Assembly: GCA_001767525.1 (NCBI GenBank)
Contig: MELF01000035.1
Location: 62,001 to 126,000, forward strand
Direction of reading: 5' to 3'
Source of the DNA: Acidobacteria bacterium RIFCSPLOWO2_12_FULL_68_19
Lineage (GTDB): Bacteria; Acidobacteriota; Vicinamibacteria; Vicinamibacterales; UBA2999
DNA length: 64,000 nt
Shown in pieces: positions 1-64,000 of this stretch. How positions within the stretch are numbered: position 1 is the first letter of the stretch; every line of letters starts with the position of its first letter. Below the pieces are notes generated by a model. The model had not been told where the DNA came from. It saw nothing but the letters and a program-made list of their open reading frames with translations, and ran no database searches. Both the position numbers and the translations under genes were made by a program.

Positions 1-124
1 CGTCTGTCAGCGCTGTGAGTCCCGCCGAGCCGCGCCCGGGGCCACGTGACGGGTCAGATGAACGCTCGTGCCGTCTTCGGCGGACGATCGATCAGGATGG
101 ACTCGCCCGAAGACAACCGGCAGA

Positions 125-1888
125 TCACATCGTGATCCGGACCGCGACCGCGGTCATGTCATCGTACTGGGGTGCGGGGCCGCGAAAAGCGGTGACCGCG
201 TCGAAGATGGCGTCGACGATCATCCGGGCGGGCTCGCGCCGGTGGGCACTGACGATCTCGCACACGCGCTTCGAGCCGAACTCGGCGCCCTGCTCGTTCA
301 CCGCTTCGTAGATCCCGTCCGTGCAGAACACGTACACGTCGCCGCCTTCGAGCGGCATCGTCACCTCGTCGTAGACGACGTCCGGAAACGACCCGAGCGG
401 CACGCCGGGAAGGGCGATCTGGCCGCATTCCTCCCCGGTGCTGCGGATCGGGTAGGGCAGCCCGGAGTTCGAGATGGTGAGCGTCCGCCGCTTCAGGTCG
501 AACAGGGCGTAGCACAGCGTGCAGTAGTACGCCTCGAGCTGGCGCTCGTGCAGGATGGTGTTCATCGCCTGCAGCACGCCGGACGCGCTGAACCGCTCCG
601 GCGCGTAGCGGCGGCGGAAGGTTCGCGACCGGACCAGCTCGGCCGCGAACGCGGCGTACAGCGCCGCCGGGACTCCCTTTCCGGAGACGTCGCCGACGGC
701 GACGACCAGGCTGTTCGGCTCCGGTGTGAGGAAATCGTGGATGTCGCCGCCGAGCTCGCGCGCCGCCGCAAAACGGCCGGCGACGTCGGCGTGCCGAAGC
801 CGCGCCGGCGGCCCCGTCGGTAACAGCGCCCGCTGCACGCGCTGGGCGAACTCAAGCTCGCGCTCGATGCGCTCCTCGTTCCGCCGCACTTCCTCGTAGA
901 GGCGTGCGTTCTCGATCGCCACCGCCGCCTGGCTCGCCAGCAGCGTGACCAGCTCCTTGTGCTCCTTGGTGAAGGCGTCGAGCTCAGGGCTTTCGAGATC
1001 GATCACGCCGATGCAGCGCTCCTTGAGGAGCATCGGCGCCACGAGCTCGGAGCGGACGTCGGGGACCAGATTGAGGTAGCGCGGATCCTGCGACACGTCG
1101 GAGACGAGGACCGCCTCCTTGTGGAGCGCCGCCCAGCCGACGAGGCCGCTGCCGAGCTTCACGCGCTTCGACGTCGGATCCTCGCCGTAGCTGACGGCGA
1201 ACTTCATCTCGAGCTCGCCGGTCGCCTCGTTGAGGAGGAGGATGCCGAACGTCCGATAGTCGATCAGGCGCTTGGTGAGGTTTGCGATGCGCGTCAGCAG
1301 GACTTCGGGGTCGAGGATGGACGATATCTCGCGGCCGATTTCCGCCAGCGTCTCCAGCGTCTCGACGTACTGCCGCTCCGCCTTGAAGAGGCGCGCGTTC
1401 TCGATCGCCACGGCCACGTGCGCGGCGAACTGGCGCAGCAGCGCCTCGTCCTGCGGCGAGAACGCGTCGGTCGTTTCCGCCAGCAGGTTGAGCGCGCCAA
1501 TGACCTTGCCCTTGCGCCGGATCGGCACAGCGAGCTGCGACAGCATGTTCCTCAGCGGGCCGGCGTACCGCGGTTCGCGGCGGATGTCGTTGACGAGAAT
1601 CGGCCGGCCTTCCTCCACCGCCGCGCCGACCACGCCCTGGCCGAGGCGCAGCCGCTGCTTCAGGATCGCGTCGTCGGGATAGCCCGTGGCATAGGCGATG
1701 CGCAGCTCCTGCCGCGCCCCCTCGAGCAGATAGACCGAAAAGGCGTTGAACCGCGTGAGCCTGGCGATGAGCTGCGGAATCTTCGCGAGCAGCTCCTCGA
1801 GATCGAGCACCGCCGTGACTTCGCGCCCGAGTTCGAACAGCGTCGACAGCAGTTCGGTGTCGCTCGGAGGGCGGGGTTGCACGTGCAT
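125..1888 (-). CDS. GAF-GAF-SpoIIE serine/threonine phosphatase (RsbU/PP2C-like)
   Basis: A 587-residue cytosolic protein with two GAF sensor domains (about residues 20-170 and 185-333), a short coiled linker (EEVRRNEERIERELEFAQRV) and a C-terminal SpoIIE/PP2C phosphatase. Metal-binding acidic motifs are visible: GGDIHDF (380-386), GDVSGKG (399-405) and a terminal YDDMTAVAVR. The family dephosphorylates anti-anti-sigma factors of the partner-switching type in response to ligands bound by the GAF domains. The ATG at 1888 was chosen because the GAF homology begins directly after it; the frame is open further upstream, but that part lies antisense to the divergent dehydratase. No STAS or anti-sigma kinase gene is adjacent, so its substrate is unknown. 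It opens a cluster of signalling genes. Confidence 0.9.
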   Translation of the reverse strand: MHVQPRPPSDTELLSTLFELGREVTAVLDLEELLAKIPQLIARLTRFNAFSVYLLEGARQELRIAYATGYPDDAILKQRLRLGQGVVGAAVEEGRPILVNDIRREPRYAGPLRNMLSQLAVPIRRKGKVIGALNLLAETTDAFSPQDEALLRQFAAHVAVAIENARLFKAERQYVETLETLAEIGREISSILDPEVLLTRIANLTKRLIDYRTFGILLLNEATGELEMKFAVSYGEDPTSKRVKLGSGLVGWAALHKEAVLVSDVSQDPRYLNLVPDVRSELVAPMLLKERCIGVIDLESPELDAFTKEHKELVTLLASQAAVAIENARLYEEVRRNEERIERELEFAQRVQRALLPTGPPARLRHADVAGRFAAARELGGDIHDFLTPEPNSLVVAVGDVSGKGVPAALYAAFAAELVRSRTFRRRYAPERFSASGVLQAMNTILHERQLEAYYCTLCYALFDLKRRTLTISNSGLPYPIRSTGEECGQIALPGVPLGSFPDVVYDEVTMPLEGGDVYVFCTDGIYEAVNEQGAEFGSKRVCEIVSAHRREPARMIVDAIFDAVTAFRGPAPQYDDMTAVAVRITM

Positions 1889-1924
1889 GGCTGGACGGGT
1901 CGTTCGAATTATACTGGAGGCTTC

Positions 1925-2404
1925 GTGGCCACCTCCCTCACGCTGCCGCTCGACCACGCCGCGATCGAGCGGATCCTCCCGCACCGGTATCCCTTCTTGC
2001 TCGTCGATCGGATCACCGAGCTCGAACCGGACAAGCGCATCGTCGGCATCAAGAACGTCTCGCTCAACGAGCGGTACCTGTCGCATCAGCCGGGCGAGGC
2101 GCCGACGATGCCGCCGACGATCCTTACCGAGGCGATCGCGCAGGTTGGCGCGATCCTCATCCTGTCGAAGCCCGAGAACCGCGAGAAGCTCCCGTTCTTC
2201 ATGGGGATCGAGCGCGTTCGGTACTACGGTCCCGTGTGCCCAGGCGATGTCGTCGAGATCGAGGCGCGCGTGAAGCGTCTGCGGGGCCGGGTCGGCCAGC
2301 TCACCGGTTTCGCGCGTGTGAACGGGCGCGTCGTGGTCAGCGGCACGATGACGTTCGCCCTCGGGCCCTCCGCCTCTGCCAGCGTCCAGGCTCAGGGAGC
2401 CTGA
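1925..2404 (+). CDS. fabZ: FabZ-like beta-hydroxyacyl-ACP dehydratase
   Basis: A 159-residue hotdog-fold protein. It starts LDHAAIERILPHRYPFLLVD, the classic FabZ N-terminus, and continues with the active-site region SHQPGEAPTMPPTILTEAIAQ and then FMGIERVRYYGPVCPGD. The catalytic His (in SHQPG) and Glu (in LTEAIAQ) are in their usual places, although the common HFPGRPxMPG box is changed. The family dehydrates 3-hydroxyacyl-ACP in fatty acid and lipid A precursor synthesis. The GTG at 1925 was chosen because GGAGG (1916-1920) lies just upstream and homology starts within ten residues. It is divergent from the phosphatase (36 bp gap) and stands apart from any other fatty-acid gene, so it may be a secondary copy. 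Confidence 0.85.
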   Translation: MATSLTLPLDHAAIERILPHRYPFLLVDRITELEPDKRIVGIKNVSLNERYLSHQPGEAPTMPPTILTEAIAQVGAILILSKPENREKLPFFMGIERVRYYGPVCPGDVVEIEARVKRLRGRVGQLTGFARVNGRVVVSGTMTFALGPSASASVQAQGA

Positions 2405-2462
2405 CGGTCCAACGTGTCACATCTGGGGTCGGCAGGAAGGATTGCCGACAGCGCGGTCTGAT

Positions 2463-3659
2463 CTAGCGGCTCGCCGCCTCCTCGGGCTGGGCCGCCGTGC
2501 TGATGCAGTTCCGGCCGTTGGCCTTGGCGCGGTAGAGCGCCGCGTCGGCGCGCGCAATGATCGCCGTGGCGTCGATTTCCCCGGGCGCGGCTGGCGCCAC
2601 CCCGAAGCTGGCCGTCACGGGGATGTCCACCTGGATGTCGCTGACGTTCCACCGCACCGGATGCTCTTCCAGATTGCGCCGGAGCAGGTCGGCAACGCGC
2701 TCGGCGCCGGATGTCGCCGTCTCGGGCAGCAGCGCCAGGAACTCCTCCCCGCCCCACCGGCACTTGAGGTCGCTGCCGCGCAGGACCGTCCTCATGCGCT
2801 GGCCGACGGCCGCGAGCACGGCATCGCCGCACAAGTGCCCGTAGTGGTCGTTGACCTCCTTGAAATGGTCCAGGTCGAACATGATCACGGCGAGTGGCAG
2901 GCGCGACCGGCGGGCCCGGCGGAGCTCGCCGTCCATGACTTCGAGCGCATGCTGCCGGTTGAAGCACCCGGTCAGCGAATCCCGGACGCTGTTCTCATGG
3001 ACCACTTCGAACAGCTCCGCGTTCTTCAGCGCGCCAGCCAGGAGCGCCGCGGCCGCCGTCAGCACGACGCGCTGATGATCCGTCGGCGGTGGGTTGGCGG
3101 CGACGCCGAGCACCCCGACGGGATGACGCCCGACCATCATGGGAAAGCAGATATCGTCCGCGACGCCGACGCTCGAGGCGTCGCCCGCCTCGAGCGCCTT
3201 CCGGGCGGCCGTCTCGCATTCCGCCACCGACCGATCGGCGACGACCGCCAGGGGATGCCACGTCGTGCCGTTGAGCGCCATGGTCCACGCGCCGCGTCCC
3301 TCCGCGAGCGCCGGGAGCTGTTGTGTGGCGACGACCCCGATTGCCGATTGGTCGAGTGACTCGCCCAGCGCTTTGCCGAAGTTCACCAGCCGCTCCATTT
3401 CGGCGACGCGGACATCTGCCTGCCGCGCCTCGGCGGCGGCCGCCACCGCGTGCGCGTGGCTCTCGTGCCGTTTGCGGGCCTGATGAAAGATGAACACGAC
3501 GGCGAGGATGACGAGGGCCGGCACGAGCTGGAGATCCCAACTGTGGTCGATCTCCCGCGCGTAGTCGACGACTCGCCCGAGCGGGCGCGAAATAACGGTG
3601 AAGAGCGCCGCGGTCAGACCGACCAGCAGGAAGAGGTCATTGCGACCGATTAACCGCAT
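2463..3659 (-). CDS. membrane-anchored diguanylate cyclase (GGDEF)
   Basis: A 398-residue protein: two N-terminal hydrophobic segments (about 8-25 and 43-60), a coiled segment (about 62-92), a GAF-like middle and a C-terminal GGDEF domain (about 222-385). The active-site loop is GGEEF at 303-307, with metal-binding Asp in MFDLDHFKEVN and an RxxD inhibitory I-site (R294-D297) five residues before the loop. It should make cyclic di-GMP from two GTP and be product-inhibited. The ATG at 3659 immediately precedes the first membrane helix. It is divergent from the hybrid kinase, with 107 bp between starts holding promoter-like elements for both. Confidence 0.92.
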   Translation of the reverse strand: MRLIGRNDLFLLVGLTAALFTVISRPLGRVVDYAREIDHSWDLQLVPALVILAVVFIFHQARKRHESHAHAVAAAAEARQADVRVAEMERLVNFGKALGESLDQSAIGVVATQQLPALAEGRGAWTMALNGTTWHPLAVVADRSVAECETAARKALEAGDASSVGVADDICFPMMVGRHPVGVLGVAANPPPTDHQRVVLTAAAALLAGALKNAELFEVVHENSVRDSLTGCFNRQHALEVMDGELRRARRSRLPLAVIMFDLDHFKEVNDHYGHLCGDAVLAAVGQRMRTVLRGSDLKCRWGGEEFLALLPETATSGAERVADLLRRNLEEHPVRWNVSDIQVDIPVTASFGVAPAAPGEIDATAIIARADAALYRAKANGRNCISTAAQPEEAASR

Positions 3660-3707
3660 CGAGCCTCGCCACCGCGACGCGCCGGCGGATTGCCGTGGAA
3701 TCTCGAC

Positions 3708-3736
3708 AGCCTAGGGCCGCCGCCGGACGCTGTCAA
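3708..3736 (-). promoter_or_regulatory. sigma70-like promoter for the diguanylate cyclase
   Basis: Read on the minus strand, a perfect TTGACA (3731-3736) is followed after 17 bases by TAGGCT (3708-3713), which matches TATAAT at three positions. It lies about 50 bp upstream of the start codon at 3659. The -35 and the spacing are good and the -10 is weak. Confidence 0.4.
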
Positions 3737-3750
3737 GGACACTGACATCC

Positions 3751-3756
3751 TATAAT
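3751..3756 (+). promoter_or_regulatory. TATAAT -10 element for the hybrid histidine kinase
   Basis: A perfect TATAAT lies 10 bp upstream of the GTG start at 3767, so a transcript would be leaderless or nearly so. No convincing -35 is seen at 16-18 bp spacing. Confidence 0.35.
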
Positions 3757-3766
3757 CGGTCGCTCC

Positions 3767-5329
<1,563 letters not shown>

Positions 5330-6356
5330 GGCACCACCACCCCCTGCGCGCCCCTCGCCGTGTGTCCGCCCCCGGTCGTCCATCCGCGGCTGGCGAGCGT
5401 CGCCTTCGCCATCTTCGCCTTGTGCTGGAACGCCAGAATCGCGTGGCGCATGATCCGGATCGCTTCGGAGGGAGGCACCGCCGCGCCGAGCGCGTCGCGC
5501 AGACGGCGGATGGCCCGAGCGTGCAGCTGCGACACGCGTGACTCGTTGACGCCGATCTCGGCGCCAATCTGCTTCATCGTCGCCTCACCGTAGTAGTAGA
5601 GGCTGATCACCTTCTGCTCGCGCGGCGGCAAGGAGGCAATCGCCGCGCGCACGCGCGCCTTCGTCTCCTCCCGCTCGAAGACGCGATCCGGCTGCTCCGG
5701 CTCCGCCGGCACGAGCGCCGGCGGCAGCGACGATTCGCTCAGGTGATCTCCGCCCGCCAGCGGCGAGGTCGACTCGATGGCGTTGATCCGGACGATGGTC
5801 CGGCTGAGGCGCTTCTCGTCGGACCCGACCCGGGCCGCGAGATCCGCCAGCGACGGCTCGCATCCCAACTCACGCCGGAGCTGCTCGCGCGCCGCCTCGA
5901 GCTCGCGCCGCTGCCGGCGCACCCCGCGCGGCCAGGCATCCTTGCGCAGCGCGTCGATCATGGCCCCGCGCACGCGCCGCTCGGCAAACGTCTCGAACTT
6001 GATGCCCCGGGCGTCGTCGAACCGGCGCGCCGCGTCGATGAGGCCGATCACTCCGTCCTGGACGAGGTCTCCGATGTCAATCGAATGAGGCATCGTCGCG
6101 GCAACGCGGCGGGCGAGCTGCTCCACGAACGGAATCGCAGCAACCACGCGCGGGTCAACTCTTCCGGTCGAGGAGCGCATCAGGGGACCTCCGGCGTGTC
6201 CGTATGGCAACTCGAGTACCAAGCCGTACAGGCCTCCGCTTCCCTTATTGGGGAGATGGCCCAGCGGAGACTGTAAGTGCTTCTTACTTCTGCACGTTAT
6301 GGAAATCGCCGGGACGACTGGGGGCGATTGCCGGAACGCGCCAAATCGGGTAGATC

Positions 6357-6370
6357 GTCAAAATATTGAC
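6357..6370 (+). promoter_or_regulatory. operator-like inverted repeat, copy 1
   Basis: GTCAAAATATTGAC is a perfect inverted repeat (GTCAA-4-TTGAC). It fits the consensus GTCAAnATATTGrC shared with the sites at 6389-6404 and 7005-7020, and lies upstream of the sigma factor gene. A transcription-factor site is inferred from repetition and symmetry. Confidence 0.5.
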
Positions 6371-6388
6371 CACTAGGCGCGTCTATTT

Positions 6389-6404
6389 CGCCAATATATT
6401 GACA
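6389..6404 (-). promoter_or_regulatory. operator-like motif, copy 2
   Basis: Read on the minus strand this is TGTCAATATATTGGCG, identical at 15 of 16 positions to the motif before the NtrC-type gene. It has the same orientation relative to its downstream gene (the sigma factor). Confidence 0.5.
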
Positions 6405-6499
6405 GTCAAGATTACAAAAGAGGCGTCTGTTTACGACTGAGACAGAGGTTGCCCGGTTAGGCGCCCCGTGTGCTGATTCGGAACGAGTGGCGGTCCTAT

Positions 6500-6694
6500 T
6501 CAAACTGCGGTCAGATTCGACCGCCCTCGGATCTCCCGCGCCGTGCTCATGGCGTCGAGCACGCTGGCAACCACCTGCGCGGCACGGGAGCGGCTGGCGT
6601 CGTCGGGCGCGTGCACCTCGAGCATTTCCGCATGCGCGAGGATGATCCCGAGCTGATTGTTCAGCTGATGAAACAGCTCCCGCAACTCGTTCAC
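6500..6694 (-). CDS. orphan histidine phosphoacceptor (HisKA-like) domain protein
   Basis: A 64-residue protein consisting only of what looks like the first DHp helix and part of the second: NELRELFHQLNNQLGIILAH resembles the H-box of NtrB-type kinases (HELNN), with His at about residue 8, then a hydrophilic helix rich in Ala and Ser. No ATPase domain follows; the frame closes at 6500 and nothing kinase-like lies downstream. The GTG at 6694 overlaps the stop of the HTH gene as GTGA, indicating translational coupling. It might accept phosphate from another kinase or mimic a DHp domain to bind a response regulator such as the divergent NtrC-type protein. A degenerate kinase fragment is the alternative. 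Confidence 0.6.
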   Translation of the reverse strand: MNELRELFHQLNNQLGIILAHAEMLEVHAPDDASRSRAAQVVASVLDAMSTAREIRGRSNLTAV

Positions 6695-6897
6695 GCGTGG
6701 CGCCCGTTGGCGTTGATCTCGCTGGCGCGTCCCGGACGGACGGGATCGCGCCACAGCGAGTCGGCAAAGATGCGAATCGACCCGCCCGCCGTCCGCACGT
6801 ATTCCACCTTCCCGGCGGAGATCCAGTTGTAGATAGTGCGGCGGCTCACGCCGACAGCCTCACAAGCCTTCATGATGGACAGAGTTTGGCGATCCAT
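6691..6897 (-). CDS. small excisionase/MerR-type helix-turn-helix protein
   Basis: A 68-residue DNA-binding protein of the excisionase (helix_turn_helix_17, BldC-like) family. It has IMKACEAVGVSRRTIYNWIS, then the wing AGKVEYVRTAGGSIRIFADS, typical of winged HTH proteins that bind short direct or inverted repeats. The ATG at 6897 starts the family homology. It is coupled (GTGA overlap) to the orphan HisKA-like gene and is divergent from the NtrC-type activator (129 bp between starts). No integrase is near, so a regulatory rather than excisionase role is likely; the TGTCAAnATATTGrC sites nearby are candidate targets. Confidence 0.78.
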   Translation of the reverse strand: MDRQTLSIMKACEAVGVSRRTIYNWISAGKVEYVRTAGGSIRIFADSLWRDPVRPGRASEINANGRHA

Positions 6898-6988
6898 GTC
6901 TGCTCTCTTGCAGGCCTCCCACCCACCTGCTCTATCGGCCGGGAGATACAAATCCTTAGGCTGGACCCGCCGGAGGCCTGAACCCTGG

Positions 6989-7003
6989 GGCCGGGGGCTT
7001 GCT
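6989..7003 (+). promoter_or_regulatory. possible sigma54-type promoter of the NtrC-like gene
   Basis: GG at 6989-6990 and GC at 7001-7002 (within TTGCT) have the spacing of a -24/-12 element, with CC in place of CA after the GG. If real, transcription would begin about 7014, inside the operator-like motif. The match is partial in a G-rich stretch and could be chance. Confidence 0.25.
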
Positions 7004-7004
7004 G

Positions 7005-7020
7005 TGTCAAGATATTGGCG
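7005..7020 (+). promoter_or_regulatory. operator-like motif, copy 3
   Basis: TGTCAAGATATTGGCG ends seven bases before the ATG of the NtrC-type gene at 7027. It matches the minus-strand motif at 6389-6404 at 15 of 16 positions. A bound protein here would cover the translation or transcription start of the activator gene. Confidence 0.5.
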
Positions 7021-7026
7021 CCTCCG

Positions 7027-8403
7027 ATGACTCCGGCAACTCCTCACATTCTCTTCGTGGACGATGAGCCGGCGCTGCGGACCGTGATGGTCGAGCGGCT
7101 GCGGGACCACGGCTTCGAGGTGGCGGAGGCCGAGAGCGGCGAGCGGGCGCTCGAGCTGCTCGATCAATTCGCGTTCGACATCGTCATCACCGACCTGCGG
7201 ATGCCCGGTGTCGACGGCGGGAGCGTGATCGAGTCGGCGGTCGGCCGGTACCCGGGCATCGTGGCCATCGTCATCACGGGCTACGGCACCATCAAGGACG
7301 CGGTTGACGCAATCAAGCGCGGAGCGTCGGACTTCATCGCCAAGCCGTTTCAGTTCGACGAACTGATGCACGTGCTCGAGAAGGCGCTCGAGCAGCGGCG
7401 GCTTGCGTCGGAGAACGCGTACCTCCGGTCGCAGCTCGAGGAGCGGTATCAGTTCGGCGGCATTCTCGGTCGCAGCCGGCCAATGCAGGATCTCTTCCAC
7501 CTGGTCGAGACCGTCGCCGGATCGAGCAGCACGATCCTGATCACCGGCGAGACGGGCACCGGCAAGGAGGTCGTCGCCCGCGCCATCCACCACAACAGCC
7601 CGCGGCGGGCGCACCGATTCGTCGCGTTGAATTGCAGCGCGATTCCGGAGACGCTGCTCGAGGCCGAGCTGTTCGGCCACGTGCGCGGGGCGTTCACCGG
7701 TGCGGTGGGGACGCGGCAGGGGCGCTTCGAGCAGGCGCACAAGGGAACGCTCTTTCTCGATGAGGTGGGGACGATGAGTCCCGGGCTGCAGGTGAAGCTG
7801 CTGCGTGCGCTGCAGGAACGCGAGTTCGAGCGCGTCGGCGACAGCCAGACGATCAAGATCGATGTCCGCGTCATCGCGGCCACGAATTCGGATCTCACGC
7901 GACTGGTCGCGGGCGGCGCGTTCCGGGAGGATCTCTTCTACCGCCTGAACGTGATTCCGATTCAACTGCCGCCGCTCCGCGAGCGGCGCGACGACATCCC
8001 GTTGTTCGTGAAGCACTTCCTCGCGAAGTTCGCGCCGGGCTCATCGATCCACGCCTCACAGAGCGCACTGCGCGCGCTGATGGCGTACGACTGGCCGGGC
8101 AACGTGCGTCAGCTCGAGAACGCGATGGAGCGTGCGGTGGCGCTCTGCGCCGGACACCAGGAGATCGACGTCGCCGATCTGCCGCCCGAACTGCAGCAGG
8201 CCCCGACGGCCTCGACGCCGCCCTACGTCGAGTTCCCCGACGACGGCCTCGACTTGGCGCGCTATCTCGCCACGATCGAGCGCGACCTCATCCATCGCGC
8301 GCTCGACCGGACACGGGGCAACCGGAACAAGGCCGCCGACCTGCTGCGCATCAAGCGCACGACGCTCGTCGAGAAGCTGAAGCGCATGGGAGCCGAGGAC
8401 TGA
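7027..8403 (+). CDS. NtrC-family sigma54-dependent response regulator
   Basis: A 458-residue regulator with an N-terminal receiver (phosphorylatable D56 in ITDLRMPGVDG), a central AAA+ domain with Walker A GETGTGKE, the sigma54-contacting GAFTGA loop and Walker B-type GTLFLDEVG, and a C-terminal Fis-type helix-turn-helix (RNKAADLLRIKRTTLVEKLK). When phosphorylated it should oligomerise and drive open-complex formation at sigma54 promoters. The ATG at 7027 was chosen over an upstream TTG because the receiver starts seven residues later. No dedicated full-length kinase is adjacent; the hybrid kinase 1.7 kb away or the orphan phosphoacceptor protein could feed it. Its stop overlaps the next start (TGATG). 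Confidence 0.93.
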   Translation: MTPATPHILFVDDEPALRTVMVERLRDHGFEVAEAESGERALELLDQFAFDIVITDLRMPGVDGGSVIESAVGRYPGIVAIVITGYGTIKDAVDAIKRGASDFIAKPFQFDELMHVLEKALEQRRLASENAYLRSQLEERYQFGGILGRSRPMQDLFHLVETVAGSSSTILITGETGTGKEVVARAIHHNSPRRAHRFVALNCSAIPETLLEAELFGHVRGAFTGAVGTRQGRFEQAHKGTLFLDEVGTMSPGLQVKLLRALQEREFERVGDSQTIKIDVRVIAATNSDLTRLVAGGAFREDLFYRLNVIPIQLPPLRERRDDIPLFVKHFLAKFAPGSSIHASQSALRALMAYDWPGNVRQLENAMERAVALCAGHQEIDVADLPPELQQAPTASTPPYVEFPDDGLDLARYLATIERDLIHRALDRTRGNRNKAADLLRIKRTTLVEKLKRMGAED

Positions 8404-8792
8404 TGCCGCCACGCTTTGCGTACTGGACGATTCTGGCCGGCGGGCTGCCGACGGCCTTCCGCGCGGCGGAGCGCGAGGAGCTGTTGCCGACCTTCAAGCG
8501 CATCCAGGAGAGGCATCCGGATGCGGAAATGAAGTACTTCGCGCGGGGCAGGCTGTGGGCCTCGCCGGAGGAGGCGCGCCGAGCCGCTGACGCCGCGCGA
8601 GAGCGGCGCCAGTCGCGCCATGGGCGCGACTGGCGGCCGGGCGGCGAGCACCGCGATCCCCGCCAGCCCTTCAAGGAGGCGAAGAAGGCGCGCAACCTGA
8701 AGGGACGCCGGCAGCGCTTCGAGCGGCGCCGGGAGGGACAGTCCGGGCGTCCAGGCGGTCCGTCCCGGCCGGCCGGCCGACGCCGATCATGA
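8403..8792 (+). CDS. conserved hypothetical, basic C-terminal tail
   Basis: A 129-residue protein of unknown function. The first half is folded-looking (PRFAYWTILAGGLPTAFRAA, LLPTFKRIQERHPDAEMKYF), and the second half is rich in Arg, Lys and Gly (GRRQRFERRREGQSGRPGG), as in nucleic-acid-binding tails. The ATG overlaps the preceding stop (TGATG), and its own end overlaps the next gene by four bases (ATGA), so all three genes are probably co-translated. I do not recognise a named family with certainty. Confidence 0.75.
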   Translation: MPPRFAYWTILAGGLPTAFRAAEREELLPTFKRIQERHPDAEMKYFARGRLWASPEEARRAADAARERRQSRHGRDWRPGGEHRDPRQPFKEAKKARNLKGRRQRFERRREGQSGRPGGPSRPAGRRRS

Positions 8793-9145
8793 TTGCGCAC
8801 GTCGTGCTGTTCCGGCCGCGGCGTGCGCTCTCGGCCGACCGCCGCCGCGCGCTCGCCGCCTCGTTCGAAGCGGCGTTGCAGCAGATCCCCTCGATTCGCC
8901 GGGCGCGCGTAGGCCGCCGGCTCGTCCTCGGTCGCGCCTACGAGGCGCTCACCCGCGCAGATTACCCGTACATGGCGATCCTCGAGTTCGACGACCGCAA
9001 CGGACTGACCGCCTATCTCGAGCACCCGGCGCACGATCAGCTGGCGGCGCAGTTCTTCGGCGCCTTCGAGGAGGCGTTGATCCTCGACGTCGAGCTGGCC
9101 GAGGGCGCGGCCGGGCTGGTCGAGTTGGCAGGCAACAGGCCGTGA
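8789..9145 (+). CDS. Dabb-family stress-responsive alpha/beta-barrel protein
   Basis: A 118-residue protein with the dimeric alpha-beta barrel (Dabb) pattern: an opening beta strand MIAHVVLFRPRRALSADRRR, the central PYMAILEFDDRNGLTAYLEH and then HPAHDQLAAQFF. Dabb proteins are small dimers of varied or unknown function, some of them polyketide cyclases or stress proteins. It overlaps the preceding gene by four bases and ends the NtrC-led operon. Function here is not predictable. Confidence 0.8.
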   Translation: MIAHVVLFRPRRALSADRRRALAASFEAALQQIPSIRRARVGRRLVLGRAYEALTRADYPYMAILEFDDRNGLTAYLEHPAHDQLAAQFFGAFEEALILDVELAEGAAGLVELAGNRP

Positions 9146-9276
9146 ATGGACACGCTTGGCGTACTGCCTACGACTTCATGTCTCCTGTGTACCGCCCGTG
9201 ACTGACGCACCACTTGAACCGGCGGGAGCACGATGGCGGCTCCGTCCCGGCACCGCGTGCGGGCTGCGGCGACTCC

Positions 9277-10395
9277 TCAGAGGGGCGCTGTGGCCGCCGC
9301 GCCGGGATCTCGTGGTGTAGACACCGGCGCCGCGAAGAAGAAGCCCCCGACGATCTCGCGCAGTTCGGTCAGCGTGACGGCGCTGTTGACCCGCACGCGC
9401 AGGTGCGAGCCGCCGTCGAGCCCCTTCGAGTACCAGCTGCACAGCGCGCGGATCTTGTTGATCACCCAGCGGTCATGGCCGCGGGCTTCGCGCGCCCCCG
9501 ACCGGCTCTCGGCTCCCGGTGCGACGTGGCGGAATCCCTTGCGCTCGCCGGCGCGCTCGGTGCACAGCAGTTCGACATACTCGAGCAGGAATCGGCCGCG
9601 GTCGCCCAGGGTCGCCGCCCGCGGCGGCCGGCCGGCCCAGAGGTCGGCGGCCTGCGCCAGAATCCATGGATTGCGCAGCACGCCGCGGCCGACGAGCACG
9701 CCGCTGACACCGGTCGCGAGCCGCTCGACCGCCTGCTCGGGTTCCACGCAGTCGCCGCTCCCGAGCACGGGAATCGACACCTGCTCGGCGACACGCGACA
9801 CCAGCTCCCAGTCGGCGACACCGGTGTACGATTGCTCCGCGGTCCGGCCGTGAATGGCGACGGCGGCGGCGCCGGCGTCCTCGACGCGTCGCGCGAGATC
9901 CGCCGCATTCCGCGCGCGGTCGTTCCAGCCGGCGCGCATCTTCACGGTCACCGGGATCCGCACCGCCCGCGTCATCGCTCGAATGATGCTCGCGGCGTGC
10001 TCCGGCTCGCGCATCAGGCTGCAGCCGGCGCTGTGCCGGGCAATCTTCGGCACCGGGCAGCCCATGTTGACGTCGACGATGTCGGCGCCCATCCCTTCGA
10101 CGATTCGCGCCGCGGCCGCCATCTTCTGCGGATCGCCTCCGAAGATCTGGATCGAAACCGGCCGCTCCTCTTCGGTGTACTCCGCGTATTCGAGCGTGCG
10201 ATCGATGCCGCGCACGAGCCCCTCGGATGACACCATCTCGGTGACGACGAGGCCGCACCCGCCGTGGCGCTTGACCAGCCGGCGGAACGCGCTGTCGGTC
10301 ATCCCGGCCATGGGCGCGATCACGAACGGGCTTGCCAGCTCGACGGCGCCGATCTTCGTCCGCGACACAGTGAGCCCGAGGCCTGAGGCCGTCAT
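9277..10395 (-). CDS. dusB: tRNA-dihydrouridine synthase (DusB-like)
   Basis: A 372-residue FMN-dependent TIM-barrel enzyme that reduces uridines in the tRNA D-loop with NADPH. Visible are the flavin motif FVIAPMAGMTDSAFRRL, the catalytic C113 in DVNMGCPVPK, VKMRAGW, IHGRTAEQSYTG and the phosphate-binding GVLVGRGVLRNPW. The C-terminal helical domain carries an unusual polar stretch (about residues 295-315, GAESRSGAREARGHDR) where the family normally continues directly. It is the last gene of the leftward mfd-ppiC-nusG-dusB run, three bases after the NusG-like stop. Confidence 0.93.
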   Translation of the reverse strand: MTASGLGLTVSRTKIGAVELASPFVIAPMAGMTDSAFRRLVKRHGGCGLVVTEMVSSEGLVRGIDRTLEYAEYTEEERPVSIQIFGGDPQKMAAAARIVEGMGADIVDVNMGCPVPKIARHSAGCSLMREPEHAASIIRAMTRAVRIPVTVKMRAGWNDRARNAADLARRVEDAGAAAVAIHGRTAEQSYTGVADWELVSRVAEQVSIPVLGSGDCVEPEQAVERLATGVSGVLVGRGVLRNPWILAQAADLWAGRPPRAATLGDRGRFLLEYVELLCTERAGERKGFRHVAPGAESRSGAREARGHDRWVINKIRALCSWYSKGLDGGSHLRVRVNSAVTLTELREIVGGFFFAAPVSTPRDPGAAATAPL

Positions 10396-10398
10396 CGT

Positions 10399-10899
10399 TC
10401 AGTACGGCCGGACGTCGGAGGCGTCGACTTCGACGCTGACGGCCTGCCCGATCAGATCGACCGAGAGGACCAGTCGCGCGCGGGTTCCCTTGCGCACGAG
10501 GCGACCGGCCACGCCCTTGAGGGGGCCGTGGACGACTTCGGCCATCATGCCTTCCTTGATCAGGGGGCACGGATCGTAGGCGAGATCGCTCTCGACGAGC
10601 TGTCGGATCCCTTCGATCTCGTGTTCCGGGATCGACGCGGGCTCGCCCTCGAACGACACGATGTTGACCACTCCGGTGCACTTCAGGATCGGCAGGCGCT
10701 CGCGCGGATCGAAGCGCGCGAAGCAGTAGCCTGGGAAGAGCGGCCAATCGATCTTCTTCTTGCGATCCTTCCAGCGACTCCAGCGGGTGACGGTCGGCAG
10801 GAAGGTCTCGATGTGCTTCTGCTCGAGCTGCTTTCGCACCACCTGCTCGTGTCGCGAGCGGGTCCAGAGCGCGTACCAGGCGTCGGTCATCGCGGTCAT
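10399..10899 (-). CDS. NusG-like specialised antitermination factor (RfaH/UpxY type)
   Basis: A 166-residue NusG-family protein: an NGN domain beginning WYALWTRSRHEQVVRKQL, with WPLFPGYCFARFD, and a C-terminal KOW domain (VVHGPLKGVAGRLVRKG). It binds RNA polymerase and modulates pausing or termination. The gene is not beside secE or rplK, and the sequence is of the divergent paralogue type, so a specialised factor is likelier than the housekeeping NusG. The ATG at 10899 overlaps the ppiC stop as ATGA; a second ATG at 10890 is possible. Its operon lies downstream of O-antigen export genes, a usual target class for such paralogues. Confidence 0.85.
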   Translation of the reverse strand: MTAMTDAWYALWTRSRHEQVVRKQLEQKHIETFLPTVTRWSRWKDRKKKIDWPLFPGYCFARFDPRERLPILKCTGVVNIVSFEGEPASIPEHEIEGIRQLVESDLAYDPCPLIKEGMMAEVVHGPLKGVAGRLVRKGTRARLVLSVDLIGQAVSVEVDASDVRPY

Positions 10900-11942
10900 C
10901 CCGCCAGCGTCTTTCGCCGTTCCGCGAGCGCTTGCTCGTACGCTTTCCGCAACTCCTCGTTGCGCCACGTGATCGTCGCCTGGCTCCGAAGCCTTTCGAG
11001 ATACTTGAGCCGTTCGGCCGCCATCTTGTCGCTCCCCACCTTGTTGCTGATGTCGGCGCGCGCGTCCTCGAAGCCGCGGATCTTCGCCTCGGTGCGCGAC
11101 TCGAGCTTGAGGATCTGGTAGCCCCGCGAGGCGCGGGTCACCCCGGTCAGGTCGCCCAGCTTCATCGTGCCGAGCTGCGCCTGCAGTGCGTCGGCGAGCT
11201 CGCTCACCCGGATGGGGCCGATCAGCCCGCCGTTCGCCTTCGACGGCGCGTCGGAGTATTCGGCCGCCAGCCTCGGGAACGGCTCGCCCGCCAGCAGCCG
11301 TTTCCGCACCGCTTCCGCTTCCTCTTTCGCCTCGTCGTCCTGCGCGACGTTGATTCCCTTCTCGGTGACTGGCACCTCGACGAGGATCTCCCGCAGCGTC
11401 ACTTCGGACGGCGTGGTGAACTCGTCCTTGTGCGCGTCATAGTAGGCGCGCGCCTCGGCCTCGGTGATGCTGATCTTGTCGGCCACGTCGCGCCGCTGCG
11501 CCTCGGAGGCGAGCATCTGCCGTTCCAGCGCCCGGCGCAGATCGGGCATCGTCATCCCTTCCTGTTTGAGCGCCGCCTGGAATTGCTCCTCGCTCTCGAT
11601 GTTGTTCGACTTCTTGATGTTCTCGACGATGCTCTTGAACTGCTCCTCGCCGAGCACGAGGCCGAGCTCGCGCCCCCGCTGTATCAGCAGCAGTTCGTCC
11701 ACCGCGTCGAGAATGAGCTGCGGCGTCACCTGGGCGATGGCGGTCCTGAGCGCCGGGCTGTCCGGCGTCACGTTGGCCAGTTCCGGCCGCCCGCGCAGGA
11801 CGGCCACTTGCCGCTGTTCGAACTCGGTCTTCGTCAGGATGTCGCCGTTGACGTTGACGAGCACCTGCTCGATGATTTCCGCCCCGAGTGCGACGGTCAC
11901 GGTGGAGAGCAGCACGGCGACGACGACGCTTCGCTTGAACAT
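10896..11942 (-). CDS. periplasmic SurA/PpiC-type peptidyl-prolyl isomerase
   Basis: A 348-residue exported chaperone. A signal peptide (MFKRSVVVAVLLSTVTVALG, cleavage near AE) is followed by a SurA-N-like helical domain (VNVNGDILTKTEFEQRQVAV) and a parvulin domain (EVTLREILVEVP, EPFPRLAAEYSDAPSKANGG, GLIGPIRVSEL). It should help fold outer-membrane and periplasmic proteins. The ATG at 11942 was preferred to one at 11966 because AGGAA lies at suitable distance and the signal peptide starts there. It follows mfd by 25 bp and is coupled to the NusG-like gene. Confidence 0.9.
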   Translation of the reverse strand: MFKRSVVVAVLLSTVTVALGAEIIEQVLVNVNGDILTKTEFEQRQVAVLRGRPELANVTPDSPALRTAIAQVTPQLILDAVDELLLIQRGRELGLVLGEEQFKSIVENIKKSNNIESEEQFQAALKQEGMTMPDLRRALERQMLASEAQRRDVADKISITEAEARAYYDAHKDEFTTPSEVTLREILVEVPVTEKGINVAQDDEAKEEAEAVRKRLLAGEPFPRLAAEYSDAPSKANGGLIGPIRVSELADALQAQLGTMKLGDLTGVTRASRGYQILKLESRTEAKIRGFEDARADISNKVGSDKMAAERLKYLERLRSQATITWRNEELRKAYEQALAERRKTLAG

Positions 11943-11967
11943 CAGCAATTCCTGCAGAATCAACATC

Positions 11968-14900
11968 TTAACTCAACCGCTCCAGCAGGCTTTCCAGACG
12001 CGGGAACATGCCCCCTTCCCCGCGCGGATCCCGTTGAGGTTTCCGCAGGATCTCGTCCTTCGTGAAGCCCGCCGCCACCACGCCCGCCGTGGCACGGGCG
12101 GTCCACCAGCTGGTGTCCGCGCCCTCCCTGCGGACGCCTGAAGGCCTCCGGCCGCCATCGTCGGCCTCCAGGTCGAGCTTCAGGGACGCCGGCGGCGCCA
12201 GCATGGCGCCGGGGTGCTCCTGCACGACCCTGATGAGGCGCACCGGATCGACCTTCGCCATGGGCCTGAACTTGATGACGACGAGCCGGTCCTCCCGGTC
12301 GATCGTCTCGATCCCGAGCCGGTCGGCGGCGATCCGGATGCGCCCGTACTCGGCGAGGTTGAGGAGGGAGTCGGGTGGAGGCCCGTAGCGGTCGCGAACT
12401 TCCTCGAGAATCCCTTCGATCTCCGCTCCCGTACGCGAGGCAGCCACCCGACGGTAGACCGTCAGCCGCTGGTTCATGTCCGGGATGTAGTCCGCGTCGA
12501 TCTTGAGATCGACGCGGAGGTTCACCGTCGCGCGGACCTCCTCGTCGATCTCCTCGCCCTTCAGCTCACGGACCGCTTCTTCGAGCAGCTTCATGTACAT
12601 TTCGAAGCCGACCGCCTCGATATGGCCGCTCTGCTCGCCGCCGAGCAGGTTGCCCGCACCGCGGATCTCGAGATCGAGCGCCGCCACGCGGAAGCCGCTG
12701 CCGAGATCGCTGAACTCCTTGATCGCCGCCAGCCGCTTCCGCGCCACCGGCGCCAGTGACTCCTGCGGCGGAACGAGCAGATAGGCGAAGGCGGGCCGAT
12801 CGGATCGGCCCACGCGCCCGCGGAGCTGGTAGAGCTGCGAGAGGCCGTGCCGGTCCGCCCGGTTGACGATAATCGTGTTGGCATTCGGAATGTCGAGCCC
12901 GTTCTCGACGATCGTCGTGGCAAGCAGCACGTCGTACTTGCGGTCGACGAAGCCGAGCATCGCCCGCTCCAGTTCCTCCTCGCTCATCTGCCCGTGCCCC
13001 ACGACCACCTTCGCCTCCGGCACCAGGCGCTGGAGCAGGTTCCCGATGGCAGAGATCGACTCCACGCGGTTGTGCACGAAGTAGACCTGCCCGCCCCGCG
13101 CCATCTCGTTGCGGATGGCGCGTTCGATCACCGACGCGTCGAACTTGACCACGTTGGTCTGAATCGACAGGCGATCCTTCGGCGGCGTCTCGATGATCGA
13201 CATGTCGCGAATGCCGACGAGCGACATGTTCAGGGTGCGCGGAATCGGCGTCGCGGTCATCGTCAGCACGTCGACCTTCTTCCGGAGCTGCTTGATCCGC
13301 TCCTTGTGCGCCACGCCGAACCGCTGCTCCTCGTCGACGATGAGCAGGCCCAGATCCTTGAACGTCACGTCCTTCGAGAGCAGCCGATGCGTGCCGACGA
13401 TGATGTCGACCCGGCCGGAGGCGAGCTCCGATAGGACCCGGGTGATCTCCTGCCGCGTTCGGAAGCGGCTCACCATGTCGACGGTGACCGGGAAGCCGGC
13501 GAACCGATCGCGCAGCGTCTTGAGGTGCTGGAAGGCGAGCACGGTGGTCGGCGCGAGGAAGGCGACCTGCTTGCCGTCCATCATCGCCTTGAACGCGGCG
13601 CGCATGGCGACCTCCGTCTTGCCGTAGCCGACGTCGCCGCAGAGCAGCCGGTCCATCGGCGTCGGTCCTTCCATGTCCTTCTTGATGTCGGCGATCGCGG
13701 CGGTCTGATCGGGCGTCAGCTCGTACGGAAAGGCGTCCTCGAACTCCTCCTGCCAGTGCGTATCCGCAGCGAACGCGTGTCCCGGCACCGCTTTGCGCTG
13801 CGCGTAGAGCTTGAGCAGCTCCTCCGCCATGTCGCGCATCGCCTTCTTGACGCGTGACTTCGCTCGTTCCCACGAGGTCCCGCCCAGTCGATCCAGGGCT
13901 GGCCGCGCGCCTCCCGTGTACTTCTGGACCAGGTCGAGGCGCTCGACCGGCACGAAGAGCTTGTCGTCGCCGGCGTACCGCAGCTCGAGGAACTCCTGCG
14001 GCGCGTCGGAGGTGCCGCGGACGCCCAGCTGTCTGAGCCCGACGAATTCGCCGATGCCATGGTCGACGTGGACGACCAGGTCGCCGGCCTTCAAATCGCG
14101 CAGGTCCGAGAGAAATGCCCGGGCGACGCCGGACCGCCTCTCGGCGGCGCGACGCTCCTCCTCGAACACGTCGGTCTCCGCGTAGAGCTGAAGCGCCGCG
14201 TCGGCGAGGCGGAATCCGCGCGACAACGAGCCGACCGCAACGAACGTCGATGCCGCGTGCGCGTCTTCGGCACGCTCCACCGGCACGGCGACGATCTCGT
14301 ACTCCTGCAGAATCTCGACCGTGCGCTCGGCCCGGCCGTGGCTGTCGGCGACGACGAGCACCGTATCGCCGCGCCGGCGTGCGTCGCGGACATCGGCGAT
14401 CCAGTCGGGCACGCGGCCGCGGAACTCCCTCGCCGGCTGACACGAGACGTGGTGTGCGCCTTCCTCGACCGCGAGCTCCTCGAGCCGCGGCGCGCCGCGA
14501 AGACGGCTTTCGACCTCTTCCCACGTCAGGAACGCCTCGTCGGGGGGCGCGGCGGCCACGTGGCCGCGCGCCGCGGCGTCGCCGTAGCTCGACTCGAGCT
14601 GGCCGCGCACCTTGCGCGCCTGGTCGTCCACCTGCTCGTACTCGGAGACGAGGAGCCGCACGCCGCGCGCCGCGGCGAGAACATCGATGACGGACACGGT
14701 CGCCGGCTCGTCGTCGAAGCGCTCGCGCAGCGGCACGACGAGCACCTGATCGATCGCCGCGGTGGACCGCTGGCTCGACGGATTGAACCGCCGCAGCGAC
14801 TCCACCATGTCGCCGACGAACTCGATCCGGACCGGCTCGGCGGCGGCGGCCGGAAAGATGTCCACGATGCCGCCGCGGATTGTGAACGCGCCGTGCTCGT

Positions 14901-15432
14901 CCACTGGATCCTCGAGGGTGAAGCCCCCGTCCGTGAGCAGATCGGCCAGCGCCTGCGGCTCGATCTCGGTGCCCACCCTGATGGCGAGGGCCGCCCGCAG
15001 CAGCCGTTCGGGCGGGCTGACGCGGGGCAGCAGTGCGGCCGCCGACGCGACGACCAGGCGGACCGCCTCGGTGGCCGCGGCGTGGAGCGCCCGTGCGCGT
15101 GCCGCGGCGACGCGGAAGTGAGGGGTCATCCCGCGGTACGGATCGACCTGCAGCGAGGGGAACGGCAGCACCGCCTGTTCGGCCGCTAGGTCAGAGGCGC
15201 CTTCGAGCGCGGCGTAGAAGAACCGGGCGTCACCGGTCAATTGGTCCACGTCCTTGTCGGTCGGCGCCACGAGCACGGTCACCGTCGAGGCGGCCCGGGC
15301 GGCGGCCACCGCAGCGAGCGCTTTCGCGCTCGGCGACAGCCCGGCCGTAATCGGCGCGGGCTCTTCCAGAGCCGCCCGGGCGGCGGCCTGGCTGAACAGC
15401 GCGCGCAGCGTCAGGGACGCGGTGGTGGCCAC
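11968..15432 (-). CDS. mfd: transcription-repair coupling factor
   Basis: A 1154-residue ATPase of full family length. It has UvrB-homology domains at the N-terminus, a CarD-like RNA polymerase interaction domain ([20 protein letters not shown]), RecG-like helicase motifs (Walker [57 protein letters not shown]) and a TRCF C-terminal domain. It removes RNA polymerase stalled at lesions and recruits UvrA. The ATG at 15432 gives the normal N-terminus. It leads the mfd-ppiC-nusG-dusB group, 73 bp after hldE2. Confidence 0.97.
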
Positions 15433-15505
15433 TGATCGTACATGCCGAGAGGCCCACCTCCGGGCGTCCCGGGGGTGAGCGATTCCTCATTGTCACATAC
15501 GCCCG

Positions 15506-15991
15506 CTAGCGGCGTATCTTGCGGATCAGCTGGGACGTCGAGTACCCCGGTGAGAGCGCGACGCGCTCGACGCGCCCGCCGCGCGCCTCGACAATGTCGC
15601 GGCCGACGATGTCGTCGGGGCCCCAGTCGGCGCCCTTGACCAGGATATCGGGCTGGACCGCGCTGATGATGGCGTGCGGCGTCTCCTCGTCGAAGATCGT
15701 CACGGCGTCCACCGACGCCAGCGCGAGCAGTACTTCGCCGCGCTCCTGCGCGGAGTTCACCGGCCGATCGGGGCCCTTGATCGCGCGGACGGACCGGTCC
15801 GAGTTGATGCCGACGACGAGCGCGTCGCCCAGCGCGCGGGCCTCTTGCAGGTACCGGACGTGCCCGGGGTGCAACAGGTCGAAGACGCCGTTGGTGAAGA
15901 CGACTCTGCCGCCGGCGGTGCGCACGCGGCCGGCAAACGCGGCGGCTTCCTCCCGCGCCAGCACGCCGGGGCGGCGGGCCGGCCTGCTCAC
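15506..15991 (-). CDS. hldE2: D-glycero-beta-D-manno-heptose 1-phosphate adenylyltransferase
   Basis: A 161-residue cytidylyltransferase-fold enzyme equivalent to the second domain of HldE (RfaE). It carries VVFTNGVFDLLHPGHVRYLQ with the HxGH nucleotidyl-transfer motif, GINSDRSVRAIKG and the C-terminal YSTSQLIRKI. It activates heptose 1-phosphate with ATP for LPS core synthesis; a closely related fold handles glycerol-3-phosphate, but the match is better to HldE-C. The kinase domain is absent and must be encoded elsewhere. The GTG at 15991 overlaps the wzt stop as GTGA. Confidence 0.9.
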   Translation of the reverse strand: MSRPARRPGVLAREEAAAFAGRVRTAGGRVVFTNGVFDLLHPGHVRYLQEARALGDALVVGINSDRSVRAIKGPDRPVNSAQERGEVLLALASVDAVTIFDEETPHAIISAVQPDILVKGADWGPDDIVGRDIVEARGGRVERVALSPGYSTSQLIRKIRR

Positions 15992-17370
15992 GGCTGCAGT
16001 CCGCTGATGCGGATCCCGCCAGAAAAGGTCCACCGGTGCGGCGGCCGGAAGATGCCCGCTTCTCGCAGCCGCGAGGTCACGCGAACCGTGTAGAGCAGGC
16101 GGTGGTAGTCGTACGCCGCGCCGTTCTCGCGGTGCACCGCGACGTCGAGCTTGTAGGAGCCCTCGACCAGATCGAGCCGATCGATCGCAAACCGCACCTC
16201 GCCGGCGCCGGCGAGCGATCCGGCCGTCGCGCCTTCGATCTTGGTATTGGTGCCGTAGCAGCAGACGCCCTCCGCGTTGAAGATGCCGACGCCGAACACG
16301 AGGTCGGTGACCGGCTGATTCGCGCGCACCTGCAGCCGGATCTCGAGCGGGTTGCCCGACGGGAACACGTGCGCGGGACGGCCGTCGCCGCCGACGAACT
16401 CGACGCCGATGATCTCGACCTCGCGCGAGCCCCAGCGCCCTTCGATCGCCTTGAACATATCGGGGGGCTCGTTGCCGGAATCCGGGGTCCTGGATCCGGG
16501 ATGGGTGGGTTCATGGTTCTCGGGTTCTGCGTTCACGGGTTCCGGGATCATCGGTTCGGGGCTCACGGCCTCGGCCGCCGGCATCGCCACGGGCGTCCGG
16601 GCGAGCGCCACGTCTTCGGCCCGGGCGACGTCTTGCAGATAGTCATCGACGACCCGCCGGGGATCGCCTTGCGTGCGGACCACTCCAGCGTCGAGCCAGA
16701 GCGCCTCGTCGCAGAAGCGCGTCACCAGGTCGAGCGAGTGGGTGACGAGGAGCACCGTGCGGCCGCGCCGGCGGAACTCGGCGAACTTGTCGAGGCACTT
16801 GTGGGTGAACGCCTCGTCGCCGACCGCGAGCACCTCGTCGACGAGCAGCACGTCTGGATCGACGTGAATCGCCACGGCGAAGCCGAGCCGCATGTACATC
16901 CCGGAGGAGTACGTCTTGACCGGTTCGTCGATGAACCGCTCGATCTCGGCAAATCCGACGATCTCGTCGAACCGGGCGGCAATCTCCCGTTTGCTCAAGC
17001 CGAGCATCATGCCGTTGATGTAGACGTTCTCGCGGCCGGAGATCTCCGGATGGAAGCCCGCGCCGAGCTCGATCAGGGCCGAGACGCGCCCGCGCACGGT
17101 CACGGCGCCTTCGGTTGGACGGCCGATTCCCGCAATCAGCTTGAGCATCGTGCTCTTGCCCGACCCGTTGCGCCCCACGATCCCGAAGGTCCGGCCCGCC
17201 GCCACCTCGAACGACACGCCCCGGAGCGCGTCGAACGTCTCGTCGGGGCGCAGGTCCCGCAGCAGCCGCCCCCCGAGAAGCGCGCTCTTCAGCGTCCCGA
17301 ACTGCTTGCGCCGGCCGTACCGGCGGTACGTCTTGCGGACGCCGCGCACCTCGACCGCGGCCTCCCTCAC
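15988..17370 (-). CDS. wzt: O-antigen/polysaccharide ABC exporter ATPase with Wzt C-domain
   Basis: A 460-residue ATPase. The nucleotide-binding domain (about 1-245) has Walker A GRNGSGKST, the signature YSSGMYMRLGFA, Walker B VLLVDEVLAVGD and an H-loop VTHS. After a tandem-repeat Pro/Glu linker comes a Wzt-C beta-sandwich (about 315-450), which in family members binds the cap of the finished glycan. The GTG at 17370 overlaps the wzm stop (GTGA); the frame is open upstream but there it is antisense-like and contained in wzm. With wzm it should export an undecaprenyl-linked O-polysaccharide across the inner membrane. Confidence 0.93.
   Translation of the reverse strand: MREAAVEVRGVRKTYRRYGRRKQFGTLKSALLGGRLLRDLRPDETFDALRGVSFEVAAGRTFGIVGRNGSGKSTMLKLIAGIGRPTEGAVTVRGRVSALIELGAGFHPEISGRENVYINGMMLGLSKREIAARFDEIVGFAEIERFIDEPVKTYSSGMYMRLGFAVAIHVDPDVLLVDEVLAVGDEAFTHKCLDKFAEFRRRGRTVLLVTHSLDLVTRFCDEALWLDAGVVRTQGDPRRVVDDYLQDVARAEDVALARTPVAMPAAEAVSPEPMIPEPVNAEPENHEPTHPGSRTPDSGNEPPDMFKAIEGRWGSREVEIIGVEFVGGDGRPAHVFPSGNPLEIRLQVRANQPVTDLVFGVGIFNAEGVCCYGTNTKIEGATAGSLAGAGEVRFAIDRLDLVEGSYKLDVAVHRENGAAYDYHRLLYTVRVTSRLREAGIFRPPHRWTFSGGIRISGLQP
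16508..16567. repeat. 15-bp x 4 tandem repeat encoding E-P pentapeptides
   Basis: GGTTC-type pentamers begin at 16508, 16515, 16523, 16530, 16538, 16545 (as GGATC) and 16553, a strict 7.5-bp half period, so four 15-bp units. On the coding strand they give EPxxx pentapeptides (EPMIP, EPVNA, EPENH, EPTHP) forming the linker between the ATPase and glycan-binding domains of Wzt. Confidence 0.7.
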
Positions 17371-18161
17371 ACTTCCTCCGCGAGCGTATCGCGCAGGCGA
17401 TCGAAGACGAAGTAGCCGAACGCGAACACGCCCAGCGAACCCGCCGCGAGCGCCAGCAGTCGCGGCCACGCGGTGAACGGCCCGGCGTGGAAGAGCACCT
17501 CCTGGTACGACACCGCGAGATGCGTGAACGGGTTCAGGGTGAGGAAGCCGCGTACCGACGAGGGCGCCTGCGACAGGGCATAGATGATGGGGGTCGCGAA
17601 GAACCAGAGCGTCAGCAGATTCGACAGCAGATCGCGGATGTCGCGGAAGTGCACGGCCAGCGCCGAGAGCAGGAGCGCGAGGCCCAGCGTCAACAGCAAC
17701 TGCACGAGCACGACAACGGGAAACCATACGAGATCGCCGGCGACGATCGGCACGCCGTAGTACACGAGGAACGCCGCCAGGATCGGCAGCCCGAAGCAGA
17801 AGTGCATCAGCCCGGCGAGCACCGTCACGATCGGCAGCACCTCCGCCGGAAAGAGCACCTTTCGAATCAGGTTGCCTCCGGCGATCAGCACGTTCGACGC
17901 CTCGAGGAGAGACGAGGAGAACCAACTCCAGGGGAGGATGCCGCAGAAGAGGAACAGCGCGAACGGCTCGAGCTCCCTCGGATGGACGTCGGGCAGCACC
18001 ACCGTGAACACGAACGTGTAGACGAGCAGCAGCAGGAGCGGATTGACGAACGACCAGAAGAAGCCGAGCACCGACCCGCGGTAGCGTGCCTTCAGCTCGC
18101 GGGCCACGAGGCTCTGGATGAGCGCGCGATAGCGAAAGAGCTGTCTGAGACTCGAGAACAA
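17367..18161 (-). CDS. wzm: O-antigen/polysaccharide ABC-2 exporter permease
   Basis: A 264-residue integral inner-membrane protein of the ABC-2 type with about six hydrophobic helices; LVARELKARYRGSVLGFFWS is the typical amphipathic N-terminal segment, and FFATPIIY and LNPFTHL are characteristic later motifs. It pairs with the coupled Wzt ATPase. The only plausible start is TTG at 18161 (no ATG or GTG nearby upstream), which begins family homology. It is separated from atpC by 30 bp and may be read from the ATP synthase transcript. Confidence 0.92.
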   Translation of the reverse strand: MFSSLRQLFRYRALIQSLVARELKARYRGSVLGFFWSFVNPLLLLLVYTFVFTVVLPDVHPRELEPFALFLFCGILPWSWFSSSLLEASNVLIAGGNLIRKVLFPAEVLPIVTVLAGLMHFCFGLPILAAFLVYYGVPIVAGDLVWFPVVVLVQLLLTLGLALLLSALAVHFRDIRDLLSNLLTLWFFATPIIYALSQAPSSVRGFLTLNPFTHLAVSYQEVLFHAGPFTAWPRLLALAAGSLGVFAFGYFVFDRLRDTLAEEV

Positions 18162-18191
18162 TGTCGGGGTCAGGGGATCCTAACCCCTCCT

Positions 18192-18613
18192 TTATACCCG
18201 CGTCCGGGCGCGAGTGGCCACCTGCAGGCGGATGAGCGCCTTCATCAGCGCAATCCGGGCGCGCTCGAAATCGAGGTCCGCGGATGGGCGCGCCAGCCGC
18301 TCCTCGGCGCGCTTCCTGGCCGCGTCTGCACGCGCGACGTCGATCTCGTGCGCCCGCTCGGCGATATGGGCCAGCACCGTCACGCGGTCGGGAAGCACTT
18401 CGACGAAGCCGCCGACGATCGCCACGTGGTGCCGCTCCTGCCCGATTCGGTACCAGAGCTCGCCCACCTTGAGCGTGGCGAGCAGCGGCGTGTGACCCGG
18501 CAGCACGCCCAAGTACCCTTCCGCGCCTGGCAGCTGGATCTCATCGACCTCCTCGCGGACGAGCGCGCGATCGGGAGTGACGATCTCGAGGAGCAGCCTG
18601 GTCGGCAGGGCCA

Positions 18614-18614
<1 letters not shown>
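18192..18614 (-). CDS. atpC: ATP synthase epsilon subunit
   Basis: A 140-residue F1 subunit with the N-terminal beta-sandwich (LLLEIVTPDRALVREEVDEI, GAEGYLGVLPGHTPLLATLK) and the C-terminal helical hairpin (RADAARKRAEERL). It belongs to the central stalk and restrains ATP hydrolysis. Its ATG overlaps the atpD stop (TGATG). Last gene of the F1 group. Confidence 0.95.
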
Positions 18615-20997
<2,383 letters not shown>

Positions 20998-21012
20998 CGG
21001 CGGTTCGACGCG

Positions 21013-22542
21013 TCAGGCGAAGGCCGTCTGCGCCGTGCCGCTGAACTGGCGGCCGAACTCGGCGAGCGCCGCATCGAGAGCGCCGCGCAGCTGGTCGTCG
21101 AGGATCTTCTTCTCGGCGATGCCCGCGAGCACGCCGGCGTGCCTCGTTTCCAGGAACCGGTACAGATCTTCTTCGTACCGCCGTACTTGCTCCACCTCGA
21201 TGCCGTCCAGGTAGCCCTTCGTGGCCGCGAAGACGATCGCCACCTGCTTCTCGACCGGAATCGGCTGGTACTGCGGCTGCTTCAGGATTTCGACCAGCCG
21301 GCGTCCGCGATTGAGCTGCGCCTGCGTCGCCTTGTCGAGATCGCTGCCGAACTGCGCGAACGCCGCCAGCTCCCGGTACTGCGCGAGGTCGAGTCGCAGC
21401 GACCCGGCCACCTGCCGCATCGCCCGAATCTGCGCCGACCCGCCGACACGCGACACCGAATTGCCGACGTTGATGGCCGGACGCACGCCCTGGTGGAAGA
21501 GGTCGGTCTCGAGGAAGATCTGGCCGTCGGTAATCGAAATGACGTTGGTGGGAATGTAGGCCGACAGGTCGCCCGCCTGGGTCTCGATGATCGGCAGCGC
21601 CGTCAGCGATCCGCCGCCGTGCGCGTCGTTCAGCTTCGCGGCGCGCTCCAGCAGTCGCGCGTGGAGGTAGAAGACGTCGCCGGGATACGCCTCCCGCCCC
21701 GGCGGCCGCCGGAGCAGGAGCGAGATCTCGCGATACGCCTGTGCATGCTTCGACAGATCGTCGTAGACGCACAGCGCGTGGCGGCCGCTGTCGCGGAAGT
21801 ACTCGCCGATGGCGCACGCCGAATACGGGCTGATGTAGAGCATCGGCGCCGGGTCGGAAGCGGCCGCAGCGACGACGATCGTGTAGCTCATCGCGTCGCA
21901 GTCTTCGAGCGTGCGCACCACCTGGGCGATCGTCGACTGCTTCTGCCCGATCGCGTTGTAGATGCAGACGACGTCCTTGCTGCGCTGGTTGATGATCGTG
22001 TCCACCGCGATGGCGGTCTTGCCGGTCTGCCGGTCGCCGATGATGAGCTCGCGCTGGCCGCGCCCGATCGGCACCATGCCGTCAATCGCCTTGAGACCCG
22101 TCTGGAGCGGCTCCTTCACGGGGCGGCGATCCACGACGCCCGGCGCGAGGCGCTCGATCGGCAAGTACTGCTTCGCCTGAATCGGTCCCTTGCCGTCGAG
22201 CGGCTGCCCGAGCGCGTTGACGACGCGGCCCAGCATCTCCTCGCCGACCGGCACCGAAATGATCCGGCCCGTGCGCTTGACCGTATCGCCTTCCTTGATC
22301 TCCTTGTAGTCGCCCAGGAGCACGGTGCCGACGCTGTCCTCCTCGAGGTTCAGCGCGATCCCGTACACGCTGTGCGGGAACTCGATCATCTCGCCCGCCA
22401 TGGCTCGCTCGACGCCGTGCAGCCGCGCGATGCCGTCACCAATGGAGATCACGGTGCCGACCTCGGCGACGTCGACCTCGACGGCGTAGCTGCCGATCTG
22501 GTCGCGGATGATCTTGGAGATCTCGTCGGCTCTTATGTCCAT
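21013..22542 (-). CDS. atpA: ATP synthase alpha subunit
   Basis: A 509-residue F1 subunit: [19 protein letters not shown] (P-loop), [39 protein letters not shown] and [16 protein letters not shown]-terminal [15 protein letters not shown] is the region that contacts the delta subunit. It is followed by atpG and preceded by atpH (18 bp). Confidence 0.97.
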
Positions 22543-22560
22543 CGTCGATCCAGGCCGGCC

Positions 22561-23106
22561 TCAGGCCGTCTTCTCGAGTCGTTCGCGGATCTTCGCAAGC
22601 TGCGTCGCGATGCTTCCGTCGTAGACGAGGCTGCCCACCCGGGCGACGGCGCCGCCAATCAGCGTCGGATCGACCCGTGCGCTCATCGTCACGCGGCGCC
22701 CCGTCGCCGAGGCGAGCCGCTGCTCGAACCACGCGAGCCGCTCGGGCGCGAGCGGCGTCGCCGTGACCACCTCGGCGCGCACGACCTGCCGGTGCTCCAT
22801 CAGGCGCTCGTGATACCCCGCCGCCAGATCGCCGGCGATGCCGAGCCGATCGCGGTCGGCCAGCAGTTGCAGGAGCTTCGCGAGCGGTCCCGACGAGGTG
22901 ACCCGCGACAGCAGAGTGTCGAGAATGCCGCGCTTGGCGCTGACAGGAACCGCCGGGTTCGTCAGCGCCCTCTGCAGATCCGGAGCCCCGGCCACCAGAG
23001 CGGCAAACGCCGCGAGGTCCTCATCGACCTGCTCTGGGTTGCCTTCCGTGATGACAACGTCGAGCAGCGCTCGTGCGTAGCGCGCAGCGGAGGCTCGGCT
23101 GCTCAT
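22561..23106 (-). CDS. atpH: ATP synthase delta subunit
   Basis: A 181-residue peripheral-stalk subunit that joins F1 to the b subunits: RASAARYARALLDVVITEGN at the N-terminus, and GGAVARVGSLVYDGSIATQL at the C-terminus. The ATG at 23106 (AGGTGAGG upstream) was preferred to a GTG 21 bases earlier. It is the first gene of the F1 group and follows parB by 86 bp; no b, a or c subunit gene precedes it. Confidence 0.92.
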   Translation of the reverse strand: MSSRASAARYARALLDVVITEGNPEQVDEDLAAFAALVAGAPDLQRALTNPAVPVSAKRGILDTLLSRVTSSGPLAKLLQLLADRDRLGIAGDLAAGYHERLMEHRQVVRAEVVTATPLAPERLAWFEQRLASATGRRVTMSARVDPTLIGGAVARVGSLVYDGSIATQLAKIRERLEKTA

Positions 23107-23192
23107 CGCCTCACCTGCGTCGCCCACGCGAGCTTGTACGTGAATGGCACAAACAATCTTTTATAACACAGAAGAACCGGCGCGAGTCCGAC

Positions 23193-24077
23193 CTAGAACG
23201 CCCGGTGCGAGCTCGTGGCGGCCGTCAGCAGCTCGTAGAGCCGATTGAGCTCCGCTTCCGAGCTGAAGTCGATTTCGATGGCGCCGCCCTGGCCGCGCCG
23301 CACGATGCGCACCTTCGTCCCGAGGGCGAAGCGGAGACGATCCTCGGCGGCGCGCGTGTGCACGTCTGGAGCGGTCGAGGCGCCCGCGCGCCGCGCCGCC
23401 GCGGGCGCGGCGAGCTTCTTCACGAGCGTTTCGGTTTCGCGCACCGACAGCGCCCGCGTGATGACTTCCCGCGCCGCATGGCGCTGGGCGGCGGCGTCGG
23501 CAAGACCGAGAAGCGTCCGCGCGTGCCCCATCGACAGCACACCCGACGCGACATCGCCGCGCACTTCGTCGGGAAGCCGCAGCAGGCGGAGGTAGTTGGC
23601 GACCGAGGAGCGGTCCTTCCCGACCGCCGCAGCCACTTGCTCTTGTGTCAGACCGAACTCCTCGACGAGGCGCTCGTACGCGAGCGCCTCGTCGATCGGG
23701 TTGAGGTCCTCGCGCTGGAGGTTCTCGACGAGCGCCAGCTCGAGCAACTGCCGTTCGGCGCCGTCGGGTACGTCGCGGATGACCACCGGGACCTTGAGGA
23801 GGCCTGCCTTCTGCGCGGCCCGCCAGCGCCGCTCGCCCGCGATGATGCGATAGGCGCCGCCGGTCCGGCGCACGAGGAGCGGCTGAATGATCCCGTTGGC
23901 GCGAATCGACGCCGCCAGCTCCTCGAGTTTCGCCTCGTCGACGCCGAGCCGCGGCTGGTGATCGCTCGGAGCCAACAAATCGATATCGACATCGATGGCG
24001 CCGCTGCGCGGCGCCTCGGGCGCCTCGGGAATGAGCGCGCTCAGACCCTTGCCGAGGGCGGGGCGGCGTTCCATCAT
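23193..24077 (-). CDS. parB: chromosome partitioning protein ParB (CTPase)
   Basis: A 294-residue protein with the N-terminal ALGKGLSALIPEAP, the CTP-binding box GERRWRAAQKAGL, the parS-recognition helix-turn-helix (LVEEFGLTQEQVAAAVGKDR) and a C-terminal dimerisation region rich in basic residues (GTKVRIVRRGQGGAIEIDFS). It loads on parS as a sliding clamp and recruits ParA and condensin. It lies 87 bp after parA. Confidence 0.95.
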   Translation of the reverse strand: MMERRPALGKGLSALIPEAPEAPRSGAIDVDIDLLAPSDHQPRLGVDEAKLEELAASIRANGIIQPLLVRRTGGAYRIIAGERRWRAAQKAGLLKVPVVIRDVPDGAERQLLELALVENLQREDLNPIDEALAYERLVEEFGLTQEQVAAAVGKDRSSVANYLRLLRLPDEVRGDVASGVLSMGHARTLLGLADAAAQRHAAREVITRALSVRETETLVKKLAAPAAARRAGASTAPDVHTRAAEDRLRFALGTKVRIVRRGQGGAIEIDFSSEAELNRLYELLTAATSSHRAF

Positions 24078-24164
24078 GTGGCCTCCTGTCGAGCGCGCTG
24101 CGACGGATCGGCCGCGAGCGACACGCGGCAGACGCCGAGCCGTGCGCCGCTCGGGTCTTTCGGG

Positions 24165-24956
24165 TTACGCCGCATGCCGCGCGAGCATTTCCTTCGCGAG
24201 CGCGACGTACGCGGCCGCACCGCGCGACTTCGCGTCGTACAGCACCGCGGGGATGCCGTGGCTCGGCGCTTCGCCGAGCCGCACGTTGCGCGGAATGACG
24301 GTGTTGAACACCTTCTCCTTGAAGAACTCGCGCACGTCGCGCGCCACCAGCTGCCCCAGATTCGTCCGTTCGTCGTACATCGTCAGCAGAACGCCTTCGA
24401 TGTCCAGCGTCGGATTGAGACCGCTGCGCACACGGCGCATCGTGCCGACGAGATCGGCGAGCCCTTCGAGCGCGAAGTACTCGCAGTGGAGTGGAATCAG
24501 CACCGCGTCGGCGGCGACGAGCGCGTTGAGCGTCAACAGCCCGAGCGACGGCGGACAATCGATGAAGATGCAGTCGAAACGCCCGCGCAGCGGATCGATG
24601 AGGCGCCGCAGGCGGTACTCGCGCGAGGGCGCCGAGACGAGCTCGATCTCCGCGCCCGTGAGATTGCGATCCGCGGGGATAAGCGAGAGGTTCTCGACCT
24701 GCGTGGCAAGCAGGCACCGCTCGGGCGCGGCCTCGGCCAGCAGCGCCTCGTAGATCGTGCCGGCGTCGGCGCGGCGGCCGCGAAGCCCGAGGCCGCTCGT
24801 CAGATTGCCTTGCGGATCGATGTCAACGGCGAGGACGCGGAAGCCGTCGAGCGCGAGCGACGTCGCGAGGTTGATGACGGTGGTCGTCTTCCCGACGCCG
24901 CCTTTCTGATTGGCGATGGCGAGAACCCTGGCAGAGGCGGCGCGTTGTTCTGTCAT
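24165..24956 (-). CDS. parA: chromosome partitioning ATPase ParA (Soj)
   Basis: A 263-residue deviant-Walker ATPase: AIANQKGGVGKTTTVINLAT with the signature Lys, AVDIDPQGNLTSGLG, IFIDCPPSLGLLTLNAL and NTVIPRNVRLGEAPSHG. ATP-bound dimers coat the nucleoid and drive ParB-parS movement. The ATG at 24956 gives a normal N-terminus. Two parS sites lie 66 and 117 bp upstream. Confidence 0.96.
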   Translation of the reverse strand: MTEQRAASARVLAIANQKGGVGKTTTVINLATSLALDGFRVLAVDIDPQGNLTSGLGLRGRRADAGTIYEALLAEAAPERCLLATQVENLSLIPADRNLTGAEIELVSAPSREYRLRRLIDPLRGRFDCIFIDCPPSLGLLTLNALVAADAVLIPLHCEYFALEGLADLVGTMRRVRSGLNPTLDIEGVLLTMYDERTNLGQLVARDVREFFKEKVFNTVIPRNVRLGEAPSHGIPAVLYDAKSRGAAAYVALAKEMLARHAA

Positions 24957-25021
24957 ATACCAGAAATACTGGCGATCTTGTCAGCTCAACTCTAGGACTG
25001 CGCACGACGCGCGTCAAGAAG

Positions 25022-25037
25022 TGTTTCACGTGAAACT
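25022..25037. promoter_or_regulatory. parS: parS site 1
   Basis: TGTTTCACGTGAAACT matches the bacterial parS consensus TGTTTCACGTGAAACA at 15 of 16 positions. It lies between the rsmG stop and the parA start, the usual setting close to the origin. ParB should nucleate here. Confidence 0.88.
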
Positions 25038-25057
25038 GGCGAATAAAAAGCGAATTT

Positions 25058-25750
25058 CTACCGTGGCTGGGGTGTTCCACGTGGAACACCACGACCCACG
25101 GGGCGCTTCTCAAGGACGACCAGGCGGCTTCGGAGCGACTCCAGAAGCGGGTAGGTTGCCCTCCACACAAGCGGCGGCGTGACCGTTTCGGACGGATCGG
25201 CCGTCACCGACCCTCTGAAGAGAAATAGCTGCCCCCCGGGCTTGGCGAAGGCCTGAAGAGCCATCAGCGTTCGTGTTTCGACCCGCACGGCCCGCACGGT
25301 CATCAGATCGTGCGCCTCATGAAGATCCGGCCGGGTGAGCAACTCCTCGAATCTGGCCGTTACCACCTCCGCACCGCTCATCTCGAGCGCGCGAATGGCT
25401 TCTCGCAGAAAGACCGCCTTCCGCGTCTTCGACTCGACCATGAGCAGCCGCAGCCTCGTGACCGCCAAGGCCAGGGGAATCGCCGGAGACCCTCCGCCAC
25501 TGCCGATATCCAGCATCCTGGCTGCGTTGCCGGCCACGTACTTGGCGGCAACGAGCGGCTCGATGAGCAGACGATCGAGCGCTTCCGGCGAGAACTCCGC
25601 GAGCTTGAGACCCGTGAGGTTGATTTTCGTGTTCCAGGCGGTCAACAAGCGGTAGTACGCCTCGAGTCGGGCCGTCAGCTCGGGAGCCACGCTGAGACCC
25701 GCCCGGCGCGCTCGCCGCGTGAACCTGTCCTGAAACTCCCTCGTCGTCAA
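25058..25750 (-). CDS. rsmG: 16S rRNA 7-methylguanosine methyltransferase RsmG (GidB)
   Basis: A 230-residue Rossmann methyltransferase that modifies G527 of 16S rRNA. Visible are WNTKINLTGLK, the SAM-binding MLDIGSGGGSPAIPLALA and TVRAVRVETRTLMALQAFAK. The start is probably TTG at 25750, five bases after the mnmG stop, since no ATG is available; a GTG 60 bases downstream would cut into the first helix. The final residues (RGVPRGT) are encoded by a parS palindrome, so this protein end is shaped by a DNA site. Confidence 0.93.
   Translation of the reverse strand: MTTREFQDRFTRRARRAGLSVAPELTARLEAYYRLLTAWNTKINLTGLKLAEFSPEALDRLLIEPLVAAKYVAGNAARMLDIGSGGGSPAIPLALAVTRLRLLMVESKTRKAVFLREAIRALEMSGAEVVTARFEELLTRPDLHEAHDLMTVRAVRVETRTLMALQAFAKPGGQLFLFRGSVTADPSETVTPPLVWRATYPLLESLRSRLVVLEKRPVGRGVPRGTPQPR
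25073..25088. promoter_or_regulatory. parS: parS site 2, inside rsmG
   Basis: TGTTCCACGTGGAACA is a perfect 16-bp palindrome, extended to 20 bp as GGTGTTCCACGTGGAACACC (25071-25090). It is the GC-richer variant of parS, 36 bp from site 1 and wholly inside the 3' end of rsmG. Confidence 0.85.
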
Positions 25751-25754
25751 CGTG

Positions 25755-27596
25755 TCAGGCCGATTTCTCGAGAAACGCGCCGAGAACCGCCACCGCGGCC
25801 GGCGTCACTCCCGGGATGCGTGAGGCTTGCCCCAGCGTTTCTGGTCTGACTTGCAGCAACCGCTGCACGACTTCCCGCGAGAGCCCCGGCACCAACGCGA
25901 AAGCGAAGCCCTCGGGAATCCGCCGTCGTTCCTGCCGCCGCATCCGCTCTGCTCGGGCGACTTCTTGCTTCAAGTACCCGGCGTACTTGAGCTCGTTTTC
26001 GAGGCTCGCAACGGCCCGGTCACCAGCGCCGTCCTCCAACTCGAGCGCCACGTCTCCTCGCCGCAGCAGCCTCTCGAGTCGCACTTCCGGCCGTCGAAGC
26101 AACACACTGGCGGCAACCCGCCCTCCTCGCTCGGTTTGCACCAGCGTTCGGTGCAACGCAGCGATGTTTCGCCAGTGCCGCTCGCGGCGCTCCTCGAACC
26201 GCGCCCATCGGCGCTCGCCTATCAGGCCGAACCGGCGTCCGATCGGCGTCAGCCGAAGGTCGGCGTTATCGATTCGCAGCAACAGGCGATGCTCGGCCCG
26301 CGACGTGAACATGCGGTACGGCTCCAGACAACCTCGCGTAGTCAGGTCGTCAACAAGAATGCCGATATAGGCTTCGTCCCGTCCAAGTGCGAGCGGCGCT
26401 TCCTTCCGCACCAGGCACGCGGCATTGACCCCGGCGACGAGGCCCTGCGCGGCGGCTTCTTCGTACCCGGATGTGCCGTTGATTTGCCCCGCGAAAAACA
26501 GCCCGGCCACACGATATGTTTCAAGGGTCGACTTCAGCTCGGTCGGCTGCACGAAATCATATTCAACTGCGTATCCGGCTCGAAGGATGGAAGCGTCTTC
26601 AAGGCCAGGAAGCGCTCGGACGACCTGCTCTTGGACGTCGCGCGGCAGCGACATCGAAAGGCCATTCACGTAGATCTCGTCGACGTCGAGCCCTTCCGGC
26701 TCGAGGTAGATCTGGTGTCGTTCTCGCTCCGGGAACCGCATGACCTTGTCTTCGAGCGAGGGACAGTAGCGCGGGCCGATGCCCTGAATCTGGCCGTTGT
26801 AGAGCGGGCTGCGATCGATACTGCGCCGCACGAGCTCGTGGACGCGGTCGGTCGTGTGCAGCAGCCAGCATCGGATACGGTTCGACAGCGGAGCGCTGGT
26901 GAGAAACGAAAAGGGGACCGGCTCCGCGTCGCCACCTTCCTCCACGAAGAAGCCGTGCTCGACGGCGCCGGCAAAATCGATGCTATCGCGGTGCAGGCGC
27001 GGCGGCGTCCCCGTCTTCAACCGTCCGCCCTGGAATCCAAACGCCTTGATTGATGCGGCCAGCTCGCATGCCGGCGGCTCGCCGTGGCGGCCGGCCGGAC
27101 GCTGTTCGAGGCCGATGTGAATGAGGCCATTGAGAAACGTGCCCGTCGTCACGACAAGCGCGCCGCACTCGTGACGGTCGCCGTCTTCCATGACCAGCGA
27201 GGCGATGCGGCCGCCGGTCGCCTCGATTCGCCCAGCCTTGCCGAACAACCACGTTATCTGTGGCTCGCGGTCGAGCGCCGCTGCCACCCACCCGGCATAG
27301 CGCCGCTTGTCGGCCTGGGCGCGCGGGGACCAGACTGCCGGTCCGCGGCTGCGATTGAGCAGCTTGAACTGGATGCCGGTCGCGTCGATGGCGCGTGCCA
27401 TCAGGCCGCCGAGGGCGTCGATCTCGCGCACTAGGTGGCCTTTGGCGGTCCCGCCGACGGCCGGGTTGCACGGCATGTGGGCCACCGTCTCGCGCGACAG
27501 CGTGCAGAGGCCGACACTGCACCCGAGACGCGCGGCCGCATGCGCGGCCTCCACGCCGGCGTGGCCGGCGCCGACCACGATCACATCGAACCGCAT
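25755..27596 (-). CDS. mnmG: tRNA uridine-34 carboxymethylaminomethyl enzyme MnmG (GidA)
   Basis: A 613-residue FAD-dependent enzyme. The dinucleotide-binding fold starts the protein ([20 protein letters not shown]), followed by [20 protein letters not shown], the catalytic-Cys region [14 protein letters not shown] and [18 protein letters not shown]. With MnmE it builds cmnm5 on U34 of several tRNAs. It lies between mnmE (12 bp gap) and rsmG (4 bp gap), the common origin-proximal order. Confidence 0.96.
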
Positions 27597-27608
27597 CTGC
27601 TCACCCGG

Positions 27609-28979
27609 CTACTTTCCGACACAAAACCGCTCGAAGATGTGCTGGAGCACGTCTTCGCTCGTGCGCGCCCCGACAATCTCGTCCAGCCGCTCGCGCGCCG
27701 CCTGCAGGTCCGCGAGGAGGAACTCCTCCGGCGTATTGCCGGTCGCCGCCGCGCGCTGCGCGGCCAGGAGACTGGCCCGCGCCTGCTCGAGCAAGCCGAT
27801 ATGGCGCGCGTTGGTCACCGCCGCGGAATCTCTGAGCGGTTCAGCGCCCGTCAGCTCGCGCACCATCGCGCTGCGGAGCTCGTCGAGGCCGGCGCCGCTC
27901 TTCGCAGACACGCCGATGCACGAGCCACTCCCGGCCGGCGCACGATCGATCGCCGCCGGAAGATCCGTCTTGTTCAAGACGACGATCCGCGGTCGTCCTT
28001 CGGTCTGGGCGAGCAGCTCGTGGTCCTCAGCGGCCGCCGGTTCGCTCCAATCGATGACGACGAGCAGCAGGCTGGCAACGGCGCGCGCGCGTGCCGCGCG
28101 CTCAACTCCTTCGCGCTCGATCCGGTCCCCCGAGAGGCGGCACCCGGCCGTGTCCACCAGCGTCAGTGCGAGGCCGTGGAGATCGACTTGCTCCGACACG
28201 AGATCTCGTGTCGTGCCGGCGACCTCGGTCACGATCGCGCGATCGGCGCCGACGAGCGCGTTGAAGATGCTCGACTTGCCTACGTTCGGACGCCCTGCTA
28301 TGACCACGGTAGCGCCCTCGCGGATCAGCCTTCCGCGCCGCGCGCCGCCGAGCAGCTCGTCCACGCGCTCGACAACGCACGCGACAGCCCTCACCGCTTC
28401 CGCCGGCTCGATGAAGTGGTAGCCCTCGTCCGGGAAATCGAGCGACGCTTCCAGCCGCGCGGCGAGATCGAAGAGCTGCGCGTCGATCTCCGCGATGCGT
28501 GCGGTCAGCGTCCCCTCGAGCTGGTCGAACGCGACGCGCGCCTGGAGGGGCGTGGCGGCCGCAATCAGGTCTGCCACCGCTTCCGCCTGCACCAGGTCAC
28601 GCTTGCCGTTGAGAAACGCCCGCAGCGTGAACTCCCCCGGCCTCGCGAGCCGCGCGCCGGCGGCTCTGGCGCCTTCGACAATCGCCTGCAGCACGACCGG
28701 GTTCCCGTGCGCGCTGATCTCGACGACGTGCTCGCCGGTGTAGGAATGGGGTGCGGGAAAGTGGATCGCGATGACCTCGTCGAGGGCCCCGCCTCGACCA
28801 GCCGCCGCGTGCGTTCGCACGCGCGTGAGGGTGGCGAACCGGGGGACGAGCGCCCCGGGAAGATCGAGAATGGCGGCCGCGATGCCCGGCGAGGCAGGGC
28901 CGCTGATTCGCACGACTCCAATGCCGCCCCGCCCGGAGGGGGTCGCAATCGCCACAATGGAGTCGTCTGTCGAAAACAT
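27609..28979 (-). CDS. mnmE: tRNA modification GTPase MnmE (TrmE)
   Basis: A 456-residue protein with an N-terminal formyl-tetrahydrofolate-binding domain (DDSIVAIATPSGRGGIGVVR), a helical domain, an embedded G domain (G1 GRPNVGKSS, G2 AGTTRD, G3 DTAG, G4 NKTD) and the C-terminal catalytic motif CVGK at the very end. Full family length. Partner of MnmG directly downstream. Confidence 0.96.
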   Translation of the reverse strand: MFSTDDSIVAIATPSGRGGIGVVRISGPASPGIAAAILDLPGALVPRFATLTRVRTHAAAGRGGALDEVIAIHFPAPHSYTGEHVVEISAHGNPVVLQAIVEGARAAGARLARPGEFTLRAFLNGKRDLVQAEAVADLIAAATPLQARVAFDQLEGTLTARIAEIDAQLFDLAARLEASLDFPDEGYHFIEPAEAVRAVACVVERVDELLGGARRGRLIREGATVVIAGRPNVGKSSIFNALVGADRAIVTEVAGTTRDLVSEQVDLHGLALTLVDTAGCRLSGDRIEREGVERAARARAVASLLLVVIDWSEPAAAEDHELLAQTEGRPRIVVLNKTDLPAAIDRAPAGSGSCIGVSAKSGAGLDELRSAMVRELTGAEPLRDSAAVTNARHIGLLEQARASLLAAQRAAATGNTPEEFLLADLQAARERLDEIVGARTSEDVLQHIFERFCVGK

Positions 28980-29042
28980 TGCGGGGGGGGCCAGCGATCG
29001 GGCCCGGGGCTGCTGGAACGCTGTGTGCCCTTCGCCCTTGCC

Positions 29043-29492
29043 CTACTTCTTGCTCGAGATGATGACGGTCTTCATGAACGCGTCGCCGATGCTTTCCGAG
29101 GTCACCGTCGGATCCTCGGCAATCGCCAGGTGCACGATTCGCCGCTCATAGGGATTGAGTGGACCCATTTCTTGCGGTACCCCGCTCGCGCGCGCCTTCT
29201 CCGCAACGAAGTGCGCCATCTGCCGCAACTCGATGTCCTTGTCCTTGCGGAACCCGTTGCAGTCGATCACGACGCGGTTGTCGTCGCCGAGCTGCTTGCG
29301 GAACGTCGTGGCGACGATGTGCTGCAGCGCCTGGAGCCCTTCCCCGCCGCGTCGCACCAGCACGCCGCCGTCCTCGCCCTCGACGTCGATGCGCGTCGCC
29401 TCCGGCGTCTCCTCGATCTTCGCCGTGAGAGACAACCCCATCGCCCCCACCACCAGGAGCACGAATTCGGTTATGTCGGTCGTCAGTGACAT
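29043..29492 (-). CDS. jag: KH-R3H RNA-binding protein (Jag/KhpB), short form
   Basis: A 149-residue protein with a KH-like half (DGGVLVRRGGEGLQALQHIV) and a C-terminal R3H domain (NPYERRIVHLAIAEDPTVTS). It lacks the N-terminal Jag_N domain of Firmicutes homologues. It probably binds RNA and links to membrane-protein insertion, as it lies between yidC and mnmE as in many genomes. The acidic N-terminus MSLTTDITEFVLLVVGAMGL is hydrophobic but is part of the fold. Confidence 0.88.
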   Translation of the reverse strand: MSLTTDITEFVLLVVGAMGLSLTAKIEETPEATRIDVEGEDGGVLVRRGGEGLQALQHIVATTFRKQLGDDNRVVIDCNGFRKDKDIELRQMAHFVAEKARASGVPQEMGPLNPYERRIVHLAIAEDPTVTSESIGDAFMKTVIISSKK

Positions 29493-29548
29493 GTCGTCGC
29501 CAGCTCCAGGCAGGTTTCAGGGGCCGCCTGCACGGCCGGCGGCACAGG

Positions 29549-31294
29549 CTATGGTTCGACCTGCCGCTTCTCGGCGCCGCTCGTGCGCCCTTCACCCACC
29601 TTCTTCACCCTCCGTTCGGCCGGCGGCCGGACGGTCGCCACCGCGGGCGGCCCGATCAGCCAATTCGTGAAGTACTGCTGGCCTATCGCCCAGAGGTTGC
29701 TCACGAACCAGTAGATGACCAGGCCGCTCGGCGCCCACAGGAAGAAGACCGTGAACAGCATCGGCATGATCATCATCACGCGCTGCTGCGCCGGATCCGT
29801 CGTCGTTGGCGTGATCTTCGTCTGCCAGAACATCGTCACCGCCATGAGCACGGGGATGACGTAGTACGGATCGGGCTGGGAGAGGTCGGTGATCCACAAG
29901 CCGAATTCGGCGCCCCGCAGCTCGATCGACTGCGACAGCATCGAGTAGAACGCCAGCAGCACCGGGAACTGCAGCAGCATCGGAACGCAACCGCTCGCCG
30001 GATTCACGCCCTTCTCGCGGTAGAGATTCATGATCTCCGTGTTCATCTTCTGCCGCGCCGGATCGGTGACCTTCAGGTCCTTGTAGTGATCCTGGATCGT
30101 CTTGAGCTGGGGCTGGAGCGCCTGCATCTTGCGCATCGAGACAACACTCTTGTGCCGCAGCGGGAAGATCGCGAGGTTGATGCCGACGGTCAGGAGGACG
30201 ATCGCCCACCCCCAGTTGCCGATGAATCCGTGGATCCACTGGAGCGCGCCGAGCAGCGGCACCGCCAGCCACCCGAAGACGCCGAAATTGATCGCCCGGA
30301 CGAGCTCTGCGTCGATCGACCGCAGCAGGTCGAATTGCTTGGGCCCGAAAAAGAAGCGGACGCCCTGCGGTGCCTGCGGAAACGTGATGCTCAGCGCGAC
30401 GAACTCGCGCGTCGTCTCGCCGGGTCCGGGGAGCGGCGTCGGACGGAACTCGAGCCGGGCCTGCCCGGGATTGAGCGCGGTCGCAAGGAAGTAATGGTCG
30501 TCGATGCCGGCAAACCGGAACTGCCCTTCGTTCACCGGCTGCTCGCCGAGGTTGGCCGCGGCAATGCGCGTGACCTCCCCGTCGCGGTGAAAGATCGCCT
30601 GCGGCGGCTGGGTGTAGTTGCCGGTGAAGAAGCTGCCACCCGCCGAGATCGCACCGAGGTCGCCGAGGCCGGCGCCCCAGAGCACCGTCGGATTGAGCGC
30701 GCGATCGCCTTGACGGATGTCGGCGGAAAACGTGACGAGATACGTGCGCGGGTCGAACCGCAGCTCCTTGCGCGCGCGGAGTCCCGTCGTATCCTCGAAG
30801 TCGAACACGACGCTCGCTTCGTTCGTGTGGGCGTCCACGCGGCCGGCGGTATCGCCGCTCACGCGGTACAGCGCGCTGTTCAGCCGGCGCGTCAGCTCTT
30901 CATCGTCGACACGAAGGAGGAACGGGGTCGGCTGGTCGGCGTCGCGCGTCGACGGCACGAGATCGACCGGGGCGCCGCCAGGGTTCTGGTACCCCTTCAA
31001 CCGCCAGCGGACGATCTTCCCACCGCGATTCGACAGCGTCGCGGTCACGGTGGAGGTTTCGACAACGATCTCCCGCTCGCCACGCTCGCCGACGACGACC
31101 GGCGCCGTTTCAGCCGGGGGGGCCGCCGGAGCCGGTGCGGGCGCCGGCGTGGCCCGTTCTGGCGCCGGCGCGGCTGTGCCCGGCGGCTGTGGGGTCTGGG
31201 TGCGCGGAGGAGGCGCAGGGGGGACAAACAGCGCCTGATAGCCGTACAGCACCAGGAACGACAGGACAACCGCAATGAGGACTCGACGTTCCAT
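29549..31294 (-). CDS. yidC: membrane protein insertase YidC
   Basis: A 581-residue Gram-negative-type insertase. An N-terminal membrane anchor (MERRVLIAVVLSFLVLYGYQ), a Pro/Ala-rich linker, a large periplasmic beta-domain (about 80-350) and the conserved C-terminal core of five helices (NWGWAIVLLTVGINLAIFPL, FPVLLAFYSMLSQSIELRGA, PAQQRVMMIMPMLFTVFFLW). It inserts small membrane proteins, including F0 subunit c. The ATG at 31294 was chosen because the anchor starts there. Confidence 0.95.
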   Translation of the reverse strand: MERRVLIAVVLSFLVLYGYQALFVPPAPPPRTQTPQPPGTAAPAPERATPAPAPAPAAPPAETAPVVVGERGEREIVVETSTVTATLSNRGGKIVRWRLKGYQNPGGAPVDLVPSTRDADQPTPFLLRVDDEELTRRLNSALYRVSGDTAGRVDAHTNEASVVFDFEDTTGLRARKELRFDPRTYLVTFSADIRQGDRALNPTVLWGAGLGDLGAISAGGSFFTGNYTQPPQAIFHRDGEVTRIAAANLGEQPVNEGQFRFAGIDDHYFLATALNPGQARLEFRPTPLPGPGETTREFVALSITFPQAPQGVRFFFGPKQFDLLRSIDAELVRAINFGVFGWLAVPLLGALQWIHGFIGNWGWAIVLLTVGINLAIFPLRHKSVVSMRKMQALQPQLKTIQDHYKDLKVTDPARQKMNTEIMNLYREKGVNPASGCVPMLLQFPVLLAFYSMLSQSIELRGAEFGLWITDLSQPDPYYVIPVLMAVTMFWQTKITPTTTDPAQQRVMMIMPMLFTVFFLWAPSGLVIYWFVSNLWAIGQQYFTNWLIGPPAVATVRPPAERRVKKVGEGRTSGAEKRQVEP

Positions 31295-31298
31295 GCGG

Positions 31299-31631
31299 CT
31301 ACTCCTGCAGCGGACGCACGGGTGTGCGAGCGGATGGCACTGGATCCACGCCGTGTCCGCCGAGGGGATGGCAACGAGCCAGCCGGCGACTACCGAGCCA
31401 CAGCCCATGGGCGGGACCGTGGACCAACACCGCCTCGCGCGTGTAGTCCGCGCACGACGGATAGAATCGGCAACAGCCTCTAAATAACGGTGAAATAAGG
31501 ATCTTATATGCCTTGAGCGCGCCCAGGACGACGATGGCCGTCGCCCCCGATAGGCGGTGGTGCCGGCTGGTGGCGCCCGCCGCGTTCGAGCGCAGCGCGG
31601 TAATCGGCTTCAACGCTGGGGAAGGACGCAT
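31299..31631 (-). CDS. yidD: membrane protein insertion efficiency factor YidD
   Basis: The YidD core is clear: ALKAYKILISPLFRGCCRFY, PSCADYTREAVLVHGPAHGL and the Cys/His-rich RRLARCHPLGGHGVDPVP. No ATG, GTG or TTG lies at the usual place just before the core. The first in-frame ATG is at 31631, which would add about 38 residues and overlap rnpA by 128 bases; otherwise a rare start (CTG or ATC near 31535-31545) is used. The 3' end is four bases before yidC. The protein is a small cytosolic-face membrane-associated factor. Confidence 0.8.
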   Translation of the reverse strand: MRPSPALKPITALRSNAAGATSRHHRLSGATAIVVLGALKAYKILISPLFRGCCRFYPSCADYTREAVLVHGPAHGLWLGSRRLARCHPLGGHGVDPVPSARTPVRPLQE

Positions 31632-31908
31632 CGAGCATTTCCCGACGTGGAATGAGGACGACATCGAGGCTAGTGGTCACCTTCTGGCGCCTGAACACCT
31701 CGCGCGCCAGGCGTTTGGCGCGGTTGCGCTCGACCGCAGACCCGAGCTTTCGCGTCGCGGCAATCCCGAGCCGCGACACCTTGCCGCCATTCGGCAACAC
31801 AACGAGCGTCATGAATCGGCCCCGCGCCCGGGCTCCTTTGCCGTAGACGCGCTCGAAATCGGACCTGCGCCGGATCCGTTCGGCCGCGGGCAACGCCTGG
31901 CCGCTCAT
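31504..31908 (-). CDS. rnpA: ribonuclease P protein component
   Basis: A 134-residue basic protein that binds the catalytic RNase P RNA for tRNA 5' processing. The family features are RIRRRSDFERVYGKGARARG and the RNR signature AVERNRAKRLAREVFRRQK. It follows rpmH by 26 bp. The C-terminal 20 residues (RHQPAPPPIGGDGHRRPGRA) go beyond the usual end and overlap the yidD coding frame. Confidence 0.93.
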   Translation of the reverse strand: MSGQALPAAERIRRRSDFERVYGKGARARGRFMTLVVLPNGGKVSRLGIAATRKLGSAVERNRAKRLAREVFRRQKVTTSLDVVLIPRREMLDASFPSVEADYRAALERGGRHQPAPPPIGGDGHRRPGRAQGI

Positions 31909-31934
31909 GCCGGCCTTCCTGTCTGATCTCTGGC

Positions 31935-32087
31935 CTATCCTTCGTCGGCGACGGTCAGGCGCTTACGACCTTTGGCCCGGCGGCGCTTCAGGACGATCCG
32001 GCCGTCTTTCGTCGACATCCGGATGCGAAACCCATGGGTCTTTCGACGCCGGCGTACGTTGGGCTGATAGGTGCGTTTGCCTTTCAT
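31935..32087 (-). CDS. rpmH: ribosomal protein bL34
   Basis: A 50-residue, strongly basic protein of the large ribosomal subunit. It begins [20 protein letters not shown] and continues with [10 protein letters not shown] and [12 protein letters not shown], the near-universal L34 pattern. It heads the rpmH-rnpA-yidD-yidC group and is preceded by a good promoter-like element (32166-32195). Confidence 0.97.
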
Positions 32088-32165
32088 GTTCTTCCCGTCG
32101 CCTGTGCGCCCCCTTGTCGAAGCGGGACGAATCGGTCTCGCGCGCGATGGCGCACAGAATTTTCA

Positions 32166-32195
32166 ATAGTAGTCGTCGCTTGCGCGAAGTGTCAA
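32166..32195 (-). promoter_or_regulatory. sigma70 promoter of the rpmH operon
   Basis: On the minus strand a perfect TTGACA (32190-32195) is followed after 18 bases by TACTAT (32166-32171), four of six matches to TATAAT. It lies about 80 bp upstream of the rpmH ATG. Confidence 0.55.
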
Positions 32196-32274
32196 CGACG
32201 TGTGCTACATTGCGCGCTTCGGCCGTGGCAATCATGGGCGGCGCTACTTGGGTTGCTTCGGTTTGTTCCCCAAG

Positions 32275-32306
32275 ATTTCCACACCTGTGGAAAACATTGT
32301 GGAAAA
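32275..32306. promoter_or_regulatory. DnaA box cluster
   Basis: Three 9-mers resemble TTATCCACA: ATTTCCACA on plus (32275-32283, 7/9), TTTTCCACA on minus (32286-32294, 8/9) and TTTTCCACA on minus (32298-32306, 8/9). The first two face each other across CC, forming an inverted repeat; the last two are 12 bp apart. Confidence 0.65.
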
Positions 32307-32480
32307 GCCGGGATTCCTGCCAGGTTAGTGCGAAATACCTTGGTTTTTGGGTTGCTTCGCCCGGGCGAAGGTCTCTAAGCGCATGATTTTCGGCCTCTGA
32401 ACGCTCATCGTGGCCCTCAACCGCCCGTCGTACGGCTGTTCTTGAAGGCGAAAGTCAGCTTTTTCTTCGTGTTTTCCTCC

Positions 32481-33818
32481 ATGGACGCCAGTATCTGGGA
32501 CCAGATCCTCTCCCGAGTCGAAACCAAGGTGAATCGGCATAGCTTCTACACCTGGTTCAAACCGACGGCGCTGGTGGTCGACGGCGGTCACGCGATCACC
32601 GTACGTGTGCCGAACCCGCTCTTCAAGGACTGGCTCACGAAGCATTACTCGGTCGTTCTCTCTGAGGCGCTCGCCGAGGTGCATCGCGCCGGCGCGGCGC
32701 TCGTGTTCGTCGCGGAAGGTATGCCACCCTCGCTGCCGCCGGCCGATGAAGCGCCGCCGCCGACCGAGGCACAACCTGCCGAGACGCGCGCCGCGACAGC
32801 CCCTGGCGGTCTCAACCCACGGTACACGTTCGATACGTTCATCGTCGGGCCGTCGAACCAGTTCGCGCACGCCGCCTGTCGGGCCGTCGCGGAGGCGCCA
32901 TCGCGATCGTACAACCCGCTCTTCATCTATGGCGGGGTGGGGCTCGGCAAGACCCACCTGATGCACGCGATCGGCCATTACGTGCTGCAGCACGATCAGT
33001 CGCTCCGCCTCACCTACATCTCCTCAGAGCGTTTCATGAACGAGATGATCAACGCTCTGCGGTACGATCGCATCCTCGACTTCCGCGAGCGCTATCGATC
33101 GGTCGACGTCCTGCTCGTCGACGACATCCAGTTCGTCTCGGGCAAGGAAGGGACGCAGACCGAATTCTTCCACACGTTCAATGCGTTGTATGACGCACAG
33201 AAGCAGATCGTTCTGAGCAGCGATCACCCACCCCACGAAATCCCGGCCCTCGAGGAGCGGCTCCGATCGCGGTTTGAATGGGGGTTGATCGCCGACATCC
33301 AGCCGCCCGATATCGAGACGAGGGTTGCGATCCTCAAGCGGAAGGCCGAAGCCGAGGCGGTACCGCTGCCAGACAGCGTCGCGATGTACATCGCGGGCCG
33401 GATCAAGTCGAACATCCGGGAGCTCGAAGGCTCGCTCATCCGGTTGATCGCGTATGCGTCGCTCACCGGGCGCGAGATCTCGCTCGATCTCACCCAGGAC
33501 GTGCTGAAGAACGTCCTGGATCAGGACGAGAAGGCGGTCACGATCGAGACGATCCAACGGTTCGTCTCCGACTACTATCAGCTCAAGATCGCGGAGTTGA
33601 AGTCACGCAACAACTCGAAGTCGGTCGCCATGCCAAGGCAGATCGCGATGTACCTCTGCAAGACGCTGACAAACGCATCTCTGCCGGAGATCGGCCGCAG
33701 CTTCGGCGGCAAACACCACTCGACGGTGATTCACTCACTGAAGAAGGTGGAAGACATGAGGAAGCGTGACGGGGATTTCAACAGCCTGATCAATAACTTT
33801 CTCGAATCGTTTCGCTGA
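32481..33818 (+). CDS. dnaA: chromosomal replication initiator DnaA
   Basis: A 445-residue AAA+ initiator. Domain I (IWDQILSRVETKVNRHSFYT) is followed by a Pro-rich domain II, domain III with Walker A GGVGLGKTHL and Walker B LLVDDIQFV, and domain IV with the DNA-binding signature GGKHHSTVIHSLKKV. The ATG at 32481 begins domain I; no clear ribosome binding site precedes it. DnaA boxes lie on both sides of the gene. Confidence 0.97.
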   Translation: MDASIWDQILSRVETKVNRHSFYTWFKPTALVVDGGHAITVRVPNPLFKDWLTKHYSVVLSEALAEVHRAGAALVFVAEGMPPSLPPADEAPPPTEAQPAETRAATAPGGLNPRYTFDTFIVGPSNQFAHAACRAVAEAPSRSYNPLFIYGGVGLGKTHLMHAIGHYVLQHDQSLRLTYISSERFMNEMINALRYDRILDFRERYRSVDVLLVDDIQFVSGKEGTQTEFFHTFNALYDAQKQIVLSSDHPPHEIPALEERLRSRFEWGLIADIQPPDIETRVAILKRKAEAEAVPLPDSVAMYIAGRIKSNIRELEGSLIRLIAYASLTGREISLDLTQDVLKNVLDQDEKAVTIETIQRFVSDYYQLKIAELKSRNNSKSVAMPRQIAMYLCKTLTNASLPEIGRSFGGKHHSTVIHSLKKVEDMRKRDGDFNSLINNFLESFR

Positions 33819-34081
33819 ATTCGAACCCGTCCACAGCTGCGCTCCGCTCGAGGCTGTGCATGCTTTCCAGTGGCTGGAACACGCACAGGATCCGACAGGA
33901 TCCCGAGCGTGAAATCCGGACATTTATGCACAACGTAACCCCTTGATAGGAAAACACTAACGCTCGTAAATTAGTTTTTACGCAGCACCTTTTTTCCGTT
34001 ATAATTTCCTATCTCTTCTTCTCCTCTCAAAGAGGATCCGTCAACCGCGGACCGCCACTCCGCTTGAGGTCATCAACCGTT
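33819..34081. other. dnaA-dnaN intergenic region with DnaA box and AT-rich stretch
   Basis: This 263-bp gap holds a potential hairpin (CACAGC/GCTGTG, about 33833-33858), a 9-bp direct repeat ACAGGATCC at 33885 and 33895 (10-bp period), a DnaA-like box TTATGCACA (33924-33932, 8 of 9 matches) and a markedly AT-rich block at about 33950-34020 that could be an unwinding element and also contains the dnaN promoter. Confidence 0.5.
33977..34005 (+). promoter_or_regulatory. sigma70 promoter of dnaN
   Basis: TTTACG (33977-33982) and a perfect TATAAT (34000-34005) are separated by 17 bases. The element lies about 75 bp upstream of the dnaN ATG in an AT-rich block. Confidence 0.55.
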
Positions 34082-37736
<3,655 letters not shown>

Positions 37737-37766
37737 GCCCGGTCCTTCCGGACCCGACGCCAAGTC

Positions 37767-40229
37767 ATGAACACGGCCCCGAACAGAATCCCGGTCAACA
37801 TCGAAGACGAAATGAAGCGCTCGTACATGGATTACGCCATGAGCGTAATCATCGGGCGAGCGCTGCCCGACGTGCGAGACGGCCTGAAGCCCGCGCATCG
37901 CCGCGTGCTGTACGCGATGCGCCAGATGGGGCTGGCGTCGAATCGCGCCTACCGGAAGTGCGCGAAGATCGTCGGCGAGGTCATCGGCAACTACCACCCG
38001 CACGGCGACGCGCCGGCCTACGACACGCTGGTGCGCCTCGCCCAGGACTTCAACATGCGCTACCCCCTGGTGGACGGCCAGGGGAACTTCGGCTCGATCG
38101 ACGGCGACCCTCCGGCGGCGTACCGCTACACCGAAGCGCGGCTGAAGCCGCTCGCCGAAGAGTTGATGGCGGATCTCGACGAGGACACCGTCGATTTCGT
38201 GCCCAATTTCGACGAGACGACCGAGGAGCCGACCGTCCTCCCGGCGCCCTTCCCGAACCTGCTCGTGAACGGGTCGACGGGGATCGCCGTCGGCATGGCG
38301 ACCAACGTGCCGCCGCACAACATGCGCGAGGTGGTCGACGCGGCGATCTGGACGATCGAGAGCGCGCAGGCCGACGAGCCGCCGTCGCTCCCCGAGAAGC
38401 AGCGGAAGCTGCTCGAGCTGGTCCCCGGCCCCGACTTCCCCACCGGCGGCTACATCGTCGGCAGGCAGGGAATCCAGCAGGCGTACCTGACCGGCCGCGG
38501 CGCCGTCGTGATGCGCGCCCGGGCGGAGGTCGAGACCAGCAGAAAAGGCGACCGGTCATCGATCGTCGTGTCCGCGATTCCGTATCAGGTCAACAAGGCG
38601 AAACTCATCGAACGCGTCGCAGAGCTGGTGCGCGAGAAGGCGCTCGAAGGAATCTCCGACATCCGCGACGAGTCGGATCGTGAAGGCCTCCGCATCGTCA
38701 TCGACCTGAAGCGCGGCGAGATCGCCGACGTGATCCTGAACAACCTGTACAAGCACACGGCGCTGCAGAGCAGCTTCGGGATCATCATGCTCGCCATCGT
38801 CGGCGGCCGGCCGAAGGTGCTGTCGCTCGTCGATTTGATCGACAATTTCGTCGAGTTCCGCCGCGAGGTGGTGCGCCGGCGGACCGAGTTCGAGCTGCGG
38901 AAGGCCGAAGCCCGGCGGCACGTCCTCGAAGGATTGAAGATCGCGCTCGACCACCTGGACGCGGTCATCGCGCTCATCCGCGCGGCGAAGAACCCGAGCG
39001 AGGCACGCGACGGCCTGATGACACAGTTCGGCCTGACGCAAGTCCAGGCACAGGCCATTCTCGACATGCAGCTGCAACGGCTCACCGGCCTGGAGCGGCA
39101 GAAGATTCTCGATGAACTCGCCGAGCTGCTCAGGCTGATCGAACGGCTGCTGGCGATCCTGTCGAGCGAGAAGCTGCTCATGCAGATCGTCGTCGACGAG
39201 CTCAGGGCCGTGCGCGACAAGTACGGCGACGATCGGCGGACAGAGATCCTGCCCGAGGAAGGCGAGCTCCGGATCGAAGACCTCATCGCCGAGGAAGACA
39301 TGGCGATCACGGTCAGCAACACCGGGTACATCAAGCGGACGGCGATTACGACCTACCGGAACCAGCGGCGGGGCGGCAAGGGCCGGATCGGGATGCGGAC
39401 GCGCGAGGAGGACTTCGTCAGCCACCTGTTCGTCGCCTCCACGCACGCCTACATCATGATCTTCTCGGACCGCGGCCGCGCCTACTGGCTGAAGGTCCAC
39501 GAGATTCCAGACGTAGGCCCGGACGGCCGCGGCAAGGCGATCGCGAACCTCGTGTCGATGGAGGAAGGCGAGCGCATTGCCGCCCTCCTGGCCGTCAAGG
39601 AGTTCGAGACCGACAGGTTCATCGTCATGGGGACGCGCAACGGGGTCGTCAAGAAGACCGAGCTCGCCTCCTTCAGCAATCCGCGCGCCGGCGGCATCAT
39701 CGCCATGGGGGTGGAGGACGGGGATGCGGTCATCGCGGCTCAGGTGTCCGACGGCAAGGGCGAGATCTTCATCGGCACCCGCGACGGCATGTCGATCAGG
39801 TTTGCCGAAAGCGACGTGCGGCCGATGGGACGCACCGCCTACGGCGTCCGCGGGATTTCGCTGCGCGAGGGCGACGCCGTGGTCGCCATGGAAGTGCTCC
39901 GGCCGGGAGGCACCATCCTGTCGGTGACCGAGCAGGGGTACGGTAAGCGCACCGGGCTCGACGAGTACCGGATGCAGGCGCGCGGCGGCATCGGTATCAT
40001 CAACATCCAGACAAGCGAGCGTAACGGCAAGGTGGTCGGCATTGCGCAAGTGACCGACGACGAAGAGCTGATGCTGATCACGCAGCAAGGCAAGATCCTG
40101 CGCATGCCCGCAAAGGACATCCGCACGATCGGCCGCGCCACGCAGGGCGTGAAGCTGATCGACATCGAAGGCGACGATCGCGCGGTCTCGATCGCGAGAC
40201 TCGTGGAGAAGGACGAGGACGAGGGTTAG
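37767..40229 (+). CDS. gyrA: DNA gyrase subunit A
   Basis: An 820-residue subunit with the breakage-reunion domain (catalytic Tyr121 in AAYRYTEAR) and a C-terminal beta-pinwheel with the GyrA-box QRRGGKG that wraps DNA. In the quinolone-determining region [10 protein letters not shown] the position equal to E. coli Ser83 is Ala82, while Asp87 is kept (Asp86). It follows gyrB by 30 bp, so gyrBA is one operon. Confidence 0.97.
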
Positions 40230-40298
40230 TCGAAACGCTCCGCACGTCGATGGGAACATCGAGGCTCCGAGACGCCGAGACCACTGTGGCTGCTATTT

Positions 40299-40330
40299 CT
40301 CGGTGCCTTGGTGCCTCGGTGCTTCGTGGG
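40299..40330. repeat. degenerate 8-bp tandem repeat
   Basis: Four units read CTCGGTGC, CTTGGTGC, CTCGGTGC and TTCGTGGG. They lie 70 bp after gyrA and overlap the possible start of the next small gene. Confidence 0.6.
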
Positions 40331-40710
40331 CGCTTGTTGCGTTGATTCCTCTCGGCGCCGCCTGTGCCTGGCCGTCCCCCGAGCGCCAGTTCCTGATCGA
40401 GTTCTTCCAGGCCTGCCGCGTCTACGACACGACCGTGCTCGCCAGGCTCGCGACGGTCCCGTGCGACCCGCGAACGGACGGCGTCGTGCAAAGCTTCGCC
40501 ATCGTGAAGATCGAGCGCGCGAACGGCGGCGCGGACCTCGCCCGGCGAGTGACGATTCGTGCGCGGGTGCGCTCCTGGGAGGGAGAGCTGTCCGAGCGTG
40601 CCATGACGCTCGACCTGGAGCGGCGCGACGGTCAGTGGAAAGTGACGAGCCTCACGCCACCTCGAGCTTCGCAAACTTCGCCCGCAGCGTCTTCTGCCCC
40701 ACCGAGGTGA
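40303..40710 (+). CDS. small exported hypothetical protein
   Basis: A possible 135-residue protein with a hydrophobic N-terminus (about residues 9-22, WALVALIPLGAACAW) resembling a signal peptide, then a compact domain (ERQFLIEFFQACRVYDTTVL, MTLDLERRDGQWKVTSLTPP) that reads like a small NTF2- or DUF-type fold. The GTG start at 40303 lies inside an 8-bp tandem repeat, so the true N-terminus may be a TTG at 40342. The 3' 59 bases overlap the convergent uvrD gene. Unknown function. Confidence 0.5.
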   Translation: MPWCLGASWALVALIPLGAACAWPSPERQFLIEFFQACRVYDTTVLARLATVPCDPRTDGVVQSFAIVKIERANGGADLARRVTIRARVRSWEGELSERAMTLDLERRDGQWKVTSLTPPRASQTSPAASSAPPR

Positions 40711-42919
40711 ACCGCACCACCAGCTTCGCGTCGTCGTCGAGCGGCTCGATGCTGAGGACCGTCCCTTCGCCGAACGTCGGATGGCGGACGCGGAGGCCCG
40801 GCCGCAGCCCTCCCGGCGCTGACTGGTCCTCGTCTTCGTAGGCATAGAGCGCCGGCTCTTCCCGCACCTGACGGCCCCGCCGGCCGTACTGGGTGCGCCG
40901 GAACTGAGCGAACGAGGACTGATACGGCGAGGCGAAGCTCGTCGACGGCACCTCCTCGAGCAATTCCCGGGGGATCTCGTCGATGAAGCGCGAGGGCTCG
41001 GTCGACTGGTATTCGCCGAAGACCCGCCGGCGCGCCGCCGAGGTGATCACCAGCCGCCGCTCGGCCCGCGTGATACCGACATAGCAGAGCCGTCGCTCCT
41101 CCTCGAGCTCCGCCTCCTCGTCGGTGGAACGGGAATGCGGGAACAGTCCCTCCTCGAGACCGGTCATCATCACGACCGGGAACTCCAGCCCCTTGGCGCT
41201 GTGCATCGTCATCATCAGCACCCGCGCGTTCTGCGTGCCCGCCTCCTCGTCTGCGTCTGACAGTAACGACAACTGGTCGACGAACCCAGCGAGCGACGGC
41301 TCCGGCGTTCGCGTCTCGTATTCGCGGGCCGCGGACACGAGTTCCATCAGGTTCTCGATGCGGCTTTCCGCCTCCTCGCTGCGTTCATCGCGCAGGGCCT
41401 GGAGGTAACCGCTCTGGTCTATCGTCCTTCCCAGCGCGATGGAGACCGATTCCCGGCGCCCCATCTCGGTCAACCCCGCGACGAGGTCTCGGAAGGCGGC
41501 CAGCGCGGCGACGGCGCGCGGCGCCAGGACGCGCCGATCGACGGCGTAGAGGAGGCGCGACCAGAGCGAATTGACGGCCGCCGGCTCTTCCGCCGGGGCC
41601 GAGCCGAGCAGCGGCGTCGAGGCGGGGCTGTCCGGCAGCTCCAGCGATTCCACCGATTCCATCACCCCTTTCCCGACGCCGCGTGCCGGCACGTTGATGA
41701 CGCGGCGGAGGCTGACGTTGTCGTGCGGGTTCAGCAGGAGCTTCAGATAGGCGAGCGCGTCCTTCACTTCCTTCCGCTCGTAGAATCGCACCCCGCCGAT
41801 GATCTTGTAGCCGGTGCCAGACCGCCGCAGCGCGTCTTCGAGCGTGCGCGACTGCGCGTTGGTGCGGTACAGAATCGCCACCGTGTTCCCGACGTCCTCG
41901 TGGAGCGCCTCGCGGACGGCGCGTGCGACGAACTCGGCCTCGTCCAGATCGTCGCCGGCGCGGTAGTACAGCACCCGAGCCCCTCCGGCGCGATCGGTGT
42001 AGAGCCGCTTCTCCTTCCGGTTCCTGTTCCGCGAGATGACCGCGGTGGCGGCGTCGAGAATCACCTGTGTCGAGCGGTAGTTGCGCTCCAGCCGGACGAT
42101 CCGTGCCTCGGGAAAATCGTGCTCGAAGTCCAGGATGTTGCGCAGGTCTGCTCCGCGCCATTTGTAGATCGACTGATCCGGATCGCCGACGACGCAGACG
42201 TTGCGGTGTCGCGCGGCAAGTCGCTGGACGAGCAGGTACTGCGGCCGGTTCGTGTCCTGATACTCGTCCACCATCAGGTAGCGGAACTTCCCGCTGTAGC
42301 GTTCCCGCACCGGCTCGGCGCGCTCGAAGAGCTCCACCGTCTTGAGCAGCAGGTCGTCGAAATCGAGGGCCGCGGCCTCTCTCAGCATGCGCAGGTAGCG
42401 CTCGTACAACGCGCCGAGCTGCCGGTCGCGCGGGCTCCAGGCGCTGGCCGTGAAGATGTCGGGCCCCTCCATCCGGTTCTTCGCGTGGCTGATGCGGGCG
42501 AGGGCGACCCGCGGCTGCACGGCCGAGTCGTCCATGCCCAGCTCCCGCATCGCCTGCTTCACGACCGCGAGCTGGTCCGTGGAGTCGTAGATGACGAAGT
42601 CCCGTGAGAGGCCGATGTGGGGCGCCTCGCGCCGCAGGAGCCGGGCGCAGAGCGCGTGGAACGTGGAGATCCAGAGCTGACGACAATCGACGCCGAGCAA
42701 GGCCTCGACGCGCGTCCGCATCTCTTCCGCCGCCTTGTTGGTGAAGGTGACCGCGAGAATCCGATCCGGCGGACACAGCCCGGCGCTGACGAGGTGGGCG
42801 ATCCGGTGGGCGATGACGCGCGTCTTGCCGGAGCCGGCGCCGGCGAGAATCAGGAGCGGGCCATCGGTGTGGAGAACGGCGTCCTGCTGATCGGGATTGA
42901 GGCTGGAAAGCAGATCCAA
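40652..42919 (-). CDS. uvrD: UvrD/PcrA-type 3'-5' DNA helicase
   Basis: A 755-residue SF1A helicase: Walker A AGAGSGKTRVIAHRI, motif II MVDEYQDTNRPQY, motif III VVGDPDQSIYKWRGAD, motif V-VI MTMHSAKGLEFPVVMMTGLE and YVGITRAERRL. The C-terminus has the Tudor-like tail of PcrA (RHPTFGEGTVLSIE, KLVVRF, KFAKLEV) that in relatives binds RNA polymerase. It serves excision and mismatch repair and clears transcription conflicts. It is the last gene of the leftward rsmI-glmU-glmS-uvrD group, 21 bp after glmS. Confidence 0.95.
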   Translation of the reverse strand: MDLLSSLNPDQQDAVLHTDGPLLILAGAGSGKTRVIAHRIAHLVSAGLCPPDRILAVTFTNKAAEEMRTRVEALLGVDCRQLWISTFHALCARLLRREAPHIGLSRDFVIYDSTDQLAVVKQAMRELGMDDSAVQPRVALARISHAKNRMEGPDIFTASAWSPRDRQLGALYERYLRMLREAAALDFDDLLLKTVELFERAEPVRERYSGKFRYLMVDEYQDTNRPQYLLVQRLAARHRNVCVVGDPDQSIYKWRGADLRNILDFEHDFPEARIVRLERNYRSTQVILDAATAVISRNRNRKEKRLYTDRAGGARVLYYRAGDDLDEAEFVARAVREALHEDVGNTVAILYRTNAQSRTLEDALRRSGTGYKIIGGVRFYERKEVKDALAYLKLLLNPHDNVSLRRVINVPARGVGKGVMESVESLELPDSPASTPLLGSAPAEEPAAVNSLWSRLLYAVDRRVLAPRAVAALAAFRDLVAGLTEMGRRESVSIALGRTIDQSGYLQALRDERSEEAESRIENLMELVSAAREYETRTPEPSLAGFVDQLSLLSDADEEAGTQNARVLMMTMHSAKGLEFPVVMMTGLEEGLFPHSRSTDEEAELEEERRLCYVGITRAERRLVITSAARRRVFGEYQSTEPSRFIDEIPRELLEEVPSTSFASPYQSSFAQFRRTQYGRRGRQVREEPALYAYEDEDQSAPGGLRPGLRVRHPTFGEGTVLSIEPLDDDAKLVVRFTSVGQKTLRAKFAKLEVA

Positions 42920-42940
42920 GCCTTCATTCTAGCGTCGTCC

Positions 42941-44782
42941 CTACTCGACCGTGACGCTCTTCGCGAGGTTCCGCGGCTGATCGACGTCGCAGCCGCGGCG
43001 GACCGCAATGTGGTAGGCGAGCAGTTGCAGCGGAATCGTCAGGAGAATCGGCGTCAGGAGCGGGGTGGTCTCCGGCATCGGCAGCATCACGTCCCTGTCG
43101 TCGAGCACCGCCGCCATGCGCCCGTCGCCTTCGGTCGTCACGGCAATGACGGCGCCGCCACGCGCCTTCGCCTCCTGGACGTTGCCGATCATCTTCTCGA
43201 AGACGCGATCGTTCGGCGCGAGGGCCACGACCGGCATCTGTTCGTCGATGAGCGCGATCGGCCCGTGCTTCATCTCGCCCGCGGGATACCCTTCCGCGTG
43301 GATGTACGAGATTTCCTTCAGCTTCAAGGCCCCTTCCAGCGCGATCGGGTAGTTGATGCCGCGGCCCAGGAACAGGAAATCGGCGCGGTTGTAGAAGCGC
43401 TCGGCCACCTTCTCGGCCGGCGCCGCCGCCTTGAGCGCCTGTTCGAGCAGGTGCGGAATCTCCAGGAGCTCTGCGATGTGGCGACAAATCTCCAACGGCG
43501 CGAGTGTGCCCCGCACCTGGGCGAGGTACAGCGCCAGCAGCTGCAACGCCACCAGTTGCGACGTGAACGCCTTGGTCGAGGCGACGCCGATCTCCGGCCC
43601 GGCGTGCGTGTAGACCGTGCCGTCGGCCTCGCGCGTCGCCATGCTGCCGACGACGTTGCAGATGGCAATCGTGCGTGCGCCCTTGCGTCGCGCCTCGCGC
43701 AGGGCTGCCAGCGTGTCGGCGGTCTCGCCCGACTGGGTGATCACGATCGCCAGCTCTCTCGGCGCGACAATCGGGTTCCGGTACCGGTACTCGGAGCCGT
43801 AGTCGACTTCCACCGGCAGCGCTGCCAGCGCCTCGATCAGATACTTCCCCACCAGCCCGGCGTGCCAGGAGGTGCCGCACGCAATGAGAGTGACTTTCTC
43901 GAGCGAGCCGAGCGTCTCGTCGCTGATGTTCAGCTCCTCGAGGAAGACCCGGCCACGGTCGAGCGACACGCGCCCGAGGATGGTGTCGCGCGCGGCGGCG
44001 GGCTGCTCGTAGATCTCCTTGAGCATGAAATGCTTGTGCCCCCCCTTTTCCGCGGCAATCGGATCCCACAGGACACGCTGCGTCGTCTTCGAGACGGCGC
44101 GGCCGTGAAAGTTGGTGAACTGCACGCCCGAGCGGGTGATGACCGCCATCTCCTCGTCGCCGAGGAAGACGACGTCGCGGGTGTGGGACAAGATCGCCGG
44201 GATGTCGGAGGCGACGAAGAACTCGCCGTTGCCGAGGCCCACCACGATCGGCGGCCCGTTGCGGACGGCCACAATCTTCTCGGGGTCCTCCACCGAAACG
44301 AGCACCAGCGCGAACATCCCGCGCATCACCGCAAGCGCCCGACGGACCGCGTGCTCGAGCCCGTCGTCGCGCATCTCCCGCTCGACCAGGTGCGCCACGA
44401 TTTCGGTGTCGGTCTCGGTCTTGAACTCGTGACCCTGCACCCGCAGCTCAGCCTTCAGCTCCAGGTAGTTCTCGATGATTCCGTTGTGAACGACGACGAT
44501 GCGCCCGGTGCAGTCGAGATGGGGGTGCGCGTTCTCTTCAGTCGGCCGGCCATGGGTGGCCCAGCGCGTGTGTCCGATGCCGTAAAGGCCGTCTACCGGC
44601 TGCGCCCGGATCGCCTTCTCGAGATTGTCGAGCTTCCCCGCCGACCGGCGCAGCGCGATTCCCTCGGGACCGACGACCGCCACGCCCGCCGAGTCGTACC
44701 CGCGATATTCCATCCGCCGCAATCCGTCGAGCAGCACGGGCACGACGGGCTTGGAGCCGATATAGCCGATGATGCCGCACAT
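42941..44782 (-). CDS. glmS: glutamine-fructose-6-phosphate aminotransferase
   Basis: A 613-residue enzyme that makes glucosamine-6-phosphate, the first step to UDP-GlcNAc. The N-terminal glutaminase uses Cys2 ([20 protein letters not shown], then [16 protein letters not shown]), and two SIS isomerase domains follow ([32 protein letters not shown]); it ends in KSVTVE. No glmS ribozyme fits in the 34-bp gap upstream. Placed next to glmU, the later enzyme of the same pathway. Confidence 0.97.
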
Positions 44783-44816
44783 ACAGCGGCCTCGGGGCCC
44801 GAGAGACCAGGAGGCC

Positions 44817-46220
44817 TCAGGACCCTTGGCCTTTCCTCCGTTCAGCCCAGCCTTCGACGTTCCTCTGGCGTCCGCGGGCGATGCCGAGCGCGCCGGCCGG
44901 CACGTCCTTGGTGATCGATGAGCCCGCTGCGACGTACGCCCCCTTGCCGATCCGGACCGGCGCCACCAGCTGGGAATCGCTGCCGATGAACGCCCCCTCC
45001 TCGATGACGGTCTGAGACTTCTTCCGCCCGTCGTAGTTGCACGTGATCGTGCCCGCGCCCACGTTGACGTTGGGCCCGATGGTCGCGTCGCCCAGGTAGG
45101 ACAGGTGATTGGCTTTCGACCCGGCGCCGAGGCTCGTCTTCTTCAGTTCCACGAAATTGCCCACTCTGGCCGCCTCGCCGACCTCGGTTTCTGGACGCAG
45201 GTGCGCAAAGGGACCAATCGACGCCCCTGCTGCAACCCGCGCACCAACGATGAGGCAGAAGTTGTGGACCGTTACGCGATCGGCGATTTGCGCGTCGGCA
45301 ATACGGACGGAGGCGTGAATCTCGCACGCCGCCCCGACGCGCGTCTGTCCCTGAATGACCACACCGGGGTGTATCACTGTGTCCGGACCGATTTCGACGT
45401 CCGGGTCGATGTACGTGGTGGCCGGATCGATCAGCGTGACCCCGGCCGCCATCAGTTCCTCGTTCTTTGTCTGTCTCATGATGGCGCTCACTTCCGCGAG
45501 CTCGGTGCGGCTGTTGACCCCGCGGATTTCGGCGGGGTCCTCCACGAGAAAGGTTTCGACCGGCCGCTTCCGCCGGCGGTAGGCTGCGACGAGGTCCGTC
45601 AGGTAGTACTCCCCTTGCGCGTTTCGCGCCGCAATTGTCCGCAGGGCACCAAAGAGCGGCGCGAGGTCGAAGGCGTAGATGCCGCTGTTGATCTCCCGCA
45701 CCTGGCGCTCCGCGGGAGACGCATCGCGCTCCTCGACTATCCGTGCGATGCGGCCGTTGGTGCGGATGACCCGGCCGTAGCCGTACGGCCGCTCCACGAC
45801 GGCCGTCACGACGGTGGCCGCCGCCCTGGCTGCCCGGTGCGCCGCCAGCAGTCGCTGGAGCGTGGCCGGGCGGAGCAGTGGCACGTCGCCGGACAGCAGC
45901 ACGATGGTGCCTGTGAGCCCGCCGAGCATCGGCTCGGTCTGCTGGACGGCGTGGGCGGTTCCCAGTTGCGGCTCCTGGACCACGAAGACGACGTCCGGCC
46001 GGCCACGGAAATGTTGACGCACCGTCTCGGCCTGGTGGCCGACCACGAGCGTGGTGCTGGCAGGCGAGATCGCGGCTGCCGTGCGCAGCACGTGATCGAC
46101 CATGGACCGGCCGGCCACCGGGTGGAGAACCTTGGGCAAGGCTGATTTCATCCGGGTGCCTTGACCGGCCGCCAGGATGACAACGTGGACGTCTGAGCCG
46201 GCTACGGGGCCAAGCGTCAT
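44817..46220 (-). CDS. glmU: bifunctional GlmU (GlcN-1-P acetyltransferase / UDP-GlcNAc pyrophosphorylase)
   Basis: A 467-residue bifunctional enzyme. The N-terminal uridyltransferase domain has [20 protein letters not shown], and the C-terminal left-handed beta-helix acetyltransferase has [20 protein letters not shown] and [16 protein letters not shown]. It finishes UDP-GlcNAc for peptidoglycan and LPS. Its ATG overlaps the rsmI stop (ATGA). Confidence 0.96.
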
Positions 46221-47062
46221 AACCCCGAGTCCTTCATCCGCTCGATGACGGCGTAGATGTATTTTGGCGAATGCCCATATTTATGGGCTAGCTCAACAAC
46301 GATTGCACGTCTCCTGACCCGTCTATTTATGGTCAATCGACAGAATTCGAGCCATACATCCTGGTCTGGCACCACCTTGCGAGGCTGATTGTCTAGGGTG
46401 TCGGGCCCAACAACAACCGTGAACTCCCCTCGTTGGTCTGTTAGTTGACCAATTACTTGATTGTCGTTACCTCTAAGAAACTGTTGATGAAGCTTCGTAA
46501 GTTCTCGACCAACCATTATTGGTCGATTGACAAACATCTGGGACATCTCAGTGAGGGTCTTCCGAATCCTGTGCGGTGTCTCGAAGAATGTGAGTGTATG
46601 AGAAATGGTTTGAATTCGCGCTAGCCACATCTTTCTGTCTTTTGCCCGAGACGGAACAAACCCAAAGATGGTTATCGGCTCCATTGGGAAGCCCGACGCA
46701 ATCGCGGCAACGAGCGGTGCGCAGGCTCCCGGGATCGGATCCACGGCGATGCCGTTCTCCACGCAGGCGCGCACCAGCTCGATGCCGGGATCCGAAATTC
46801 CGGGTGTGCCCGCATCGCTGACGAGAGCGAGTGAGTCGCCCTGCTGGAGGCGTGCGACGAGCTGCGGCAGCCTGGATCGGATGTTGTGCCGGTGAAAACT
46901 AATAGTGGGCGTCGAAATTGCGAAATGTGCCAGGAGTCCTGCCGTGCGACGGGTGTCCTCCGCGGCAATCCGGTCGGCCTCTCGCAGCACGCGGAGCGCC
47001 CGCATCGTGATGTCCTCGAGATTGCCGATGGGCGTGGAGACGAGGAACAACGTGCCGGACAT
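46217..47062 (-). CDS. rsmI: 16S rRNA 2'-O-methyltransferase RsmI
   Basis: A 281-residue SAM enzyme that methylates C1402 of 16S rRNA. The N-terminus is diagnostic: LFLVSTPIGNLEDITMRALR, AEDTRRTAGLLAHF, LVSDAGTPGISDPG; later FFETPHRIRKTL and VVGPDTLDNQ. The 3' half of the gene (46217 to about 46690) has a visibly lower G+C (35-58% in sampled 60-base lines, against about 68% in the 5' half), so the gene is a compositional mosaic. It is divergent from the DUF885 gene. Confidence 0.93.
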   Translation of the reverse strand: MSGTLFLVSTPIGNLEDITMRALRVLREADRIAAEDTRRTAGLLAHFAISTPTISFHRHNIRSRLPQLVARLQQGDSLALVSDAGTPGISDPGIELVRACVENGIAVDPIPGACAPLVAAIASGFPMEPITIFGFVPSRAKDRKMWLARIQTISHTLTFFETPHRIRKTLTEMSQMFVNRPIMVGRELTKLHQQFLRGNDNQVIGQLTDQRGEFTVVVGPDTLDNQPRKVVPDQDVWLEFCRLTINRRVRRRAIVVELAHKYGHSPKYIYAVIERMKDSGL

Positions 47063-47137
47063 CGGGCGGAAAGTATTGTACCATTGCGAGATGAGCGCTC
47101 ACCGACCGGAGGCACAGAGCGCCAGCCATGATCACGC

Positions 47138-48796
47138 ATGTACCCATCGGAGCCATTTCCGCACTTTGTCGACGATTACCTGGCCTACCTCTATGAGGTG
47201 CTCCCGAGCCAGGCGAGCGCGGACGGCGTCCACCTCCACGACGACCTGCTCGAAGACCTCAGCCGCGCGTCCGTAGAAGCGCACGTCCGAGCCCTCGCCG
47301 GCTTCGGGCGCCGGCTCCAGCAGATCGCCCCCGCCGTCCTTCCGTCGGCCGAACAGGTCGAGCGCCTGGTCGTGGCCGCCAACATCGACGCCCGCATGTA
47401 CGAGCTCGAGGCGGTCCGCAGCTGGGAACGGAACCCGCAGGTGTATGCGGACACGCTCGGGACGAGCCTGGCGGGGCAGGCGCTGTTCGATCACGCGCCC
47501 CAGGAAGAGCGCGCCCGCCGGGTCGTGTCGAAGCTGCGGCAGACGTCGCGCCTCGTGGAAGCGGCCCAGGAGAACATCCGGGAGTGTCCCGGGATTTTCG
47601 TCAAGATCGGCCTCGAAACCTGGCGGGGTGTGCAGAAGTTCATCGAATCGGATCTGCCGCGCGCGTTTGCGACGCTCGACGACTTGCACATCCTGGCTGA
47701 CCTGGCCGACACCTCCGCCGAGGCGACGCAGGCGATCAGGCGCTACCTCGAGTACCTCGAACACGACCTCGCGCCGCGCGCGAAGGCGTCGTTTCGGCTC
47801 GGGCGCGAGACGTTCGAGCGGAAGCTGAAGCTCGAAGAGGGCATTACGCTCAGCGCCGACCGGCTGCTGGCGATCGCGCAGCGCGAGCTGCATCAGGTGC
47901 AAGAGGAGTTCCGCACCGTGGCGGGTCGCATGAACGGCAGCGATCCGATGAGCGCGTGGCGGCGGGCGAAAGAGGAGCATCCGCAGCCGGGTCAGCTGGT
48001 GACGGTGGCGCAGGAGCAGCTCGAGGAACTCGAGACGTTCCTGGAGCGGCAGGCGATCGTGTCGCTGACCGGGTCGGAGCCGGTGGTGGTCGCGCCGTCG
48101 CCGGAATTCTACCGGTGGGCGTTTGCCAGCATGTGGACGCCGGGGCCGTTCGAGCCGAAGCCGAGCCGTGCGTACTATTACCTGACGGACGTCGACCAGG
48201 AGTGGTCGCCGGAACGCCAGCAAGAGCACATGCGGGACTTCAATTTCCCGACGCTCTGGAACATTTCGATCCACGAGGTCTATCCCGGACACTACCTGCA
48301 CTATCAGCACCTGCGCCGGGTGGGCTCGAAGGCGCGCAAGTCGATTCTGTTCGCGCCGGCCTCGTTCGTCGAAGGATGGGCGCATTACTGCGAGCAGATG
48401 ATGGTCGAGGCGGGGTTCCACCGTGGCGACAACGCGTTCAAGCTGGGGCAGCTTGCCGAAGCGCTGGTCCGCCTGGCTCGGTTCGTCGTCGCCATCCGGC
48501 TGCACTGCGAGGACCTGTCGGTGGAGCAGGGGATGCGGTTCTTCCGCGACGAAGCGTTCCTCGAGGAAGCGACGGCCCGCCGCGAGGCGGAGCGCGGGGC
48601 GTTCGATCCGACGTACCTCGTGTACTCAGTGGGGAAGTTGATGATGTTGAAGCTTCGTCGCGACTACCAGGACCTGCAGGGCGGCAAGTTCTCCATGCGG
48701 GCCTTTCACGACGCCGTGCTCGGGCAGGGAAACGCGCCGTTCTGGGCGCACCGTCGTCTCCTGCTCGGCGACACCTCCGATGCCGTAGTGGAGTAA
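47138..48796 (+). CDS. DUF885 family zinc-peptidase-like protein
   Basis: A 552-residue protein of the DUF885 family. The zinc-binding pattern is seen as ISIHEVYPGHYLHYQHLRR with the downstream glutamate motif EGWAHYCEQMMVEAG. It has no signal peptide, so it is probably cytosolic, unlike many relatives that are lipoproteins. The ATG at 47138 comes 75 bp from the divergent rsmI start. Substrate unknown. Confidence 0.85.
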   Translation: MYPSEPFPHFVDDYLAYLYEVLPSQASADGVHLHDDLLEDLSRASVEAHVRALAGFGRRLQQIAPAVLPSAEQVERLVVAANIDARMYELEAVRSWERNPQVYADTLGTSLAGQALFDHAPQEERARRVVSKLRQTSRLVEAAQENIRECPGIFVKIGLETWRGVQKFIESDLPRAFATLDDLHILADLADTSAEATQAIRRYLEYLEHDLAPRAKASFRLGRETFERKLKLEEGITLSADRLLAIAQRELHQVQEEFRTVAGRMNGSDPMSAWRRAKEEHPQPGQLVTVAQEQLEELETFLERQAIVSLTGSEPVVVAPSPEFYRWAFASMWTPGPFEPKPSRAYYYLTDVDQEWSPERQQEHMRDFNFPTLWNISIHEVYPGHYLHYQHLRRVGSKARKSILFAPASFVEGWAHYCEQMMVEAGFHRGDNAFKLGQLAEALVRLARFVVAIRLHCEDLSVEQGMRFFRDEAFLEEATARREAERGAFDPTYLVYSVGKLMMLKLRRDYQDLQGGKFSMRAFHDAVLGQGNAPFWAHRRLLLGDTSDAVVE

Positions 48797-48799
48797 CGC

Positions 48800-49162
48800 A
48801 TGCCGCTCTACGAGTACGAATGCGACGCCTGCGGACGGCGCTTCGAGCTGATTCGGCGGTATTCCGACCCCGCCGTCGACAGCTGCACGGTGTGCGGCAA
48901 GGGTCCCGTGCGCCGGCTGTTCTCGTCGCCGGCGATCCAGTTCAAGGGGTCGGGCTGGTACGTCACCGACTACGCACGCAAAGGGCAAGCGGAGAAGACG
49001 AGCGGTGGGAAGAGCGACGCCGGCGGGAGCGAGGCGGGGTCGGGCGAGAAGCAAGGCGACGGCGCCGGTAAGGGCGACGCCGCCGGCAAGAACGACGGGG
49101 CCGGCAAGGGCGACGACGGACCGACCTCTACACCCCCGGGAGCGACCGGGACGAAATCGTAG
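48800..49162 (+). CDS. FmdB-type zinc-ribbon protein with repeat tail
   Basis: A 120-residue regulatory-type protein. The N-terminal FmdB zinc ribbon is clear (MPLYEYECDACGRRFELIRR, CTVCGKGPVRRLFSSPAIQF, GSGWYVTDYARKG) with CxxC pairs. The remainder is low complexity, rich in Gly, Lys, Asp and Ser, including three six-residue repeats (GAGKGD, AAGKND, GAGKGD). It lies three bases after the peptidase gene and overlaps galU convergently by 35 bp. Confidence 0.85.
   Translation: MPLYEYECDACGRRFELIRRYSDPAVDSCTVCGKGPVRRLFSSPAIQFKGSGWYVTDYARKGQAEKTSGGKSDAGGSEAGSGEKQGDGAGKGDAAGKNDGAGKGDDGPTSTPPGATGTKS
49061..49114. repeat. 18-bp x 3 tandem repeat in the FmdB tail
   Basis: Three in-frame 18-bp units (49061-49078, 49079-49096, 49097-49114) encode GAGKGD, AAGKND and GAGKGD. 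Confidence 0.6.
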
Positions 49163-50045
49163 GCTCCAGCGATTCGAGGTAGCGCCGGAACGGTTCGGCC
49201 AGATCCGGCCGTCGCAGCGCGAAATAGACAATCGCTTTGAGGAAGCCGAGCTTGTTGCCGGTGTCGTGGCGGACGCCGTCGATCTCGTATACGTAGACCG
49301 GCCGCTGCCGCAGCAGGTGCCGGAGGCCGTTGGTCAGCTGAATTTCGCCGCTCCCATCGCGCGAGGTCGCCTCGAGCGCCGGGAAGATATCCGGCGTCAG
49401 GATATAGCGGCCGATGATGGCCAGATTGGACGGCGCGTCCTCGCGCGCGGGCTTCTCGACCAGATCCTTCACCCGGTAGACCCGCCGCCCGAGGTCCACG
49501 CTCTCGTCCACCGCCACGATGCCGTAGCTCGACACCTCCTCCGGCGCGACGCGTTCGACCGCCAGGACCGGTCCCTGGACGCGCTCGAACACGTCGATCA
49601 TCTGACGCAGCGCGGGTGGATTCGCGTCAATCACATCGTCGCCCAGGATGACCGCAAACGGTTCGTCGCCGACGAGGTTCTTCGTGACGAGCACCGCGTG
49701 GCCGAGGCCGAGCGGCTCGCCCTGCCGCACGTAGGCCACGGTGATCGGCTCGGTAATCTTCCGGATCTCGTCGAGGAGCGCCGTCTTGCCCCGCTGCTCG
49801 AGATAGCTTTCGAGCTCCACGGCGACGTCGAAGTGATCCTCGATGGCGTTCTTGCCGCGCCCCGTGACGATCACGATGTTCTGGATGCCGGACTGGACGG
49901 CCTCCTCGACGCCGTACTGGATCACCGGCTTGTCGACCAGCACCAGCATTTCCTTCGGCTGCGCCTTGGTGGCGGGCAGGAAGCGCGTGCCGAGACCGGC
50001 GGCGGGAAAGACAGCCTTCCGGATCGTGGCAGTCATCCGGGCCAT
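49128..50045 (-). CDS. galU: UTP-glucose-1-phosphate uridylyltransferase
   Basis: A 305-residue nucleotidyltransferase making UDP-glucose. Motifs: KAVFPAAGLGTRFLPATKAQ, PKEMLVLVDKPVIQYGVEEA, VILGDDVID and DGSGEIQLTNGLRHLL. The ATG at 50045 or, nine bases later, at 50036 is the start. It serves glycan precursor supply together with the glm genes and the Wzm/Wzt exporter elsewhere in the window. Divergent from serS by 28 bp. Confidence 0.95.
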   Translation of the reverse strand: MARMTATIRKAVFPAAGLGTRFLPATKAQPKEMLVLVDKPVIQYGVEEAVQSGIQNIVIVTGRGKNAIEDHFDVAVELESYLEQRGKTALLDEIRKITEPITVAYVRQGEPLGLGHAVLVTKNLVGDEPFAVILGDDVIDANPPALRQMIDVFERVQGPVLAVERVAPEEVSSYGIVAVDESVDLGRRVYRVKDLVEKPAREDAPSNLAIIGRYILTPDIFPALEATSRDGSGEIQLTNGLRHLLRQRPVYVYEIDGVRHDTGNKLGFLKAIVYFALRRPDLAEPFRRYLESLEPTISSRSLPGV

Positions 50046-50073
50046 CGTATCTCAGGATAGGATCTGAAGCGCC

Positions 50074-51360
50074 ATGATTGACCCCGCGCTGCTCCGCGAC
50101 AACCTGCCGTCGGTCCGCGCCGCCCTCCAGACCCGCGGCCTCGACCTGGGCGGGGATCTCGACGAGATCGTGACGCTCGAGTCGGCCCGCCGCCGAATGA
50201 TTCCGGAGATCGAAGGGCTGAAGCGCGAGCAGAACGCGTCGGGCGACGAGGTGGCGCGGGCGCGACGGCAGGGGCTCGACATCGGGCCGATCCAGGAACA
50301 GAACCGGGGGCGCGGCCAGCGCATCAAGCAGCTCGGCGTGGAACTGGAGGCGATCGAAGCGCGGCGCAACCGCCACCTGCTCACGATTCCGAACATTCCG
50401 CACGCGAGCGTGCCGGTGGGGAAGAGCGCCGGCGACAACGCCGAAGTGCGCCGCCACCTCGCGCCGCGCGCGTTTGCCTTCACGCCGCAGGCGCACTGGG
50501 ACCTCGGACCCGCGCTCGGCATCATCGACTTCGAGCGCGGCACCAAGATCGCCGGCGCGCGCTTCACGGCGCTCGTGGGGGCCGGCGCGCGGCTGGCCCG
50601 CGGGCTCATCAACTTCATGCTCGACCTGCACACGAAGGAGCACGGCTACACGGAAGTCGAGCCGCCGTTCATGGCCAACAGCGCGGCGCTGACCGGCACC
50701 GGCAATCTGCCGAAGTTCGAGGCGGATCTGTTCAAGATCGCCGGCGAGTGGGATCTGTACCTGGTGCCCACCGCCGAGGTGCCGCTGACCAACATGCACA
50801 GCGGCGAGATCCTCGACGGGCGCCGGCTCCCGATCCGCTACACGGCGTACACGCCGTGCTTCCGGAGCGAGGCCGGGTCGTACGGCGTGGACGTGCGAGG
50901 CCTGATTCGGCAGCACCAGTTCGACAAGGTCGAGCTGATGGTGTTCAGTGCGCCGGACCGTTCCTACGACGAGCTGGAGCGGCTCACCGGAAACGCGGAA
51001 GAAGTGCTGAAGCGGCTCGAACTCCCGTTCCGTACCGTGCTCTTGTGCACCGGCGACATGGGCTTCGCGTCGGCCAAGACCTACGACATCGAAGTGTGGC
51101 TCCCGAGTCAGAGCACGTATCGGGAGATCTCGTCCTGCAGCAACACCGAGGCGTTCCAGGCGCGCCGTGCGAACATCAAGTTCCGGCCCCCGGGCGGCGG
51201 AAAGGCGGAGCTGGTTCACACGCTGAACGGCTCCGGCCTTGCCGTGGGCCGGACGCTCATCGCCATCCTCGAGAACTACCAGCAGGAGGACGGCTCGGTC
51301 GTCATTCCCGACGCACTGCGGCCGTTCATGGACGGGCAGAAGGCCATTCGCGCGACGTAG
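50074..51360 (+). CDS. serS: seryl-tRNA synthetase
   Basis: A 428-residue class II synthetase. An N-terminal coiled-coil arm (about 25-105) contacts the long variable arm of tRNA-Ser, and the core has [20 protein letters not shown] (motif 2 region) and [19 protein letters not shown] (motif 3). The end is normal (DGQKAI). A gene for its own substrate, tRNA-Ser, lies 167 bp downstream on the same strand. Confidence 0.96.
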
Positions 51361-51500
51361 GAATGTCGGTCCGCCAGAAGGCGGGCGCTGCCGACGCGAC
51401 GTGGTACGCAGCGTCGGGCGATGGCAACCAGCAGGACGACTCGGTCCGTGACTCCGGCGCGGTCTACATCTACCACGCAAACGTCGAGTTCCGTCCTGCT
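51361..51500 (+). pseudogene. possible FG-GAP/integrin-like repeat relic
   Basis: The first 130 bases after serS translate in one frame to a segment containing SGDGNQQDDSVRDSGAVYIY, which resembles the NxxDxSxxDSGAVYVF signature of bacterial FG-GAP-type beta-propeller repeats. There is no start, no longer repeat array and the frame merges into the tRNA gene, so this would be a decayed fragment. The match is by eye only. Confidence 0.3.
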
Positions 51501-51527
51501 GGCGGCCGGTGCGACAATCGATGGTGC

Positions 51528-51617
51528 GGAGGGATGGCCGAGTGGTCGATGGCGGCGGTCTTGAAAACCGTTGGCCCCGCAAGGGGCTCGGGGGTTCGAA
51601 TCCCTCTCCCTCCGCCA
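51528..51617 (+). tRNA. tRNA-Ser: tRNA-Ser (anticodon TGA)
   Basis: A 90-base class II tRNA. The 7-bp acceptor stem GGAGGGA pairs with TCCCTCC, followed by discriminator G and a genome-encoded CCA (51615-51617). The anticodon loop is CTTGAAA with TGA at 51562-51564, reading UCA. The long variable arm (GCCCC-GCAA-GGGGC) and TTCGAAT T-loop are typical of serine. Confidence 0.97.
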
Positions 51618-51678
51618 TCCCCTGATCCGCGCGTGACAATCCAGGCCCACCTTGCCGGGGGATGAAGAGCGGCCTGGC

Positions 51679-52848
51679 ATGGGCAAGACGCTCTTCCAGA
51701 CCGGGCCCCTCGAGCGGGGCGTCTTTCTCGAGCGCGTGAACCGGTTCGTCGTGAGGTTTCGGCGCGGCCGGGCCGAGGGGATCGCCCACCTCGCCAATCC
51801 CGGTCGGCTCGCCGAGGTTCTCCTTCCCGGCACCGAACTGCTCCTCGAGCGTCGCCCGCAGAACCAACTCGCCTGGAAGGCGGTTGGCGCCACATGGTCG
51901 GCGCGCTGGCCGGGCGACCGGCCACGCACGGTCTACCTCGACACCACCCGGATCAACCTCCTGGCCGAACGGCTGATCGCGGAGAAGCTCATTCCCGAAC
52001 TCCGCCACTATCAGATCGACCGGAGAGAGATCGCCGACGGCAAGTCGCGATTCGACTTCCTGCTGCGCGCTCGCCATGGCAGCTTTCTCCTGGAAGTCAA
52101 GTCGGTCACGCTGGCCGAGCGCGGCCTCGCCTTCTTTCCCGACGCCCGTACCGAGCGCGGTCGTCGTCATCTCCAGGCACTGGCTCGTTACGGCGACCGG
52201 CGCCGCCGCCGCGCCGGCGTGCTGTTCCTCGTGCAGGGAGCCGTGGACAGATTCCTCCCGGATTTCCACAACGACCTGGACTTCGCCCGAACGTTCTCCG
52301 CCGTCCGGAGCCGGGTGGCCCTTCTCCCGTATCGAGTCGATCCCGCGCTCGGGGACGACGGAGGGATCGCGTTTGCCGGTCGGCCCACACGACTTCGCGT
52401 CCCCTGGCGCCTCCTCGATGCGGGCGTTCGAGACGCCGGCTTGTACTTGCTTGTCTTGCACGTGCCCCAGGACACGTGCGTCGAAGTGGGTGCCCTGGGA
52501 CCGCGCACGTACCGGAGCGGATTCTACGTGTATACCGGCTCAGCTCGGCGCGGACTCGACCAGCGCATCGCACGACACCTCCGCCGGCGCAAGCGCTTGC
52601 ACTGGCACATCGACTTCCTGCGGGCGCACAGCCCGCGAGTTCAGGCGTTCCCGATCCGGGGGGCGTCGGACGAATGTGGGCTCGCCGCCGGGATGGGGCG
52701 CGTCGGAGGCAGCCTTGTCGCGGATTTTGGCTCCTCCGACTGCCGCTGCGCGGGGCACCTTGTCTGGTTTCCGGAATCCCCGGTGCACACGGCGGCGTTC
52801 CAGGAGCTGCTCACCCGGATGCGCCACGCAGGCGGCTCGTCGGCGTGA
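51679..52848 (+). CDS. SfsA-DUF123 (GIY-YIG-like) fusion protein
   Basis: A 389-residue fusion. Residues 1 to about 235 are SfsA, a sugar-fermentation-stimulation family protein with a nuclease-like fold (RVNRFVVRFRRGRAEGIAHL, ADGKSRFDFLL, LEVKSVTLAERG). Residues about 245-385 are a DUF123 domain, related to GIY-YIG (LYLLVLHVPQD, RSGFYVYTGSARRGLDQRIA, WHIDFL, DCRCAGHLVWF). Both parts are linked to nucleic acids in known families. The ATG at 51679 was preferred to an upstream start. It follows tRNA-Ser by 61 bp. Confidence 0.88.
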   Translation: MGKTLFQTGPLERGVFLERVNRFVVRFRRGRAEGIAHLANPGRLAEVLLPGTELLLERRPQNQLAWKAVGATWSARWPGDRPRTVYLDTTRINLLAERLIAEKLIPELRHYQIDRREIADGKSRFDFLLRARHGSFLLEVKSVTLAERGLAFFPDARTERGRRHLQALARYGDRRRRRAGVLFLVQGAVDRFLPDFHNDLDFARTFSAVRSRVALLPYRVDPALGDDGGIAFAGRPTRLRVPWRLLDAGVRDAGLYLLVLHVPQDTCVEVGALGPRTYRSGFYVYTGSARRGLDQRIARHLRRRKRLHWHIDFLRAHSPRVQAFPIRGASDECGLAAGMGRVGGSLVADFGSSDCRCAGHLVWFPESPVHTAAFQELLTRMRHAGGSSA

Positions 52849-52926
52849 GCGTAAAGATTCCCATTGTCGTATGATTGGGGTTCCCGCACACTGACGAGGA
52901 TTCGGTCGGACGAGTGGAGCATCACG

Positions 52927-53025
52927 ATGGATATCATGGAAACGATAATCGCGTGGATCGCAGTGATCGGCTTGCTGGGCCTGACGGTGGGCGGCCTGGT
53001 GCACGCGCTCTTCTTCAGCCCCTAG
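52927..53025 (+). CDS. 32-residue single-pass membrane peptide
   Basis: MDIMETIIAWIAVIGLLGLT, then VGGLVHALFFSP: a short ORF with one strong transmembrane helix and a hydrophilic start, preceded by GGAGC about 8 bases upstream of the ATG. It is not linked to an obvious partner; such peptides often modulate transporters or kinases. No family recognised. Confidence 0.5.
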   Translation: MDIMETIIAWIAVIGLLGLTVGGLVHALFFSP

Positions 53026-53121
53026 TTCAATGGGGCACTGCGCGTGAGCGTGGTCACACGGCAGCCCGAACGAGGCAAACGGGCACGCCGTCCGTGTGAT
53101 TTCTTCGAGCGACCTACAGAG

Positions 53122-53157
53122 GCACGGAGCGTCCGGCGGGAGCCGGGCACTCCGTGC
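53122..53157. terminator. near-perfect hairpin between converging genes
   Basis: GCACGGAG (53122-53129) pairs with CTCCGTGC (53150-53157); inside it GTCCGGC and GCCGGGC pair around a GGGA loop (53138-53141), with a single C-A mismatch between the two parts. The 36-base hairpin sits between the membrane peptide gene and the convergent methyltransferase. It has no clear T-tract on either strand, so termination is inferred from position and strength. Confidence 0.5.
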
Positions 53158-53170
53158 ACCAGGAAACGGA

Positions 53171-53836
53171 CTAGCTCGCCTTCCGGAAGAGCACCAGGAA
53201 CAAGTCGTTCGGCTGGCTTTGCGCCGACCACTGCCGGTTGACGCTCACCGTCGTCAAGCCGGCTGCATTCGCCTCACCAATCACGACCTCCGGCGGCACG
53301 CCGTGGCCGCCCCGGTTCGCCGGGGCACCCGCGGGGAGTTCCGAATTGGGCCGCGGCGGGAAGTCGATGATTGCCAGCCGGCCGCCCGGCTTGAGCGCCG
53401 CCGCCATGCTCTTCAGGATCTCCTGCGGCTGCGCCAGGTGATGGTACGCGTCGCGGATCAGGACCGCGTCGCAGCACCCCGGCGGCAGGTTCGTCGACCG
53501 CTCGGCGCCCGCCAGCACGGTGACATTGGTCAGCCCTTCCTTCGTGGTGACCTCGCGCAGGAACGCGAGCTGCTTCTCGCCGATGTCGGTCGCAAACACC
53601 CGGCCCGACGCCCCGGTCCACTTGCCGAAGGCCACGGTCCAGGCGCCGAACCCGGCGCCGACGTCCGCGATCGCCATCCCGGGTTTGAGTTCCAGCAAGT
53701 CCACGAGCCGCGGGACCTCGACGGCCGCCGACTTGAGCATTGCGTCGGTCAGGCCCTGCTGACCCTGGGGCTGCTGGGCGATGAGCGGGGTGAACAGCAG
53801 CAGGAAAAGGACGGGCGCGAACGCAGCTCTACGCAT
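53171..53836 (-). CDS. exported SAM-dependent methyltransferase-like protein
   Basis: A 221-residue class I methyltransferase fold with a signal peptide (MRRAAFAPVLFLLLFTPLIA, cleavage near AQQ). The SAM motif is ADVGAGFGAWTVAFGKWTGA; later DAVLIRDAYHHLAQPQEI and LKPGGRLAIIDFPPRP. The ATG at 53836 starts the signal peptide, with AGGGAG about 9 bases upstream. SAM is not normally available outside the cytoplasm, so either the segment is a membrane anchor with the domain inside, or the protein is a non-enzymatic relative. Confidence 0.82.
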   Translation of the reverse strand: MRRAAFAPVLFLLLFTPLIAQQPQGQQGLTDAMLKSAAVEVPRLVDLLELKPGMAIADVGAGFGAWTVAFGKWTGASGRVFATDIGEKQLAFLREVTTKEGLTNVTVLAGAERSTNLPPGCCDAVLIRDAYHHLAQPQEILKSMAAALKPGGRLAIIDFPPRPNSELPAGAPANRGGHGVPPEVVIGEANAAGLTTVSVNRQWSAQSQPNDLFLVLFRKAS

Positions 53837-53888
53837 GGACGTCACTCCCTGGCAATGTGTTCCGGCTGAAGCCGGACGTCGGTTCTCG

Positions 53889-54335
53889 CTACAGCTTGAA
53901 CAAGTCGTCGAACGCCTTGCGCGGGTTGTCGACCCGTGGCGTGGTGGTCTCGCGCTCGACGGTCGCGCGCGCGGCGAACAGCGTACACGTGTTCTTCGTG
54001 TTCTTGGGTGAAATTCTGGCGGGAACCGCTTGCATGCACTCGAAGCGGCTGCCCGGATCGAAGTAGGTGCACTGCGCGCAGCTGCGAAGCTCGACGCCGC
54101 ACCGGGGACAGCGGCTCTCGTATCCAACCGCCGCGTCGATCATCGCGCCGCACTGCGAGCAGCGCACCACTTCGCGAAACCCCGGCATGTTCACCGGGCG
54201 AGGCGCGTCGCGCGAGATGCGGCGGGTCGCGGCGGGCGCACCCGGCTCGGGCGCCGGGCGGCCCGACGGCGGCTTCCCCTGCCGGTCACGCTCGTCGTCC
54301 TGGTAACCGCGCTGGCGGTACTTGCGGTCGCTCAT
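53889..54335 (-). CDS. zinc-ribbon hypothetical protein
   Basis: A 148-residue hydrophilic protein. After a charged, Pro-rich N-terminus (GKPPSGRPAPEPGAPAATRR) come cysteine pairs: CSQCG, CPRCG, CAQC and lone Cys (CMQ, CTLF), forming one or two zinc ribbons. The C-terminus (NPRKAFDDLFKL) is a conserved-looking short helix. Unknown function; possibly a nucleic-acid or protein-binding adaptor. The ATG at 54335 is the first start before the conserved region. Confidence 0.75.
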   Translation of the reverse strand: MSDRKYRQRGYQDDERDRQGKPPSGRPAPEPGAPAATRRISRDAPRPVNMPGFREVVRCSQCGAMIDAAVGYESRCPRCGVELRSCAQCTYFDPGSRFECMQAVPARISPKNTKNTCTLFAARATVERETTTPRVDNPRKAFDDLFKL

Positions 54336-54999
54336 CGGGGTGGGTATCTCATCGGTGCGATTCCATGTCGCGGGCTCGGCCCTGAAGTACTTGGGAAGAG
54401 GCCGATCACATTACCACGTGAAGTGGGTGGCCGTTTGTGCATAAAATCTCGTGGGGTGCCCAGCCCCGTAGGGGGTGCCCTTGATCCTTTTTTCACAACA
54501 TGGTACAAAACGGGTGCTACACGGGCACCCCGTCATTCATGCCCTTCCTAATGCACTGGAACCGCTTTCATGACTTCCGCAGTGCGATGAACACTGCGGC
54601 GAATTGATAGACCGCGAGAACAAAGAACATTCGGGTGGATAGGTCGGATCGAACAGCCACTCGGCCGTTCGTGCCGAACGACGCGATCGTGTGCTTGACG
54701 ACCCGCCGGTGCCCGTAGGGTCATCACCGGGGGTCATCCTCGTACCGACGCAGGGTGTTGCCGAGGTACGAACGCGAGGCCACGCGCGGCAAGGCGCCGG
54801 CGGAGCGGGCCACTCGCTATAGACACGGCCGCCCCGGGGGTGGTTGGGGTTGCGCCACGCGCGCGACCTCCGACGTAGAACCCGCGGTGTGTGAGAAGGA
54901 GGAAGTACAGGCGCTGGGTGCCTCCTTTCGGGGGGGGCGATGCGATGAGTTCGACCGACAGCCCCCGCCGAGGCGGGCGCCCCAACTGTCACGTATCAG
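54336..54999. other. gene-poor region with repeats and a degraded-looking minus-strand segment
   Basis: About 660 bp without a convincing gene. GGGGTGCCC occurs at 54453-54461 and 54472-54480 and its reverse complement at 54523-54531. On the minus strand a small frame (ATG 54630 to stop 54568) gives a hydrophobic 20-mer MFFVLAVYQFAAVFIALRKS, open upstream to a double stop near 54725. This may be the tail of a lost membrane-protein gene. A promoter for the following act cluster should lie here but none stands out. Confidence 0.45.
54504..54533 (-). terminator. possible intrinsic terminator on the minus strand
   Basis: On the minus strand ACGGGGTGC pairs with GCACCCGT (one bulged base, 54510-54533), and the stem is followed by TTTTGT. 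It would end a transcript covering the small minus-strand frame at 54568-54630. Confidence 0.35.
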
Positions 55000-55650
55000 A
55001 TGCCGCAGATCTTTGGTCGCAGCGCGAATACGCTCGCCCGAGCAAGCCTCGTCGGTCTGCTCCTGATGGCCGGTGGCCTGATCGGCCTCCTCATGGTGCT
55101 CGGACGTTCGTCCTACGTCACGCGGGCGCAGGAGTTCGTCGAGCAGCCAATCCAGTTCAGCCATCTCCACCACGTCGGCGACGACGGGATCGACTGCCGC
55201 TATTGCCACACCTCGGTTGAGACGTCGTCGTTTGCGGGAATCCCGCCGACCAAGACCTGCATGAACTGCCACTCCCAGATCTGGTCGAGCGCGCCGATCC
55301 TCGAGCCGGTGCGCGCCAGCTTCCGCGAGGACCGCCCGCTCCGCTGGATCCGCGTGCACGATCTGCCCGACTTCGTCTATTTCAACCACAGCATCCATCT
55401 GAAGAAGGGCATGGGGTGCGAAACCTGCCATGGACGCGTGGACGAGATGCCGCTGATGCGGCAGGAGAATTCGCTCCTGATGGAGTGGTGCCTCGACTGC
55501 CACCGCGCGCCGGAGCAGTTCGTGCGTCCGCGCAGCGAGGTGTTCACGATGGGCTACCGCCCGCAGGTTCCGCAGTCGGTGATCGGCCCGCAGCTCGTGG
55601 AGGAATACGGCATCCAGAGCCTGACGAGCTGCTCGACGTGCCATCGGTGA
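55000..55650 (+). CDS. actA: alternative complex III subunit ActA, pentaheme cytochrome c
   Basis: A 216-residue membrane-anchored cytochrome. One N-terminal helix (SLVGLLLMAGGLIGLLMVLG) acts as an uncleaved anchor, and five CxxCH heme sites follow (CRYCH, CMNCH, CETCH, CLDCH, CSTCH). It passes electrons from the iron-sulfur subunit toward the acceptor cytochrome. The ATG at 55000 fits the anchor. First gene of the actABCDEF run. Confidence 0.93.
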   Translation: MPQIFGRSANTLARASLVGLLLMAGGLIGLLMVLGRSSYVTRAQEFVEQPIQFSHLHHVGDDGIDCRYCHTSVETSSFAGIPPTKTCMNCHSQIWSSAPILEPVRASFREDRPLRWIRVHDLPDFVYFNHSIHLKKGMGCETCHGRVDEMPLMRQENSLLMEWCLDCHRAPEQFVRPRSEVFTMGYRPQVPQSVIGPQLVEEYGIQSLTSCSTCHR

Positions 55651-55657
55651 TCCGTTC

Positions 55658-58600
55658 ATGACCGCACGCTACGACATCGACGCGCTGCGCGCGCGTCTCG
55701 GCGACACGCGGGGGCGCGAGTACTGGCGAAGCCTGGAGGCGCTCGCCGAAACCCCGGAGTTCAAGGAGTTCCTCCACCGCGAATTTCCCGCGAACGCGTC
55801 GGAATGGCTCGATCCGGCGGGACGCCGCACCTTCCTGAAGCTGATGGGCGCCTCGCTCGCCCTGGCGGGTGTCACCGCGTGCACGCGGCAGCCCGCCGAG
55901 GCGCTCGTCCCGTACGTGCGCCAGCCGGAAGAGCTGGTCCCGGGCAAGCCGCTCTTCTACGCGACGGCGATGCCGATGAGCGGCGCCGGCATGGGGCTGC
56001 TCGTCGAGAGCCACGAAGGGCGCCCCACGAAGATCGAAGGGAATCCCGATCACCCTGCCAGCCGCGGCGCGACCGACCTGTTCGCCCAGGCGTCGATTCT
56101 CGGCCTCTACGATCCGGACAGGTCGCAGGTCGTCACCAACCTTGGCGTCGTCCGGCCGTTCAGCGCCTTCGCGAGCGCCGTCCAGGCGGTGGTCTCCACG
56201 CAACAGGAGACCCAGGGCGCCGGACTCCGAATCTTGTCCGAGACGGTGGCCTCGCCGACGCTCGCCGCACAGATTGGGGAGTTCCTCCTGCGGTTTCCCC
56301 GCGCCAGGTGGGTGCAGTGGGAGCCGGTGGGGCGGCACAACGCGCGCGAGGGGAGCCGGCTCGCCTTCGGCGAGTACGTCGATTCGCAGTACGCGCTCGA
56401 GAAGGCGACGGTCATTCTCTCGCTCGACGCCGACTTCCTCTGCACCGGCGCGGCGGGCGTGCGAAACGCCCGGGCGTTCGCCTCGCGGCGTCGCGCCGCA
56501 GGGGAGCGTGCGCGGACGAACCGGCTCTACGCGGTCGAGTGCACGCCTGCCAATACCGGGACGAGGGCCGACCACCGCCTGTCGCTGCGCCCGTCGCAGG
56601 TGGAGGCGTTTGTCCGCGCCGTGGCCGTCCAGCTCGGCGTGGCAGGCGTCGCGGCCCCGGAGTTGCCGGAGGCGGCCAAGACGTGGGTGGCGCCGCTCGT
56701 CAAGGACCTGCAGGCAAGTCGTGGCCAGAGTCTCGTGATCGCCGGCGACGGCCAGCCGCCGGTCGTCCACGCGCTCGCCCATGCGATGAACGATCTGCTG
56801 GGCAACGTCGGCGCCACCGTCGTCTACACAGAGACCGCCGAAGCGCGGCCGATGAACCAGGTCGCGGGTGTGCAGGAGCTGGTCGCCGACATGACCGCGG
56901 GCGCGGTGGAGTGCCTGCTGATTCTCGGCGGCAACCCGGTGTACACGGCCCCGGCGGACCTGGACTTCGCCGCGGCGCTCGAGCAGGTGCCGTTCCGCGC
57001 GCATCTCAGCCTGTACGAGGACGAGACCTCCGCGCTGTGCCACTGGCACATTCCCGAGACGCACTATCTGGAAACATGGAGCGACGTGCGCGGAGACGAG
57101 GGGACGGCCGCCATCGTGCAGCCGCTGATTGCGCCGCTCTACGGCGGCCGGTCCGCGCACGAGGTGGTCTCGGCGCTCGGCGAGCGCGGCGAGCGGCCCG
57201 CCTACGAGCTCGTGCGCGAGTACTGGTCGAAGGTGACCGGCCTGTCGATGCAGGCGCCGGCGCCGGCACCCGCCGCACCGCCGAGCGGCAGGGAGATCGC
57301 ACCGACCGGCGCGGCGGAGAGCGCACCGCCCCCGCAGTCCCAGGCCGCACCGTCAGTGGGGGCTGGCGCGGCGCCTGCGCCGCCGCCAATTGCTCCGGCG
57401 CCGCGGCCGCCGCTCTCCCCGTTCGACCGCGAGTGGCGGCGGTGGCTGCACAACGGCGTCATTCCGAACACGGCGTTCGCGCCGCGGGCCGTCACGCTGC
57501 AGGCCAACTTCGCCGCGGCGCCTGCGACCGGGGGGGCAGCCGGGTCCGGCCTCGAGGTGGTCTTCCGGCCCGACCCGACGGTGTACGACGGGCGGTTCGC
57601 GAACAACGCGTGGCTCCAGGAGACGCCCAAGTCGCTGACGAAGCTGACGTGGGACAACGCCGCGCTCGTGTCGCCGGCGACGGCCGTCCGCCTCGCGCTC
57701 GCGAGCGGCGACCTCGTCGAGCTGCGGCAGGGGAGCCGCTCGATCCGGATTCCGATCTGGCTCGCCCCCGGCCAGCCGGCCGACACCCTCACGCTCCATC
57801 TCGGCTACGGGCGGACGCGCGCCGGCCGCGCCGGCACCGGCACCGGCTTCAACGTGAATCCGCTCCGCACGGCGGCGGGCCTCGACATGCTGGCCGGCGT
57901 CGAGCTCGTCAAGACGGGCGAGACGTATCCGCTCGCGTCGACCCAGGACCACTGGTCGCTCGAGGGCCGGAACCTCGTGCGCGTCGCGACGCTGTCGGAG
58001 TACGACGAGGATCCCGAGTTCGCGCGGAAGCTGGAGCACCAGCCGATCACGGACATCACGATGTACGGCGACTTCAAGTACGAGGGGTACGCCTGGGGCA
58101 TGGCGATCGACCAGAACGTCTGCACCGGCTGCAACGCGTGCGTCGTCGCCTGCCAGGCGGAGAACAACGTGCCGGTCGTCGGCAAGTCCCAGGTGCTCAA
58201 CGGCCGCGAAATGCACTGGCTGCGGGTCGACCGCTACTACACCGGGGACCTCGAGAACCCGGACACGTACCACCAGCCGATGCCGTGCCAGCAGTGCGAG
58301 GCGGCGCCGTGCGAGGTCGTCTGCCCGGTGTCGGCCACCACGCACAGCAGCGAGGGGCTGAACGACATGGTCTACAACCGCTGCGTCGGCACGCGCTACT
58401 GCTCGAACAACTGCCCGTACAAGGTGCGGCGGTTCAATTTCCTGCTGTATCAGGACTGGAACACGCCGACGCTCTGGCTGCAGCGCAATCCGGACGTCAC
58501 GGTTCGCAGTCGCGGCGTGATGGAGAAGTGCACCTACTGCGTGCAGCGCATCAACCACGCGCGCGTGGCGGCCAAGCTGGAGGACCGGGGCATCCGCGAC

Positions 58601-58830
58601 GGCGACGTGCTGACCGCCTGCCAGGCGGCGTGCCCCACCGAGGCGATCGTGTTCGGCAACATCAACGATCCGGACAGCCGCGTGTCGCGGCTGAAGGCGA
58701 ACCCGCTGAACTATGCGCTCCTCGCGGAGCTGAATTCGCGGCCCCGGACGACGTACCTGGCGATCGTGCGCAACCCGAACGCGGAGCTCGAGGCCGGGCG
58801 CGCCGCGGATGAGAGCGAGGGAAGGCGCTG

Positions 58831-58831
<1 letters not shown>
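55658..58831 (+). CDS. actB: alternative complex III subunit ActB, molybdoprotein-like iron-sulfur protein
   Basis: A 1057-residue periplasmic subunit fused from a catalytically empty molybdopterin-oxidoreductase-like half and a ferredoxin-like half. A twin-arginine-type motif lies at residues 56-57 (RRTFLKLMGASLALAG). Cluster cysteines appear in CTGCNACVVACQAENNVPVV, CQQCEAAPCEVVCPVSATTH, CSNNCPYKV and CTYCVQRINH with CQAACP. An Ala/Pro-rich insertion (about residues 535-590) is unusual. Starts seven bases after actA. Confidence 0.94.
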
Positions 58832-60249
<1,418 letters not shown>

Positions 60250-60253
60250 TGTG

Positions 60254-60802
60254 ATGGCACACAGCGAGACTTCACCAGCCGTTCACGGCCTGCTGGCCGA
60301 ATTCGCGACGCCCGGGGGGCTCGTGCACGCGACCGAGAAGGCGCGCCTGGAAGGCTACCGCCACATGGATGCGTACTCGCCGTTCCCGATTGAGCACCTG
60401 CACGAGGCGCTCGGCCTGCGGCGCTCGAAGGTGCCGCTCATCACGCTCGTCGGCGGCATCCTCGGCGGCATTGGCGGCTACGCGCTCGAGTACTGGTCGC
60501 AGGCGATCGCGTACCCGTTGAACATCGGCGGCCGGCCGTACCACAGCTGGCCGCACTTCATTCCCGTCACGTTCGAGACGACCGTGCTCGGGGCGGCCCT
60601 CTCGTGCTTCGTCGGGATGTGGGCGCTCAACAGGCTGCCGCAGCCGTACCACCCCGTCTTTGGCGCGCCGGTCTTCGATCGGGCGTCGCGCGACCGGTTC
60701 TTCCTCTGCATCGAGGCGACCGACCCGAAGTTCGAGCGCTACGCGACCGCCAGGTTTCTCGAGGGGCTGCACCCGGTAGGAGTGACCGAAGTTGCGCCAT
60801 AA
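60254..60802 (+). CDS. actD: alternative complex III subunit ActD (DUF3341)
   Basis: A 182-residue protein with the DUF3341 fold: GLLAEFATPGGLVHATEKAR, then DAYSPFPIEHLHEAL, two membrane helices (about 58-78 and 95-118) and the C-terminal DRASRDRFFLCIEATDPKFE. It is a structural subunit of the complex. The ATG at 60254 follows a GTG three bases earlier; either could be used. Confidence 0.92.
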   Translation: MAHSETSPAVHGLLAEFATPGGLVHATEKARLEGYRHMDAYSPFPIEHLHEALGLRRSKVPLITLVGGILGGIGGYALEYWSQAIAYPLNIGGRPYHSWPHFIPVTFETTVLGAALSCFVGMWALNRLPQPYHPVFGAPVFDRASRDRFFLCIEATDPKFERYATARFLEGLHPVGVTEVAP

Positions 60803-61484
60803 GCCGAGCCACGATGCCAACGCCCAACGCCCAACGCCCAACGTCCAAGGGCCGGTGGGAGTTGGAGATTGGACCGTTGGGAGTTCAACCGCAACGCGAC
60901 TGGTGATTGTCGTGTTGAGCGTTGCCTGTGGCGCATGCCGCCAGGACATGCACGACGCGCCGCGGTACGACCCGCTCGAAGCGAGCGCCTTCTTCGCCGA
61001 CGGGCGCAGCGCCCGCGGGCTCGTCGCCAACGCCGTCGCGCGCGGGACGCTGCGGGAAGACGAGCATCTCTATCAGGGCACGATCGACGGGCAGCTCACC
61101 GACATGTTCCCGATGCCGGTGACCGCCGAGCTGATGGCGCGCGGCCGCGAGCGGTTCAACGTCTTCTGCTCCCCCTGCCACGGCCGCACGGGGCAGGGCA
61201 ACGGCATGGTGGTGCAGCGCGGATTCCGGGCGCCTCCGTCGTTCCACCAGGAACGGCTGCGCAGCGCGCCCGTGGGGTACTACGTGAACGTGGAAACGAA
61301 CGGATTTGGAGCCATGTCCGATTATTCGGCGCAGGTGCCGCCGGAGGACCGCTGGGCCATTGCGGCCTACATCCGCGCACTGCAGTTCAGCCAGCGCGCC
61401 ACGGTCGGCGACGTGCCGCCCGATCGCCGTCCCGAGCTGGATCGGGCGCCGGAGGCCGCGCCCGCCGCCCCGGAGGCACGGTGA
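60792..61484 (+). CDS. actE: alternative complex III subunit ActE, monoheme cytochrome c
   Basis: A cytochrome c subunit with one CxxCH (CSPCHGRTGQGNGMVVQRG) and Met ligand candidates, after a hydrophobic, Cys-ending signal (LVIVVLSVACGAC) that suggests a lipoprotein. The frame is open from a TTG at 60792 inside actD, but its first 25 codons run through a 7-bp tandem repeat, so the true start may be GTG at 60855 or 60903. Confidence 0.88.
   Translation: MRHKPSHDANAQRPTPNVQGPVGVGDWTVGSSTATRLVIVVLSVACGACRQDMHDAPRYDPLEASAFFADGRSARGLVANAVARGTLREDEHLYQGTIDGQLTDMFPMPVTAELMARGRERFNVFCSPCHGRTGQGNGMVVQRGFRAPPSFHQERLRSAPVGYYVNVETNGFGAMSDYSAQVPPEDRWAIAAYIRALQFSQRATVGDVPPDRRPELDRAPEAAPAAPEAR
60819..60846. 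repeat. 7-bp tandem repeat AACGCCC x 4
   Basis: Three perfect AACGCCC units and one AACGTCC, followed by partly complementary GTTGGGAGTT-type sequence, lie between actD and the mature part of actE. In the actE frame they give AQRPTPN. Confidence 0.75.
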
Positions 61485-62710
61485 TGGCCGACATGCCCAC
61501 GCCCTACGCGCCGCCCGCCGAGATCGAGGGGCCTCGCTCGCGAGCGCTCCTGGTCGGTCTCGTTGGCCTGGCCGCCTGCGTCGCCGGGTTCATCGTCGAC
61601 CGCGACCACTTCTTCCGGTCGTGGCTCGTCGCGTACCTGCTGTTCCTCGGGATCGCGCTCGGGTCGATGGGGCTGCTGATGATCCAGCACCTGTCGGGCG
61701 GCGCCTGGGGCGTGTTCCGCCGGGTATTCGAGGCCTCGAGCCGGACGCTGCCGCTGATGGCGCTCCTGTTCCTGCCCGTCGTGCTCGGGATGGGGACGCT
61801 CTACCCGTGGACGCACCCCGACCAGGTCGCCCAGGACGAAGTGCTCCGCCACAGGGCGATCTACCTGAACACCGGCTTCTTCCTGGCGCGCGCCTTCGTC
61901 TATTTCGCGGGCTGGATCCTGATCGCGTGGACGCTGACGCGCTGGTCGCGGCGCCAAGACGCTGGCGACATGCGCGTGAACCTGCCGATCCAGTACCTCG
62001 CCGGCGGCGGCCTCGTGTTCTACACGTTCGCGGCGACCTTCGCGGCGGTCGACTGGATCATGTCGATCAACCCGCACTGGTACTCGACGCTGTTCGGCTT
62101 CATCTTCGTCGGCGGGCACGGAATCTCGGCGCTCTCGTTCACGATCGTCGTGAGCACGCTGCTCGCCCGGTGGGCGCCGATGGATACGGTGCTCAAGCCG
62201 AGCCATTTCCACGACCTCGGCAAGCTGTCGCTCGCCTTCGTCATGCTCTGGGCGTACTTCAACTTCTCGCAGTACATGCTGGTGTACGCCGCCAATCTGG
62301 TCGAGGAGATCCCGTACTTCATCGCCCGGACGAGCGGCGGATGGCAGTACCTGGCGCTCTTCCTCGTCGTGTTCCAGTTCGCCGTGCCGTTCCTGCTGCT
62401 CCTGTCTCGCGATCTGAAGCGGATGCCGCTGCGGCTGGTGTGGGTGTCGGCGGCGCTGCTCCTGGTCCGCGACATCGATCTGTTCATGCTGGTGGCGCCG
62501 GAGTTCGACGCGGCGTCCGGCGCCAACCTGCACGTCCTGACCGGCGAGCACGCCTCGCATGTCTTCGTGCACTGGCTCGACCTGGCGGCGCCGCTCGCCA
62601 TCGGCGGGCTGTGGGTCTGGATGTTCTTCACGCAACTGGCGCAGCGCCCGCTCCTGGCGTTCGCCGATCCGTACCTCCGCAATGCCCTCGAGAGTCCGGG
62701 GGGACACTGA
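61484..62710 (+). CDS. actF: alternative complex III subunit ActF, NrfD-like membrane protein
   Basis: A 408-residue polytopic membrane protein (about ten helices) homologous to ActC: FLGIALGSMGLLMIQHLSGG, STLFGFIFVGGHGISALSFT, LWAYFNFSQYMLVYAANLVE. Probably the second membrane subunit for proton translocation. The ATG overlaps the actE stop (ATGA). Confidence 0.93.
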   Translation: MADMPTPYAPPAEIEGPRSRALLVGLVGLAACVAGFIVDRDHFFRSWLVAYLLFLGIALGSMGLLMIQHLSGGAWGVFRRVFEASSRTLPLMALLFLPVVLGMGTLYPWTHPDQVAQDEVLRHRAIYLNTGFFLARAFVYFAGWILIAWTLTRWSRRQDAGDMRVNLPIQYLAGGGLVFYTFAATFAAVDWIMSINPHWYSTLFGFIFVGGHGISALSFTIVVSTLLARWAPMDTVLKPSHFHDLGKLSLAFVMLWAYFNFSQYMLVYAANLVEEIPYFIARTSGGWQYLALFLVVFQFAVPFLLLLSRDLKRMPLRLVWVSAALLLVRDIDLFMLVAPEFDAASGANLHVLTGEHASHVFVHWLDLAAPLAIGGLWVWMFFTQLAQRPLLAFADPYLRNALESPGGH

Positions 62711-63216
62711 TGGCGCACGAGCACACCGCCGGGCACCCGTCCCCGGACGAGGAGTACCGCGAAACGCCGCCGGGCTCGACCTACGAGCACACCGACGCCA
62801 ACGTCCGGATCATCGTCAAGTTCCTCCTGTGGCTCGCCGTGTCGGCGGTCGTCATCCACCTCGGCCTGGGCGTGATGTACGACGCGCTCGTCCGTCAGGC
62901 GACCGAGACGGAGCACGCCTATCCGCTGGCCGTCGCGCAGGAGGAGCCGCTGCCGCCGGCGCCGCGACTGCAGCAGTTCCCGCGCAACGAGCTGTACCAG
63001 TTCCGCCTCGACGAACAGAGCCTGCTCGAACGCTACGGGTGGATGAACCGCGAGGCGGGCATCGTCCACATTCCGGTCGAGGAGGCGATGCGGCTGACCG
63101 TCGAGCGCGGGCTGCTGGCGTCGCGCCCGCCCGAGACGACGGCGCCGGCGACCGCGCCCGGGCAGATGCCCGGCGACGCGAGCTCGGGCCGGACGATGGA
63201 ACGGAGGAGGCAGTAG
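62710..63216 (+). CDS. small single-pass membrane protein of the act cluster
   Basis: A 168-residue protein: a hydrophilic N-terminus, one helix (VKFLLWLAVSAVVIHLGLGV) and a conserved-looking outside part (PRLQQFPRNELYQFRLDEQS, GWMNREAGIVHIPVEEAMRL). The one-base overlap with actF shows it belongs to the operon. Related proteins sit next to alternative complex III and oxidase genes in other genomes; exact role unknown. Confidence 0.82.
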   Translation: MAHEHTAGHPSPDEEYRETPPGSTYEHTDANVRIIVKFLLWLAVSAVVIHLGLGVMYDALVRQATETEHAYPLAVAQEEPLPPAPRLQQFPRNELYQFRLDEQSLLERYGWMNREAGIVHIPVEEAMRLTVERGLLASRPPETTAPATAPGQMPGDASSGRTMERRRQ

Positions 63217-63218
63217 GG

Positions 63219-64000
63219 ATGGGCCGACATGTCTTGTGCGCCGGGCTCCTCGTGGCGAGCGTCGCGCCCGCCTTCGCGCAGCCTGGATTTCCGAGCGGCT
63301 ACGCCGGGCAGCAGACGCCGGGACCGGTGTCGACCGACGTGCTGCCGCAGCTCCGCGAGGTGACGTTCAAGCAGCGCCTCGACCAACGGCTGCCGCTCGA
63401 CGCGGCGTTCCGCGACGAGAGCGGCCGGGCGGTGACGCTCGGCGACTTCTTCGGCCGCAGGCCGGTCGTGCTGGCGTTCGTCTATTACCAGTGCCCGATG
63501 CTCTGCTCGCAGGTGATGAACGGCCTGTCGAGCGCCGCCAAGGCGCTTCCCTTCGCCGCCGGGAAGGACTTCGAGGTCGTGCTCGTCAGCTTCGATCCCC
63601 GCGACACGCCGGAGATCGCCGCCGCGAAGAAGCGCGATCATCTCGGCAGGTGGCCGGAAGGGGACGCGGCGGCCTGGCACTTGCTCACGGGCGAGGAGGC
63701 GGCCATCCGGCGCGTCACCTCCGCCGCCGGATTCACCTACCGCTGGGACGAACTGACGGGACAGTTCGCCCACGTCAGCGGCATCCTGGTGGCAACCTCG
63801 GACGGGCGGCTCTCGCGCTACTTCTACGGCGTGGAGTTCTCGCCGAAGGAGCTGCGGCTGGCGCTCGTCGACTCGGGTGAGGGACGCGTCGGCAGCCTCA
63901 TCGACGAGCTGTTCCTCTACTGTTTCCACTACGACCCGGAGAGCGGCCGGTATGGCCTGCTCGTGATGAACCTCGTCCGCCTGGGCGGTGTGCTGACCGT
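63219..64000 (+). CDS. SCO1/SenC-type copper chaperone, 3' end outside window
   Basis: At least 260 codons, open to the window edge. A signal peptide (MGRHVLCAGLLVASVAPAFA) is followed by a thioredoxin-like SCO domain with copper ligands C92 and C96 (YYQCPMLCSQVMNG) and H185 (FAHVSGIL). A hydrophobic segment near the end (GLLVMNLVRLGGVLTV) suggests a C-terminal membrane helix. It should deliver copper to the CuA site of a cytochrome oxidase, likely encoded just downstream. Starts 2 bases after the preceding gene. Confidence 0.92.
   Translation, partial: MGRHVLCAGLLVASVAPAFAQPGFPSGYAGQQTPGPVSTDVLPQLREVTFKQRLDQRLPLDAAFRDESGRAVTLGDFFGRRPVVLAFVYYQCPMLCSQVMNGLSSAAKALPFAAGKDFEVVLVSFDPRDTPEIAAAKKRDHLGRWPEGDAAAWHLLTGEEAAIRRVTSAAGFTYRWDELTGQFAHVSGILVATSDGRLSRYFYGVEFSPKELRLALVDSGEGRVGSLIDELFLYCFHYDPESGRYGLLVMNLVRLGGVLT

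Follow-up and report, generated by a model that had tools for sequence, protein, structure and literature searches.

Control of a sigma-54 promoter from an enhancer bound by an NtrC-type response regulator is a well known kind of mechanism, and at glnA the NtrC sites are spaced by roughly three helical turns. In the regulatory region of glnALG in Escherichia coli, a sigma-54 promoter is preceded by paired NtrC enhancer sites, and further sites serve self-repression by NtrC (PMC3870243; PMC7408454). NtrX, a member of the NtrC family studied in Brucella and Sinorhizobium, reads CAA-N2-5-TTG and represses where its site overlaps the transcription start (PMC9223101). The NmpRSTU system of Myxococcus xanthus joins an NtrC-like regulator to a hybrid-kinase relay, and two palindromes precede its sigma-54 promoter (PMC11841059). 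In the flagellar hierarchies (FlgSR, FlrBC and FleSR, with FliA), a two-component NtrC-type activator acts with sigma-54 and a sigma-28 tier follows (PMC3930126).

The locus analysed here resembles each of these systems and differs from each of them. As at glnALG, paired sites stand before a predicted sigma-54 promoter and a further site is a likely autorepression site, but the palindrome is another one and the target would be the gene of a FliA/WhiG-family sigma factor instead of glutamine synthetase. An NtrC-family regulator and a CAA...TTG-type site are shared with NtrX. The regulator lies below the NCBIfam cut-offs for AtoC (468 of 714 bits), NtrC (440 of 559) and NtrX (372 of 600, the equivalog cut-off) and is therefore not an NtrX, and a sigma gene with a tandem sigma-54 enhancer, as predicted for this locus, does not appear in the consulted passages of PMC9223101. 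With NmpRSTU the locus has in common an NtrC-type regulator, a hybrid kinase and two palindromes before a predicted sigma-54 promoter, whereas the NmpRSTU palindrome is GCGCA-N5-TGCGC and the consulted passages of PMC11841059 name no sigma factor gene as target. With the flagellar hierarchies it shares a two-component NtrC-type activator with sigma-54 and a sigma-28 tier, as far as these are predicted here. Unlike them, the present genome has no detectable flagellin gene, the sigma gene itself is the putative sigma-54 target, and a local sigma-28-type promoter is predicted to serve a small operon encoding a helix-turn-helix (HTH) protein and a DHp protein.

The features of the locus, which lies within a 64 kb stretch of DNA analysed as a whole (the window), are collected in Table 1. 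The genes are ordered hybrid kinase, sigma factor, DHp-like gene, HTH gene and NtrC-type gene, with the 3' end of the sigma gene overlapping the kinase gene tail to tail. This order is common to about 100 genomes, the named ones mostly Acidobacteriota with Vicinamibacterales among them, and the cassette layout, as judged from these assemblies, is kept throughout one bacterial order (Vicinamibacteria, Acidobacteriota). The genomes counted below are related, and the counts are thus not independent; chance levels for site counts were taken from Markov-shuffled controls. Around the cassette, a GAF-SpoIIE phosphatase and a GGDEF protein adjoin the hybrid kinase on the left (window 128-3659), a 129-residue protein matching neither Pfam nor NCBIfam (8403-8792) follows the NtrC-type gene in many relatives, and a NusG-family protein resembling UpxY-type antiterminators is encoded beside a Dus gene (10402-10968); a NusG-family gene also adjoins the cassette in some relatives.

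Table 1. Features of the cassette, in window coordinates.
Feature	Position	Strand	Remarks
Hybrid histidine kinase (PAS, HisKA, HATPase, receiver)	3767..5329	+	conserved cassette partner
FliA/WhiG-family sigma factor gene	5155..6180	-	ATG start at 6180
Predicted sigma-54 promoter (-24/-12) of sigma gene	6207..6221	-	TGGTACTCGAGTTGC
Putative proximal tandem enhancer site of sigma gene (palindrome)	6356..6371	-	33 bp from distal site, start to start; minus-strand reading GGTCAATATTTTGACG, plus-strand reading CGTCAAAATATTGACC
Putative distal tandem enhancer (UAS) site of sigma gene (palindrome)	6389..6404	-	TGTCAATATATTGGCG
DHp-only protein, 64 aa	6500..6694	-	GTGA overlap with HTH stop
Small excisionase/MerR-type HTH protein, 68 aa	6691..6897	-	HTH_17
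Predicted sigma-28-type promoter of HTH/DHp operon	6933..6959	-	CTAAGG-N15-CCGATA
Single palindrome overlapping NtrC-type gene start region	7005..7020	+	TGTCAAGATATTGGCG; putative autorepression site
NtrC-type response regulator (receiver, AAA+, Fis-type HTH)	7027..8403	+	proposed binder

The earlier note on this DNA had described three sites fitting TGTCAAnATATTGrC, and all three are present where it placed them, with the distal and the single site identical at 15 of 16 bases, as claimed. The consensus over the three 16-mers is YGYCAA-N4-TTGRCR, from which the distal site deviates at no position and the proximal one at one. The core of the proximal site (6357-6370), which had been called a perfect inverted repeat, falls short of that description: its arms GTCAA/TTGAC are perfect and one central pair (A/A) is unpaired. 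Little weight can be given to the argument that the distal and the single site have the same orientation relative to their downstream genes, since the motif reads almost alike on both strands and the small difference between its halves is lost at the sigma gene in relatives. The view that such matches are improbable by chance is well borne out. At 0-1 mismatch TGTCAAnATATTGRC occurs three times in the whole 4.2 Mb genome, each time in this locus and never at random positions, and the reversed pattern used as control has no match in the same scan even at 2 mismatches. The window holds seven matches at up to 3 mismatches where 1.5 are expected, a number reached in 0 of 100 shuffles. A perfect palindrome elsewhere in the genome (C47:110789) falls within a long open frame and was taken as chance. 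In about 100 related genomes, sites are found at the same positions far above chance, and the orthologues of both the sigma and the NtrC-type genes keep the motif upstream.

The sigma protein scores 197.8 bits against TIGR02479, above the subfamily cut-off of 189.6; it is the sole FliA/WhiG-type sigma found in the genome, where its other sigma relatives share 29-33% identity with it. Upstream of its gene, a site at 0-1 mismatch is found in 93 of 100 genomes (control 1.3%). A tandem pair, defined by summed mismatches of no more than 3, is spaced by 30-33 bp, i.e., three helix turns, in 79 of 100 related genomes and otherwise in four cases; in the controls such pairs number 0.15 per 100 over all spacings between 16 and 120 bp, with none spaced by 31-33 bp. 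A second count, confined to 30-33 bp, gave 81 of 100 genomes, representing 57 of 68 genera and 13 of 14 families. Downstream of the pair, TGGYAY-N5-TTGC has its single occurrence in the 64 kb window at the predicted sigma-54 promoter, and in the relatives the best sigma-54 hit upstream of the sigma gene is this sequence or a near variant. Scored with a hand-written matrix, these promoters reach a median of 11.3 against 3.8 in controls (100 genomes), with 94% exceeding the 95th percentile of the controls. In 73 of 90 genomes, 146-150 bp separate the start of the proximal site from that of the sigma-54 element; this distance is unlike the leader length of the sigma gene, which varies widely. The conserved pair with its predicted sigma-54 promoter is the classic geometry of an NtrC-type enhancer and, with RpoN encoded in the genome, the paired sites upstream of a -24/-12 promoter have the composition expected of a UAS system.

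That one regulator acts on both the sigma and the NtrC-type genes, as the earlier note had proposed, is most likely right. The spacing of the tandem pair and the presence of a predicted sigma-54 promoter make the neighbouring NtrC-type response regulator the most likely binder of all three sites. This protein has the domain set required of an NtrC-type sigma-54 activator, including an AAA+ domain that carries GAFTGA (present in 77 of 80 orthologues). In 80 cassette orthologues the recognition helix reads KRTTL(V/I)EK with almost no variation; in nine paralogues it is SRTT(L/F)IDK, and no good upstream motif was found among them.

The same note had suggested that the regulator is the 68-residue HTH protein, which would bind the three sites and control both flanking genes. 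Its gene does sit between the sites, the protein is very strongly conserved, and motif and HTH gene adjoin in many genomes. Against it, a 0-1-mismatch site within 260 bp upstream is kept at 15 of 15 NtrC-type loci that lack the HTH gene, including three (G132-134) where the NtrC-type and sigma genes are adjacent and the site detected therefore belongs to the pair of the sigma gene. Conversely, 29 of 81 cassettes that contain the HTH gene have no good site at the NtrC-type gene. One relative (G050) has an isolated NtrC-type gene with its site, about 60 kb away from the HTH gene; there the sigma gene retains its tandem pair, and no 0-1-mismatch site lies upstream of the HTH gene. The HTH protein was rejected as binder on the HTH-less loci and this relocation, and the geometry is in any case that of a sigma-54 enhancer; we regard its role as binder as highly improbable. 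Some members of the CRP/FNR family read TGTCA-N6-TGACA, and the palindrome can be read in this way too, a resemblance that raises the alternative of an unlinked regulator, e.g., of this family, binding the sites within a wider regulon. Such an arrangement is very unlikely, as the genome holds no other good site, and the 30-33 bp pair at a near-fixed distance from the sigma-54 promoter demands an enhancer binder of the NtrC type. A further conserved sequence, TGTCAACATACTGAC(A/C), was observed in six relatives (G011, G022, G026, G030, G034 and G035), with copies at L076:5295-5310 (G011) and in L039, L031 and L022. The G011 copy lies between UDP-glucose dehydrogenase-like and glycosyltransferase-like genes, and the flanks look similar in the other relatives examined; it may mark another target of the NtrC-type regulator.

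With the NtrC-type regulator as binder, the function of the single site at its own gene has to be considered. A site at 0-1 mismatch is found there in 67 of 96 genomes (Markov control 1%), mostly ending no more than about 30 bp from the start codon. Sigma-54 promoters were sought at the NtrC-type and HTH genes and none was found at either. Since the site overlaps the start region of a gene without such a promoter, autorepression, by occlusion, is its likeliest role. In 34 of 96 genomes (control 0.1) a TTGAC box upstream is spaced so as to place the site on the would-be -10 element, which fits occlusion; the window's own copy is without a clear -35 box, which tells against the reading favoured here. 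It is conceivable that the same binder at this site activates the NtrC-type gene or the divergent HTH gene, given that activators of the NtrC class can autoactivate and that the HTH start lies some 115 bp downstream of the site. The lack of sigma-54 promoters at both genes and the position on the -10 of a TTGAC-type promoter in those 34 genomes speak against activation, which we consider unlikely though far from negligible. In three families (f10, f14 and f15) the right half of this site has degenerated, leaving TGTCAAAATACCG at the NtrC-type gene, and autoregulation is therefore not universal; the tandem pair at the sigma gene is mostly retained there.

The HTH protein is likely a target of the cascade, not the binder. 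Its core residues are nearly invariant in 87 orthologues, and against the BldC family (NF033787) it scores 24.5 bits, below the cut-off of 77. The DHp protein has a histidine invariant in 93 orthologues, located in an H-box-like helix of a predicted helical hairpin (pLDDT 93.6), and no ATPase domain, i.e., it is a DHp-only protein. No Pfam match to known HisKA or HPt families was obtained at E up to 1. In a Foldseek comparison the GacS DHp domain came out best (7n0e_A; TM 0.77-0.80, with a weak E of 0.48). A histidine phosphotransfer function is plausible for this protein. Of 85 genomes, 77 carry CT[AG]-N17-19-CCGATA before the HTH gene (control 0.13). Where the HTH gene is missing, a CCGATA element of the same type precedes the DHp gene in 7 of 11 genomes; G132-134, which have neither gene, lack it. 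The cassette sigma would, we infer, read this sigma-28-type promoter. Other CTA-N18-CCGATA sites in the genome show no excess over control. A bactofilin gene, with CCGATA upstream in 15 close relatives, was considered as a second target and rejected, the order-wide element being TAGACA-N17-TATACT, a housekeeping-type promoter; no second target of this tier was established in the genome or its relatives.

From the sites, their conservation, their spacing and the promoter elements, all read from the sequence, we infer binding, activation and autorepression, the reading of the sigma-28-type promoter by the sigma factor and any phosphotransfer. YGYCAA-N4-TTGRCR would be the operator of the NtrC-type regulator, whose dimers on the two tandem sites, some 167 and 200 bp before the presumed transcription start, would form the enhancer. 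Phosphorylation, probably by the neighbouring hybrid kinase, would lead to oligomerisation, and the oligomer would loop to RNA polymerase carrying sigma-54 at its promoter, probably switching on the FliA/WhiG-type sigma gene. On the single site, the regulator would most likely limit transcription of its own gene, and the sigma factor would direct transcription of the HTH gene and the overlapping DHp gene. We hold with considerable confidence that the NtrC-type regulator binds all three sites and that this chain, from sigma-54 enhancer through the FliA/WhiG sigma to HTH/DHp with autorepression, is the correct reading.

In the literature searched, no described counterpart of such a cascade was found (a FliA/WhiG target, no flagellin and a sigma-28-type HTH/DHp tier), and no regulatory cascade from Vicinamibacteria turned up. 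The arrangement suggests that the sigma-54/sigma-28 logic of flagellar systems has been put to another purpose in a flagellin-less genome. Only tentatively, and with more doubt than conviction, can it be extended to an order-wide, non-flagellar sigma-54 to FliA/WhiG cascade in which the DHp phosphotransfer protein feeds back on the hybrid kinase and the regulator, forming an undescribed cell-state switch. Vicinamibacteria are abundant and hardly cultured, and an enhancer and predicted sigma-54 and sigma-28-type promoters that can be read from the sequence in about 100 genomes provide a testable map of the binder, of which sigma drives what and of a candidate phosphorelay. If true, the feedback cascade would be a switch for cell state, be it surface, biofilm or developmental.
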